The translations under genes were made by a program, and so were the position numbers. Positions 1-49,635 of a stretch of 49,635 nucleotides of DNA are shown here, piece by piece. The stretch spans positions 1-49,635 of the forward strand of contig JAGWAL010000004.1 of assembly GCA_021296415.1 (NCBI GenBank). Reading direction: 5' to 3'. Every line of letters begins with the position of its first letter. Within the stretch, counting starts at the first letter, position 1. Below the pieces are notes generated by a model. The model worked only from the letters and a program-made list of their open reading frames with translations, was not told the origin of the DNA and did no database searches. This stretch comes from Acidimicrobiia bacterium. Its GTDB lineage: Bacteria; Actinomycetota; Acidimicrobiia; Acidimicrobiales; CATQHL01.

Positions 1-551
1 TCGGGGAATCGCTCCCGGAGCGCCTCCGCCAGTGCCTGCTCGTGGTCGGTTCTGAGATACGAGAACAGCAGGCACACGGCCAGCGCCTCGAGTTCGCCGT
101 TGGCGGCGAGCCGGTCGCAGAGGTCGTCGACCGCCTCGGCGCTCAGCGGTGTCAGGACTTCGCCGTCGGCGGTGATGCGCTCGGTGACGCCGAAGCAGTC
201 CCGCCGGCTCACCAGCAGCGGCCGGGGCTTGTTCCAGGTCAGGTCGTAGAGGAACTGCCTGTTGACCCGCTGGATGTAGGGGATGTCCTCGTGACCGGCC
301 GTGCAGATGAAACCCACGCGGGCACCGGCCCGCTGGATCATGGCGTTGGTCGCCACGGTCGTGCCGTGCACCAGGAAGGCGATGCCGTCGGGATCGACGC
401 CGGACGCCCCGATGGCGCCCAGGAATGCCCGCAGCGGCTCCGCCGGTGTCGACGCCACTTTCAGGGACGTGACCGTGCCGTCGGAGGCGTCGAAGGCGAT
501 CAGATCGGTGAAGGTGCCGCCGGTGTCTACCCCGATACGCACCGAGGTCAC
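1..551 (-). CDS. hydantoinase/oxoprolinase family protein, N-terminal part (cut by window edge)
   Basis: This is the first 183 residues of an N-methylhydantoinase A / 5-oxoprolinase A type protein, which hydrolyses cyclic amides (hydantoins, oxoproline) with ATP and usually works with a HyuB partner. The nucleotide-binding motif GVDTGGTFTD is at residues 7-16 and HGTTVATNA at 62-70, both hallmarks of the Hydant_A_N fold. I chose the GTG at 549-551, which places the motif at the usual distance from the N-terminus. The stop lies outside the window. It follows the SMP-30 gene by 53 bases on the same strand and is probably co-transcribed with it. Family assignment is firm; substrate is not determinable from the N-terminus alone. 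Confidence 0.88.
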   Translation of the reverse strand, partial: MTSVRIGVDTGGTFTDLIAFDASDGTVTSLKVASTPAEPLRAFLGAIGASGVDPDGIAFLVHGTTVATNAMIQRAGARVGFICTAGHEDIPYIQRVNRQFLYDLTWNKPRPLLVSRRDCFGVTERITADGEVLTPLSAEAVDDLCDRLAANGELEALAVCLLFSYLRTDHEQALAEALRERFP

Positions 552-604
552 GGTGTCTCGCCTTGGGTGCTGCGGGCCGTCCTTCCGATCATGTCCCTCT
601 CCGG

Positions 605-1546
605 TCAGTTCAACGGTTCGCCGGTCGCCATCATGGCAGCGAATGGGTGCGTCCCCGAAACCGTCGTCGGGCAGAAGTTCAACGCCTCGCCGCGCACGCC
701 CCAGTCCACGGCAACGATCTCCCCGGTGTCGTCGACGGTGATGAACAGGGTGGCATGGTCGGGACCGCCGAAGCAGACGTTCGTGGGCGACGTGCCGCCG
801 CAGGGGATCCGGTCCACTTCGGCGCCGGCGGTGTCGTACACGAATACGTGGCCCGACCCGAAATGGGTCACGAGAAGGTTCCCCTCGCTGTCGAACGCCA
901 TCCCGTCGGGGCCCGAGACCGGGGCATCGGGTACGGGGGGCTGGCGGCAGAAGAGTCGTCGGCTCTCCGCCACCCCGGGCGCGACCACGTCATAGACCCA
1001 CACACAACTGCGCAGGGTCTCGGCCACGTAGAGGCAGGCGCCGCGCAGGGCGATGCCGTTGGGAAACGCCATGCCGGCATCGATCCGGTGCAGCTCGCCG
1101 GCGCCGGCGTCATAGCCGTAGACGCCGCCGATCCGGTTCTCCAGCGAGCTCCCCCAGGGATCGGTGAAGTAGAGGTTGCCGTCGGCGTCGAAACAGAGGT
1201 CGTTGGGGCCGTTCAGCGGCTCCCCGTCGAAGGAGTCCACCCAGCGGCTGCGGCCGCCGTCGGGGCCCACCCGCAACACCGCCCGGTGGCCCTCGTCGGT
1301 CACGTACAGCGCGCCGTCGGGGCCGAACGCCAGGGCCGCCGGGATGCCCGCCACGCCGCCCCCGCCGGTGTTGAACAGCCGGTGGGTTACACCGGGCGCG
1401 CTCAGGTTGGTTGCGGTGATGTCGCCCCCACGGGTCGGCCAGGCGTCGCGCGTGAACGAGCAGACGTTCAGGATCCAGCCGCCAGGACCCGCGACCGGCC
1501 CCTCCGGCGCACCCAACTGCGAGGCGAACGTGATCGGTTCGGTCAT
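605..1546 (-). CDS. SMP-30/gluconolactonase/LRE family protein
   Basis: A 313-residue six-bladed beta-propeller of the SMP-30/gluconolactonase family, metal-dependent lactonases that open sugar or other lactones. Likely metal ligands are visible: Glu15 in EGP, Asn115 in GPNDLCFD, Asn163 in FPNG and Asp214 in GPDGMAFD. The ATG at 1544-1546 is preferred over longer upstream starts because the upstream in-frame sequence is part of a dispersed non-coding repeat and homology-like sequence begins at this methionine. There is no obvious Shine-Dalgarno. It sits between a DapA-family aldolase and a hydantoinase gene, all minus strand, suggesting a small catabolic cluster. The true substrate is unknown. 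Confidence 0.85.
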   Translation of the reverse strand: MTEPITFASQLGAPEGPVAGPGGWILNVCSFTRDAWPTRGGDITATNLSAPGVTHRLFNTGGGGVAGIPAALAFGPDGALYVTDEGHRAVLRVGPDGGRSRWVDSFDGEPLNGPNDLCFDADGNLYFTDPWGSSLENRIGGVYGYDAGAGELHRIDAGMAFPNGIALRGACLYVAETLRSCVWVYDVVAPGVAESRRLFCRQPPVPDAPVSGPDGMAFDSEGNLLVTHFGSGHVFVYDTAGAEVDRIPCGGTSPTNVCFGGPDHATLFITVDDTGEIVAVDWGVRGEALNFCPTTVSGTHPFAAMMATGEPLN

Positions 1547-1558
1547 CGCGGCAACGGA

Positions 1559-1710
1559 CCTGCGCCGGAATGACGCTGGGACGCGACAACCGAGGGCGGG
1601 GGTGCCGGGGGCCAGCGCAGGCGTGCCATTCTCAGAGGCCGCCGGAGCGCCACCGGCGTCCCCGGCCAAACCGCCGCAGACATGGATTCCGGCCTACGCC
1701 GGAATGACGA
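1559..1710. repeat. dispersed intergenic repeat, copy A
   Basis: This non-coding block shares a 33-base identical core (1591-1623) plus flanking similarity to about 1656 with a second block at 48793-48854. Both copies carry the palindrome ATTCCGGC-N4-GCCGGAAT followed by GAC: a full copy here at 1686-1705 and a half copy at about 1563-1574. It lies directly upstream of the SMP-30 gene. It resembles REP- or MITE-like intergenic repeats; no transposase is present. Confidence 0.75.
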
Positions 1711-1747
1711 TGTGGAAGCGGTCGGAGCGAGCCCGGCATCGGCCGGG

Positions 1748-2659
1748 CTAGCCGTCGACCGCCTGGCGCAGGCGCCCGACGAGCCGGTCCACCTCCGCCA
1801 GGGTCTCCGGGTCCGGGTCGTAGCCCAGCGGTGCCCGCCGGCGGGTGCTGGGGATGATTCCCTGCGCCACCAGGAGGTGCTTCTCGATGGCCACGAAGGC
1901 GTCGAGGCTGTCCATGAGCGACACCAGCCGCGCCAGCGGATCGGCGATGGCCTCGACGCGTGCGGTGTCACCGGCCTCCAGCGCCCGCCACAGCGCCACC
2001 AGCGCCCACGGCGTGTCGGCCGCCGGCATGGTGCCGACGATGCCCCGGCGGTAGTTGTCCACGAGCGCGATGCCCCCGGAGCCCTCGAAGACGCGCGCCC
2101 GGCCGCCGGTGGCGTCGCGCAACTCGCTGAGCCGCGGGCCGATGGGCACAGCCTCGGGCTTGAACAGCACCCGCTCGCCGTAGGAGTCCAGCAGGTCGGC
2201 CTGCATCCGGATCGACATCGGGCGGCCCACGTAGCCGCTGGCGTCCTGCACCACCACCGGGATCTCGACGGCCGCCAGCAGCGCCTCGTAGTAGGCCGCC
2301 AGTTCGCCGTCGGGCACCCCCACCGAGATGGGTGGGATGGCCATGACCGCCGTGGCGCCGACGCTCTCCGCGTGACCGGCCAGGTCAACGGCAACCTTGG
2401 TGCTCTCGGCCCCCACCGAGACGATCACCGGCCCGTACCGCAGCCCCAGGCTGCACGACAGCTCGGCGAGATGGCGGCGCTCGGTGGTACTCAGCCGGAG
2501 CACCTCGGAGACCATCGCCAGCACGATCCCGTCCACTTCGCACTCGTACACGAACTCGATCTCCGCGGCGAGAGCGGCGGCGTCGATGTCGTCGTTGTCG
2601 TCGAAGGGGGTCTGAAAGACCGGGAACACCCCGGCCAGCGCTTTGGGGGGGTACTGCAC
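1748..2659 (-). CDS. DapA-family (dihydrodipicolinate synthase-like) aldolase
   Basis: A 303-residue class I aldolase or lyase of the DHDPS/N-acetylneuraminate lyase family. The Schiff-base lysine is probably Lys167 in LFKPEA. True dihydrodipicolinate synthases carry GTTGE and a catalytic tyrosine in YNVP; here the equivalent positions read AMVSE (48-52) and VQDASGY (137-143). It is therefore unlikely to make lysine precursors and more likely acts in catabolism of a sugar acid or hydroxy-keto acid. The GTG start has no Shine-Dalgarno but sits 7 bases after TAGCAT, suggesting a leaderless mRNA. It is followed on the same strand by SMP-30 and hydantoinase genes. The exact substrate is unknown. 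Confidence 0.85.
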   Translation of the reverse strand: MQYPPKALAGVFPVFQTPFDDNDDIDAAALAAEIEFVYECEVDGIVLAMVSEVLRLSTTERRHLAELSCSLGLRYGPVIVSVGAESTKVAVDLAGHAESVGATAVMAIPPISVGVPDGELAAYYEALLAAVEIPVVVQDASGYVGRPMSIRMQADLLDSYGERVLFKPEAVPIGPRLSELRDATGGRARVFEGSGGIALVDNYRRGIVGTMPAADTPWALVALWRALEAGDTARVEAIADPLARLVSLMDSLDAFVAIEKHLLVAQGIIPSTRRRAPLGYDPDPETLAEVDRLVGRLRQAVDG

Positions 2660-2666
2660 GGAGGCG

Positions 2667-2672
2667 ATGCTA
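2667..2672 (-). promoter_or_regulatory. predicted -10 element of leaderless promoter (DapA-family gene)
   Basis: The hexamer TAGCAT fits TANNNT and is 7 bases upstream of the GTG start at 2659, so transcription would begin at or next to the start codon. No -35 match was seen. The same arrangement recurs at several other first genes in this window. Confidence 0.5.
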
Positions 2673-2729
2673 ACCGAGTCGCTCGAGGCGGCCGCCGGAG
2701 GCGCGCCGGCGACGGCTCGGTGCCGACGG

Positions 2730-3212
2730 TCAGGCGTGCAGTTCGCCCCGCAGCCAGCGAGCGAGAGCCTTGGTGGGGTCGGCGATCTCGTCCGGCGAGC
2801 CGTACCAGTAGTCCTCCCAGCCGTCCTCCGGCAATCCCGTGAACAGCATGAGGTTCAGGGGATACGTCTCGCTGTCGGCGCAGCGCCGGAAGTCGTCGCG
2901 GAACAGGAACGTGGGCTTGCCCCAGGCGATGGCCATGCCCAACTCCACCATGACGCCCTCGTCGGGCGGGCAGCCGTTCACGACGGCGAAGATACCGTCA
3001 GCCTCGCGTACGAGCCGCAGGTCGTTCTGGCCGATCTTGTAGGCCCAGCCGGGTTGGCCGATCCAGCCCTCCTGGTCGCCCAGTGCGAAGGGCTCCCACG
3101 GCTCCGCCCCGGCTGCTTCGAGTGCGGCGATCAGTTCGTTGAGCGGCCCCGCACGCTGAGCGGGCGAGAACCCGTAGGGATTCGCCAGGTACAGGGTCTT
3201 GTGCCCGCTCAC
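2730..3212 (-). CDS. nucleoside 2-deoxyribosyltransferase family protein
   Basis: A 160-residue protein of the nucleoside 2-deoxyribosyltransferase fold, which exchanges bases on deoxyribonucleosides or hydrolyses nucleotide N-glycosidic bonds. The N-terminal strand KTLYLANPYGF is residues 5-15 and the active-site region PPDEGVMVELGMA is 82-94, with Glu90 the likely nucleophile and Asp84 a base contact. I chose the GTG at 3210-3212 because it overlaps the stop of a short upstream reading frame by 4 bases (GTGA); a GTG three codons earlier (3221) is the alternative. The family call is strong; transferase versus hydrolase is open. Confidence 0.82.
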   Translation of the reverse strand: MSGHKTLYLANPYGFSPAQRAGPLNELIAALEAAGAEPWEPFALGDQEGWIGQPGWAYKIGQNDLRLVREADGIFAVVNGCPPDEGVMVELGMAIAWGKPTFLFRDDFRRCADSETYPLNLMLFTGLPEDGWEDYWYGSPDEIADPTKALARWLRGELHA

Positions 3213-3313
3213 GACGTCCACCAGCCGGCGGGCCGGACATCGATCTCGACACCCGGAGTTGTTTGCAGAGAGGTCGGGCCGAGCCCCGCCGGGAAGTCCG
3301 GCAACCAGTTCAT
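3209..3313 (-). CDS. possible small ORF (34 aa) coupled to the deoxyribosyltransferase
   Basis: A 34-codon ATG frame ending in a TGA that overlaps the GTG of the deoxyribosyltransferase gene by 4 bases, the same GTGA junction used by established operons in this window. Its ATG is 6 bases downstream of TACCAT, the leaderless-promoter arrangement seen at other genes. The peptide starts MNWLPDFPAG, is rich in Pro, Gly and Trp, has no recognisable domain and no membrane segment. It may be a coupling leader peptide, a genuine small protein, or chance. It is not recognised. Confidence 0.4.
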   Translation of the reverse strand: MNWLPDFPAGLGPTSLQTTPGVEIDVRPAGWWTS

Positions 3314-3319
3314 GGACGG

Positions 3320-3325
3320 ATGGTA
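3320..3325 (-). promoter_or_regulatory. predicted -10 element of leaderless promoter (34-aa ORF and deoxyribosyltransferase)
   Basis: TACCAT lies 6 bases upstream of the ATG at 3313. There is no Shine-Dalgarno before that ATG. If right, the deoxyribosyltransferase is translated from the second frame of a leaderless bicistronic message. Confidence 0.4.
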
Positions 3326-3484
3326 CCCCTCTCGGTCCCGCCGACCCCGTGGGGCCATGCGTCGATGCTGCAGCGACGCGTGCAGCGGTCGGGATGACCG
3401 GGGATCAGCGCAGAGCACGGGCGGCTGCTCCGGGAGGATATGACTAGGGTGTCTTGAGCAGGGACCACGACCTGGGGGGACGTC

Positions 3485-4444
3485 ATGGCTGACGGCAGGA
3501 GCGACCATTCGGGTGCCGGTCGCGCTGATCCGAGCGGCCCGCGCGTTGGATTCATCGGTCTCGGGAACATGGGGTGGCCGATGGCCGCCCACGTCGCCGC
3601 CGCCGGGTTGCCGTTGCGCGTCCACAACCGGACCCGCACCAAGGCGGAGGCGTTCGTCGAGCACGTCCGTTCGGCAAGCGATGAAGCCGACGTCGAGATC
3701 TGCGACACGCCCGCTGCGGTTGCAGCCGGCAGCGACGCGGTGCTCAGCATCGTTTCCGACGACGCCGCCGCCACCGAAGTGTTCGCCGGGCCCGATGGCG
3801 TGGCCGCCGGCATCGCGCCGGGTGCCGTGGCCGTGGAGATGAGCACCATCAGCCCCACGTGCGTCCATCACCTCGCCGGCGTGATGGAATCGGCCGGCGC
3901 CATGCTGGTTGACGCCCCGGCCGGCGGCAGTGTCTCCACGGCGGAAGCAGGTGTGCTCCTCATGATCGCCGGGGGTGACGGTGCCGCCGTCGACCAGGCT
4001 CGGCCGGCGATGGAGCCCTTCAGCGGCAGGATCGCGCACGTCGGCGGCCAGGGATCCGGCGCGGCCATGAAGCTCGCCCTCAACACGCTGGTGCATGGTC
4101 TCGTCAACAGCATCGCCGAAGGACTCGTGCTGGCCGAGAAGGCCGGCATCGACCGCCTCGTGGCCTACGACATCTTCGCCAACAGCCCGCTGGGCTCGCC
4201 GTTCTTCCAGTACCGCCGGGACTGGTACGAGCGTCCCGGCACCCAGCCCGCCATCTTCCGGCTGGACCTCGCCATCAAGGACCTTCGCCTGGCGCTGGAT
4301 CTGGCCGCCGAGTCCGGGGTGGACCTGCCGCAGATCGTCAGCAACCACCGATCGCTGCAGGCGGCGTCGGCTGCCGGCTTCGGAGATTACGACGTCGCCG
4401 GGGTGGCGGAGTCGCTGCGCGGCAACCGGCGCGATCCCGGCTAG
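3485..4444 (+). CDS. NAD(P)-dependent beta-hydroxyacid dehydrogenase (3-hydroxyisobutyrate dehydrogenase-like)
   Basis: A 319-residue enzyme of the beta-hydroxyacid dehydrogenase family (3-hydroxyisobutyrate, tartronate semialdehyde or 6-phosphogluconate type), which oxidises a beta-hydroxy acid with NAD(P)+. The Rossmann motif GFIGLGNMG is at 22-30, the substrate-binding segment DAPAGGS at 143-149, and the catalytic lysine is Lys196 in GSGAAMKLALN with Asn200 nearby. A G-rich Shine-Dalgarno precedes the ATG, and a TAGGGT hexamer about 25 bases further upstream could be its -10. It is transcribed away from the deoxyribosyltransferase and converges with lysC, 24 bases between the stops. It may serve valine or glyoxylate metabolism; the substrate is not determined. 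Confidence 0.88.
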   Translation: MADGRSDHSGAGRADPSGPRVGFIGLGNMGWPMAAHVAAAGLPLRVHNRTRTKAEAFVEHVRSASDEADVEICDTPAAVAAGSDAVLSIVSDDAAATEVFAGPDGVAAGIAPGAVAVEMSTISPTCVHHLAGVMESAGAMLVDAPAGGSVSTAEAGVLLMIAGGDGAAVDQARPAMEPFSGRIAHVGGQGSGAAMKLALNTLVHGLVNSIAEGLVLAEKAGIDRLVAYDIFANSPLGSPFFQYRRDWYERPGTQPAIFRLDLAIKDLRLALDLAAESGVDLPQIVSNHRSLQAASAAGFGDYDVAGVAESLRGNRRDPG

Positions 4445-4468
4445 CCGCGCGCGACCGCCGGGATCCCG

Positions 4469-4960
4469 CTAGCCCGAACCCACCGGCCGCTGCAGTTCGA
4501 ACGCCTCGTGGAGAGCGGCAACGGCGCGGACCACGTCGGCCTCGCCGACCACGCACGAGACGCGGATGGCCGACGTGGAGATCATCTCGATGTTGATTCC
4601 GGCGGTGCCGAGTGTCTCGAACATCGAGGCCGCCACGCCGGGATTGGTCTTCATGCCGGCGCCGACGAGGCTCACTCGGGCGATCGTGGCGTCGGAGGTG
4701 ACGGTCCCCGCCCCGATCTCGGAGGCCAGCGACTGCGCCACCGAGGTGCTGTCCGCCAGCTGGCCCCGGGGAACGGTGAAGGAGATGTCGGTCACGCCGT
4801 CCTCGGACACGTTCTGCACGATCATGTCGACGTTCACGTCCAGGTCGGCGAGGCGGCGGAAGAGCGTCCCGGCGATCCCGGGACGGTCCGGGACGTTCGG
4901 CACGGTGATCTTGGCCTCGGAGGTGTCGTGTGTCACCGCGGACACGATTGCCTGCTCCAT
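4469..4960 (-). CDS. probable aspartate kinase beta subunit from internal start
   Basis: In the lysC frame an ATG at 4958-4960 is preceded by AGGAGG eight bases upstream, by far the strongest ribosome-binding sequence in the gene. Translation from it gives 163 residues containing just the two ACT regulatory domains. Aspartate kinases of Corynebacterium, Mycobacterium and Bacillus are known to be alpha2beta2, with a beta subunit of this size made from an in-frame internal start. The family precedent and the site agree; expression is inferred. Confidence 0.55.
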   Translation of the reverse strand: MEQAIVSAVTHDTSEAKITVPNVPDRPGIAGTLFRRLADLDVNVDMIVQNVSEDGVTDISFTVPRGQLADSTSVAQSLASEIGAGTVTSDATIARVSLVGAGMKTNPGVAASMFETLGTAGINIEMISTSAIRVSCVVGEADVVRAVAALHEAFELQRPVGSG

Positions 4961-5698
4961 GTCGGGATCCTCCTCGTCGATCCAGGTGCCCGGCTCCCAG
5001 GTGAAGGCCGAGCGGACGTGCAGCCGCACGCGCCGGGCGCGGGCGACCTCCACCGACCGCATGGCGGGCTTCGGGCAGCCGGTTGCGGTCATCTCCAGCA
5101 TCTCGTCGTAGGACAGCCGGCCGATGCGCCGAGCCCGGGACACCACGCGGGGATCGGCGGTGAACACACCGGAGACGTCGGTGTACAGCTCGCAGGCATC
5201 GGCGCCGAGCACGTGGGCCAGTGCCACCGCGGTGGTGTCCGAGCCGCCACGGCCCAGGAACGTCACATCGCGCTCGGTGGACACGCCCTGCGAGCCGGCC
5301 ACCACCGGTACCCGCCCCTCGGCGATTGCGGCGCGTACCCGTTCGGGGCGGATCTCCAGGATGCGGGCGTTCTGGTGGGTGCTGTCGGTCAGGAACCCCG
5401 CCTGGCTGCCGGTCAGGGAATCGGCGGGAACGCCCTGGTCGTGCAACGCCATGCACATCAGCGCCGTGGCCTTGCGCTCGCCCGCCGTGATCAGCATGTC
5501 CATCTCGCGACCCGGACGCCGGTCGGCCACGGCGGCGGCGAGGCGGAGCAGTTCGTCGGTCTCGCTGCCCATGGCGCTGACGACGAGAACCAGGTCGTCG
5601 CCCTGCAGGCGCCGGAGGTGCACCTGCTCGGCGATCTCGCGCATGCGCTCGGGAGTGGCAACCGACGTGCCACCGAACTTCTGGACCAGTAGAGCCAT
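4469..5698 (-). CDS. lysC: aspartate kinase (alpha subunit)
   Basis: A 409-residue aspartokinase, which phosphorylates L-aspartate as the first step to lysine, diaminopimelate, methionine and threonine. The amino-acid kinase signature KFGGTS is at 7-12. Two C-terminal ACT domains (about 265-320 and 340-400), the second with MKTNPGVAA, would bind feedback inhibitors. The ATG at 5696-5698 is chosen over a TTG three codons upstream because it lies 7 bases after the hexamer TAGGTT and matches the family N-terminus MALLVQKFGG. Aspartate-semialdehyde dehydrogenase, the usual actinobacterial neighbour, is not adjacent here. An internal start with a strong ribosome site probably yields a separate beta subunit. 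Confidence 0.95.
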   Translation of the reverse strand: MALLVQKFGGTSVATPERMREIAEQVHLRRLQGDDLVLVVSAMGSETDELLRLAAAVADRRPGREMDMLITAGERKATALMCMALHDQGVPADSLTGSQAGFLTDSTHQNARILEIRPERVRAAIAEGRVPVVAGSQGVSTERDVTFLGRGGSDTTAVALAHVLGADACELYTDVSGVFTADPRVVSRARRIGRLSYDEMLEMTATGCPKPAMRSVEVARARRVRLHVRSAFTWEPGTWIDEEDPDMEQAIVSAVTHDTSEAKITVPNVPDRPGIAGTLFRRLADLDVNVDMIVQNVSEDGVTDISFTVPRGQLADSTSVAQSLASEIGAGTVTSDATIARVSLVGAGMKTNPGVAASMFETLGTAGINIEMISTSAIRVSCVVGEADVVRAVAALHEAFELQRPVGSG

Positions 5699-5705
5699 CA
5701 ATGTC

Positions 5706-5711
5706 AACCTA
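5706..5711 (-). promoter_or_regulatory. predicted -10 element of leaderless lysC promoter
   Basis: TAGGTT is 7 bases upstream of the lysC ATG, which has no Shine-Dalgarno. It is back-to-back with the cyclophilin gene's -10 within the 62-base divergent gap. Confidence 0.5.
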
Positions 5712-5747
5712 ACGCCGCCTGCCGCAACTCTGCGCCCCGGGCGCCGG

Positions 5748-5753
5748 TAGTTT
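5748..5753 (+). promoter_or_regulatory. predicted -10 element of leaderless promoter (cyclophilin gene)
   Basis: TAGTTT is 7 bases upstream of the GTG start at 5761; no Shine-Dalgarno lies between. It shares the short divergent intergenic gap with lysC. Confidence 0.5.
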
Positions 5754-5760
5754 TGGGTAC

Positions 5761-6723
5761 GTGGGAACCGAGAAACGCGCCCGTCAGAAAGCGGGGACGC
5801 AGGCGCGCCGGGAGGCCGCCAAGGAGGCGGCGGCGCGGGCCAAGAAGCGGCGCACGATTCTGAGGGTCGGCATCGTGGCGCTGGCCGTGATCGGCGTCTT
5901 CCTGGGCATCACGCTGAGCGGCCGCGAGGACGAGCCCGAATCGGCCGCTCCGCCACCGCCCCCAGCCGGTGCCGAGGTCGTTGCCGAGGCGGACGACACC
6001 ACCGACAGTGACGACGCCCTCGAGGACGACATGGTCGGTGAGGCCCCCATCGGCTCGACAACCGTGCCCGCGACCGTCGCCGACGAGGCGCCCGCCGCCG
6101 GCGGCCCGGCCTACGCTCCCTACGCCGCCGACGACTACGGCACCGAGCCGTGCGCCCCTGCCACGGGCGTCGCCGAGCCGGTACTGGACTTCGCCGCAGC
6201 GCCCATGCTCTGCATCGACACCTCGGTGCCGCACACGGCCGTCTTCGACACCTCCCAGGGGATCGTCAGGGTGGCGCTGGACGTCACCAACACGCCCGGC
6301 ACGGTGAACAGCTTCGTGAACCTGGCTCGCTTCGGCTACTACGACGGGACGCTGATTCACCGCAGCGCTCCGAGCATCGGCATCCTGCAGGGGGGTTCCC
6401 CGCACACCAACACTGCCGCCGACCCCGGGCCGGGATACACGCTGTGGGACGAGGGCACAGGCTTCACCTACCGGCCGGGGCAGTTGGTCATGGCCCGCCG
6501 GGCCGAACCCAATAGCGCCGGTGCGCAATACTTCTTCACCGTCACCGAGGACGCCGGCCTGCTCGACGGCCAGGGCACCTACGTGGTGTACGGCGAGGTG
6601 ATCGAGGGCCTCGACATACTCGTCGACATCCTCGCCAGCCACGTCGACGAACCCGACAATCCCCTCGGCGGCGCCCCCGACCCGCCCGTCGTCGTCAACA
6701 GCCTCCGGATCGACGTGGGCTGA
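5761..6723 (+). CDS. membrane-anchored cyclophilin-type peptidyl-prolyl cis-trans isomerase
   Basis: A 320-residue protein that should assist folding of exported proteins. A basic, helix-forming N-terminus (1-32) leads into one transmembrane segment at about 33-52, then a long acidic and Pro/Ala-rich linker (about 55-130), then a cyclophilin domain (about 143-318). In that domain IHRSAP corresponds to the catalytic-arginine region, and PGQLVMARR followed by NSAGAQYFFTV to the active-site core (NSNGSQFFI in classical cyclophilins). The N-in, C-out topology follows from the positive residues before the helix. The GTG start follows TAGTTT by 7 bases. This architecture is common in actinobacteria. 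Confidence 0.92.
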   Translation: MGTEKRARQKAGTQARREAAKEAAARAKKRRTILRVGIVALAVIGVFLGITLSGREDEPESAAPPPPPAGAEVVAEADDTTDSDDALEDDMVGEAPIGSTTVPATVADEAPAAGGPAYAPYAADDYGTEPCAPATGVAEPVLDFAAAPMLCIDTSVPHTAVFDTSQGIVRVALDVTNTPGTVNSFVNLARFGYYDGTLIHRSAPSIGILQGGSPHTNTAADPGPGYTLWDEGTGFTYRPGQLVMARRAEPNSAGAQYFFTVTEDAGLLDGQGTYVVYGEVIEGLDILVDILASHVDEPDNPLGGAPDPPVVVNSLRIDVG

Positions 6724-6753
6724 TCCGGCGGTCGGGAACCCCCGGGATCAAGC

Positions 6754-7416
6754 TCAGGATGCCAGGTCCGCCAAGCCGACCCGCGCCCCGCCCCGGTACA
6801 GGACCACCTCACCGACGGCCTCCCAGGAACCGTCGGGCCAACAGATCAGCGCGCTGCGCTCCTCCACGGCGGCCACGAGCAAGCGCGGCGGTGCCAGTTG
6901 GACGGTCCGTGAGATTCGCTCGGCCGACAGCGTGTCGGCCCGGGAGATCATGGCCAGCTCGTCGGTGAGTCCGAGGCCGATCGTGAAGGCGCCGCCGCGC
7001 ACGTCCACCATGTGGTCGCACAACACGTTGCCGCCGGCGCCCGCACCCGCGACGGTGGCGCCCCTGGCGGAGGCCTCGGTGACAGCCGCCCAGACCGCGG
7101 TGCGCAGCAGCGTCGAGCGGGCGTGCAGGGGTGACCCGCCGGTCAGATAGACCAACTCCGCATCCGCCACGGCGGCCGCCGCCGCCGCGTCGTCGGCGTC
7201 GACCCTCCGGTACACGTCGAGCCAGCGGCAGCCCACTCCCAGAGCGGCGAACCACTCCTCCGCCCGCGCCCGCAACCGTGCGGGGTTCTCGTAGGCGGTC
7301 GCCGTCGGCAGCACCACCACCTCGGAGGCCCCGCACTCCGCCAGCAGAGCGGCGTCGAAGTCGCAGCCCGGCGAGAACTCACCGCCCCCCACGAACGCCA
7401 GGGTCCCCCGGCTCAC
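6754..7416 (-). CDS. peptidase S51 / cyanophycinase-like protein lacking the nucleophile serine
   Basis: A 220-residue class I glutamine-amidotransferase-like fold resembling peptidase E and cyanophycinase. It starts LAFVGGGEF, has VVLPTAT (34-40) and LVYLTGGSP (88-96). Where active S51 enzymes read GxSAGA it reads AGAGAGGN (123-130), with Gly126 in place of the serine. It is therefore probably not a peptidase of the normal kind; a binding or regulatory role is possible. The GTG start overlaps the stop of the preceding methyltransferase gene by 4 bases, so translation is probably coupled. It ends the accD operon and converges with the cyclophilin gene, 30 bases between stops. Confidence 0.75.
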   Translation of the reverse strand: MSRGTLAFVGGGEFSPGCDFDAALLAECGASEVVVLPTATAYENPARLRARAEEWFAALGVGCRWLDVYRRVDADDAAAAAAVADAELVYLTGGSPLHARSTLLRTAVWAAVTEASARGATVAGAGAGGNVLCDHMVDVRGGAFTIGLGLTDELAMISRADTLSAERISRTVQLAPPRLLVAAVEERSALICWPDGSWEAVGEVVLYRGGARVGLADLAS

Positions 7417-8123
7417 AGCGCCGCGTCCCCGGTGCCGTGCTGCGGCGGCCCTCCCGACCGGTGCGGATCCAGCCTGGCGGCGCCCACGACGACCCGCAGC
7501 AACCCCGGACCTCGAATACGCAGCGGGCGCCTGTCCAGCGAGGTCAGCTCGAATCCACCGGCCCACAGGGCGCCGGAGATGTCGCCCGCCATCGAGGCAC
7601 CCCAGAAGCGCCGTGCGATGCGATCCAGCCGGCGGCGCCAGCGGCGGGCATCGCCGTCGAGTTCCACGAACAGCAGCCGTCCCCCGGGTGCCACGAGCGG
7701 GCGCAGCGACGCCACGAACTCCTCCAGGCGGCGCGCCGCGGCCAGCGCGCCGAACGAGCAGATGGTGTCGAACTGCTCGTCGCTCCGACCGCCCGGCTCG
7801 GTCGCCGGCCGCACGACCAGTTCCTCCGCCGAGTCGTAGGCGAACCCGCCCGCCAGCGGTCCCCGGAGGTCCAGAACCCGACCGGTGGCGCTGCGCTGCG
7901 TCTCGAGGACCGCCGGACGGAGCAGGCGCCGGAGCGTGCCGGCGCCTCCGACGAGTCGTAGATCCGCACCGGGGTCGGCGGCCGACCAGTCCTTGTCGGC
8001 CGCGGCGCGACGCACCGGCTGCACCGGGGTCACGCCCGCCGAGGCTGGACCAGCCGCCTCGACCGAGCCCTCCGAAACCGTCGAGACGACCGGTTCGGGC
8101 ATCGGAGACGTGTCTACCGCCAC
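7413..8123 (-). CDS. degenerate class I SAM-dependent methyltransferase-like protein
   Basis: A 236-residue protein with methyltransferase-like topology: GRVLDLRGP at the position of SAM motif I, FDTICSFGAL at motif II, and LVAPGGRLLFVELDG at motif III. Motif I lacks the usual GxGxG, so SAM binding is doubtful. The first 40 residues are probably disordered, and the C-terminus resembles ubiquinone/menaquinone-type methyltransferases only loosely. Its GTG start lies inside the last codons of the upstream epsilon-like gene (10-base overlap) and its stop overlaps the next start by 4 bases. It is locked into the carboxylase operon; its role is unknown. Confidence 0.7.
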   Translation of the reverse strand: MAVDTSPMPEPVVSTVSEGSVEAAGPASAGVTPVQPVRRAAADKDWSAADPGADLRLVGGAGTLRRLLRPAVLETQRSATGRVLDLRGPLAGGFAYDSAEELVVRPATEPGGRSDEQFDTICSFGALAAARRLEEFVASLRPLVAPGGRLLFVELDGDARRWRRRLDRIARRFWGASMAGDISGALWAGGFELTSLDRRPLRIRGPGLLRVVVGAARLDPHRSGGPPQHGTGDAAL

Positions 8124-8293
8124 CAGCGTCCGGCGAACCGCCAGCCCGATCGCGCTGGCGCCGCTCGGGGTGGCTCCGTGCTCTGCTGCTGCAGCAGCAG
8201 CCGCACCGCAGCGACGATCGCCGCCACCTCCCCATCGTCGGCCGGGGTCGGCGTCACCGTCACGGCCCCGCCCGCGGCTCCCGGCGAGGTCAC
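8114..8293 (-). CDS. accE: acyl-CoA carboxylase epsilon subunit-like small protein
   Basis: A 59-residue protein whose GTG start overlaps the accD stop by 4 bases. It opens with a short flexible stretch, then VTVTP, then a predicted helix EVAAIVAAVRLLLQQQ, and ends RSGWRFAGRWWR. Actinobacterial acyl-CoA carboxylases have a small, poorly conserved epsilon subunit encoded right after accD, with a helix and a C-terminal aromatic/basic tail, which stabilises the alpha-beta complex. Size, position and this layout fit that role, but sequence similarity in this family is low, so the name rests mainly on context. The gene is too short to be found reliably by automatic calling. Confidence 0.65.
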   Translation of the reverse strand: MTSPGAAGGAVTVTPTPADDGEVAAIVAAVRLLLQQQSTEPPRAAPARSGWRFAGRWWR

Positions 8294-9846
8294 AGCGGGA
8301 TGACGCCGTGCTTGCGCCGCGGGCGCTCGGCGCGCTTGGAGCGCAGCGCGTCGAACCCCGCGATCACCTTGCGCCTCGTCTCGGCGGGATCGATCACGTC
8401 GTCGATGTAGCCGCGCTCAGCGGCGATGTACGGGTTGGCGTAACGCTCGATGTAGTCCTCCACCAACTCGTCGCGCCTGGTCTCGGGGTTCTGGCTCTCG
8501 GCCAGCTCGCGCCGGTGCAGGATCTCCACGGCCCCCTGCGGTCCCATCACCGCCAACTCCGCCGACGGCCAGGCGAAACACAGATCGGAGCCCACGGACT
8601 TGGAGTCCATCACGACGTAAGCCCCGCCGTACGCCTTGCGCGTGACCACGGAGATGCGCGGCACCGTGGCCTCGCAGTAGGCGTACAGCAGCTTGGCGCC
8701 GTGGCGGATGATGCCGCCGTACTCCTGATCCACGCCCGGCAGGAACCCCGGCACGTCCACCAGGGTCAACAGGGGGATGCCGAAGGCGTCGCAGGTGCGC
8801 ACGAAGCGGGCCGCCTTCGAGGAGGATTCGATGTCGAGCACCCCCGCCAGCACCAGGGGCTGGTTGCCGATCACGCCGACGGTGTGCCCGTCCAGCCGCC
8901 CGAACATGCAGACGATGCTCTGCGCCCAGTTCGGGAAGTACTCCAGGTACTCGCCGTCGTCGAGGACAGCGGCGACCACGTCCTTCATGTCGTACGGCAG
9001 GTTGGAGCTGTCCGGCAGGACGGCCTGCAACTCGGGGCACAGCCGGTCCGGCGAATCCATGGGCTCGTAGTGCGGGGGATGTTCGAGATAGTTCGACGGC
9101 AGGAAGCTCAGGAGCTCCTTCACGGCGTCGAGCACGTCGTGCTCGGTGTCGCGCACGAACGTGGCCACGCCCGACTTGGTGGCATGGCTGCGGGCGCCGC
9201 CGAGATCCTCCAGCGAGACCTCCTCACCGGTCACGGTCCGGACCACGTCGGGCCCGGTGATGAACATGTGCGACGTCTCGCGCACCATGAAGATGAAGTC
9301 CGTGATCGCCGGGCTGTAGACCGCGCCGCCGGCGCACGGCCCCAGCACCACCGAGATCTGGGGCACCACGCCGGAGGCCCGCACGTTGCGCGAGAAGATG
9401 CCCCCGTAGGAGTCGAGGCTCACGACCCCCTCCTGGATCCGGGCCCCGGCGCCGTCGTTGAGACCGATCACCGGCGCCCCCGTGGTGACGGCCATGTCCA
9501 TCACCTTGTGGATCTTGGCGGCGAACACCTCGCCGAGTGCGCCGCCGAACACGGTGAAGTCCTGAGCGAACACGAACACCTTGCGGCCGTCGACCGTCCC
9601 CCAACCCGTCACGACGCCGTCGGTGTAGGGGCGCTCGGCGAGGCCGCTCTCGGTGGCCCGGTGCCGGGCGAGCATGTCGAGCTCGTGGAACGAGCCGGGG
9701 TCCAGCAGGTAGTCGATGCGCTCGCGGGCCAGCAGCTTGCCCTTGGCGTGCTGGCGCTCCACCGCCCGCTCGGGGCCGGCGTGGCGAGCCTGCTCCTTAC
9801 GCTTGGCGAGTTCCGCCAGCCGCTCGGCCATGGAATGGGTGACCAT
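8290..9846 (-). CDS. acyl-CoA carboxylase carboxyltransferase (beta) subunit
   Basis: A 518-residue biotin-dependent carboxyltransferase of the propionyl/acetyl-CoA carboxylase type, which moves CO2 from biotin to an acyl-CoA. Typical segments are VIGLNDGAGARIQEG, PQISVVLGPCAGGAVYSPA (the oxyanion and acyl-CoA site) and the C-terminal KAYGGAYVVM. At the position that is Asp in propionyl-specific PccB, and Cys or Ile in broader enzymes, this one has Val, so substrate range cannot be called propionyl-specific. ATG at 9844-9846 was chosen; an in-frame ATG five codons later is the alternative. The biotinylated alpha subunit is not in the window. It is followed by the coupled epsilon-like, methyltransferase-like and S51-like genes. 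Confidence 0.93.
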   Translation of the reverse strand: MVTHSMAERLAELAKRKEQARHAGPERAVERQHAKGKLLARERIDYLLDPGSFHELDMLARHRATESGLAERPYTDGVVTGWGTVDGRKVFVFAQDFTVFGGALGEVFAAKIHKVMDMAVTTGAPVIGLNDGAGARIQEGVVSLDSYGGIFSRNVRASGVVPQISVVLGPCAGGAVYSPAITDFIFMVRETSHMFITGPDVVRTVTGEEVSLEDLGGARSHATKSGVATFVRDTEHDVLDAVKELLSFLPSNYLEHPPHYEPMDSPDRLCPELQAVLPDSSNLPYDMKDVVAAVLDDGEYLEYFPNWAQSIVCMFGRLDGHTVGVIGNQPLVLAGVLDIESSSKAARFVRTCDAFGIPLLTLVDVPGFLPGVDQEYGGIIRHGAKLLYAYCEATVPRISVVTRKAYGGAYVVMDSKSVGSDLCFAWPSAELAVMGPQGAVEILHRRELAESQNPETRRDELVEDYIERYANPYIAAERGYIDDVIDPAETRRKVIAGFDALRSKRAERPRRKHGVIPL

Positions 9847-9855
9847 AGGCGCAAA

Positions 9856-9861
9856 AGCGTA
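9856..9861 (-). promoter_or_regulatory. predicted -10 element of accD operon promoter
   Basis: TACGCT lies 9 bases upstream of the accD ATG, implying a leader of only a few bases. There is no Shine-Dalgarno before the ATG. It faces the divergent lutA promoter about 80 bases away. Confidence 0.4.
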
Positions 9862-9942
9862 CAACCCCGATCCGTCCTGCCCGCGGTGGTCCGGTCGGGG
9901 GTTGCGACGACCGGACAACGGTGCGGCGGGGGAGGCTCGGGG

Positions 9943-9948
9943 TAGGGT
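9943..9948 (+). promoter_or_regulatory. predicted -10 element of leaderless lut operon promoter
   Basis: TAGGGT is 7 bases upstream of the lutA GTG start; no Shine-Dalgarno is present. Confidence 0.5.
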
Positions 9949-9955
9949 GCGCGGC

Positions 9956-10723
9956 GTGGTCGTTCGGTTCTTCGCGAGTTGCCTGGTGGAGCTTCTGCAG
10001 CCCAACGTGGGAGCAGCGGCACAGCGCGTGCTGCGCGCCGGCGGGCACGATCCGCAGCCCGTGCGAGGAGCCACCTGCTGTGGCCAACCCGCCTACAACG
10101 CCGGCTACGCCGGCGAGGCGCGGCGCGTCGCCCGGCGCACCTTGCGCGCCCTCGGCGACGCTGACACGGCCTGTGTGGTGGCCTCCGGGTCCTGCGCCAC
10201 GATGATGTCCCACCACTGGCCGGAACTGTTCGAGGGAACCGCGGACGCGGACGCGGCACGCCGGGCTGCGGCGCGGACCGTCGAGTTGACGGCGTTCCTG
10301 ACAGGGACCGCTGCGGCCGGAAGCGCCGGGGACCGGCCGCCGGCCTCCGGGACCGGCGACGGTGGATCGGCGCAGGAACCCGACGGCGGCGGGCCCGTCG
10401 TGGTCCACGACTCCTGCCATGCGCTGCGTGAGCTCGGAGCGGGCGCCACGGTGCGGCGCGCTCTCGCCGACGCCGGGCGCACCCCCACCGAGGCCCAGGG
10501 AACAGAGCGTTGCTGCGGGTTCGGCGGATCGTTCTCGGTCAAGATGCCCGCCGTGTCGGTGGCCATGGCCGACGAGAAGCTCGACAATCTGGCGGCAACC
10601 GGCTGCATGCAGATCACCAGCTGCGACCTCTCGTGCCTCCTGCACCTGCAGGGTCGGGCCCGCCGCCGCGGGCTGGCGCTGCGATTCGACCACGTCGCCT
10701 CCCTGCTGGATCCCGGGACGTGA
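9956..10723 (+). CDS. lutA: lactate utilisation protein A, (Fe-S)-binding
   Basis: A 255-residue protein of the LutA/YkgE family, part of the LutABC L-lactate-oxidising iron-sulfur complex. It has the two cysteine-rich CCG modules of this family: CCGQPAYNAG at 41-50 and CCGFGGSF at 186-193, preceded by HDSCHALREL at 151-160, likely ligands of an Fe-S cluster. A Gly/Pro-rich insert at about 120-145 separates the halves. The GTG start gives the family N-terminus VRFFASCLVELLQP and lies 7 bases after a -10-like hexamer. It is first in a lutA-lutB-lutC-MFS operon; 55 bases separate it from lutB. Confidence 0.93.
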   Translation: MVVRFFASCLVELLQPNVGAAAQRVLRAGGHDPQPVRGATCCGQPAYNAGYAGEARRVARRTLRALGDADTACVVASGSCATMMSHHWPELFEGTADADAARRAAARTVELTAFLTGTAAAGSAGDRPPASGTGDGGSAQEPDGGGPVVVHDSCHALRELGAGATVRRALADAGRTPTEAQGTERCCGFGGSFSVKMPAVSVAMADEKLDNLAATGCMQITSCDLSCLLHLQGRARRRGLALRFDHVASLLDPGT

Positions 10724-10778
10724 CCGGGCCCGACTCGAACCCACGCGAGCTGCGCCGCCGCGCTGCGGGAACGATCCG

Positions 10779-12140
10779 GTGAGCGCGCCCACCGCCACCC
10801 CGGTGAGCTTCGGCCGCCGCGCCGGCCGCGCCCTGGGCGACGACCGCATGCGAGCGGCCATCGCACGCGGCACCGGCCTCATGGTGCAGCGACGCCACGA
10901 GGCGATCGCGGAGCTGCGCAACGCCGACGAGTTGCGTGACGCCGCCTCGGTCATCCGGGCCGCAGCGCTGCAACGGCTTCCGGAGCTGCTGGAACGCTGG
11001 TCGGACAACCTCGGTGCGCTCGGCGGTCACGTGCACTGGGCCTCCGATGCCGACGAGGCCAACGCCATCGTGGCCGGCATCGTGGCACGGCGCGGCGCCA
11101 AGGTCATCGCCAAGGGCAAGTCCATGGTCTCCGAGGAGATCCACCTCAACGACGTCCTGGAGCGGGCCGGCGCCGACGTGGTGGAGACCGACCTGGGCGA
11201 GTTCATCCAGCAACTGGCCGGCGAGCCCCCATCGCACATCGTGGCGCCGGCCATGCACAAGGACCGCTTCGAGGTCGCCGACCTGCTGAGCGCCGACCGG
11301 GGAGCGCCGGTCAGTCCCGAGATCACAGCAGAGGCGGCCTACGCCCGGCGACGGCTGCGGCAGGCTTTCCTGGACGCCGGCGTGGGGATCACCGGCGTGA
11401 ACTTCGCCGTCGCCGCCACGGGCTCGATCTGCCTCGTCGAGAACGAGGGCAACGGGCGCATGTGCTCCAGCCTCCCGCCGACGCACATCGCCCTCATGGG
11501 ACTCGAGCGCATCGTCGCCGACTTCGACGAACTCGATGTGATGTTGAACCTGCTGGCTCGTTCGGCGACCGGGCAGGCGCTGACCACCTACACGAACATC
11601 ATCACCGGCCCGCGGCGCCCCGGCGAGGTCGACGGCCCCGAGGAGCTGCACGTGGTCGTGCTGGACGGCGGACGCAGCGCCGTGGTGGGGACCCGCTTCT
11701 CCCCGGCGCTGCACTGCATCCGCTGCGGCGCCTGCCTGAACGTGTGCCCGGTGTACCGCCAGGTCGGTGGGCACACCTACGACTCCGTCTACAGCGGACC
11801 CATCGGGGCGGTGCTGACGCCGCTCCTGAAACCCACCGATCCGGCCGCCCGCGAGCTCGCCGAGGCCTCCTCGCTGTGCGGCGCCTGCACCGAGATCTGC
11901 CCCGTGCGCATCCCGCTGCACGACCTGCTGCTGCAACTCCGCCACCGGGACGCCCGCGCCGACGCCTCGCGGTTGCGGCGGGCGGGCTTCTGGTTGTGGT
12001 CACAGGCGTGGTCGCGACGCTGGAGCTTCGGTGCCATGGTGCTCGGAGCCCGGGTCGTACTGCCGCTGCTGCGAAGACTGCGGTGGCTCCCGGACATCGG
12101 CTGGCTCGGTGCCTGGCGCCAGGGGCGGGAGTTGCCGTGA
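10779..12140 (+). CDS. lutB: lactate utilisation protein B, iron-sulfur
   Basis: A 453-residue LutB/YkgF family protein carrying electrons from lactate within LutABC. The N-terminal LUD-type domain (about 50-300) contains AKGKSMVSEEIHLN and ENEGNGRMCS. Two [4Fe-4S] ferredoxin sites follow: CIRCGACLNVCP (313-324) and CGACTEICP (367-375). The C-terminus has an arginine-rich, hydrophobic stretch that could touch the membrane. The GTG start at 10779 begins the family-like FGRRAGRAL region. Its stop overlaps the lutC GTG by 4 bases, so the pair is probably translationally coupled. The electron acceptor is not evident from the sequence. Confidence 0.94.
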   Translation: MSAPTATPVSFGRRAGRALGDDRMRAAIARGTGLMVQRRHEAIAELRNADELRDAASVIRAAALQRLPELLERWSDNLGALGGHVHWASDADEANAIVAGIVARRGAKVIAKGKSMVSEEIHLNDVLERAGADVVETDLGEFIQQLAGEPPSHIVAPAMHKDRFEVADLLSADRGAPVSPEITAEAAYARRRLRQAFLDAGVGITGVNFAVAATGSICLVENEGNGRMCSSLPPTHIALMGLERIVADFDELDVMLNLLARSATGQALTTYTNIITGPRRPGEVDGPEELHVVVLDGGRSAVVGTRFSPALHCIRCGACLNVCPVYRQVGGHTYDSVYSGPIGAVLTPLLKPTDPAARELAEASSLCGACTEICPVRIPLHDLLLQLRHRDARADASRLRRAGFWLWSQAWSRRWSFGAMVLGARVVLPLLRRLRWLPDIGWLGAWRQGRELP

Positions 12141-12733
12141 GCGCCTGCACCCCCCGGGACGAGTTCCTGGGCCGGCTTCGAACGGGCGCAGCCGGCGGCA
12201 CCGGCCCGATCGCCCCGCCCACACCGCGGGCACGCTTCGTGCGCGCCCGGACGGGCCCCGACGGGTTCATGGCGGCATGGCGGGCGCTGGGCGGTACCGC
12301 TGAACGAGTTCCCACCGATGAACTGCGGGGCGCGGTGGCCGCCTTCGCGGCCGGGCGCGACGGACCGCTCCTGGCCGCCGCGGGACTCGACGTGGACGCC
12401 GACCTCCGCTGGCCCGACTGCGGATCGCAGGCGGCGGCGGGGGCCGCCGTGGGCGTGGTGCGGGCGGTGGCGGCGGCGGCACAGACCGGCACCGCGTTGC
12501 TGCGCGCCGACGACAATCGGGGGCGAGCGGCGAGCCTGCTGCCCCCGGCCTGTGTCCTCGTCATCGACGCCGGCACCATCGTCGACACCCTCGGCGACTA
12601 CCTGCGCGGCACCGGGGACCTCCCCAGCCAGCTGGTGGCCGTCACGGGACCGTCGCGCTCGGCCGACATCGAGAGCACCCTCGTCATCGGGGTCCATGGA
12701 CCAGGAGACGTGCACGCCATACTCACGGGGTGA
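12137..12733 (+). CDS. lutC: lactate utilisation protein C (LUD domain)
   Basis: A 198-residue LutC/YkgG-type LUD-domain protein, the third component of the LutABC lactate oxidation complex. It has a variable N-terminus and the conserved C-terminal block VLVIDAGTIVDTL, PSQLVAVTGPSRSADIE and VIGVHGPGDVHAIL, characteristic of the family. Both ends overlap neighbours by GTGA: its start with the lutB stop, its stop with the MFS start. Alanine content is high in the middle, where an aligned family member is usually less repetitive. Identification is reliable from the C-terminus and the operon. Confidence 0.92.
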   Translation: MSACTPRDEFLGRLRTGAAGGTGPIAPPTPRARFVRARTGPDGFMAAWRALGGTAERVPTDELRGAVAAFAAGRDGPLLAAAGLDVDADLRWPDCGSQAAAGAAVGVVRAVAAAAQTGTALLRADDNRGRAASLLPPACVLVIDAGTIVDTLGDYLRGTGDLPSQLVAVTGPSRSADIESTLVIGVHGPGDVHAILTG

Positions 12734-13971
12734 AGGCGGCGTCGGGAACCGGACGGCTCGTCACGCCGACGTTCACGGCGCTGCTGACGGCGTGCGTCTG
12801 GTACTTCGTGAGCACGGGCATGATGCTCGTGGCCATCCCCGTCTTCGTCAGCGAGGAGTTGGGCGGCGGCGAATGGGGCGTGGGTGCCGCCATGGGCGTC
12901 TCCGGCCTCGCCGCGGCCGTCCTGCGGATCGTTGCCGGACCCATCACCGACACGAAGGGCCGGCGGTGGGTGATGGTCTTCGGTTCGTCGCTGGCCGGAG
13001 CGAGCATGCTGGGCCTTCTGGTCGCCAACAGCGTCGGCACAGTCGTCCTGTTCCGCGCCCTCACGGGCATCGGTGAGGCCGCCTTCTTCGTAGGCGCCGC
13101 GACCGCCCTGCAGGATCTCGCCCCCGAGGGGCGGCGGGCCGAGGCGACCTCCTACTTCTCCGCCGTGGTGTACGCCAGCATGGCTCTGGGCCCGCTGCTG
13201 GCGGAGTGGCTGATCGAGCGGTTCACCTTCGACGTCACGTGGCTGGCCGGCGCGGCGTTCTGCGGGATCGGCGCGCTACTGGCCGTGCGGGCCCCGCAGA
13301 ATCGCGTCCCGGCGGCGGGAAACCGCCAATTCTTCTCGCGGCCGGTGGTGCACCCGGCGGCGGTGCGGCCGGGAAGCGTCCTGATGATCGGCCTGCTGGG
13401 CTTCGCGTGCTTCATGACCTTCGCGGCGCTCTGGGCCACGGAGATCGGCATCCGGAATGCCGGCAGCGTCTTCCTGCTGTTCGCCGGCGCCGTGCTGATC
13501 CTGCGGCTGCTGCTGGCGCGGCTGCCGGACCGCCTCGGTGCCCGAACCACCACGACCATCGCTCTGGTCTTCTCGGCACTGGGACTCGCCGTCATGGCGA
13601 CCTGGCGGGCACCCGGCGGGGCCTACGTCGGCAGCGCGGTGCTGGCGCTGGGTCAGAGCTTCCTGTTCCCGGCGCTCTTCGCGTCCGTCATCCAGTCCGC
13701 GCCTGTGGCCGAGCGGGGCCAGGCCGTCGCTTCGTTCAGCATCTCGTTCGATGTGGCGTTCGGAACCGGGGGCTTCCTCGCGGGCGCCGTCGCCACGCAT
13801 TTCGGTGGGATCGCGTCGGCGTTCTGGTTCGGCACCGCCGCGTGCACCGTGGCGCTGCTGCTCGCCCGACGCACCATCCCGAGGGCTCCGGCCGTCGCCC
13901 AGCCCGCCGACGAACCCCCGCTGCCGCCCCGGGCCGGACCCGACGAGGTGCGGCGTCTCAGAGGATCTTGA
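12730..13971 (+). CDS. MFS transporter, lut-operon linked
   Basis: A 413-residue major facilitator with about 12 hydrophobic segments. The loop 2-3 signature reads [13 protein letters not shown] (near residue 75) and the second half has [11 protein letters not shown], as expected for two six-helix bundles. Its GTG start overlaps the lutC stop by 4 bases, so it is part of the lactate operon; uptake or export of lactate or a related monocarboxylate is the natural inference, though this is not the LctP family usually paired with lut genes. Its last 14 bases overlap the end of the convergent rpsJ gene, so no terminator can lie between them. Confidence 0.85.
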
Positions 13972-14272
13972 TCTCGATGTCCACCCCGGCGGGGAGGTCG
14001 ATGCGCTGCAACGAGTCCACCGTCTTCGCCGAGGAGTTCACGATGTCCAACAGCCGCTTGTGAATCCGCATCTCGAAGTGCTCGCGGCTGTCCTTGTCCT
14101 TGTGGGGTGAGCGGATCACGGTCACGCGGTGCCGTTCGGTCGGCAGTGGCACCGGGCCCCGCACCTCGGCCTGGGTTCGCTTGACCGTCTGCACGATCTT
14201 GCGCGCCGACTGATCCACGACCTCGTGGTCGTACGCCTTGAGCCGGATGCGGATCTTCTGCCCCGTGGCCAC
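13958..14272 (-). CDS. rpsJ: 30S ribosomal protein S10
   Basis: A complete 104-residue S10, a 30S head protein that also acts as NusE in transcription antitermination. The sequence is typical from [11 protein letters not shown] to GVDIEIKI. It lies 6 bases after tuf, as in other bacteria. Normally rplC and the rest of the S10 operon follow; here the next gene is the convergent MFS transporter, whose end overlaps rpsJ by 14 bases, so the cluster has been broken at this point. Confidence 0.98.
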
Positions 14273-14278
14273 GATCGG

Positions 14279-15469
14279 CTACTTCAGGATCTTGGTGACG
14301 GCGCCGGCGCCGACGGTGCGCCCACCCTCGCGGATGGCGAAGCGCAGACCCTCGTCCATGGCGATCGGGGCGATCAACTCGACGGTCATCTGCGTGTTGT
14401 CGCCGGGCATGCACATCTCGACGCCCTCCGGCAGCGAGATGGAGCCGGTGACGTCGGTGGTGCGGAAGTAGAACTGGGGCCGGTAGCCGTCGAAGAACGG
14501 CTTGTGGCGCCCGCCCTCGGCCTTGGTCAGCACGTAGACCTCCGCCTCGAAGTGGGTGTGGGGCGTGATGGAGCCCGGAGCGGCGAGCACCTGGCCCCGC
14601 TGCACCTCTTCCTTGCCGACGCCGCGCAGCAGCGCGCCGATGTTGTCGCCGGCGCGGCCCTCGTCGAGGATCTTGCGGAACATCTCCACACCGGTGCACA
14701 CCGTCTTGCGGGTCTCCTTGATCCCGACGATCTCGACGTTGTCGCCCGTGTTGACGATGCCCTGCTCGACGCGCCCGGTGACCACCGTTCCACGACCCGT
14801 GATCGAGAAGACGTCCTCGATCGGCAGGAGGAACGGCTTGTCGACGTCGCGCACCGGCTCGGGCACGTACGAGTCCACGGCCTCCATGAGCGCCACGACC
14901 TGATCGCCGGCCTCATCGTCGCCCTCCAGTGCCTTGAGCGCCGAGACCGGCATGACCGGCGTGTCGTCGCCGGGGAACCCGTACTCGTCGAGCAACTCGC
15001 GGACCTCGAGCTCCACCAGCTCCAGCAGTTCGGGGTCGTCAACGGCGTCCACCTTGTTCAATGCCACGAGGATGCGGGGCACACCCACCTGACGTGCCAG
15101 GAGCACGTGCTCGCGGGTCTGCGGCATCGGGCCGTCGGCGGCCGACACGACCAGGATGGCGCCGTCGACCTGCGCCGCACCGGTGATCATGTTCTTGATG
15201 TAGTCGGCATGGCCGGGCATGTCGACGTGGGCGTAGTGCCGGTTGGGTGTCTCGTACTCGACGTGGGCCACGTTGATCGTGATGCCCCGCTCGCGTTCCT
15301 CGGGAGCCTTGTCGATGGAGTCGAAGTCGGTGAACTGCGTGGACTCCGGATCACGCTGGGACAGAACCCGCGTGATGGCGGCGGTCAGCGTCGTCTTGCC
15401 ATGGTCGATGTGCCCCATGGTGCCCACGTTGATGTGCGGCTTCGAACGCTGGAAGACTTCCTTGGCCAT
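14279..15469 (-). CDS. tuf: translation elongation factor Tu
   Basis: A 396-residue GTPase that brings aminoacyl-tRNA to the ribosome. G1 is [11 protein letters not shown]3 is DMPGH (most bacteria have DCPGH) and G4 is NKVD. The start [16 protein letters not shown] is standard, with GGAG upstream. It is followed by rpsJ after 6 bases and preceded by fusA with a 132-base gap that may hold its own promoter or a processing site. The length is normal and no frameshift is seen. Confidence 0.98.
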
Positions 15470-15601
15470 TGTCTTGCTCCTGATACTCCGATTGGTTGAG
15501 GTTCTCGTCGGTTCGTGCAACTCGTTCCGGTCGGTGCGCGTGATCCGCACGCGGCGAGCGTCTCGGCGCCGCTTCGGTTGTGGCCACGCCGTCCGGTTGA
15601 C

Positions 15602-17683
15602 TCAGACGCCGCGCACGCGGGAGACGATCTCTTCTTGTACGGACACCGGCACCCGCTGGTAGGAGTCGAACTGCATGGTGTACGTGGCCCGCCCCTGGGT
15701 GCGCGAACGCAGGTCGGTAGCGTATCCGAACATCTCCGCAAGCGGCACCGTGGCATTCACAACTTGATTGGCGCCGCGCCGCTCGGTCCCCAGGACACGC
15801 CCGCGGCGGCTGTTGACGTCGCCGACGACGTCACCGAGGAAGCGCTCGGGGGCGACGACCTCGGTGGCCATAATCGGCTCCAGCAGGACGGGTGACGCCT
15901 TCAGCGCCGCCTCCCGGAACCAGGCCATGGCGGCGATCTTGAAAGCCATCTCCGACGAGTCCACCTCGTGATGGCGGCCGTCGTTGAGCACCACACGGAT
16001 GCCGACGGTCGCGAAGCCCGCCAGCGCCCCCGCGGTGAGGGCCTCGCGAACCCCCTCCTCCACGGCGGGGATGAACTCGCGCGGGATGGCCCCGCCGCTG
16101 ACCTCGCTCACGAACTCGAAGTCCTCGCCGGGCCCGAGCGGCTCGATCGAGGCGCTGATGACCGCGAACTGACCGAGCCCGCCGGTCTGCTTGCGGTGAA
16201 CGTAGGTGTGCCGGTTCACCGGGGCGGCCAGAGTCTCCCGGTAGGCCACCTGGGGGCGCCCCACCGAGGCGTCCACCTTGAACTCGCGCAACATCCGATC
16301 GACGATCACCTCGAGGTGCAGCTCGCCCATCCCGGCGATGATGGTCTGCCCCGTCTCGCTGTCGGTTCGCACCCGGAACGTGGGGTCCTCCTCGGCGAGC
16401 GCACCGAGAGCCTTGGAGAGGCGGTCCTGGTCGGCCTTGGAGCGCGGTTCCACGGCCACGTCGATCACCGACTCGGGGAAGTCCAACTGCTCCAGAAGGA
16501 TCGGGTGCTTCTTGTCGCAGAGCGTGTCGCCGGTGCGGGTGTTCTTGAAGCCCACGGCGGCAACGATGCCTCCGGCGCTCACCTCCTCCCGGTCCAGGCG
16601 ATCGTTGGCGTGCATTTCCAGCAGCCGCGAGATGCGCTCGGTGCGACCGGTGCGGCTGTTCAGCACCTGTTCGCCCTTGGACAGCGATCCGCTGTACACG
16701 CGGAAGTACGTGAGCCGGCCGACGTGGGGGTCGGACATGATCTTGAAGGCCAGCGCGGCGAACGGTTCGGCGGGGTCCGTGCTCCGCTCCACGACCGCAC
16801 CCGTGCGGGGCACGACTCCGGTGACCGGCGGCAGGTCCAGCGGGGACGGCAGGTAGTCCACGACCGCGTCGAGAAGCGGCTGCACGCCCTTGTTCTTGAA
16901 CGCCGAGCCGCACAGCACCGGGACGAAGACCCCCGACAGGGTGCCACGGCGGATGACCGGCCGCAGGTCCTCGGCACCGATCTCCTCCTCGGCGACGTAC
17001 TTCTCCAGGATGCCGTCGTCGATGGCACTCACCTGGTCGATGATCTCGCCCCGCTGCGCCTCCGCCGGCTCGCGGAGTTCCTCCGGAACGGCGACCTCGG
17101 TCCACGTTGCGCCCAGATCGGCGTTGTTCCAGACGAGCGCGCGCATCGAGAGCAGATCGACGACACCCACGAAGTCGGACTCCACCCCGATCGGCAACTG
17201 CAGCACGAGCGGCGTGCAGTCCAGCCGCTCGCGGATGCTGTCGACGCAGAAGAAGAAGTCGGCACCCGTGCGATCCAGCTTGTTGACGAAGCAGATGCGC
17301 GGCACGCTGTAGCGGTCCGCCTGGCGCCACACGGTCTCGGTCTGCGGTTCGACGCCCGCCACGCCGTCGAAGACGGCCACCGCACCGTCCAGCACGCGCA
17401 GCGAGCGCTCCACCTCCATGGTGAAGTCCACGTGGCCGGGCGTATCGATGATGTTGATGCGGCTGTCACGCCAGATGCAATGGGTCGCGGCGGCGGTGAT
17501 CGTGATCCCGCGCTCCTGCTCCTGCGCCATCCAGTCCATCGTGGCGGCCCCGTCGTGCACCTCGCCGATCTTGTAGTTCACGCCGGCGTAGTACAGGAAG
17601 CGCTCGGTCGTCGTGGTCTTGCCCGCGTCGATGTGGGCCATGATGCCGATATTGCGTGTTCGTTCGAGGGGCTGTGGAGACAT
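15602..17683 (-). CDS. fusA: translation elongation factor G
   Basis: A 693-residue translocase GTPase. G1 is [13 protein letters not shown] near the N-terminus, G3 [16 protein letters not shown]4 NKLDRTGAD; domains II-V follow through the usual [13 protein letters not shown] region. The ATG at 17681-17683, giving [21 protein letters not shown], was chosen over upstream frame extension because GGAGAG precedes it and family similarity begins there. Canonical str-operon position between rpsG and tuf. Confidence 0.98.
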
Positions 17684-17832
17684 GATGGCGCTCTCCGCTG
17701 AAGGGTTGGGGCTGCCGGGATCGAGCCCCGCAGACCGGCGGTGACACGTCACCGGACCGGTCGGAAGTTATTCAGGCGCGGTGACGGTCAGGTGCGTCCA
17801 TGGTTACGCAACCATGACGACTCAGGCTCCCA

Positions 17833-18300
17833 CTACCAGCGATAGTGGGCGAAGGCCTTGTTGGACTCCGCCATCTTGTGCAAATCCTCTTTGCGCTTGA
17901 TCGAGGCCCCGGTGTTGTTGGAGGCGTCGAGCAACTCGCCGGCCAGGCGGGCGGACATGGTGCGCTCGCGGCGGTCGCGGGCATAGCCCACGATCCAGCG
18001 GATCGCCAGCGTGGTCTGGCGGCGCGGCCGCACGTCCACCGGCACCTGGTACGTGGCCCCGCCGACGCGCCGGCTGCGGACCTCCAGTTGCGGCTTCACG
18101 TTCTCGACGGCTCGTTTGAGAACGGCCGCCGGCTCGGCCCCGGTGCGCTCGATGTTGTCGAGTGCACCGTAGACGACGCGCTCGGCCAGGGAGCGCTTGC
18201 CGCGCTGGAGAATCTTGTTGACGAATTGGGTGACGAGCACCGAGTCGTAGACCGGATCAGCCGGCAGTTCCCGGCGCTGGGGGGGACCTCGACGCGGCAT
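17833..18300 (-). CDS. rpsG: 30S ribosomal protein S7
   Basis: A complete 155-residue S7, which nucleates assembly of the 30S head. It begins [10 protein letters not shown] and ends NKAFAHYRW, typical of bacterial S7. Only 3 bases separate it from rpsL and 149 from fusA. In enterobacteria S7 represses translation of its own operon; no such site was identified here. Confidence 0.98.
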
Positions 18301-18303
18301 CGC

Positions 18304-18672
18304 TCAGTCCTTCTTGGCGCCGTAGCGGCTGCGAGCCTGCCGACGCTCGTCCACGCCACTGGAATCCAGGGCGCCGCGGATGACCTTGTAGCGGACGCCG
18401 GGGATGTCCTTCACGCGTCCGCCGCGGACCAGCACGATCGAATGCTCCTGCAGGTTGTGTCCCTCACCGGGAATGTAGGCGGTCACCTCGATCCCGCTCG
18501 TGAGGCGCACGCGGGCCACCTTGCGAAGCGCCGAGTTGGGCTTCTTCGGGGTGGTCGTGTAGACGCGGGTGCAGACGCCCCGTCGCTGGGGCGCGCCCTT
18601 CAGAGCCGGCGTGCTGTCCTTGCGGGGTTTCGTCCCCCGTCCCTTGCGCACGAGCTGCTGGATGGTGGGCAC
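18304..18672 (-). CDS. rpsL: 30S ribosomal protein S12
   Basis: A 122-residue S12 at the decoding centre. The GTG start at 18670-18672 gives [13 protein letters not shown], aligned with the conserved N-terminus, and is preceded by GAGGAG. The lysines altered in streptomycin-resistant mutants are intact ([11 protein letters not shown] and [10 protein letters not shown]), so the protein is of the sensitive type. It is first gene of the str operon, 260 bases after rpoC. Confidence 0.97.
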
Positions 18673-18909
18673 AGTGCTCCTCGGACTCCTGGGTGGCTCT
18701 GGGTATGGCCGGTCTGGCATCGGTTCGGACGTGCCGACGGGCGCCGCGCGCGGTGCCGCATCGGGTCGGGCCGCATCGGGCCGGGTCACGAGACGATGCC
18801 GGGCGCAGGTCCACACTCGGTGGTCCGTCCTGTTTCGACCTCGTGACGTGCCTTCAGCAGCGTATTTGCGCGGCGAGCGCGTCCGTGGACAGGCCGAAGC
18901 CGACGATTC

Positions 18910-18932
18910 AGGCTACGCGCGGGCGGCGATGT

Positions 18933-18938
<6 letters not shown>
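18910..18938 (-). promoter_or_regulatory. predicted promoter of the str operon (rpsL-rpsG-fusA-tuf-rpsJ)
   Basis: TTGTGA (18933-18938) and TAGCCT (18910-18915) are separated by exactly 17 bases. The -35 overlaps the rpoC stop. Transcription would begin near 18903, giving a leader of about 230 bases before rpsL that contains GC-rich inverted repeats. Confidence 0.5.
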
Positions 18939-22925
<3,987 letters not shown>

Positions 22926-22927
22926 GG

Positions 22928-25900
22928 CTACATCTCCCTCCTGCCGGCGTAGACCGGCCGGTCGCCGCCGAGTTCGCGCGCACGGCGCTCGGCCTCGCGG
23001 CGGGCGTCTTCCTCGTCGGACCCCCGCTCCGGGCGCGAGATGTCGATGCCCAGCTCCTCGGTGGTCCAGTAGATGTCCTCGTCGATCTCCTTGATCTCGA
23101 TCTCCTCGCCGGCGCTGGAGTAGACCTCGACCTCCATGCACAGGGCCTGCATCTCCTTGATGAGCACCTTGAAGCTCTCGGGGATGCCGGGATCGGGCAT
23201 GTTGGCGCCCTTGACGATGGCCTCGTACACCTTGACGCGACCCAGCACGTCGTCGGACTTGACCGTCAGCAACTCCTGGAGGCAGTAGGCGGCGCCGTAG
23301 GCCTCGAGCGCCCAGACCTCCATCTCGCCGAAACGCTGACCCCCGAATTGCGCCTTGCCGCCGAGCGGCTGCTGGGTGATCATGGAGTAGGGCCCCGTGG
23401 AACGTGCGTGGATCTTGTCGTCCACCAGGTGTGCCAGCTTCAGGATGTAGGCGTATCCAACGGTGACCCGCTGGTCGAAGGGCTCGCCCGTCCGTCCGTT
23501 GTAGAGGGTCGCCTTGCCGTCGGCTCCCACCAGACGGCCCCCGTCGGCGGACTCCGGGCGCATGTTCTCCAGCAGCGCCCGGATGGAGGGCTTGTCGCCG
23601 GTCGGTCCCAGTGTCGGGGTGTCGTCCCAGCGGGCGCCGTCGAAGACCGGCGTCTCGATGAAGACCGACGGCGGCGTGTTCGGGCGGGTCTTCCGTTCGG
23701 TGCCCCGCACCGGCTCCTCGCCCACCGCCTCGCCGTTGAGCTGCCAGCCCCAGCGCGCCACGTAGCCCAGGTGAGCCTCCAGCACCTGCCCGACGTTCAT
23801 CCGCGAGGGCACGCCGAGCGGGTTCAGGATGATGTCCACCGGCGTCCCGTCGGCCAGGAAGGGCATGTCCTCGATCGGCAGGATCTTGGCGATCACGCCC
23901 TTGTTGCCGTGGCGGCCCGCCAGCTTGTCGCCGACGCTGATCTTGCGCTTCTGCGCCACGTAGACGCGCACCAACTCGTTCACGCCGGGCGGCAGCTCGT
24001 GGTCGTCGTCGCGGCGGAAGACCTTCACGTCGATCACCTTGCCGGCGTCGCCGTGGGGGACCTTCAAGGAGGTGTCGCGCACCTCCCGCGCCTTCTCGCC
24101 GAAGATGGCGCGCAGCAGGCGCTCCTCGGGCGTGAGCTCCGTCTCGCCCTTCGGCGTGACCTTGCCGACGAGGATGTCGCCCGGGCCGACCTCCGCGCCG
24201 ACGCGGACGAGCCCGTTCTCGTCGAGGTCTCCCAGCACCTCGTCGGAGAGGTTGGGGATGTCCCGCGTGATCTCCTCGGCGCCGAGCTTGGTCTCGCGCG
24301 CGTCGATCTCGTGCTCGTGGATGTGGATGGAGGTGAGCACATCGTCGCGCACGAGGCGCTCGCTGACGATGATGGCGTCCTCGAAGTTGTAGCCCTCCCA
24401 GGACATGTAGGCCACGAGAACGTTCTTGCCCAACGCCAGTTCGCCGTGGTCCGAGGACGGCCCGTCCGCCAGCAACTCGCCCTCGACGACCCGCTGACCG
24501 GTGCGCACCAGCGCGTCCTGGCGAATGCAGGTGTCCTGATTGGAGCGGGCGAAACGCGCCAGCGGGTGCGACACGTGGCCGAGCCGGTCGTAGTACATCG
24601 TGATGGCCCGCCCGTCGAGGTCGACCACCTCGCCGTCGTCGAGGGCCAGGATCACATCGGCGGCGTCACGTGCCGCCCGGCCCTCGATCCCGGTCCCGAT
24701 GTAGGGAGCCTCGGAGCGTTGCAGGGGCACCGCCTGGCGCTGCATGTTGGCCCCCATCAGCGCCCGGTTGGCATCGTCGTGCTCCACGAACGGGATGAGC
24801 GCCGTGGCGACCGAGACGATCTGCTTGGGCGACACGTCCATGCGCTCGATGTCGCTCGGGGGAGCGAACACGATCTCGGTGGTGGCGCCGAAGAAGTGCT
24901 CCTCCTCGAGCTGCAGCTTCAGGTCCTCCAAGGATGCCGCCTGCGGCGAGCGCCGGGCCAGGACGCGGGGGTTGCGGAAGGTGCCATCGGGGTTCAGCGG
25001 CGCGTTGGCCTGCGCCACCACGTACTCCTCCTCCTCATCGGCGGTGAGGTACTCCACCTCGTTGGTCACCTGGCTGTCATTCACCACCCGGTAGGGCGTC
25101 TCGATGAAGCCGTGCTCGTTGATCCGCCCGTAGGTGGCGAGTGCACCGATGAGCCCGATGTTGGGCCCTTCCGGCGTCTCGATGGGACACATCCGCCCGT
25201 AGTGGCTGAAGTGCACGTCGCGCACCTCGAAGCCGGCCCGCTCGCGCGACAGCCCGCCGGGACCGAGCGCCGAGAGGCGCCGCCGGTGCGTCAAACCCGA
25301 CAGGGGGTTGACCTGGTCCATGAACTGGCTCAGCTGGCTGGTCCCGAAGAACTCCTTGATGGCGGCCACGACCGGACGGATGTTGATCAGCGTCTCGGGG
25401 GTGATGGCCTCCATGTCCTGGGTGGTCATCCGCTCGCGCACGACCCGCTCCATGCGCGACAGCCCGATGCGCACCTGGTTCTGGATGAGTTCGCCGACCG
25501 AGCGGATGCGGCGGTTGGCGAAGTGATCCTGATCGTCGAGCCGGTATCCCTGCTCGTAGCGCACCAGGTGCAGCAGGTAGGTGGCCGTGGCCAGCAACTC
25601 GGCCTCGCTGAGGGTGGGTTCGTCGGGCCGGGGGGGCTCGAGATCGAGGTCGAACAGCTCCCGGACGCGTTCGATCTCCTTGCCGAGCTTGCGATTCAAC
25701 TTGTAGCGGCCGACCCGCGACAGGTCATAGCGCCGCGAATCGAAGTAGGCGCCGGAGAAGTAGGCGCGGGCGGCCTCGGCGCTGGGCTGGTCGCCCGGCC
25801 GCACCCGCTTGTAGATCTCGATCAGGGCGTCGTCCTTCGACATCTCGTTGCCCTTCTCGTTCTCCCACTGCGGGGCGAGGAAGTCGAAGTGGGCCACGAA

Positions 25901-26590
25901 GCGGCTGAAGAAGCCGGGATAGACGTCCTCGTCGCCGAGGCCCAGCGCCCGAAGGAACGTGAACAGGCTGAGGCGGCGCTTGCGGGCCACCCGCACACCG
26001 GCGCTGACGTCCCGGCCGGGCCGATGCTCCACGTCGAACTCGATCCACTCCCCGCGATAGGGATGGATCGTCCCGGTCACGAGCTGGTGCTTGGACATGT
26101 TCCGCAGCCGGTAGCGCTCGCCGGGCTGGAAGATGACGCCGGGGGACCTGACGAGCTGGGACACCACGACGCGCTCGGTGCCGTTGATGATGAACGTCCC
26201 CTTGGGTGTCATCTTGGGGAAGTCCCCCATGAACACGACCTGTTCCTTGATCTCGCCGGTGTGGCGGTTCAGGAAGCGCGCCCGCACGAAAACGGGGGCG
26301 CTGTAGGTCATGTCCTTTTCCTTGCACTCCTCCACGGAGAACTTGGGCTCCATGAGGAGGAATTCGTCATCGGGATCGAACTCGAACTCCAGGAGCAGGT
26401 TGTCGGAGTAGTCCTTGATGGGACTGATGTCGGCGAAGACCTCCGAGAGGCCCTTCTTCAGGAACCAATCGAAGGAATCACGCTGGATCGCGATCAGATC
26501 GGGAAGCTCGAGAACCTCCTCGAGATTGCCGAACGTGTATCGCCGGCGAGCGACAGACGGCGAACGCTGGGCGACGGCTGGAGATGCCAC
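22928..26590 (-). CDS. rpoB: DNA-directed RNA polymerase beta subunit
   Basis: A 1220-residue beta subunit. The rifampicin-binding cluster reads [11 protein letters not shown], then [13 protein letters not shown], so the Asp, His and Ser positions commonly mutated in resistant strains are wild type. The GTG start has AGGAG six bases upstream. It is preceded by a 223-base gap after rplL containing a good promoter match, and is followed by rpoC after 2 bases. Confidence 0.98.
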
Positions 26591-26717
26591 AACTCACTCC
26601 TGGGGAAGCACATAACCGACTTGGGGACGCGCGACGATGCCACAAGGTTGAAAGCCCGAGTTTCTGGACAGCAGAAAACGGGGATGACTACGCGGGAGGC
26701 GGCAGCACGGCTCGTCT

Positions 26718-26746
26718 AGTGTAGTGTTCGCCGCTCCCGCGGGCAA
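26718..26746 (-). promoter_or_regulatory. predicted sigma-70-type promoter of rpoBC
   Basis: TTGCCC (26741-26746) and TACACT (26718-26723) are separated by exactly 17 bases. Transcription would begin near 26711 and leave a leader of about 120 bases before rpoB. Upstream towards rplL are a GCAGG-AAAT-CCTGC hairpin and CCCGCGGG palindromes that could act in attenuation. Confidence 0.6.
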
Positions 26747-26813
26747 CCCGCCGGCGGCATCAGCCGCAGGATTTCCTGCAGGTGCGGAGTTCCCGGAGAT
26801 CCCGGCCCGCGGG

Positions 26814-27197
26814 CTAGGAGACCTTGACGACGGCGCCTGCCGCTTCGAGAGCCTCGGCGGCCTTGTCGGCCTCCTCGCGCGGCACGCCCTGCAGCACCGG
26901 CTTGGGGGCCGTGTCGACCAGCTCCTTGGCCTCCTTCAACCCCAGGCTCGTGAGCGTGCGGACCTCCTTGATGACCTGGATCTTCTTGTCGCCGATCTCG
27001 GCGAGCACCACGTCGAAGGCGGTCTGCTCCTCTTCGGGCTCGGCTGCCGGCGCGGCGGCGGGCATGGCCGCAGGCATGGCAGCCATGGGGGCGGCGGCGG
27101 TGACGCCGAAACGCTCCTCGAACTCCTTCAGGAGCTCGCTCAGCTCCAGCACCGTCATGTTGCTGATGGTGTCGAGGACCTCATCGATCTTGGTCAT
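26814..27197 (-). CDS. rplL: 50S ribosomal protein L7/L12
   Basis: A 127-residue stalk protein that recruits translation GTPases. The N-terminal dimerisation region is followed by an Ala/Pro/Met-rich hinge (about 35-55) and the C-terminal domain with [13 protein letters not shown]. The ATG has GGAG upstream. Standard position between rplJ and rpoB. Confidence 0.98.
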
Positions 27198-27282
27198 TGG
27201 GGGCTCTCCTTGTCGTTGGTCTCGTGCGTTGTCGGTGCCCCCGCCGGTTGCACCGGCAAGGGCGTCGAAGTGCGCGGCGCCC

Positions 27283-27885
27283 TCAGTTCTCGGAACGCTC
27301 GTGGATCAGGGCCCGGAGCAGGCCGGCGAAGGTCCCGGCAGGCGCCGCGGCCAATCCGGCGAGTTCCTGCAGCGGCGCGGCCAGGAGGCCGGCGAACTGC
27401 TGCAGAGGACTCGCCAGCGCTCCCGCCAACTGCGCCTGCAGATGCTCCGCCGGCGGCAGCTTCGACAACTGCTCGATCGCCTCGGGGCCGACGGTGCCGG
27501 TACCGAGCAGCCCACCCTTGATCACGAGCCGGCGGTCGGCGCGCTGGAACTCGTGCAGCACCTTGGCAACCCCCGCCGCGTCCCCGGGGCTGCCGTCTGC
27601 AGTGGGCTCCACGAACGCCACCGCCGTCGGCCCCACCAGCAGGTGCTCGCAGTCGATCCCCAACTCGCGTGCGGCCAGACGGAAGAGGGTGTTCTTGTAG
27701 ACCTTGTAGCTGCCTCCCACCGGCTCGAGCGCACGGCGCAACTCGGCCATCGCCGCGGTGTCGAGACTGCGGTACTCGGTCAGCAGGGCTCCCTGGGAGG
27801 CGGCCAACCGCTCGCGGATCTCGGTGACCACGGCCACCTTCTCGGGCCGGGGCGTTCGAGGTTGTTCGCTCGATGGCTGGGTCAC
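27283..27885 (-). CDS. rplJ: 50S ribosomal protein L10 with C-terminal extension
   Basis: A 200-residue L10 that anchors L7/L12 to the ribosome. The core [18 protein letters not shown] is near the N-terminus. After the usual end at about residue 170, a 30-residue repetitive tail of [15 protein letters not shown] segments follows, which could provide extra L12-binding helix. The GTG at 27885 was chosen because it gives a short lead-in and upstream in-frame sequence has no L10 similarity; it lacks a clear Shine-Dalgarno, so the start could be a few codons off. Confidence 0.93.
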
Positions 27886-28205
27886 GGCTGGCTCCGGGCT
27901 CGGATCGGCATTCGGTCTGGGGCGGTTGAGCGATGTCCGGCGGCGCTGCGCACGGTGTGGACTGCTCGAGAGCCTCGCCAGAACCGCGAACGGCGCCGCA
28001 GAAGACCACGCGGCGCCGGGAGATTGGGGCGTCACCTCGTCAGGCGGGCATCGGCCCTTTCAGCTCCGCAGAGCACCGGAGATCTTCAGCGAACGATCGG
28101 TTGTCCGGGTCCGCAGGCTAGCGGGAGGTCCCGCCACATCCACCGGCGCCCACCCGGGTGGCCCGGCACGGGCCCGGGGGATCGCCCAGCGCCGACCGGC
28201 GAGCC
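27886..28205 (-). other. rplA-rplJ intergenic region (probable L10 leader)
   Basis: A 320-base stretch without a convincing gene. The hexamer TAGCCT at 28115-28120 matches the str promoter's -10 but has no good -35 partner. An untranslated leader that binds the L10-L12 complex is known at this place in many bacteria; I could not trace its fold by eye, so this is position-based inference. Confidence 0.35.
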
Positions 28206-28892
28206 TCAGACGCTGGCGGGATCGATCTTGACCGGCGGCCCCATCGAGGAACTGAGCGTCACCTTCTGGATGTAGCGCCCCTTGGCGGCCGCGGGTCGCA
28301 CGCGATTCAACTCGTCCATCACCGAGCGCAGATTCTCCATCAGCGCCTCGGTGCTGAAGCTCATCTTGCCGATGGGCACGTGGACGTTGCCATGGCGGTC
28401 GGTGCGGTAACCCACCCGACCGCCCTTGAAGTCGGCAACCGCCTTGGCCACGTCGGTGGTGACCGTGCCGCTCTTGGGGTTCGGCATCAGTCCGCGGGGG
28501 CCGAGCAGGCGACCGAGGCGCCCCACGACCGGCATCATGTCCGGCGTGGCGATCGCCACGTCGAAGTCCATCATGCCCCCGCTGATCGCCTCCACCAGGT
28601 CGCTGTCGCCGACATGGTCGGCCCCGGCGTCGCGGGCGGCGATCGCCGCTTCCCCACCGGCGAAGACAGCGACACGCACCTCCTTGCCCGTGCCGGACGG
28701 CAGCGAGACCGTGCCGCGGAGCATCTGATCGGCCCGCCGCGGATCCACCCCGAGGCAGATGGCCGCCTCGACGGACTCGTCGAACCGGGCCGCCGGCAGG
28801 CCCTTCACCACGTCGAGGCCCTCTGTGGCATCGTGCAGGCGCTGCCGGTCGTAGCGGCGAGCGGCGTCGTTGTAGCGCTTTCCCCTGTTCAT
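28206..28892 (-). CDS. rplA: 50S ribosomal protein L1
   Basis: A 228-residue L1, the mobile E-site stalk protein and, in many bacteria, a repressor of its own mRNA. It begins [16 protein letters not shown] and includes [12 protein letters not shown], the family signature. It follows rplK by 29 bases. The length is typical and the frame is intact. Confidence 0.98.
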
Positions 28893-28921
28893 CGGTTCCT
28901 CCGGCTCGTGTCCCGGCCGCG

Positions 28922-29347
28922 CTAGCGGACCACCCGCACGCCCATGCTGCGGGCAGTGCCGGCGATCTGGCGCTTGGCCATGGTGACATCGTCCGTGTTC
29001 AGATCGGGCAGCTTCACCGCGGCGATCTCCGCCAGTTGCTCGTCGGTGATGGAGCCGACGAACTCGCCGCCGACCTCGCTCGCGCCCTTCTCCACGCCGG
29101 CGGCCTGGCGGATCAGGAACGAGGTCGGCGGTGTCTTGAGCACGAAGCTGAAGCTGCGGTCCTCGTAGATGGTGAGTACCACCGGGACGACCTGGCCGGC
29201 CTGATCGGCGGTGCGGTCGTTGTACTGCCGGCAGAAGTCCATGATGGCGATGCCGTGGGGACCCAGCGCGGTTCCCACCGGCGGGGCCGGGGTGGCCTTG
29301 GTGGCCTCGATGTTGATCTTGACGGCTGCGATGACCTTCTTGGCCAT
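28922..29347 (-). CDS. rplK: 50S ribosomal protein L11
   Basis: A complete 141-residue L11 of the GTPase-associated centre, the site of thiostrepton action and of RelA stimulation. It begins [15 protein letters not shown] with [13 protein letters not shown] and has a GGAGAG ribosome site. It lies between nusG and rplA as in most bacteria. Confidence 0.98.
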
Positions 29348-29381
29348 GGTCGGCTCTCCTTTGGTGGTTTCCCGGCGCCGC

Positions 29382-30203
29382 TCAGAGCTTGGCGACCTGG
29401 GAGAATTCCAGTTCGACCGGCGTCTCGCGCCCGAAGATGTTGACGAGCACCTTCACCTTCAACTGCTCGGCGTTGATGTCGATGATCTCCCCCGACAGTT
29501 CCGCGAACGGTCCCTCGCGCACCCGCACCGTCTCGCCCTGCTCGAACTGCAGCCGGGGCCGGCCGCGTTTGACGGCCTCGTCTCCGCCGGTCTTGGACTC
29601 CAGGAACGTCTCGACGTCACGCCGCCCCAGCGGGGTGGGCTTCGGCCCGTGACCCACGAACCCCGTGATCGAAGGGGTCTCCTTGATGACCTGGAAGGCC
29701 TTGTCGGTGAGCCGGCAGCGCACCAGGAGGTAGCCGGGGAACACCTTCTTCGGGACGACCACCTTCTTGCCGCCCTTGAACTCCACCACGTCCTCGGTGG
29801 GGATCTGCGCCTCGTAGATGAGGTCCTCGGCGTCGAGGCTGCGGACGCGTGCCTCGAGGTCCTGCTTGGCCTTCTTCTCGTAGCCCGACTGGGTGTGCAC
29901 CACGTACCAGCGCCCGGGCCGCCGCGACGGGCGGTCCTCATCGGGCGGGGGCGGCTCGGCCTCCGCGACGGCCTCCGCCTGCGCCTCGGCCTCCGCCTGC
30001 GCCTCGGCCTCCGCGGCACCGTGCAGGTCGTCCTCGCTGAGGACATCGAAGTGCTGCGGTTCGGTGGCGGCGGGGGCGGCCTCGGCAGCCAGGGGACCCG
30101 AGGGCAGGGCGGCTTCGATGTCGGGAGCCTCGGCGACGCGGTCGGGCGCCACGTCGAGGCTCGTCTCGGCGGGAGCGGAGGGCTCGTTCATGGTTCCGTT
30201 CAT
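29382..30203 (-). CDS. nusG: transcription termination/antitermination protein NusG
   Basis: A 273-residue NusG. An acidic Ala/Glu-rich N-terminal extension (about 1-95, with [12 protein letters not shown] repeats) precedes the NGN domain ([22 protein letters not shown]) and the C-terminal KOW domain ([11 protein letters not shown]). Such extensions are usual in actinobacteria. The start ATG overlaps the secE stop by 4 bases (ATGA), which decides it over the ATG four codons later. Confidence 0.97.
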
Positions 30204-30493
30204 CGTTCGAAGAGCTTCAGGATCGCCTCACCGAAGCCGTAGTCCAGCGCCCCGATGATTGCGGTGAGGATCACCACCACGACCAGCGTGACGATGGAGT
30301 AGTTGACCACCTCGGAGCGGGTCGGCCAGGAGACCTTGCGCAACTCGGCCCGGACCTCGCGCATGAACTGTGCCGGCGAGGCGCGCTCTCGACGAGGCGT
30401 GGCCTGCCGGCGCCGCTCGGCGACGGGCGCGCCTTCCTCGTCGATGGCCCCCTGCTTGCGGGCCATGCGGCGAAACTGTCTGTTCATTTCCAT
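30200..30493 (-). CDS. secE: preprotein translocase subunit SecE
   Basis: A 97-residue SecE, part of the SecYEG channel. The soluble basic N-terminal half is followed by the conserved [17 protein letters not shown] amphipathic helix and a single transmembrane segment (about 68-90). The ATG is only 3 bases after the end of the tRNA-Trp remnant and has no Shine-Dalgarno; a second in-frame ATG two codons later is equally possible. Its stop overlaps nusG. Confidence 0.95.
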
Positions 30494-30496
30494 GGC

Positions 30497-30550
30497 AGGG
30501 CAGGAGGGACTCGAACGAGACCGGTGCTCTCCCAGTTGAGCTACTGCCCT
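30497..30550 (-). pseudogene. internally deleted tRNA-Trp gene
   Basis: Only 54 bases remain of what should be about 73. The acceptor strands AGGGCAG and CTGCCCT pair perfectly, and the D arm GCTC-GAGC is intact. The anticodon stem begins CCGGT and the loop CTC, but the sequence then jumps to GTTCGAGTCCCTC, losing the rest of the anticodon, the 3' anticodon strand, the variable loop and most of the 5' T-stem. Position directly before secE and the CCGGTCTC segment identify it as tRNA-Trp(CCA). It is either a pseudogene or an assembly deletion. Confidence 0.8.
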
Positions 30551-30647
30551 CGGATGCGACCGCAGGCGGCGCGGGACTCCTCAGGATACCCAGCCGACCC
30601 CGGCATCCCCACGGGAGGGAGCGCCGCGGCCGGTCCCGGACGGGCGG

Positions 30648-30721
30648 TAGCGGCGGCCAGAATCGAACTGGCGACCTCTCGATTATGAGTCGAGCGCTCT
30701 TACCGACTGAGCTACGCCGCT
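30648..30721 (-). tRNA. tRNA-Met (CAT)
   Basis: A 74-base cloverleaf with all stems paired: acceptor AGCGGCG/CGCCGCT, D stem GCTC/GAGC, anticodon stem CTCGA/TCGAG with loop CTCATAA, T stem GCCAG/CTGGC with TTCGATT. Discriminator A. CCA is not encoded in full. An elongator tRNA-Met is expected at this place. Confidence 0.95.
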
Positions 30722-30744
30722 GGGTTGTGGGGACGGTGCCCGCG

Positions 30745-30817
30745 AGCTCCCTGAGAGAATCGAACTCTCGACCTTTTCCTTACCATGGAAACGCTCTGCC
30801 GACTGAGCATGCCACGC
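30745..30817 (-). tRNA. tRNA-Thr (GGT) with unpaired acceptor stem
   Basis: A 73-base tRNA with good D, anticodon (TTTCC-ATGGTAA-GGAAA) and T (GAGAG/CTCTC) arms. The 3' acceptor strand AGGGAGC would need GCTCCCT at the 5' end, but the 5' strand here is GCGTGGC, giving at most three pairs. The 5' seven bases appear replaced. It may be non-functional, or the sequence may be misassembled at this point. Confidence 0.7.
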
Positions 30818-30889
30818 AGCCGCCCGCGGCCCAACCCCCGACGGGGCCGGCGACGGGCGCGTGGCCATGGGCGCCCCGGAGCGGGGCGG

Positions 30890-30895
30890 TAGCGT
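30890..30895 (+). promoter_or_regulatory. predicted -10 element of leaderless GNAT promoter
   Basis: TAGCGT is 7 bases upstream of the ATG at 30903; no Shine-Dalgarno lies between. Confidence 0.5.
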
Positions 30896-30902
30896 CTGCT
30901 CG

Positions 30903-31391
30903 ATGGAGATCCGCCTGGCGAACCGGGGCGATGCGGAGGACGTCGCCGCGATCTACAACCACGAGGCGACCCGGGAGCCGACCGTCCTCGACCTCCGGCC
31001 GCGTACGGTGGCCGAGCAGCAGGAGTGGCTGGCACAGCGGTCGGGGGCCCACTCGGTGATCGTGGCCGTCAGCGAGGGCGAGGTGGTGGGGTTCGCCTCC
31101 CTCTCCCCCTACCGCCCGCGGCCGGGCTACAACACCAGCGTCGAGAGCTCGGTGTTCGTGCGCCGCGACAGGGTCCGCCAGGGCATCGGCCAACTGCTGC
31201 TGGACAGCCTGGTGGCCCTCGCCGCCGAACACGGCTTCCATTCCATGATCGCCCGCATCGTGGGCGACAACGAGGCATCGGTGGCGCTGCACGAGCGCTG
31301 CGGGTTCGACGTGGTCGGCGTCGAGCGCGAGGTGGGGCGGAAGTTCGGCCGCTGGTTGGACTGCACGGTGATGCAGCGCCTGCTGGGTTAG
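30903..31391 (+). CDS. GNAT family N-acetyltransferase (phosphinothricin acetyltransferase-like)
   Basis: A 162-residue acetyltransferase resembling the PAT/Bar subgroup: MEIRLANRGDAEDVAAIYNHE at the start (residues 1-21), ESSVFVRRDRVRQGIGQLLLDSL as the acetyl-CoA-binding strand-loop-helix (R-Q-G-I-G), and the C-terminal ALHERCGFDVVGVEREVGRKFGRW. Chromosomal relatives often acetylate methionine sulfone or other small amines rather than phosphinothricin. The ATG at 30903 was chosen over one 14 codons earlier because it fits the family and follows the -10-like TAGCGT by 7 bases. It converges with adenine deaminase, stops overlapping by 3 bases. Confidence 0.9.
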   Translation: MEIRLANRGDAEDVAAIYNHEATREPTVLDLRPRTVAEQQEWLAQRSGAHSVIVAVSEGEVVGFASLSPYRPRPGYNTSVESSVFVRRDRVRQGIGQLLLDSLVALAAEHGFHSMIARIVGDNEASVALHERCGFDVVGVEREVGRKFGRWLDCTVMQRLLG

Positions 31392-33208
31392 CCGCGGTCG
31401 GCGGCGCCGGTCGCCGCCAGGGGACCGATGATCTCCATGGTCTCGGTGAGGATGATCCCCCTGTCGGTGAAGCCCACGTCGGGGATGTTCGGCAGGCACA
31501 GGAAGTTCAGGGCATAGATGGGCCGGTAGCCGATGGAGCAGCCCAGTTCCTCGATCAGCACCCGCTCGACCGCCGCCAGTCGCTCCCCGACGACGCTCAG
31601 GGGCTCCGGCGAGAGCAGGCCGGCGATCGGCAGCGGCACCACCGCCGCCACCTCGGTGCCGACAGCCGCGGCGTAGCCGCCCTGCGCCTCGATGACCGCC
31701 CGGGCGGCGGCCGCCATTGCGGCGTGCGAGTCGCCCACCACGACCACGTTGTGCGAGTCGTGGTTCACGGTGGAGGCCACGGCGCCGCCGCGGATGCCGA
31801 GGCCCGAGACGAACCCCTTGCCGATGTTGCCGGTCCCGCGGTGGCGTTCCAGGACGGCGATGCCGGCCACGTCCGTGGCGGCGTCGGGATGGATCACCCC
31901 GTCGCGCACCCGCAGGCGCACCTCGTGCATGGTCTTGGGGGCACCGAAGGCCACTGCGTTGACCGTCACGGGACCGTCGGGGGCGTCGACGCGGAGGGCC
32001 AGGTCCTGCGGCGTGGGGAGGTCCACGTGCAGCGTGCCGGTCGACCAGGCGGGGTAGTCCGCCGGCGGCGGCTCCTGCACCAGCGCGCCGGCGGCGGCGA
32101 CCACCTCGCCGCGGTACAGCACCAACGAGGGGGCGAAGTCCTCCAGGCTGTCCAGCAGCACCAGGTCGGCGAAGCGGCCCGGCGCCACGCTGCCCAGATG
32201 GCGGTCGATGCGCATCAGCTCGGCGGCGTTGAGCGTGGCCATCTGCACGGCGGTCAGCGGATCGAACCCCGCCTCGATGGCAAGGCGCACCCGCTGGTCC
32301 AGGTGCCCCTCGCTCATGAGGATGTTCGGGTGGATGTCGTCGGTGCAGAGCACCAGGCGACGGGTGTCCAGCCCCAGGCGCTCGGTGGCGGCGACGATCT
32401 CGGGCCATTCCTCCCCCGGCAGCCGGTCGATGCGCGGCGTCAGCAGGACGCGCGCCCCCCGGCGGAGCTGCTCGACGACCTCGGCGGGCGACTCCGCCAC
32501 GTGGGTGTCCTCCACACCGGCAACCAGCGTGGCGTCCAGGACGGCGCCGGTGAAGCCCGGGAGTTGGCCGCCGACGGTCTTGTGGCGCTCGATGGTGGCC
32601 TCGATCTTCTGCAGTTGCGCCCGGTCGGCGCCCAGCAGCAGCGCCGGGTTGATGTCACCGCCGATGCAGACCGCCTCGGGGCGGTCCAGCATCGCCACGG
32701 TCTCGGCGAGGTCCATGGCACCGCCCGAGGTCTCCCGGTCCTCCGGCATGGCGGGAACCCGTCCGGGCACCCGCAGGAACAGGTTCAGCGGCAGGCGGGC
32801 GGCCTCGGCGGTGAGCAGGTCGATCCCCGCCACACCCAGCACGTTGGCGATCTCGTGGGGATCCTCGCAGACCGAGAGCACGCCACGGGGCACGATGGTC
32901 CCGGCCAGTTCGGTGACGGTGATGTTGGAACTCTCGAGGTGCATGTGCGGGTCGATGAGGCCGGGGGTCATGAACCGGCCGGCGGCCTCGATGATCTCGG
33001 TGCCGGGCCCCACGAGCTGCCGGCTGCTGTCGCCGACGGCGGCGATCCGCCCCGAGGCCACCACCACGTCGGCGGTCTCGACCTCGCGGGTGAAGACGTG
33101 CACGACCCGCGCGCCCGTCACCACGACGTCGGCCGGCTCGTCCCCCAGCGCCACCCGGATCAGCCGGGTGCGCACGTCGGTCGGCATGTCAAGGATGTGT
33201 GCGGTCAT
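31388..33208 (-). CDS. ade: adenine deaminase
   Basis: A 606-residue amidohydrolase of the AdeC/Ade family, converting adenine to hypoxanthine for purine salvage or use as nitrogen source. Metal-site motif PGLIDPHMHLESS near residue 83-95, CEDPHEIANVLG shortly after, CTDDIHP (catalytic Asp region), and the family-specific C-terminal NHDSHNVVVVGDS. The ATG lies 6 bases after TACTGT and lacks a Shine-Dalgarno. A purine transporter is not adjacent. Confidence 0.93.
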   Translation of the reverse strand: MTAHILDMPTDVRTRLIRVALGDEPADVVVTGARVVHVFTREVETADVVVASGRIAAVGDSSRQLVGPGTEIIEAAGRFMTPGLIDPHMHLESSNITVTELAGTIVPRGVLSVCEDPHEIANVLGVAGIDLLTAEAARLPLNLFLRVPGRVPAMPEDRETSGGAMDLAETVAMLDRPEAVCIGGDINPALLLGADRAQLQKIEATIERHKTVGGQLPGFTGAVLDATLVAGVEDTHVAESPAEVVEQLRRGARVLLTPRIDRLPGEEWPEIVAATERLGLDTRRLVLCTDDIHPNILMSEGHLDQRVRLAIEAGFDPLTAVQMATLNAAELMRIDRHLGSVAPGRFADLVLLDSLEDFAPSLVLYRGEVVAAAGALVQEPPPADYPAWSTGTLHVDLPTPQDLALRVDAPDGPVTVNAVAFGAPKTMHEVRLRVRDGVIHPDAATDVAGIAVLERHRGTGNIGKGFVSGLGIRGGAVASTVNHDSHNVVVVGDSHAAMAAAARAVIEAQGGYAAAVGTEVAAVVPLPIAGLLSPEPLSVVGERLAAVERVLIEELGCSIGYRPIYALNFLCLPNIPDVGFTDRGIILTETMEIIGPLAATGAADRG

Positions 33209-33214
33209 GTGACG

Positions 33215-33220
33215 ACAGTA
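33215..33220 (-). promoter_or_regulatory. predicted -10 element of leaderless ade promoter
   Basis: TACTGT is 6 bases upstream of the ade ATG. No Shine-Dalgarno is present. Confidence 0.5.
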
Positions 33221-33292
33221 CCAATCCGGGCCGGCACCGTGGCCGGCGGCGGGTCCTGTTTCCGGTGGCCGGCACTATCGTGGCCGTCTGCT

Positions 33293-33374
33293 GGGTCGGT
33301 GCCCGAGCGGACAAAGGGAGCAGGCTGTAAACCTGCCGGCGACGCCTTCGGAGGTTCGAATCCTCCCCGGCCGC
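33293..33374 (+). tRNA. tRNA-Tyr (GTA)
   Basis: An 82-base class II tRNA: anticodon arm GCAGG-CTGTAAA-CCTGC, long variable arm with GGC/GCC, T arm GGAGG-TTCGAAT-CCTCC. Acceptor GGGTCGG/CCGGCCG pairs at six positions, but position 1-72 is G-G and the discriminator is C rather than A; a normal end would read ...CCA. The body is clear; the last two bases are atypical. Confidence 0.85.
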
Positions 33375-33422
33375 TCGACCGTCGGTTCCGCCGAGCGGTC
33401 GCCCGTGGGACAGGTCCGGCCC

Positions 33423-34913
33423 CTACGAGCCGCCGTTGGTGTCGGGCTGCCAGCGGAGCACCGGGCGGCGCGCCGCCGTGGCCTCGTCGAGGCGCCCGAT
33501 GGGCGCGGTCCACGGGGCGCCGTGCAGCGTCTCGGGGTCGCTCTCGGCCTCGGCGGCGATGGCGATCATCGCCTCGGCCAGTGCCTCGATCGCCTCGGGG
33601 GGCTCGGTCTCGGTCGGCTCGATCATCAACGCCTCCTCGACGATCAGCGGGAAGTACACCGTCGGCGGGTGGAAGCCGTGGTCGATGAGGCGCTTGGCGA
33701 TGTCGTAGGTGCGCACGTCGTGGTCTCGGCGCTGGCGCGACCCCGAGAAGACCACCTCGTGCAGCACCGGCCGGTCGTAGGGCAGGTCGTAGTGGCCACC
33801 CAACAGCACGCGCAGGTAGTTGGCGTTGAGCACGGCCTGCCCGGAGACGGCGCGCAGGCCGTCGAGGCCGAGGGCGCGCATGTAGGCGTAGGCCCGGATG
33901 AGGACGCCGACGTTGCCACCGAACTGCTGGAGGCGGCCGATGCTGCGCTCCGGCGCGACGAGGCGGACGAGGCCGTCGTCGCCCCCGGTCACCACCGGCG
34001 TCGGGAGGTACGGAGCCAGCTCCTGGCCGCAGCAGACCGGCCCGGCGCCGGGGCCGCCGCCGCCGTGGGGTGTGCTGAAACTCTTGTGCAGGTTCAGGTG
34101 CACCACGTCGAACCCCAGGTCGCCGTAGCGCACGCGTCCCATGATGGCGTTGAGGTTGGCGCCGTCGCCGTACAGGTAGGCGCCGGCATCGTGGATGAGG
34201 CCGGCCACCTCCTCGATGCCGCGCTCCCACAGGCCCAGCGTGTTCGGCACGGTGACCATGACGGCCGCCACCGTGTCGTCCAACTCGCGCCCGATGGTGG
34301 CGCGGTCCAGCGAACCGTCGGCGGCCGTGGGGATCTGCGTGACTGTGTAGCCGGCCATGGCGGCTGTCGCCGGGTTCGTGCCATGCGCCGAGTCCGGAAC
34401 GAGGATGCGCCGGCGCTGCGCCAACTCCCCGCGATCCTCCAGGGCACGGGTGATCATCAGCACGCCGGCCAACTCCCCCTGCGCGCCGGCGGCGGGAGCC
34501 AGGCTGACCGCGCCCAGACCGGTGATCTCGCCCAGGCCGCGACTCAGCTCCGCCAGCGTGCGCAAGGTGCCCTGGACCTCGGCGGCCGGGGCCAGCGGAT
34601 GCGCCTCGGCCAGTCCGGGCAGCGACGCCACGAGGTCGTCCACCTTCGGGTTGTACTTCATGGTGCACGAGCCCAGCGGGTAGGTGCCGGAATCGATGCC
34701 GTAGTTCCGCGCCGAGAGTTCGGTGTAGTAGCGCACCAATTCGCCCTGGCTCAGCTCCGGCAGCCGCACCGAGTCGCGCAGCAGGCGGGCATCCGGCAGC
34801 GGCGTGACCTCGCCGCGCCAAGGCGGAACGTCGACCGCCCGCCGTCCGGGCACGCCCCGGTCGAAGCTCAGGCGCGCGCCGAAGTCGTCGCCGGCAGGCC
34901 CGGGCGCGCTCAC
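33423..34913 (-). CDS. gcvPB: glycine dehydrogenase (decarboxylating) subunit 2
   Basis: A 496-residue P-protein beta half, which carries pyridoxal phosphate and with gcvPA decarboxylates glycine and transfers the methylamine to GcvH. The PLP lysine is in NLHKSFSTPHGGGGPG. The N-terminal region has GSCTMKYNPK. The GTG start overlaps the gcvPA stop by 4 bases. It is the last gene of the operon; its C-terminus is complete. Confidence 0.96.
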   Translation of the reverse strand: MSAPGPAGDDFGARLSFDRGVPGRRAVDVPPWRGEVTPLPDARLLRDSVRLPELSQGELVRYYTELSARNYGIDSGTYPLGSCTMKYNPKVDDLVASLPGLAEAHPLAPAAEVQGTLRTLAELSRGLGEITGLGAVSLAPAAGAQGELAGVLMITRALEDRGELAQRRRILVPDSAHGTNPATAAMAGYTVTQIPTAADGSLDRATIGRELDDTVAAVMVTVPNTLGLWERGIEEVAGLIHDAGAYLYGDGANLNAIMGRVRYGDLGFDVVHLNLHKSFSTPHGGGGPGAGPVCCGQELAPYLPTPVVTGGDDGLVRLVAPERSIGRLQQFGGNVGVLIRAYAYMRALGLDGLRAVSGQAVLNANYLRVLLGGHYDLPYDRPVLHEVVFSGSRQRRDHDVRTYDIAKRLIDHGFHPPTVYFPLIVEEALMIEPTETEPPEAIEALAEAMIAIAAEAESDPETLHGAPWTAPIGRLDEATAARRPVLRWQPDTNGGS

Positions 34914-36271
34914 GCCTCGCCCCCGATGTCCGCTAGGGCAGCGACGAGTTCATCGACGTGCGCGTCGGGCGTCGCCTCGGTGATAGCGAAGAGCACGGCC
35001 TGTTGCGCCTCGGGCTCCTGTCTCGCCGACACGTCGAGGCCGGGACCGATGCCCCGTGCCCTCAGTGCGGCGGCCAACTCGGCGGCAGGAATCGGGCCCC
35101 GCACGAGGAACTCCGAGAACCATGGTCCGCGCTCGGGGATCTCGTAGCCGTCCAGTGCAGCGATGCGCCGCGCCGCGTCGTGGGCGCGCTGGTAGCTCAA
35201 CTCGGCGGCCTCGCGCAGCCCGCGTGGGCCGAGCGCCTGGGTGGTGATCGTGAAGGCAAGCGCGATCAGCGACTGTGCTGTCGAGACGTTGGAGGTGGCC
35301 CGCTCGCGCCGGATGAACTGCTCACGGGCCTGGAGGGTGAGCACGTAGCCGGTGCGCGGCTCGTCGCCGTTGCTCGCCGGGGGATGCAGCTCCCGAGTGC
35401 GCCCGACGATGCGTCCGGGCATCTGCCGCAGGAACACCGAGCGCGCCGCGAACAGGCCGAGCGACGGCCCGCCGAAGTGCGGCGGCCCCGCCAGATCGCG
35501 CCCTTCGCCGGTGACGATGTCGGCGCCTGCGTCGCCCGGCGCGCGCAGCAGCCCCAGCGCGAACGGATCGGCCATTGTCACCAGCAGCGCGTCGGCGGCG
35601 TGCAGTGCCTCCGCCAGCGGTTCGAGATCCACGATGGCGCCGAGGAAGTCCGGCTGCTGGACGACGAGGCAGGCGTGTTCGGAACTCGCCGCATCCCCGG
35701 ACCGCACCACGTCCACCCGCAGCCCCGCCCCGCGGGCGTAGGTCCTCACGACGTCGGCGGTTCCGGGGTGGATCGGCTCGAGCAGTGCCACCGCCTTGCG
35801 CTTCGTGGCGCGGGCCGCCAGGAGGCATGCCTCGGCGGTGGCGCTGGCCCCGTCGTAGAGACCGGTGTTCGAGACGTCCATGCCGGTCAGGTCGCACACC
35901 ACCGACTGGTACTCGAACGCCGTCTGCAGCGTCCCCTGGCTGATCTCCGGCTGGTACGGCGTGTAGGCGGGGGCGGTGAGGTGCGAGGTGATGGCCGGGA
36001 TGGCGTGCCGGTAGGCGCCGGCCCCGAGGAAGTTGGGCCGCTCGGGGTCGGCGTTCTCCGCGGCCCGCTCGCCGAGGAGCGCGATCAGCTCCGGCTCCGT
36101 GAGTGCCCCGGGAAGGTCGATCGCCGGATCCACCATGGCCGCGGGCAGGTCGGCGAACAATGCGCCGATGTCGGCCACGCCGACCCGATCCAGCATCCGG
36201 GCGCGGTCGCTCTCCGTGGCCGGGATGTAGGGGTGGGGTGAACCGCCGGCGGGCGGGGGCGCCATCGTCAC
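34910..36271 (-). CDS. gcvPA: glycine dehydrogenase (decarboxylating) subunit 1
   Basis: A 453-residue P-protein alpha half, pairing with gcvPB. It contains FLGAGAYRHAIPAI, the glycine cleavage signature PYQPEISQGTLQTAFEYQ region, and DVSNTGLYDGASATAEA. The GTG at 36269-36271 overlaps the gcvH stop (GTGA), favouring it over an ATG two codons downstream. It is an intact two-subunit (A/B) type rather than the fused P-protein. Confidence 0.96.
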   Translation of the reverse strand: MTMAPPPAGGSPHPYIPATESDRARMLDRVGVADIGALFADLPAAMVDPAIDLPGALTEPELIALLGERAAENADPERPNFLGAGAYRHAIPAITSHLTAPAYTPYQPEISQGTLQTAFEYQSVVCDLTGMDVSNTGLYDGASATAEACLLAARATKRKAVALLEPIHPGTADVVRTYARGAGLRVDVVRSGDAASSEHACLVVQQPDFLGAIVDLEPLAEALHAADALLVTMADPFALGLLRAPGDAGADIVTGEGRDLAGPPHFGGPSLGLFAARSVFLRQMPGRIVGRTRELHPPASNGDEPRTGYVLTLQAREQFIRRERATSNVSTAQSLIALAFTITTQALGPRGLREAAELSYQRAHDAARRIAALDGYEIPERGPWFSEFLVRGPIPAAELAAALRARGIGPGLDVSARQEPEAQQAVLFAITEATPDAHVDELVAALADIGGEA

Positions 36272-36672
36272 TCCGCCTCGAGCTGCGCCTGATAGCCGGC
36301 GGCGTCGAGCAGGTTCGCCAGGTCTGCGCCGTCGGCCAGTCGCAGGCGGATCAGCCAGCCCTCGCCGTAGGGCGACTCGTTGACCAGTTCCGGGGCGTCG
36401 GTGAGCTCATCGTTGATGGCGACCACCTCGCCGCCGACGGGGGCGTAGAGCTCGGCGACCGTCTTGGTGGATTCGATCTCGCCGCAGGACTCACCGGCCT
36501 CGACGGTGGTCCCGGTTGCGGGAAGATCGACGTAGACCACGTCGCCCAGCTGATCCTGGGCGAAGTCCGTGATGCCGATGGTGGCCTCGCCCGGTCGGGC
36601 ATGGTCACGGCGCAGCCATTCGTGGCTGGGCGTGTAGAGAAGATCGTCGGGGTTGCCGCTGTGGCTGGTCAC
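36268..36672 (-). CDS. gcvH: glycine cleavage system H protein
   Basis: A 134-residue lipoyl carrier of the glycine cleavage system. The lipoylated lysine is in GEIESTKTVAELYAPVGG. The N-terminus YTPSHEWLRRD follows about 15 residues of variable lead. The GTG at 36670-36672 overlaps the gcvT stop by 4 bases, its stop overlaps gcvPA by 4. No lipoyl synthase gene is in the window. Confidence 0.96.
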   Translation of the reverse strand: MTSHSGNPDDLLYTPSHEWLRRDHARPGEATIGITDFAQDQLGDVVYVDLPATGTTVEAGESCGEIESTKTVAELYAPVGGEVVAINDELTDAPELVNESPYGEGWLIRLRLADGADLANLLDAAGYQAQLEAE

Positions 36673-37796
36673 GGGTTCCTCTTTCCGGTCGGAGTTCTCC
36701 GGTAGAACGGGCGGCGCACGACCTCCACCAGCAGAGCGCGCCCGCGAATGTCGACTTCGAGCGTGACACCGGGGTTGGCGAGCCCGACGGGAACGTAGGC
36801 CATGCCGATGCCCAGACCCAGGGTTGGGCTGAATCCCCCGCTGGTGAGCCGCGCCACGGGGTCGCTCCGGCCGGGCCGGTGCACCGCGTGGCCCGCCCGC
36901 GGCACGCCGCGCCCGCGGGCCGCCAGGCAGCACAGCCGCCGCGTGCGGGTCCGGGCCTTCGCCTCCGCGAGCGCCTCCCGGCCGGTGAAGTCCGCCCCGT
37001 CGTCGAGGCTCACGGCGAATCCCAGCCCGGCCTCGTAGGGGTGGGTGGTGGTGTCGATGTCGTTGCCGTGCAGCGGCAGCGCCGCCTCGAGCCGCAGCGT
37101 GTCGCGCGCACCGAGACCGGCGGGCGCGGCGCCGCCGGCCACGAGCGCGTCCCACAGCGCGCCGGCGACCTCGGCGCCGACGATGCACTCGCCACCGTCC
37201 TCGCCGGTGTAGCCCGTGCGGGCGAACAGCACGGGCGCACCGCCCCAGTCCAGCTCCACGCAATCGCGCGGCTCCAGCGCAGCCAAGCCGCCGCCGAGGA
37301 CGCCGGCCAGCAGGCCGATCGCCTCGGGCCCCTGCACAGCGAGCATCACCGTCTCCCCGGTGACGTCGGAGGCTGTTTCCGCCACCGAGCGCAGGCGCCG
37401 GAGGTCGCCGTCGGCGTTGGCCGCGTTGTGGACGATCAGCCAGCGCTCGCCGGGCAGGTGGTAGACGAACACGTCGTCGTCGATGCCGCCGGCGGTGTTG
37501 CAGTACAGCGAGTAGTGCGCCTTGCCCACGCCCAGCGTGGTCACGTCGAAGGTCGTCACCGAGCGCAGCAGCGACGCCGCCGCTGGCCCCCGCAGCCAGG
37601 CCCGCCCCAGGTGCGACACGTCGAAGAGGCCCACTCGCCCCCGCACGGCTTCGTGCTCGCGAACCGTGCCCTGGTACTGCAGCGGCATCTCCCAGCCGGC
37701 GAAGGGGGCAAAGCGGGCGCCGGCCACCTCATGGCGATCACGCAGTGCCAGCGTGCGCAGCCCGCCGTCGCTGCCGGGCTCGTGGCTTCCGCCCAC
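36669..37796 (-). CDS. gcvT: aminomethyltransferase (glycine cleavage T protein)
   Basis: A 375-residue T-protein that moves the methylene group to tetrahydrofolate. It has FAGWEMPLQYQGTVREHEAVR near the N-terminus, FDVSHLGRAWLRG, RTGYTGEDG and LRLEAALPLHGND, all family hallmarks. The GTG start is 6 bases after TACATT with no Shine-Dalgarno, suggesting leaderless translation. First gene of gcvT-H-PA-PB. No glycine riboswitch-like sequence was recognised upstream. Confidence 0.95.
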   Translation of the reverse strand: MGGSHEPGSDGGLRTLALRDRHEVAGARFAPFAGWEMPLQYQGTVREHEAVRGRVGLFDVSHLGRAWLRGPAAASLLRSVTTFDVTTLGVGKAHYSLYCNTAGGIDDDVFVYHLPGERWLIVHNAANADGDLRRLRSVAETASDVTGETVMLAVQGPEAIGLLAGVLGGGLAALEPRDCVELDWGGAPVLFARTGYTGEDGGECIVGAEVAGALWDALVAGGAAPAGLGARDTLRLEAALPLHGNDIDTTTHPYEAGLGFAVSLDDGADFTGREALAEAKARTRTRRLCCLAARGRGVPRAGHAVHRPGRSDPVARLTSGGFSPTLGLGIGMAYVPVGLANPGVTLEVDIRGRALLVEVVRRPFYRRTPTGKRNP

Positions 37797-37802
37797 GCCT
37801 CG

Positions 37803-37808
37803 AATGTA
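37803..37808 (-). promoter_or_regulatory. predicted -10 element of leaderless gcv operon promoter
   Basis: TACATT is 6 bases upstream of the gcvT GTG. A clear -35 was not found. Confidence 0.45.
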
Positions 37809-37911
37809 CCCCCGCGTCCCCCCGACGGCTATCGCCTCTCGCCCCGGTGCGCCTCGTCCTCGTCACCGGGATCCGTCGAGGTGCGCGTCGCTCGAACCCT
37901 CCCCGGCCCTG

Positions 37912-38733
37912 TCAATCCCGTTGCACGGCACCGCCGCTGGACCAGACCGGCTTGGTCCTGGCGCCGCGGAGAGCCGAGCGGGGACCTGCAGCAGCGGACC
38001 CGCTGCCGGCACCGAGGGCTGCGGTCACGCCCAGGGACCGCCGCTGGTCCTCCGAGCCGTCTGGCTGGGGAGGCTCACCGTCGGCGGTCGACCCCGGCGG
38101 TGGCGGGCAGCCGATCATCGCCGTCGGGCTCGTGGCGCGCATGTCCCACTCGTCCAGCACCTGCGCTATCCGCCGCGCCGTGCGGCCGGTCGCGCTCGTG
38201 ACCGCCGCGGCCCTCTGACGGTCGCTCTCCCCGCCGCCCGTCGCCACCCCGGCCGACTCCTCCGAGGCCGCATCGAGCCGGTCGGCGGCCAGAGCGGCCA
38301 GGCGCACGGCAGCTGCCGCGATGCGAGCCGCGAACGGAACGAGTTCCTCCAGAGGCATTCCAGCGCGATCCCGAGAGTTCGCCTGATACACCCAGTGCAG
38401 GGCATCGCCCACCTCGCACTCGGCGAAGATCCGGTCCACGTCGGTCTGCACGCTGTCGGGAAGTTCCGGGGCCGATTGGGAACTCCGGCGGCGACGGCGC
38501 CTCTTCTGGTCGCCGTCCTGGGCGAGCGTCTTCAGGGAGTGCTCCAGGACCGCCCGCGACTGCCCGCACACCCCTTGCATACGCGCCGCGATGGCGTTGA
38601 GATAGGCCTCGGCGTCGGTGTCGTCCAGTGCGGCGCGTTCATCGGAGAGCGGATACAGCAGCGCGCCGAGCAGCACGAGCGACCGGCGGGCGCCATCCAA
38701 CGATGCGACAGCGTCGACGTCTCCAGCAGGCAA
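37912..38733 (-). CDS. hypothetical protein, helical with disordered C-terminus
   Basis: A 273-residue protein with no domain I recognise. Residues 10-80 and about 95-190 look helical (LVLLGALLYPLSDERAAL; EAYLNAIAARMQGV; FAARIAAAAVRLAALAADRL), separated by a basic run QKRRRRRRSS at about 75-86; from about 205 the chain is Gly/Pro/Ser-rich and likely disordered. The TTG start is supported by AGGAG six bases upstream and by a TAGGTT hexamer near 38792-38797. It has no export signal or membrane helix. It could be a small regulator or scaffold; I would not assign a function. Confidence 0.65.
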   Translation of the reverse strand: MPAGDVDAVASLDGARRSLVLLGALLYPLSDERAALDDTDAEAYLNAIAARMQGVCGQSRAVLEHSLKTLAQDGDQKRRRRRRSSQSAPELPDSVQTDVDRIFAECEVGDALHWVYQANSRDRAGMPLEELVPFAARIAAAAVRLAALAADRLDAASEESAGVATGGGESDRQRAAAVTSATGRTARRIAQVLDEWDMRATSPTAMIGCPPPPGSTADGEPPQPDGSEDQRRSLGVTAALGAGSGSAAAGPRSALRGARTKPVWSSGGAVQRD

Positions 38734-39086
38734 ACCGATCTCCTCTCACGAACCCCGATTGCCGACGGTTCGGGCACATCGCGGCTCTGGCAACCTAGTC
38801 ATCATCCCCGAGTCGGGGTCCCGGTGGCCAACCGGGAACAGTAGCCGGATCGTTGCGCTTCTTGTCACGCGCTCAGACGATCCGGGCGCGTTCGGCCCCA
38901 TCCCGCCGTCGTGGCGAACGCGAGGAGATCGACGCGAGCGATCGCTGGGAGGCGGAGGCGAGCTTCGCGAACGGTACGGTCCTCACCGTGGACGGTCGCG
39001 AGACGGCGGGCAGCCGGGACCTGCCGGACACGGAGTCGCTCGAGACCGCCTGAGAGGGCGGGACGGAAGAAGGAAAGGGAGACAAG
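38734..39086. other. divergent intergenic region with palindrome
   Basis: This 353-base stretch between two divergent genes has a perfect 13-base palindrome at 38806-38818 (CCCCGAGTCGGGG) next to a TAGGTT -10-like hexamer (38792-38797) for the leftward gene, a plausible operator. A short rightward frame (66 codons, TTG start at 38853) is unconvincing. The SDR ribosome site is at its right end. Confidence 0.4.
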
Positions 39087-39893
39087 ATGAGTGCAACGGG
39101 CGCGGACATGTTCCGCCTGGACGCCAAGGTGGCGCTGGTCACCGGCGGATCCGGTGGCATCGGCAAGGCGCTGGGGGTCGGCTTGGGCTTGGCCGGCGCC
39201 CGCCTGGCACTGACCGGCCGCTCGCAGGAGAAACTCGACGCCAACGCCGCGGCCGCGGCGGAAGCGGGCTGCGCCGACGTCGAGACGTTCGGCGACTTCG
39301 ACCTGACCCATCCGGGGCGGCCGAAGGAACTGGCGGAGGCTGTCGCCGAGCGGATGGGCGGCGTCGACATTCTCGTCAACGTGGCGGGCCTCAACCGCCG
39401 CAAGCCGGCCATCGAATTCGCCGAAGAGGACTGGGACGCCGTCATGAACCCCAACCTGAAGGCCGTCTTCTTCCTGTCGCGGGAGGTGGCGCGCCTTTGG
39501 ATCGAGGGTGGCCGGGACGCCGACCGCGACGGCAGGGGCAAGATCATCAACATCGCCAGCCTGGCCGGCGCGATCGGGATCGCCGAGATCGCCCCCTACG
39601 GCGCCTCCAAGCTGGGCGTGGTTGCGCTGACACGGGCCCTGGGCGTCGAGTGGGCGCAGGAGGCGATCTGCGTGAACGCCATCGCGCCCGGCTATCACGA
39701 GACACCCATGACCATCGCCCAGGGAATCTTCGAGAACCCGAAGATCGGGCCGTGGGTACGCAGCCGAATCCCCATGGGACGGCTCGGGACGACCGAGGAC
39801 CTGGTCGGGCCGGCGATCTACCTGGCGTCGGCGGCGAGCAACTACATGACCGGCCAGACCGTCTTCGTGGACGGCGGCTTCGAGGCGGGGTAG
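39087..39893 (+). CDS. SDR family NAD(P)-dependent oxidoreductase
   Basis: A 268-residue classical short-chain dehydrogenase. Cofactor motif TGGSGGIGKA at 19-28, NVAG (98-101), and catalytic Ser158, Tyr171 and Lys175 (PYGASK) are all present. Loosely like gluconate 5-dehydrogenase or 3-oxoacyl reductases, the usual ambiguity in this family. The ATG follows AAGGAAAGGGAG, a strong Shine-Dalgarno. It is a single gene between a hypothetical gene (divergent) and htpX (convergent, 31 bases between stops). Substrate unknown. Confidence 0.9.
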   Translation: MSATGADMFRLDAKVALVTGGSGGIGKALGVGLGLAGARLALTGRSQEKLDANAAAAAEAGCADVETFGDFDLTHPGRPKELAEAVAERMGGVDILVNVAGLNRRKPAIEFAEEDWDAVMNPNLKAVFFLSREVARLWIEGGRDADRDGRGKIINIASLAGAIGIAEIAPYGASKLGVVALTRALGVEWAQEAICVNAIAPGYHETPMTIAQGIFENPKIGPWVRSRIPMGRLGTTEDLVGPAIYLASAASNYMTGQTVFVDGGFEAG

Positions 39894-39924
39894 CGGGGCC
39901 CGCCCGCCGCGCCGCGGGTGCGGC

Positions 39925-40794
39925 TCAGGTGCTGTAGCGCTGGCGCCACTCCCCGGAGCGGAGCCGCTTCACCCGCTCCTCGGTGGCCGGGTGCGTGGAG
40001 AACAGGCCGGCGAACTCCACGCGCTGGCCGGCGAGGGGGTTGACGATGTAGTGCGAGGCCTGCTCGCGGGCCACCGGGGTGGGGATGCGGCGTCCGGCCC
40101 GGTCCAGCTTCTCCAGCGCCCGGGCCAGGGGCTCGCCGTCGCCCAGCAATTGCGCGGCGGTGCGGTCGGCCTTGAACTCGCGGGTGCGGCTGATGGCCGA
40201 CTGCACCAGAGCGGCGGCGATCGGCGCCAGGATCATGGTCGCCAGGAGCACGAACGGGTGCCCGCCGCCGCGATCCCTTCCGCCCCCGCCGCCGGTGAAC
40301 AGGGCGGCGAAGAAGGCGATACGGGCGACCAGGGTGATCGCCATGGCGATCGCCGCCGCCACCGAGCCGATGAGGATGTCCCGGTTGCGGATGTGCATCA
40401 GCTCGTGCGCCAGCACACCTTTGATCTCGGTCCAGGAGAGGTGCTCGATGAGTCCCGCCGTGATCGCCACCGCGGCATTCTCGGGATTGCGTCCGGTGGC
40501 GAAGGCGTTGGGCTGCGGGTTGGGCGTGACGTACAGGCGTGGCTTGGGCAATTTGGCTCGCGCCGCCAACTCCTCCACCACCTTGTGGTACTCGGGGAAC
40601 TCGTGTCGCTCCACGAGCTGGGCGCGGGCCGAGGCGATGGCCAGCTTGTCGGAGAACCAGTAGGAGAAGCCCACGATGGCGAAGGCCAGGACCGCCCCGA
40701 TGATGAGCCCGCCCGTGCCGAAGATGCCGCCGATGCCGATGCACAGGCCCCCCAGCAGTGCCAGCAGGATGAAGGTCTTGAAGCTGTTCTTCAT
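39925..40794 (-). CDS. htpX: protease HtpX homologue
   Basis: A 289-residue zinc membrane metalloprotease of the M48 family that removes misfolded membrane proteins. The zinc site HELMH is at 130-134, with the third ligand in [12 protein letters not shown] further on. Two N-terminal hydrophobic segments (about 8-45) and two after the motif (about 143-190) give four predicted helices, with a Gly-rich insert [11 protein letters not shown] between. GAGGAGG precedes the ATG. It is a typical actinobacterial homologue. Confidence 0.95.
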
Positions 40795-40863
40795 GTCGCC
40801 TCCTCGATTCCCGTTTGCCCGCCGCCCGGACCGGGCCCTGCCGGGCGGAGCGTCCCGACCCCC

Positions 40864-41346
40864 TCAGCCGTAGTAGCCGGAGTGGACGTACAGACACGGC
40901 AGGGTCTCGGCCGCGTACATCTCCACGATACGAGGATCGTCCTCGAGCGCGAACAGCGGCAGGAACCCGAACGAGCGCAGCTGGGCCAGCGCCTCGCGCT
41001 TGAACCGCACGGAGCGGGTCATGTTCTGGGCGGGGCCCCGCAGCGCCAGCAGGTCCCAGCGCAATCCGTGGCGCCCGATCCACTCCAGGGTGAGTTCCCG
41101 GAGGCGGTGCGGGCGGGCCGTCAGCAGCACGACCTGCAGCCCCGCGTCGAGGCACCGGACCAACTCGGCGTGATCCCCCAGCAGGGCATCGCCCCCCGCG
41201 GCATCGAAGAACCCGTACCAGTCGCGCACCGGGCCGTCGAGGTGCCACTGGCGGTGCGAGGCGTCGGCCAGCACGCCGTCGATGTCGACGATGGCCGAAG
41301 CGCCCGGTACCTGCGGGCCCTCCCGCCAGACCCAGTGCGCCGGCAA
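40864..41346 (-). CDS. HAD-superfamily phosphatase (polynucleotide kinase 3'-phosphatase-like)
   Basis: A 160-residue HAD hydrolase. Motif I is DIDGVLADASHR (21-32) with Asp21 the nucleophile, motif II is LLTARP (74-79), a lysine follows in RFKREAL, and motif IV reads ALEDDPRIVEMY. The layout resembles the phosphatase domain of T4 polynucleotide kinase and secreted acid-phosphatase-like HADs. Only a TTG start fits the N-terminus at 41346; there is no clear Shine-Dalgarno. It starts 29 bases after acs on the same strand and is probably co-transcribed. Substrate not determined. Confidence 0.78.
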   Translation of the reverse strand: MPAHWVWREGPQVPGASAIVDIDGVLADASHRQWHLDGPVRDWYGFFDAAGGDALLGDHAELVRCLDAGLQVVLLTARPHRLRELTLEWIGRHGLRWDLLALRGPAQNMTRSVRFKREALAQLRSFGFLPLFALEDDPRIVEMYAAETLPCLYVHSGYYG

Positions 41347-41375
41347 CGGCGACCCACCGGACGCGGCGATGTCGT

Positions 41376-43379
41376 TCAGTCCTCTGCCGGCGCCTCGGAG
41401 GCCCGGCGACGGATCTCCTCGACGACCGATGCGTCCGCCAACGTGGTGGTGTCACCCAGGTTGCGACCCTCCACCACGTCGCGCAACAGCCGGCGCATGA
41501 TCTTGCCGCTGCGGGTCTTGGGCAGATCCGGCACCAGCACCACCGCCTTCGGTCGGGCGATCGGTCCCAGCTTCGTGGCGACGTGCCCGCGAACCTCCTC
41601 GCGCAACTCGTCGCTCGCCTGCGCCGTTCCCCGCAGGATGACGTAGCCCACGATGGCCTGACCGGTGATGGCGTCGCTCGCGCCCACCACGGCCGCCTCG
41701 GCAACGGCGGGGTGGTCCACCAGGGCCGACTCCACCTCGGTGGTGCTGATGCGGTGGCCCGAGATGTTCATCACGTCGTCCACGCGGCCCAGCAGCCACA
41801 GGTAGCCGTCCTCGTCGAGCTTGGCGCCGTCGCCGGCGAAGTAGCGGCCCTCGAAGCGCGACCAGTAGGTCTCCCGGTAGCGCTCCGGATCACCCCAGAT
41901 GCCCCGCAGCATGGACGGCCAGGGTCGGGTGATGGTGAGGTAGCCGCCGCCCCTCCTCAGCGGGTTGCCGCTGTCGTCCACCAACTCCGCGAAGATGCCG
42001 GGAAGCGGGTGCGTGGCCGAGCCCGGCTTGGTGGTGGTGACGCCCGGCAGCGGGCTGATCATGTGCCCACCCGTCTCGGTCTGCCACCAGGTGTCCACGA
42101 TGGGACAGCTCGCGCCGCCGATGTGGGTGTGGTACCACATCCAGGCCTCGGGGTTGATGGGCTCGCCGACGGTTCCCAGCACGCGCAGCGAGGACAGGTC
42201 GTGGCGGGCCGGCTCCCCGGCCCCCCAGCGCATGAACGTGCGGATCGCCGTCGGCGCCGTGTACAGCTGCGTGACGCCGTAGCGGGCGATGATGTCCCAG
42301 AGGCGATCCTTCGGCCAGGCGGTGCGGTCGCCGGTGCGGAACTCCGGGCGCGGCGTGTCGGGCGTGCCCTCGTAGATGACCGACGTGGCGCCGTTGGCGA
42401 GCGGCCCGTAGACGATGTAGCTGTGCCCGGTCACCCAGCCGATGTCGGCGGCACACCAGTAGACGTCACTGTCGGGGCGCAGGTCGAACACGTAGCGATG
42501 CGTGAACGCCACCTGGGTGAGGTAGCCGCCGGTGGTGTGCATGATGCCCTTCGGCTTGGCGGTCGTGCCCGACGTGTACAGCAGGTAGAGCAGGTGCTCG
42601 CTGTCGAAAGCCTCCGGCCCGCCACCGGGATCGGCGTCGGCGGGATCGGCGGCGGCCATCAGTTCGTGCCACCAGTGGTCGCGTCCCGGCCGCATGTCCA
42701 CGTCGAGGTCGCAGCGGTTCACCACCACGACCGTCTCCACCGAGGGAGCGCCGGCGGCGAGCGCCTCGTCTACGTTCACCTTCAGCGCCGACGCGGCGCC
42801 GCGCCGGTAGCCCCCGTCCGCCGTGATGACCATGCGCGCCTCGGCATCCTCGCAGCGATCCACGATGGCGTCGGGCGAGAACCCGCCGAAGATCACCGAG
42901 TGCGCCACCCCGATGCGGGCGCAGGCCAGCATCGCCACGGGCAGTTCGGGGATCATCGGCATGTAAATGGCCACCCGGTCACCGGCCTGCAGCCCCAGCG
43001 AGCGCAGCACCGCTGCGAAGCGGCGAACCTCGTCGAGCAGCTCGGCGTAGGTGATGGTGCGGGTGTCGCCGGGCTCGCCCTCCCAGTGGAAGGCCACCTT
43101 GGCGCCCCGGCCAGCCTCGACGTGGCGGTCGAGGCAGTTGTACGCCATGTTCAGCGTGCCGCCCACGAACCACCTGGCGAAGGGCAGATCCCACTCCAGC
43201 GTGGTACCGAAGTCCTCGGACCAGCTCAGCAGCTCCCGAGCCTGGCGCGCCCAGAACGCCTCGTAGTCGGCGGTGGCCTCCTCGTAGAACGACCGCGCCG
43301 CCGCGGCCTCGGCGAAGCCCACCGGCGGCGGGAAGGTGCGCTCCTCGACATAGAAGTCGGCGATCGTCGCTTCGGCCAT
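41376..43379 (-). CDS. acs: acetyl-CoA synthetase
   Basis: A 667-residue AMP-forming acetate-CoA ligase, for acetate assimilation. Adenylation motif YTSGTTAKPKGIMHTTGG, acetate pocket VDTWWQTETGGH, and the C-terminal PKTRSGKIMRRLLR whose lysine is the usual acetylation control site are all present. The ATG has GGTGGGA upstream, and a TAGGCT hexamer near 43462-43467 could be a -10 for a leader of about 75 bases. It is followed by a small HAD gene. Confidence 0.96.
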   Translation of the reverse strand: MAEATIADFYVEERTFPPPVGFAEAAAARSFYEEATADYEAFWARQARELLSWSEDFGTTLEWDLPFARWFVGGTLNMAYNCLDRHVEAGRGAKVAFHWEGEPGDTRTITYAELLDEVRRFAAVLRSLGLQAGDRVAIYMPMIPELPVAMLACARIGVAHSVIFGGFSPDAIVDRCEDAEARMVITADGGYRRGAASALKVNVDEALAAGAPSVETVVVVNRCDLDVDMRPGRDHWWHELMAAADPADADPGGGPEAFDSEHLLYLLYTSGTTAKPKGIMHTTGGYLTQVAFTHRYVFDLRPDSDVYWCAADIGWVTGHSYIVYGPLANGATSVIYEGTPDTPRPEFRTGDRTAWPKDRLWDIIARYGVTQLYTAPTAIRTFMRWGAGEPARHDLSSLRVLGTVGEPINPEAWMWYHTHIGGASCPIVDTWWQTETGGHMISPLPGVTTTKPGSATHPLPGIFAELVDDSGNPLRRGGGYLTITRPWPSMLRGIWGDPERYRETYWSRFEGRYFAGDGAKLDEDGYLWLLGRVDDVMNISGHRISTTEVESALVDHPAVAEAAVVGASDAITGQAIVGYVILRGTAQASDELREEVRGHVATKLGPIARPKAVVLVPDLPKTRSGKIMRRLLRDVVEGRNLGDTTTLADASVVEEIRRRASEAPAED

Positions 43380-43614
43380 GATCCCACCTCGCTTCTGCCG
43401 CTTGCACCCGCCGCACGGCGCCGGCCGCGCCCACGGCCCACGCGCCCCCGGGCGACCGCCGAGCCTACTCCTTCGGCCACTGGGCCCGAACGGCTCGCCG
43501 AGGTCCGTCCGAGCCCGCCGGCAGCCCCCGACCGCCCGCTCGCCGACGAGAGACGCCGGTGTCGTCGCCGGTCTCGACCCGGGTGCCGGTGGCTGTGTCG
43601 GTCTCGCCTGCCGA

Positions 43615-45057
43615 TTAGTCGCCGGTGTCGCCCTCCGGGCCGCCGGATTCGAGCCCGTTGGGATAGCGGCCGAAGTTCTGCGTCACCCAGAGCGTGCCGT
43701 TGTCCACGGCGATGCCGATGCCGAAGTGGGTGTAGTCGCGGTCGGTCATGTTGGCGTAGTGGCCGGGGCTGCCCACGAGGCCGTCGAAGGAGCGACGCAC
43801 GGCGCCGCGCAGCGACGTGGGGGCCGGGACCTGCGAGACGTTCTCTCCCACGCGAGTCCAACCGGGGGGCATCTCATCGACGTACGCCGGGTTGTGGTAG
43901 AGGCTCTCTTCGGCGCCCATCGTGCGCGACCAGCGACGGGCGACCGCGGCGATGCCCGCGTCGTGGATCAGCGCATCCACGCCCAGGCCGCGGCGCAGCT
44001 CGTTCACGAGGTCCGCCATGTACGCCTCGGCGGCTTCCAGTTCGCGCTGGGCCGGGGACCGACCGGCGACCACCGCGGTGGCGTAGGTCAACCCGTCTCG
44101 GGTGGCGACGCCGGTTCCGATGTGGGTGCACAGCTCGCAAAGCAGGTTCTCGGTGGCCCGCTCCGCCAGCAACGAGCCGCTCAGCCTCTCGGCCAGGCCG
44201 GACACATCGGCGGAGGCCCAAGTCATTGCCGATCTCACGGTGCGCCACAGGTCCCAGTCCGACTTCAGGTGGGGCGCATAGGAGTAGCCGCTCAACCAGT
44301 CGCCGGCATCGGCCATCGCCTCCGCCCGCACCTGCGCAGCGGCCGAGAGCGCATCGTCGACAAGCAGCGGAGCCATCCCGGCACGCAACCCGTTGGCGCC
44401 GGCCAACACCAGCACCGCCAACCGCTCGCCGAGGTCCACCGCAGGCTGAGTCGTCTCAGTCGTCGTCACCGTGGTTGTCGTCGTGGAGGTCCCGTCGATC
44501 GGCGGCAGCAAACCCGATGACGACGTCTCGCCGGCGCTCAGCGTCAGCGGCGTGCTCACCAACCAGCGCCCCGCCGCCGTCCCCGCCGGGAAGAACCGCG
44601 CCCGCGGCAACAACCGCTCCCCCCAATCAGAACCCTCCCCGCCACGCCGCTGCAGGGCGAACTCGACACTCCCCGACGCAACCCGCCGAGCCACAATCCG
44701 CACAGCCACCTCGGCGGACATGTCGCCGCCGGCGGCAACCTGCAGGATCAGCGGCGTGCTCACCAACCAGCGCCCCACCGCCGTCCCTGCCGGGAAGAAC
44801 CGCTGCCGGGGCAACAACCGCTCCCCCCAATCAGAACCCTCCCCGCCACGCTGCTGAAGGGCGAACTCGACGTTCCCCGACGCAACCCGCCGAGCCACAA
44901 TCCGCACCTCATCCCCGCCACCGCCATCAAACCCCTCCTGACCACCAACCCCGGACACGGCCCCGACCAGGGTCGCAACCACAACGACCGCCGAAGCCGC
45001 GAACCGAGTCACGAGCCGACCGGCACCGCCCCCGCCAATGCCGATGCGTTCGCTCAT
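43615..45057 (-). CDS. secreted protein with duplicated 55-residue module and two CAP-like domains
   Basis: A 480-residue exported protein. Signal peptide 1-40 (AASAVVVVATLVGAVSG). Residues 51-105 and 119-173 are two copies of one module (start VRIVARRVASG, end GRWLVSTPL) identical at 50 of 55 positions. A Thr-rich linker (about 190-204) follows. Then comes a first, degenerate CAP-like region (about 208-330; LLVDDALSAAAQVRAEAMAD, HIGTGVA), and a second canonical CAP/SCP domain (about 345-475) with YHNP, RVGENVSQ and GSPGHYANMTDRDYTHFGIGIA. CAP proteins are extracellular with varied roles. The ATG at 45055-45057 fits the signal peptide; longer starts were rejected. The module is not a family I can name. 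Confidence 0.8.
   Translation of the reverse strand: MSERIGIGGGGAGRLVTRFAASAVVVVATLVGAVSGVGGQEGFDGGGGDEVRIVARRVASGNVEFALQQRGGEGSDWGERLLPRQRFFPAGTAVGRWLVSTPLILQVAAGGDMSAEVAVRIVARRVASGSVEFALQRRGGEGSDWGERLLPRARFFPAGTAAGRWLVSTPLTLSAGETSSSGLLPPIDGTSTTTTTVTTTETTQPAVDLGERLAVLVLAGANGLRAGMAPLLVDDALSAAAQVRAEAMADAGDWLSGYSYAPHLKSDWDLWRTVRSAMTWASADVSGLAERLSGSLLAERATENLLCELCTHIGTGVATRDGLTYATAVVAGRSPAQRELEAAEAYMADLVNELRRGLGVDALIHDAGIAAVARRWSRTMGAEESLYHNPAYVDEMPPGWTRVGENVSQVPAPTSLRGAVRRSFDGLVGSPGHYANMTDRDYTHFGIGIAVDNGTLWVTQNFGRYPNGLESGGPEGDTGD
44539..44907 (-). repeat. tandem 165-bp repeat inside the CAP-domain gene
   Basis: Two copies, 44743-44907 and 44539-44703 (period 204 bases), encode the duplicated module. 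DNA similarity is high, with 50 of 55 residues identical, which points to a recent duplication or continuing gene conversion. Confidence 0.85.
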
Positions 45058-45928
45058 CGCGATAGCCCACCGGTGCCGCCAAGCACCGAGCGTCACGCCT
45101 CGATCACCTTGTGGCCCGGCTCGGCGCATACCGGCGCCGCGGAGCCGTCAGACCGCGCGCCCATCTCAACTGATCCAAGACGGGCTACAGGTAGCAAAGG
45201 ACAATCTCGACTGGACGGAGTACCTCCTTCGGACTCACGTGCAACTGTCCGCACCGTCGTGTGTCGACAGCCGTCGCTGTTGACGCACAGTCGATTAGAG
45301 GCGCGTGTATGTCGGTTGATCGTCGGCCTCGGCGCGGTGGAGGTCCTCGGTACTCAACATCACTCGTACAGGTCGCCACACCGAATATGCGGCCGATTGC
45401 ACCGAGCGGCCCCGCGCCCGCTCACAGCGGTGAGTCCCGCATCCAATGATGTTGATCTGCCGAATATGGAGAGGACATCCACCAGCCGACGAAGTTCGCC
45501 AAGTCAAGCGCAAGGTCGGTTTGTCGTTGCCGAGCAAGAACTCCACACCCTCAGCAGCAATTTTAGAACAATCTGCTTCTTCGGTATGCTTCGTCCAACT
45601 CACGGGCAAACTCACCCACGTGCTCTTCGTACTCCTTCTTTAGTCTAGGGCATGGAGTCGCTCTGCTCCGTCCGGTCGACTTGTCCGCGCCTGACGGCTC
45701 GGCGACCGACGGGTCGTGAACGTCGCGCTCGTGCGAACGCACCCGTTCGAGAACTCAAGGACCGGATGACCGGGGACGGTCTTCCGGTGCGCGTCCGTGG
45801 TGGCTCGCGCCGAGGAGGGCCCAGCGGCCCGGCGCGTCGCCGTCGGCGATCTCGGGGGCGGGGGCGTCAGCCGACGCCCCCAGCGAGGGCCCGGGGTCGC
45901 CGTGGTTCGGCTTCAGTAGTCTGGGCGG
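45058..45928. other. 871-base region without a convincing gene, lower GC
   Basis: From about 45170 to 45660 the base composition is visibly less GC-rich than anywhere else in the window, with several stop codons in all frames. On the minus strand a frame near 45640-45560 encodes a plausible peptide (KKEYEEHVGEFARELDEAY) that ends in a stop, and a neighbouring frame continues KIAAEGVEFLLGNDKP, as if a gene had been frameshifted. From about 45700 onward GC content recovers. This looks like decayed or imported sequence. Confidence 0.45.
45917..45922 (+). promoter_or_regulatory. predicted -10 element of leaderless promoter (deacylase gene)
   Basis: TAGTCT is 6 bases upstream of the GTG at 45929 and no Shine-Dalgarno lies between. 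Confidence 0.5.
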
Positions 45929-47650
45929 GTGCATGACCTGCTGATTCGCAACGGCACGGTTGTCGACGGCAGCGGTGTGCCGGCGTTCGTGGGCGATGTC
46001 GCCGTCGACGGCGGCAAGATCACGGCTGTCCGCGCCGGCGGCGAGGGCAATGGCGGAGCGGGCGTCCGCCGGGTGGTCGACGCCGAGGGGCACCTGGTCC
46101 TTCCCGGCTGGGTCGACATCCACACCCACTACGACGGGCAGGCCACCTGGGACCCCGAGATGACGCCATCGTCGTGGCACGGCGTCACCACGGCGGTCTT
46201 CGGCAACTGCGGCGTGGGGTTCGCACCGGTGAGGAGCGGCAGCGAGGACTACCTCATCAACCTCATGGAGGGGGTCGAGGACATTCCCGGCACGGTGCTG
46301 GCCGAGGGCATCGACTTCTGCTGGGAGTCCTATCCCGAGTACCTCGACGCCCTGGAGGCAATGCCGCGGGTGATGGACGTGGCCGGGCAGCTGGCGCACG
46401 GCGCGCTGCGGTTCTACGTGATGGGCGAGCGGGGCGCCGACCACGCCGAGGTGCCCACGGCCGGGGAGTTGGACCGGATCGAGGCACTGACGGCGGAGGC
46501 GCTACGAGCCGGGGCGCTGGGGGTCACCACATCCCGGACCCCCAAGCACCGGGCGGCCGACGGCCGCTTGACGCCGTCGCTGTCGGCGGGAGATCCCGAG
46601 CTGGCGGCGGTGGCGCGCGGCATGCGCGCCGCCGGTGCGGGCGTGCTGCAGGTCAACTCCGACTTCGGAGCCGGCGAGTTCCAACTCATGCGGGCCGCCG
46701 CAGAGCTGGCGGGACGGCCCCTGTCGGCGCTGCTGGTCCAGATGGACGCCTGGCCGGAGCGCTGGCGCGAGACGCTGGCGAACATCGCTGCCGCCAACGC
46801 CGACGGCATCGTGGCCAACGGCCAGGTGGGCTGCCGCCCCATCGGCGTGCTGCTGGGCCTGGATGCCACGGTCAACCCGTTCGGCAACCATCCCGCCTAC
46901 CGCCGGGTTGCGCACCTGCCCGGAGCCGAGCGGGCGGCGCGGCTGCGCGACGATGCGGCACTGCGGCGGGCCCTCATCGACGAGCGGCCCGACGACGGCT
47001 ACAGCCGCTGGATCGACTACGCCCTGGCGCGCACCTACGAATTCGGCGACGACCTGGACTACGAGCCGCACCCCGATACGTCGGTCGCCGCCCGAGCCGC
47101 GGCGGCCGGCCTCAGCCGCTGGGAGCTGGCGCTCGACCTCCTGGCCGCCGGCGACGGCGACGACCTGCTGCTGTACACGTTCGAGAACTACACCGGCGGC
47201 AGCCTCGACGACGTGGCCGAGATGCTGGCCGACGAGCACACGATCTGCGGGATCGGCGACGCCGGGGCGCACGTCGGCACGATCTGCGACGCCGCCTACC
47301 CCACGTTCCTGCTGACGCACTGGGCACGCGACCGCACACGCGGCAGGCGCTTCCCGCTGGAGTTCCTCGTCAACAAGCAGACCCGCCGCACTGCGCTCGC
47401 CTACGGCCTCGCCGACCGGGGGCTACTGGCGCCCGGCCACAAGGCCGACATCAACATCGTGGACTATGACGCCCTGGGGCTGACCCGCCCGCGGGTCGTG
47501 CGCGACCTGCCGGCCGGTGGCAAGCGGCTGGAACAGCGCTCGGTGGGATACCGCCACACCTTCGTGTCCGGCATCGAGGTTGCCGCCGGCGGGGAGTTCA
47601 CCGGCGAGCGCCCGGGTGGATTGATCAGGGGCCCAACCCGGCCGCGCTGA
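45929..47650 (+). CDS. N-acyl-D-amino-acid deacylase (D-aminoacylase) family amidohydrolase
   Basis: A 573-residue amidohydrolase of the D-aminoacylase family, which removes acyl groups from N-acyl-D-amino acids. It begins HDLLIRNGTVVDGSG, has metal motif DIHTHYDGQ (63-71, His65 and His67), FGNCGVGFAP (a family signature), and GIGDAGAHVGTICD near the C-terminal catalytic region. Several relatives annotated this way have unknown substrates. GTG start with TAGTCT 6 bases before. It ends 40 bases before the convergent midA gene stop. Confidence 0.9.
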   Translation: MHDLLIRNGTVVDGSGVPAFVGDVAVDGGKITAVRAGGEGNGGAGVRRVVDAEGHLVLPGWVDIHTHYDGQATWDPEMTPSSWHGVTTAVFGNCGVGFAPVRSGSEDYLINLMEGVEDIPGTVLAEGIDFCWESYPEYLDALEAMPRVMDVAGQLAHGALRFYVMGERGADHAEVPTAGELDRIEALTAEALRAGALGVTTSRTPKHRAADGRLTPSLSAGDPELAAVARGMRAAGAGVLQVNSDFGAGEFQLMRAAAELAGRPLSALLVQMDAWPERWRETLANIAAANADGIVANGQVGCRPIGVLLGLDATVNPFGNHPAYRRVAHLPGAERAARLRDDAALRRALIDERPDDGYSRWIDYALARTYEFGDDLDYEPHPDTSVAARAAAAGLSRWELALDLLAAGDGDDLLLYTFENYTGGSLDDVAEMLADEHTICGIGDAGAHVGTICDAAYPTFLLTHWARDRTRGRRFPLEFLVNKQTRRTALAYGLADRGLLAPGHKADINIVDYDALGLTRPRVVRDLPAGGKRLEQRSVGYRHTFVSGIEVAAGGEFTGERPGGLIRGPTRPR

Positions 47651-47689
47651 GGGGGACCGCTCCGGCTGCTCGCCCGTCCCGGCGGCGGT

Positions 47690-48745
47690 TCAACGATTCC
47701 ATACGGCCACCGTGAACGCCCCCAGCCCGCCCGGGTCGCAGAGGGCCTCCGCCTCGTGCACCCGGCTGCGGGCCTCGAGGGCGCCGAGGTCGCCAATCGC
47801 CGCCCGCTCATGCCAGACGGCGCGACCCTCGGCCACCATTTCCTCGATACTCAGGGAGCGCAGGAACGACGCCTGGTCACACACCTCCGCGCCCGGATGT
47901 ACGGCCCGGACCTGGTCAAAGGGCACCTCGACGGTGATGTCGGCTGCACCAACGTCCCGGAGCGGGTCGTGACCCCGCACACCGGAGCGATAGGTGCGCA
48001 CCCACTCCCACGACGGCCGCGCCGCAAGCGAGGCACTGGAGTCGGTGTAGTCGATGACCACCAGGCTCCCCCGGCGCAGCAGCGCCAGCGCCCGGCCCAC
48101 CCACTCGACGGCGCCTTCCGCCAGAGGGATCCTGCCACCCACCGGTGCCTCGTGCGCCAGGGCATCCGCGACCGCCTGTTCCCCCGCCGACAGGGGCCGC
48201 AGTTCCTCGGCAAGCGTGTCGGCGCTCGCCGTCCTCACGTACACCTCGGCCCAGCCGTCGGTGGTGCGCTCCAGAAGACGGCACGGCAGGTTGTCCAGCA
48301 GTTCGTTGGCGATGATCAGTCCCGCGACCGGCGCGTCAGGCAGGTCATCGAGCGACTCCAGCCGCCGACACGGCCCGGGCGGGTGCTCCCGCAATTCCTC
48401 GTGCGCCCGCCGCAGAGCAGCCGATCGCTCGACGAGCAGGTAACGCAGCACTCCGGAACACGCGGGGCGAGCCGCCAGAACGCTCCGCGCCAGAGTCCCG
48501 GACCCCGCACCGGCATCCACGAGCATGAAGTCGACCGGCCGGCCCAGCTCCTCCCAGCAGCGATCCGCAAGCCGCGCCACCAGCCGTCCGAACAGCGGGC
48601 CCACTTCCACGCTGGTCAGAAAATCCCCGGTCCGCCGCCCGGCACCCCGGCCCGAGGCATAGAACCCGTCCGGCTCGCCATAGAGAGCCAACTCCATGAA
48701 GGAATCGAACCGCAGCGGCTCCCCGGGAGTCAGAGAAGGGCGCAT
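47690..48745 (-). CDS. MidA/NDUFAF7-type SAM-dependent methyltransferase
   Basis: A 351-residue member of the COG1565 family, related to mitochondrial NDUFAF7, which dimethylates an arginine of complex I. Near the N-terminus is FMELALYGEPDGFY, then SAM motif VDAGAGSGTLARSV, and later IIANELLDNLPCRLLE and VVIDYTDSS. These match the family signature. The ATG is preceded by GGAGAG, and the dispersed repeat copy B starts 22 bases upstream. The bacterial role is not established; complex I assembly is a possibility. No respiratory genes are nearby. Confidence 0.9.
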   Translation of the reverse strand: MRPSLTPGEPLRFDSFMELALYGEPDGFYASGRGAGRRTGDFLTSVEVGPLFGRLVARLADRCWEELGRPVDFMLVDAGAGSGTLARSVLAARPACSGVLRYLLVERSAALRRAHEELREHPPGPCRRLESLDDLPDAPVAGLIIANELLDNLPCRLLERTTDGWAEVYVRTASADTLAEELRPLSAGEQAVADALAHEAPVGGRIPLAEGAVEWVGRALALLRRGSLVVIDYTDSSASLAARPSWEWVRTYRSGVRGHDPLRDVGAADITVEVPFDQVRAVHPGAEVCDQASFLRSLSIEEMVAEGRAVWHERAAIGDLGALEARSRVHEAEALCDPGGLGAFTVAVWNR

Positions 48746-48766
48746 GTCGGCGCTCTCCGGAGTTGG

Positions 48767-48854
48767 ATTCCGGCCTTCGCCGGAATGACAGGCGAGGGCG
48801 GGGGTGCCGGGGGCCAGCGCAGGCGACCATTCTAGGTCGCCGGAGCGCCACCGG
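48767..48854. repeat. dispersed intergenic repeat, copy B
   Basis: The palindrome ATTCCGGC-N4-GCCGGAAT is at 48767-48786, followed by the same 33-base core (48793-48825) and flank found in copy A at 1591-1656. It fills most of the gap between midA and the aminomutase. Confidence 0.75.
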
Positions 48855-48883
48855 CAGCGCCGCCCGGAGGGGGGCGAGGGCCG

Positions 48884-49635
48884 TCAGGCGCCGGCGGGTT
48901 CCTTGCGGCCGATGTTCACCGGTACCGGGCCCTCGGCGGCGGTCATGGCGGCCAGGTGCATCTCGTTCAACTCCGCATCGAAGAAGAAGCCGTCGTCGAA
49001 CGGGGCCGGTTTCAGGTCGTCCCACCAGACCGCGGCCGGGTCGTAGGCGGCGAAGAAGATGCGGTTGGTCCAGTCGGCGTTGCGGCCCTGCAGCATCCGC
49101 AGGGCGAAGACCTTCTCGCCGTTGACATCCATGATGTCCAGCACCTGGACCTTGCCCGGCGTGGCCGACATGGAGGGCCCGCGCATGGTGCGCCCGAGGC
49201 CGGAGACGTCCCGGAAGGCCCCGTTGTAGACCTCCAGGGCCCGCTCCAGCGGCAGTTCGAAGTAGCGCTTCGCTCCCGTGTCGCGCTCCACGAACATGTA
49301 GTAGGGGATGCAGCCCAGCTTCACCTGACGTCGGATCATGTCCGCCCAGATCTTCGAGTCGTCGTTCACGTGACGGATCAGCGGCGCCTGGCAGCGGATG
49401 ACCGCCCCGGTGTTCAGGATGTTGCGCACGGCCTTCTCGGAGGCTTCCGTGGCCAGCTCCACCGGATGGGAGTAGTGGCCCATGATGGCGAGGTGCCGCC
49501 CGGCGGCAACGATGTCGTCGAAGAGCCGCAGCGTCTCCTCCGCGTCCTTGTCGTCGACGAAGCGGTGCGGCCAGTAGGCCCCCGCCTTGGTGCCGATGCG
49601 GATGGTGAGGCGCTCGAACTCGGGCTCCAGCAGCG
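48884..49635 (-). CDS. KamA-family radical SAM aminomutase, C-terminal part (cut by window edge)
   Basis: The final 250 residues of a lysine 2,3-aminomutase-like protein. Visible hallmarks are RLTIRIGTKA, IMGHYSHPVEL, the PYYMFVERDTGA region, RGPSMSATPGKVQVL and MLQGRNADW, all conserved in KamA relatives. The radical SAM CxxxCxxC cluster would be upstream, beyond the edge, so it cannot be checked. Relatives include lysine 2,3-aminomutase and EpmB; the C-terminus alone does not decide. The stop codon is intact and 138 bases separate it from midA. Confidence 0.9.
   Translation of the reverse strand, partial: LLEPEFERLTIRIGTKAGAYWPHRFVDDKDAEETLRLFDDIVAAGRHLAIMGHYSHPVELATEASEKAVRNILNTGAVIRCQAPLIRHVNDDSKIWADMIRRQVKLGCIPYYMFVERDTGAKRYFELPLERALEVYNGAFRDVSGLGRTMRGPSMSATPGKVQVLDIMDVNGEKVFALRMLQGRNADWTNRIFFAAYDPAAVWWDDLKPAPFDDGFFFDAELNEMHLAAMTAAEGPVPVNIGRKEPAGA

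Follow-up and report, generated by a model that had tools for sequence, protein, structure and literature searches.

Tandem modules on exported proteins of Acidimicrobiia as a candidate envelope-retention domain

Several described systems hold exported proteins at the bacterial surface by means of tandem modules. The GW modules of Listeria are tandem, non-covalent anchoring modules of exported proteins, and SLH modules (PF00395) likewise serve as tandem surface anchors. Anchoring through SLH is also stated in PMC6081394. In Clostridioides difficile, three tandem CWB2 motifs, placed at either end of the protein, are required for retention at the wall, as described in PMC4973711. Here we analyzed a stretch of 49,635 nucleotides from an Acidimicrobiia bacterium (GCA_021296415.1, contig JAGWAL010000004.1; hereafter, the window), one gene of which, at 43615-45057 on the minus strand, carries two copies of a module that is reminiscent of these systems.

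The likeness to CWB2 (PF04122) lies in the placement of tandem modules at either end of otherwise unrelated exported proteins (PMC4973711). The differences concern sequence, length and copy number: neither the window protein nor 35 + 32 single modules matched PF04122, the CWB2 profile spans 73 positions whereas the module has about 50 residues, and CWB2 comes as three repeats, whereas the module-bearing frames have two in 95 of 115 cases and three in 2. In other words, the module would work in pairs where CWB2 works in threes. SLH is similar in being a tandem, surface-anchoring module, yet the modules did not match PF00395, and one protein (L080) carries both an SLH stretch and the module pair, at different places. 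The module also lacks a Pfam match to GW modules, from which it differs in length and in its conserved residues.

None of the nine genomes of the GTDB family to which the window belongs has CWB2. Two related genomes, G129 and G146, together contain 16 CWB2 frames, of which 10 carry exactly three repeats; by eye, the other parts of these frames resemble wall enzymes, proteases and others, and in one frame an LRR region is similar to one from a module protein. Across the class, CWB2 occurred in 22 of 395 genomes, none of them shared with the 22 module genomes, where ~1.2 shared genomes would be expected (the two samples of 395 followed the same sampling rule and were taken as identical sets). 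Mutual exclusion of CWB2 and the module was considered on these grounds and rejected as not significant.

The window gene and its duplicated module

The gene (480 codons, minus strand, as are all of its parts listed here) is predicted from its translation and a PF00188 match to encode a secreted protein composed of the module pair and two CAP-like regions; an alternative upstream start at 45129 is possible. A signal peptide spans residues 1-39 (44941-45057), its end being approximate, as judged by the hydrophobic run ahead of GVGGQ and by the hydrophobicity value. Module 1 (residues 51-105; 44743-44907) and module 2 (residues 119-173; 44539-44703), both delimited by module search and copy alignment, are separated by a linker of 13 residues (44704-44742). 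The initial annotation placed the modules directly behind the signal peptide; they do lie near it, but begin ~10 residues past its likely end. A Thr-rich linker (residues 174-205; 44443-44538) then leads to a degenerate CAP-like region (about residues 206-335; 44053-44442), recognized by a weak PF00188 stretch and phmmer, and to a CAP domain matching PF00188 (residues 349-462; 43672-44013).

The window protein is a member of the CAP superfamily (PF00188, 72.8 bits versus a cut-off of 21.1; whole-protein E 5.7e-20). Its first CAP-like region is weak against PF00188, with two stretches at the limit of E 1 and one at 0.001, and was related to the second by a one-sequence phmmer search (E 0.00014). 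The GEN and GHY motifs, which we take to be part of the CAP active site, are present in the second region and missing from the first. The Thr-rich linker and the two CAP-like domains, the first of them degenerate, had been described correctly. On the opposite (plus) strand, a 1160-codon open frame (window 41583-45065) faces this gene and an acetyl-CoA-synthetase-like gene, and is most likely a shadow frame of high-GC DNA.

The two modules share 50 of their 55 residues, with 11 differences in 165 nucleotides, and their local alignment score was 259, compared with 53 for the best of 300 shuffles, confirming the duplication of a 55-residue module in a secreted tandem CAP protein. That the module is uncharacterized could likewise be upheld. 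Pfam yielded no significant match for the window protein outside its CAP part, nor for 35 A1 modules or 32 A2 modules (in one case, a module gave a chance value of E 0.13); NCBIfam and PHROGs matched the window protein outside the modules only; PADLOC gave no match; and the best values against PDB sequences were E 1. Membership in a named family was rejected on the basis of these searches, and with respect to the libraries searched the module is an unnamed family. None of the titles or opening abstract lines among the literature matches listed for the lineage, for RCC1 and for anchoring describes the module, although a nameless module is unsearchable by name. A phage or plasmid origin was also rejected, as plasmids and phages were searched and gave no match; a scan of viral contigs, leaving aside three DNA-pattern matches there, found no relative.

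A single-sequence model of the window pair was all beta (best of five: pLDDT 74.7, pTM 0.71; others: pLDDT 40-56), and a single module modeled from a two-row alignment had three strands (pLDDT 73, pTM 0.49). Using the weak pair model, Foldseek returned no match at E <= 0.001, whether to GW/SH3-like or to other folds, and the best VIA-align Z values, 6.7 and 6.3 (lymphostatin) and 5.7 (archaeal SlaA), fall in the range that the tool calls common; neither search gave a convincing match for the pair. An analysis of coupled residues in the module alignment gave top pairs resembling an antiparallel meander. This topology was dropped, since the strongest antidiagonal (2.85) was below the mean of the permuted null (3.26).

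Spread, pairing and partner domains

A single-module query matched 10 of 60 genomes: nine make up the window's GTDB family, counting the genome of the window itself, and one is a marginal case. The module is present in 9/9 genomes of this family. Six modules, spread over three genes, occur in the window's own genome, and each of the other seven genomes of the genus yields 10 to 42 matches. At the level of the class, profile A1 matched 20 of 345 genomes (two marginal) and profile A2 22 of 395 (one marginal), the clear cases falling in families f1, f35, f36, f65 and f76, and in a phylum sample of 396 genomes the matches were the window's genome and two marginal, partial ones; as at most 16 to 19 candidates were scored per genome in these profile searches, divergent copies can be missed in the counts. 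A contig search using the whole window protein as the query found only CAP relatives.

The window and the fetched stretches together provided 115 reading frames with 214 modules: two modules in 95 frames, three in 2 and one in 18, a few of the single-module frames being truncated at a contig end or by a frame break. Three of the 115 largely overlap another frame of the same set, and the genes therefore number at most 112. The module is thus conserved beyond the window gene, on secreted proteins, and the profile search recommended in the initial annotation led neither to a named family nor back to this one gene alone.

Linkers between modules measure 3 to 27 residues (median 10). The two copies within a protein have a median identity of 56% (78 pairs in the family), compared with medians of 47% and 49% for modules of different proteins. 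A tree of 204 short modules (10 of the 214, incomplete or masked, were left out of the alignment and the tree) united copies of equal position in 48 of 66 cherries, indicating that most pairs descend as pairs. The window protein is one of 14 proteins, out of 91, in which the two copies formed a clade of their own, and the closest relative of the window gene, in genome G007, has a single module. Given this clade, the single-copy relative and the usual copy identity, the near-identity of the window copies is, judging from sequence, the result of a recent duplication or conversion in the window gene, rather than evidence of constraint. Across the 204 aligned modules, strong conservation is seen at W26, W46, P32, R35 and E14, each being kept in 89 to 99% of those modules that have a residue at the position.

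The pair sits close to the N terminus in 65 of the 95 two-module frames, while 25 frames have it C-terminally and 5 internally. Partner domains were tallied by Pfam in 99 of the 115 frames (E 0.01 or E 0.001), 25 of 26 families being among the matches listed. They included RCC1_2 (28), Amidase_3 (8), LRR_1 (7) and PPC (5), followed by PGA_cap with VanY (3), CAP (2), trypsin (2) and fn3 (2), and by SLH, animal haem peroxidase and Peripla_BP_6 with at least one each; PPC is undercounted here, because near-duplicate PPC-type frames were left out of the tally, together with short, masked or overlapping ones (16 in all). The survey of accompanying domains that had been proposed at the outset accordingly joins the module to RCC1, LRR, amidase, VanY, trypsin, peroxidase, SLH, PPC or CAP regions. 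Amidase fusions occur in families f1 and f36, and the VanY fusion in f1; RCC1 occurs alongside a pair in f1 and a lone module in f36; a peroxidase accompanies the module in f1 and, by eye, also in f36; and a protein with an FYGHPG barrel bears the pair in six f1 frames and two f35 frames.

Two further groups of module proteins were observed. The proteins L059-L068, L074, L176 and L178, from families f35, f36, f65 and f76, have about 845-975 residues, PPC domains (in those scanned) and a pair near the C terminus, and are perhaps the oldest setting of the module. In genome G008, two groups of neighboring genes (L069 and L070), four per stretch, each carry a divergent module pair, which in the two genes scanned is followed by leucine-rich repeats.

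Export signals and exchange with other anchors

Lipobox and cleavage calls were made with simple patterns of our own, using one rule for all proteins. In 114 module frames (one 5'-open frame was left out), the signals comprised 92 with an AxA-type cleavage pattern, 3 with a lipobox pattern, 7 of another kind and 12 without a hydrophobic segment; by eye, the three lipobox-pattern frames have ordinary signal cores. A hydrophobic C-terminal segment was present in none of the 115 module frames, and an LPxTG-like string near the end of one.

We then compared relatives with and without the module. Amidase_3 was represented by 16 genes in 9 of the 12 genomes searched, 8 with the pair, 1 with a single module and 7 with neither. 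By eye, two of these seven have a lipobox, four an N-terminal membrane helix with a Pro/Thr-rich stretch, and one another tandem repeat (in this last protein, our pattern additionally reports a lipobox within the signal core); one pairless amidase, from genome G359, has a cleavable-looking signal. Under the same rule, six of seven pair-bearing amidases showed the AxA pattern, the remaining one, which is 5'-open, being without a pattern. For the FYGHPG barrel, 39 matches were listed and 30 loci examined, 29 of them without the pair; none of these 29 class homologues has the module, and 19 have a lipobox. A CWB2-like region in place of the pair was seen in two of nine barrel homologues (E 0.0056 and 0.26), under the cut-off, and is not claimed.

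Among RCC1 proteins, a lipobox was called in 0 of 22 with the module versus 9 of 26 without it (Fisher P 0.002), or 9 of 23 once three doubtful frames were removed (P 0.0015), though these P values overstate independence, as the module-free set was mainly the top of the hit list, i.e., non-random, and the sequences are related. The remaining 17 of the 26 module-free proteins lack a lipobox, and 11 of these show an AxA-type pattern, meaning that proteins without the pair do not always display an anchor that can be recognized.

By eye, the signal peptide is followed by other repeats in five of the 26 module-free RCC1 proteins, and in four of these the repeat occurs twice. A different repeat of ~45 residues, of the VRDELIAAQESLLNAYRCRF type, is found in L261 and L170 (two copies) and L255 (one copy), from genomes G357 and G359, where it follows the signal peptide in RCC1 proteins and in an amidase. 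A third repeat, of the RCFEHYEFGQEPVPVAKTADG...WGWHDSIGCYLVLD type, occupies the same slot of RCC1 proteins in L254, L258 and L259 (G359, G290 and G775), with two copies in each.

Proposed retention at the envelope and competing readings

In the predicted proteins, the module is usually paired, modular, used at either end, set in an exported context and, in many relatives, exchanged for other anchors. From these features we infer binding, a ligand and retention by the pair: on balance we lean towards a small non-catalytic domain, built mostly of beta strands, that acts in pairs as a new module for non-covalent retention at the envelope. The signal peptide would export the protein and then be cut, and the pair would bind a component of the envelope, with a wall polymer or an S-layer partner as the most likely candidates. 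In this way, two tandem modules would keep the protein attached to the cell's own envelope after secretion, using neither a covalent link nor a membrane anchor, with the remainder displayed at the surface: here the CAP domain, and elsewhere RCC1/LRR repeats, amidases, carboxypeptidases or a peroxidase. Retention is favored by the frequent pairing, the unrelated partners, the placement at either end and the export without another visible anchor, by the replacement of the pair with other anchors in Amidase_3, FYGHPG barrel and RCC1 relatives, and by the CWB2 precedent, in which motifs lie at either end and all copies are needed. Of the surface- or ligand-binding role initially suggested, the evidence would keep the surface, as retention on the cell's own envelope, and not ligand binding in general.

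Alternatively, the pair may bind an outside target, such as a glycan or protein from a host or an extracellular matrix, and act as an adhesin or targeting domain. The strong expansion within one genus, to 10 to 42 matches in seven genomes, would suit such a function, as would the RCC1 and LRR repeats among the partners, RCC1 being named 12 times in a review on molecular mimicry by host-associated bacteria (PMC7542358). We nevertheless consider it unlikely, in light of the fusions to peptidoglycan amidases (f1, f36) and to VanY (f1), and since it fails to explain why the pair occupies the place of membrane anchors in many relatives. It is rather improbable that the pair is an assembly domain, by which pairs on different proteins bind each other and so build up complexes or a lattice at the surface: the presence of two copies, the SLH protein that carries a pair and the inheritance of most copies as first and second (48/66 cherries) are in line with this, but a lattice would still require an anchor. 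As for a spacer, stability domain or export helper without a binding partner, the frequent position close behind the signal peptide and, in some proteins, ahead of a low-complexity linker would fit, yet the strong conservation of W26, W46, P32, R35 and E14 and the C-terminal placement in 25 two-module frames make this very improbable.

The lineage could conceivably possess a set of unnamed, interchangeable anchors, made up of the module pair and two further repeats, one of YRCRF type and one of WGW type. All three follow the signal peptide in members of shared protein families (RCC1, amidase) and alternate there with lipoprotein signals, and each would read a different envelope component and thereby sort its protein to its place; we put this forward tentatively, as a possibility open to considerable doubt.

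Many exported proteins of this genus (10-42 matches in each of seven genomes, six in the window's own) are at present annotated without their probable localization signal. Should the pair be an anchor, the surface proteins of the lineage could be listed on the basis of their sequences, and the pair might lend itself as a new display tag in high-GC Gram-positive bacteria. Moreover, the question of why anchors have fixed copy numbers would become testable in a second, independent system.
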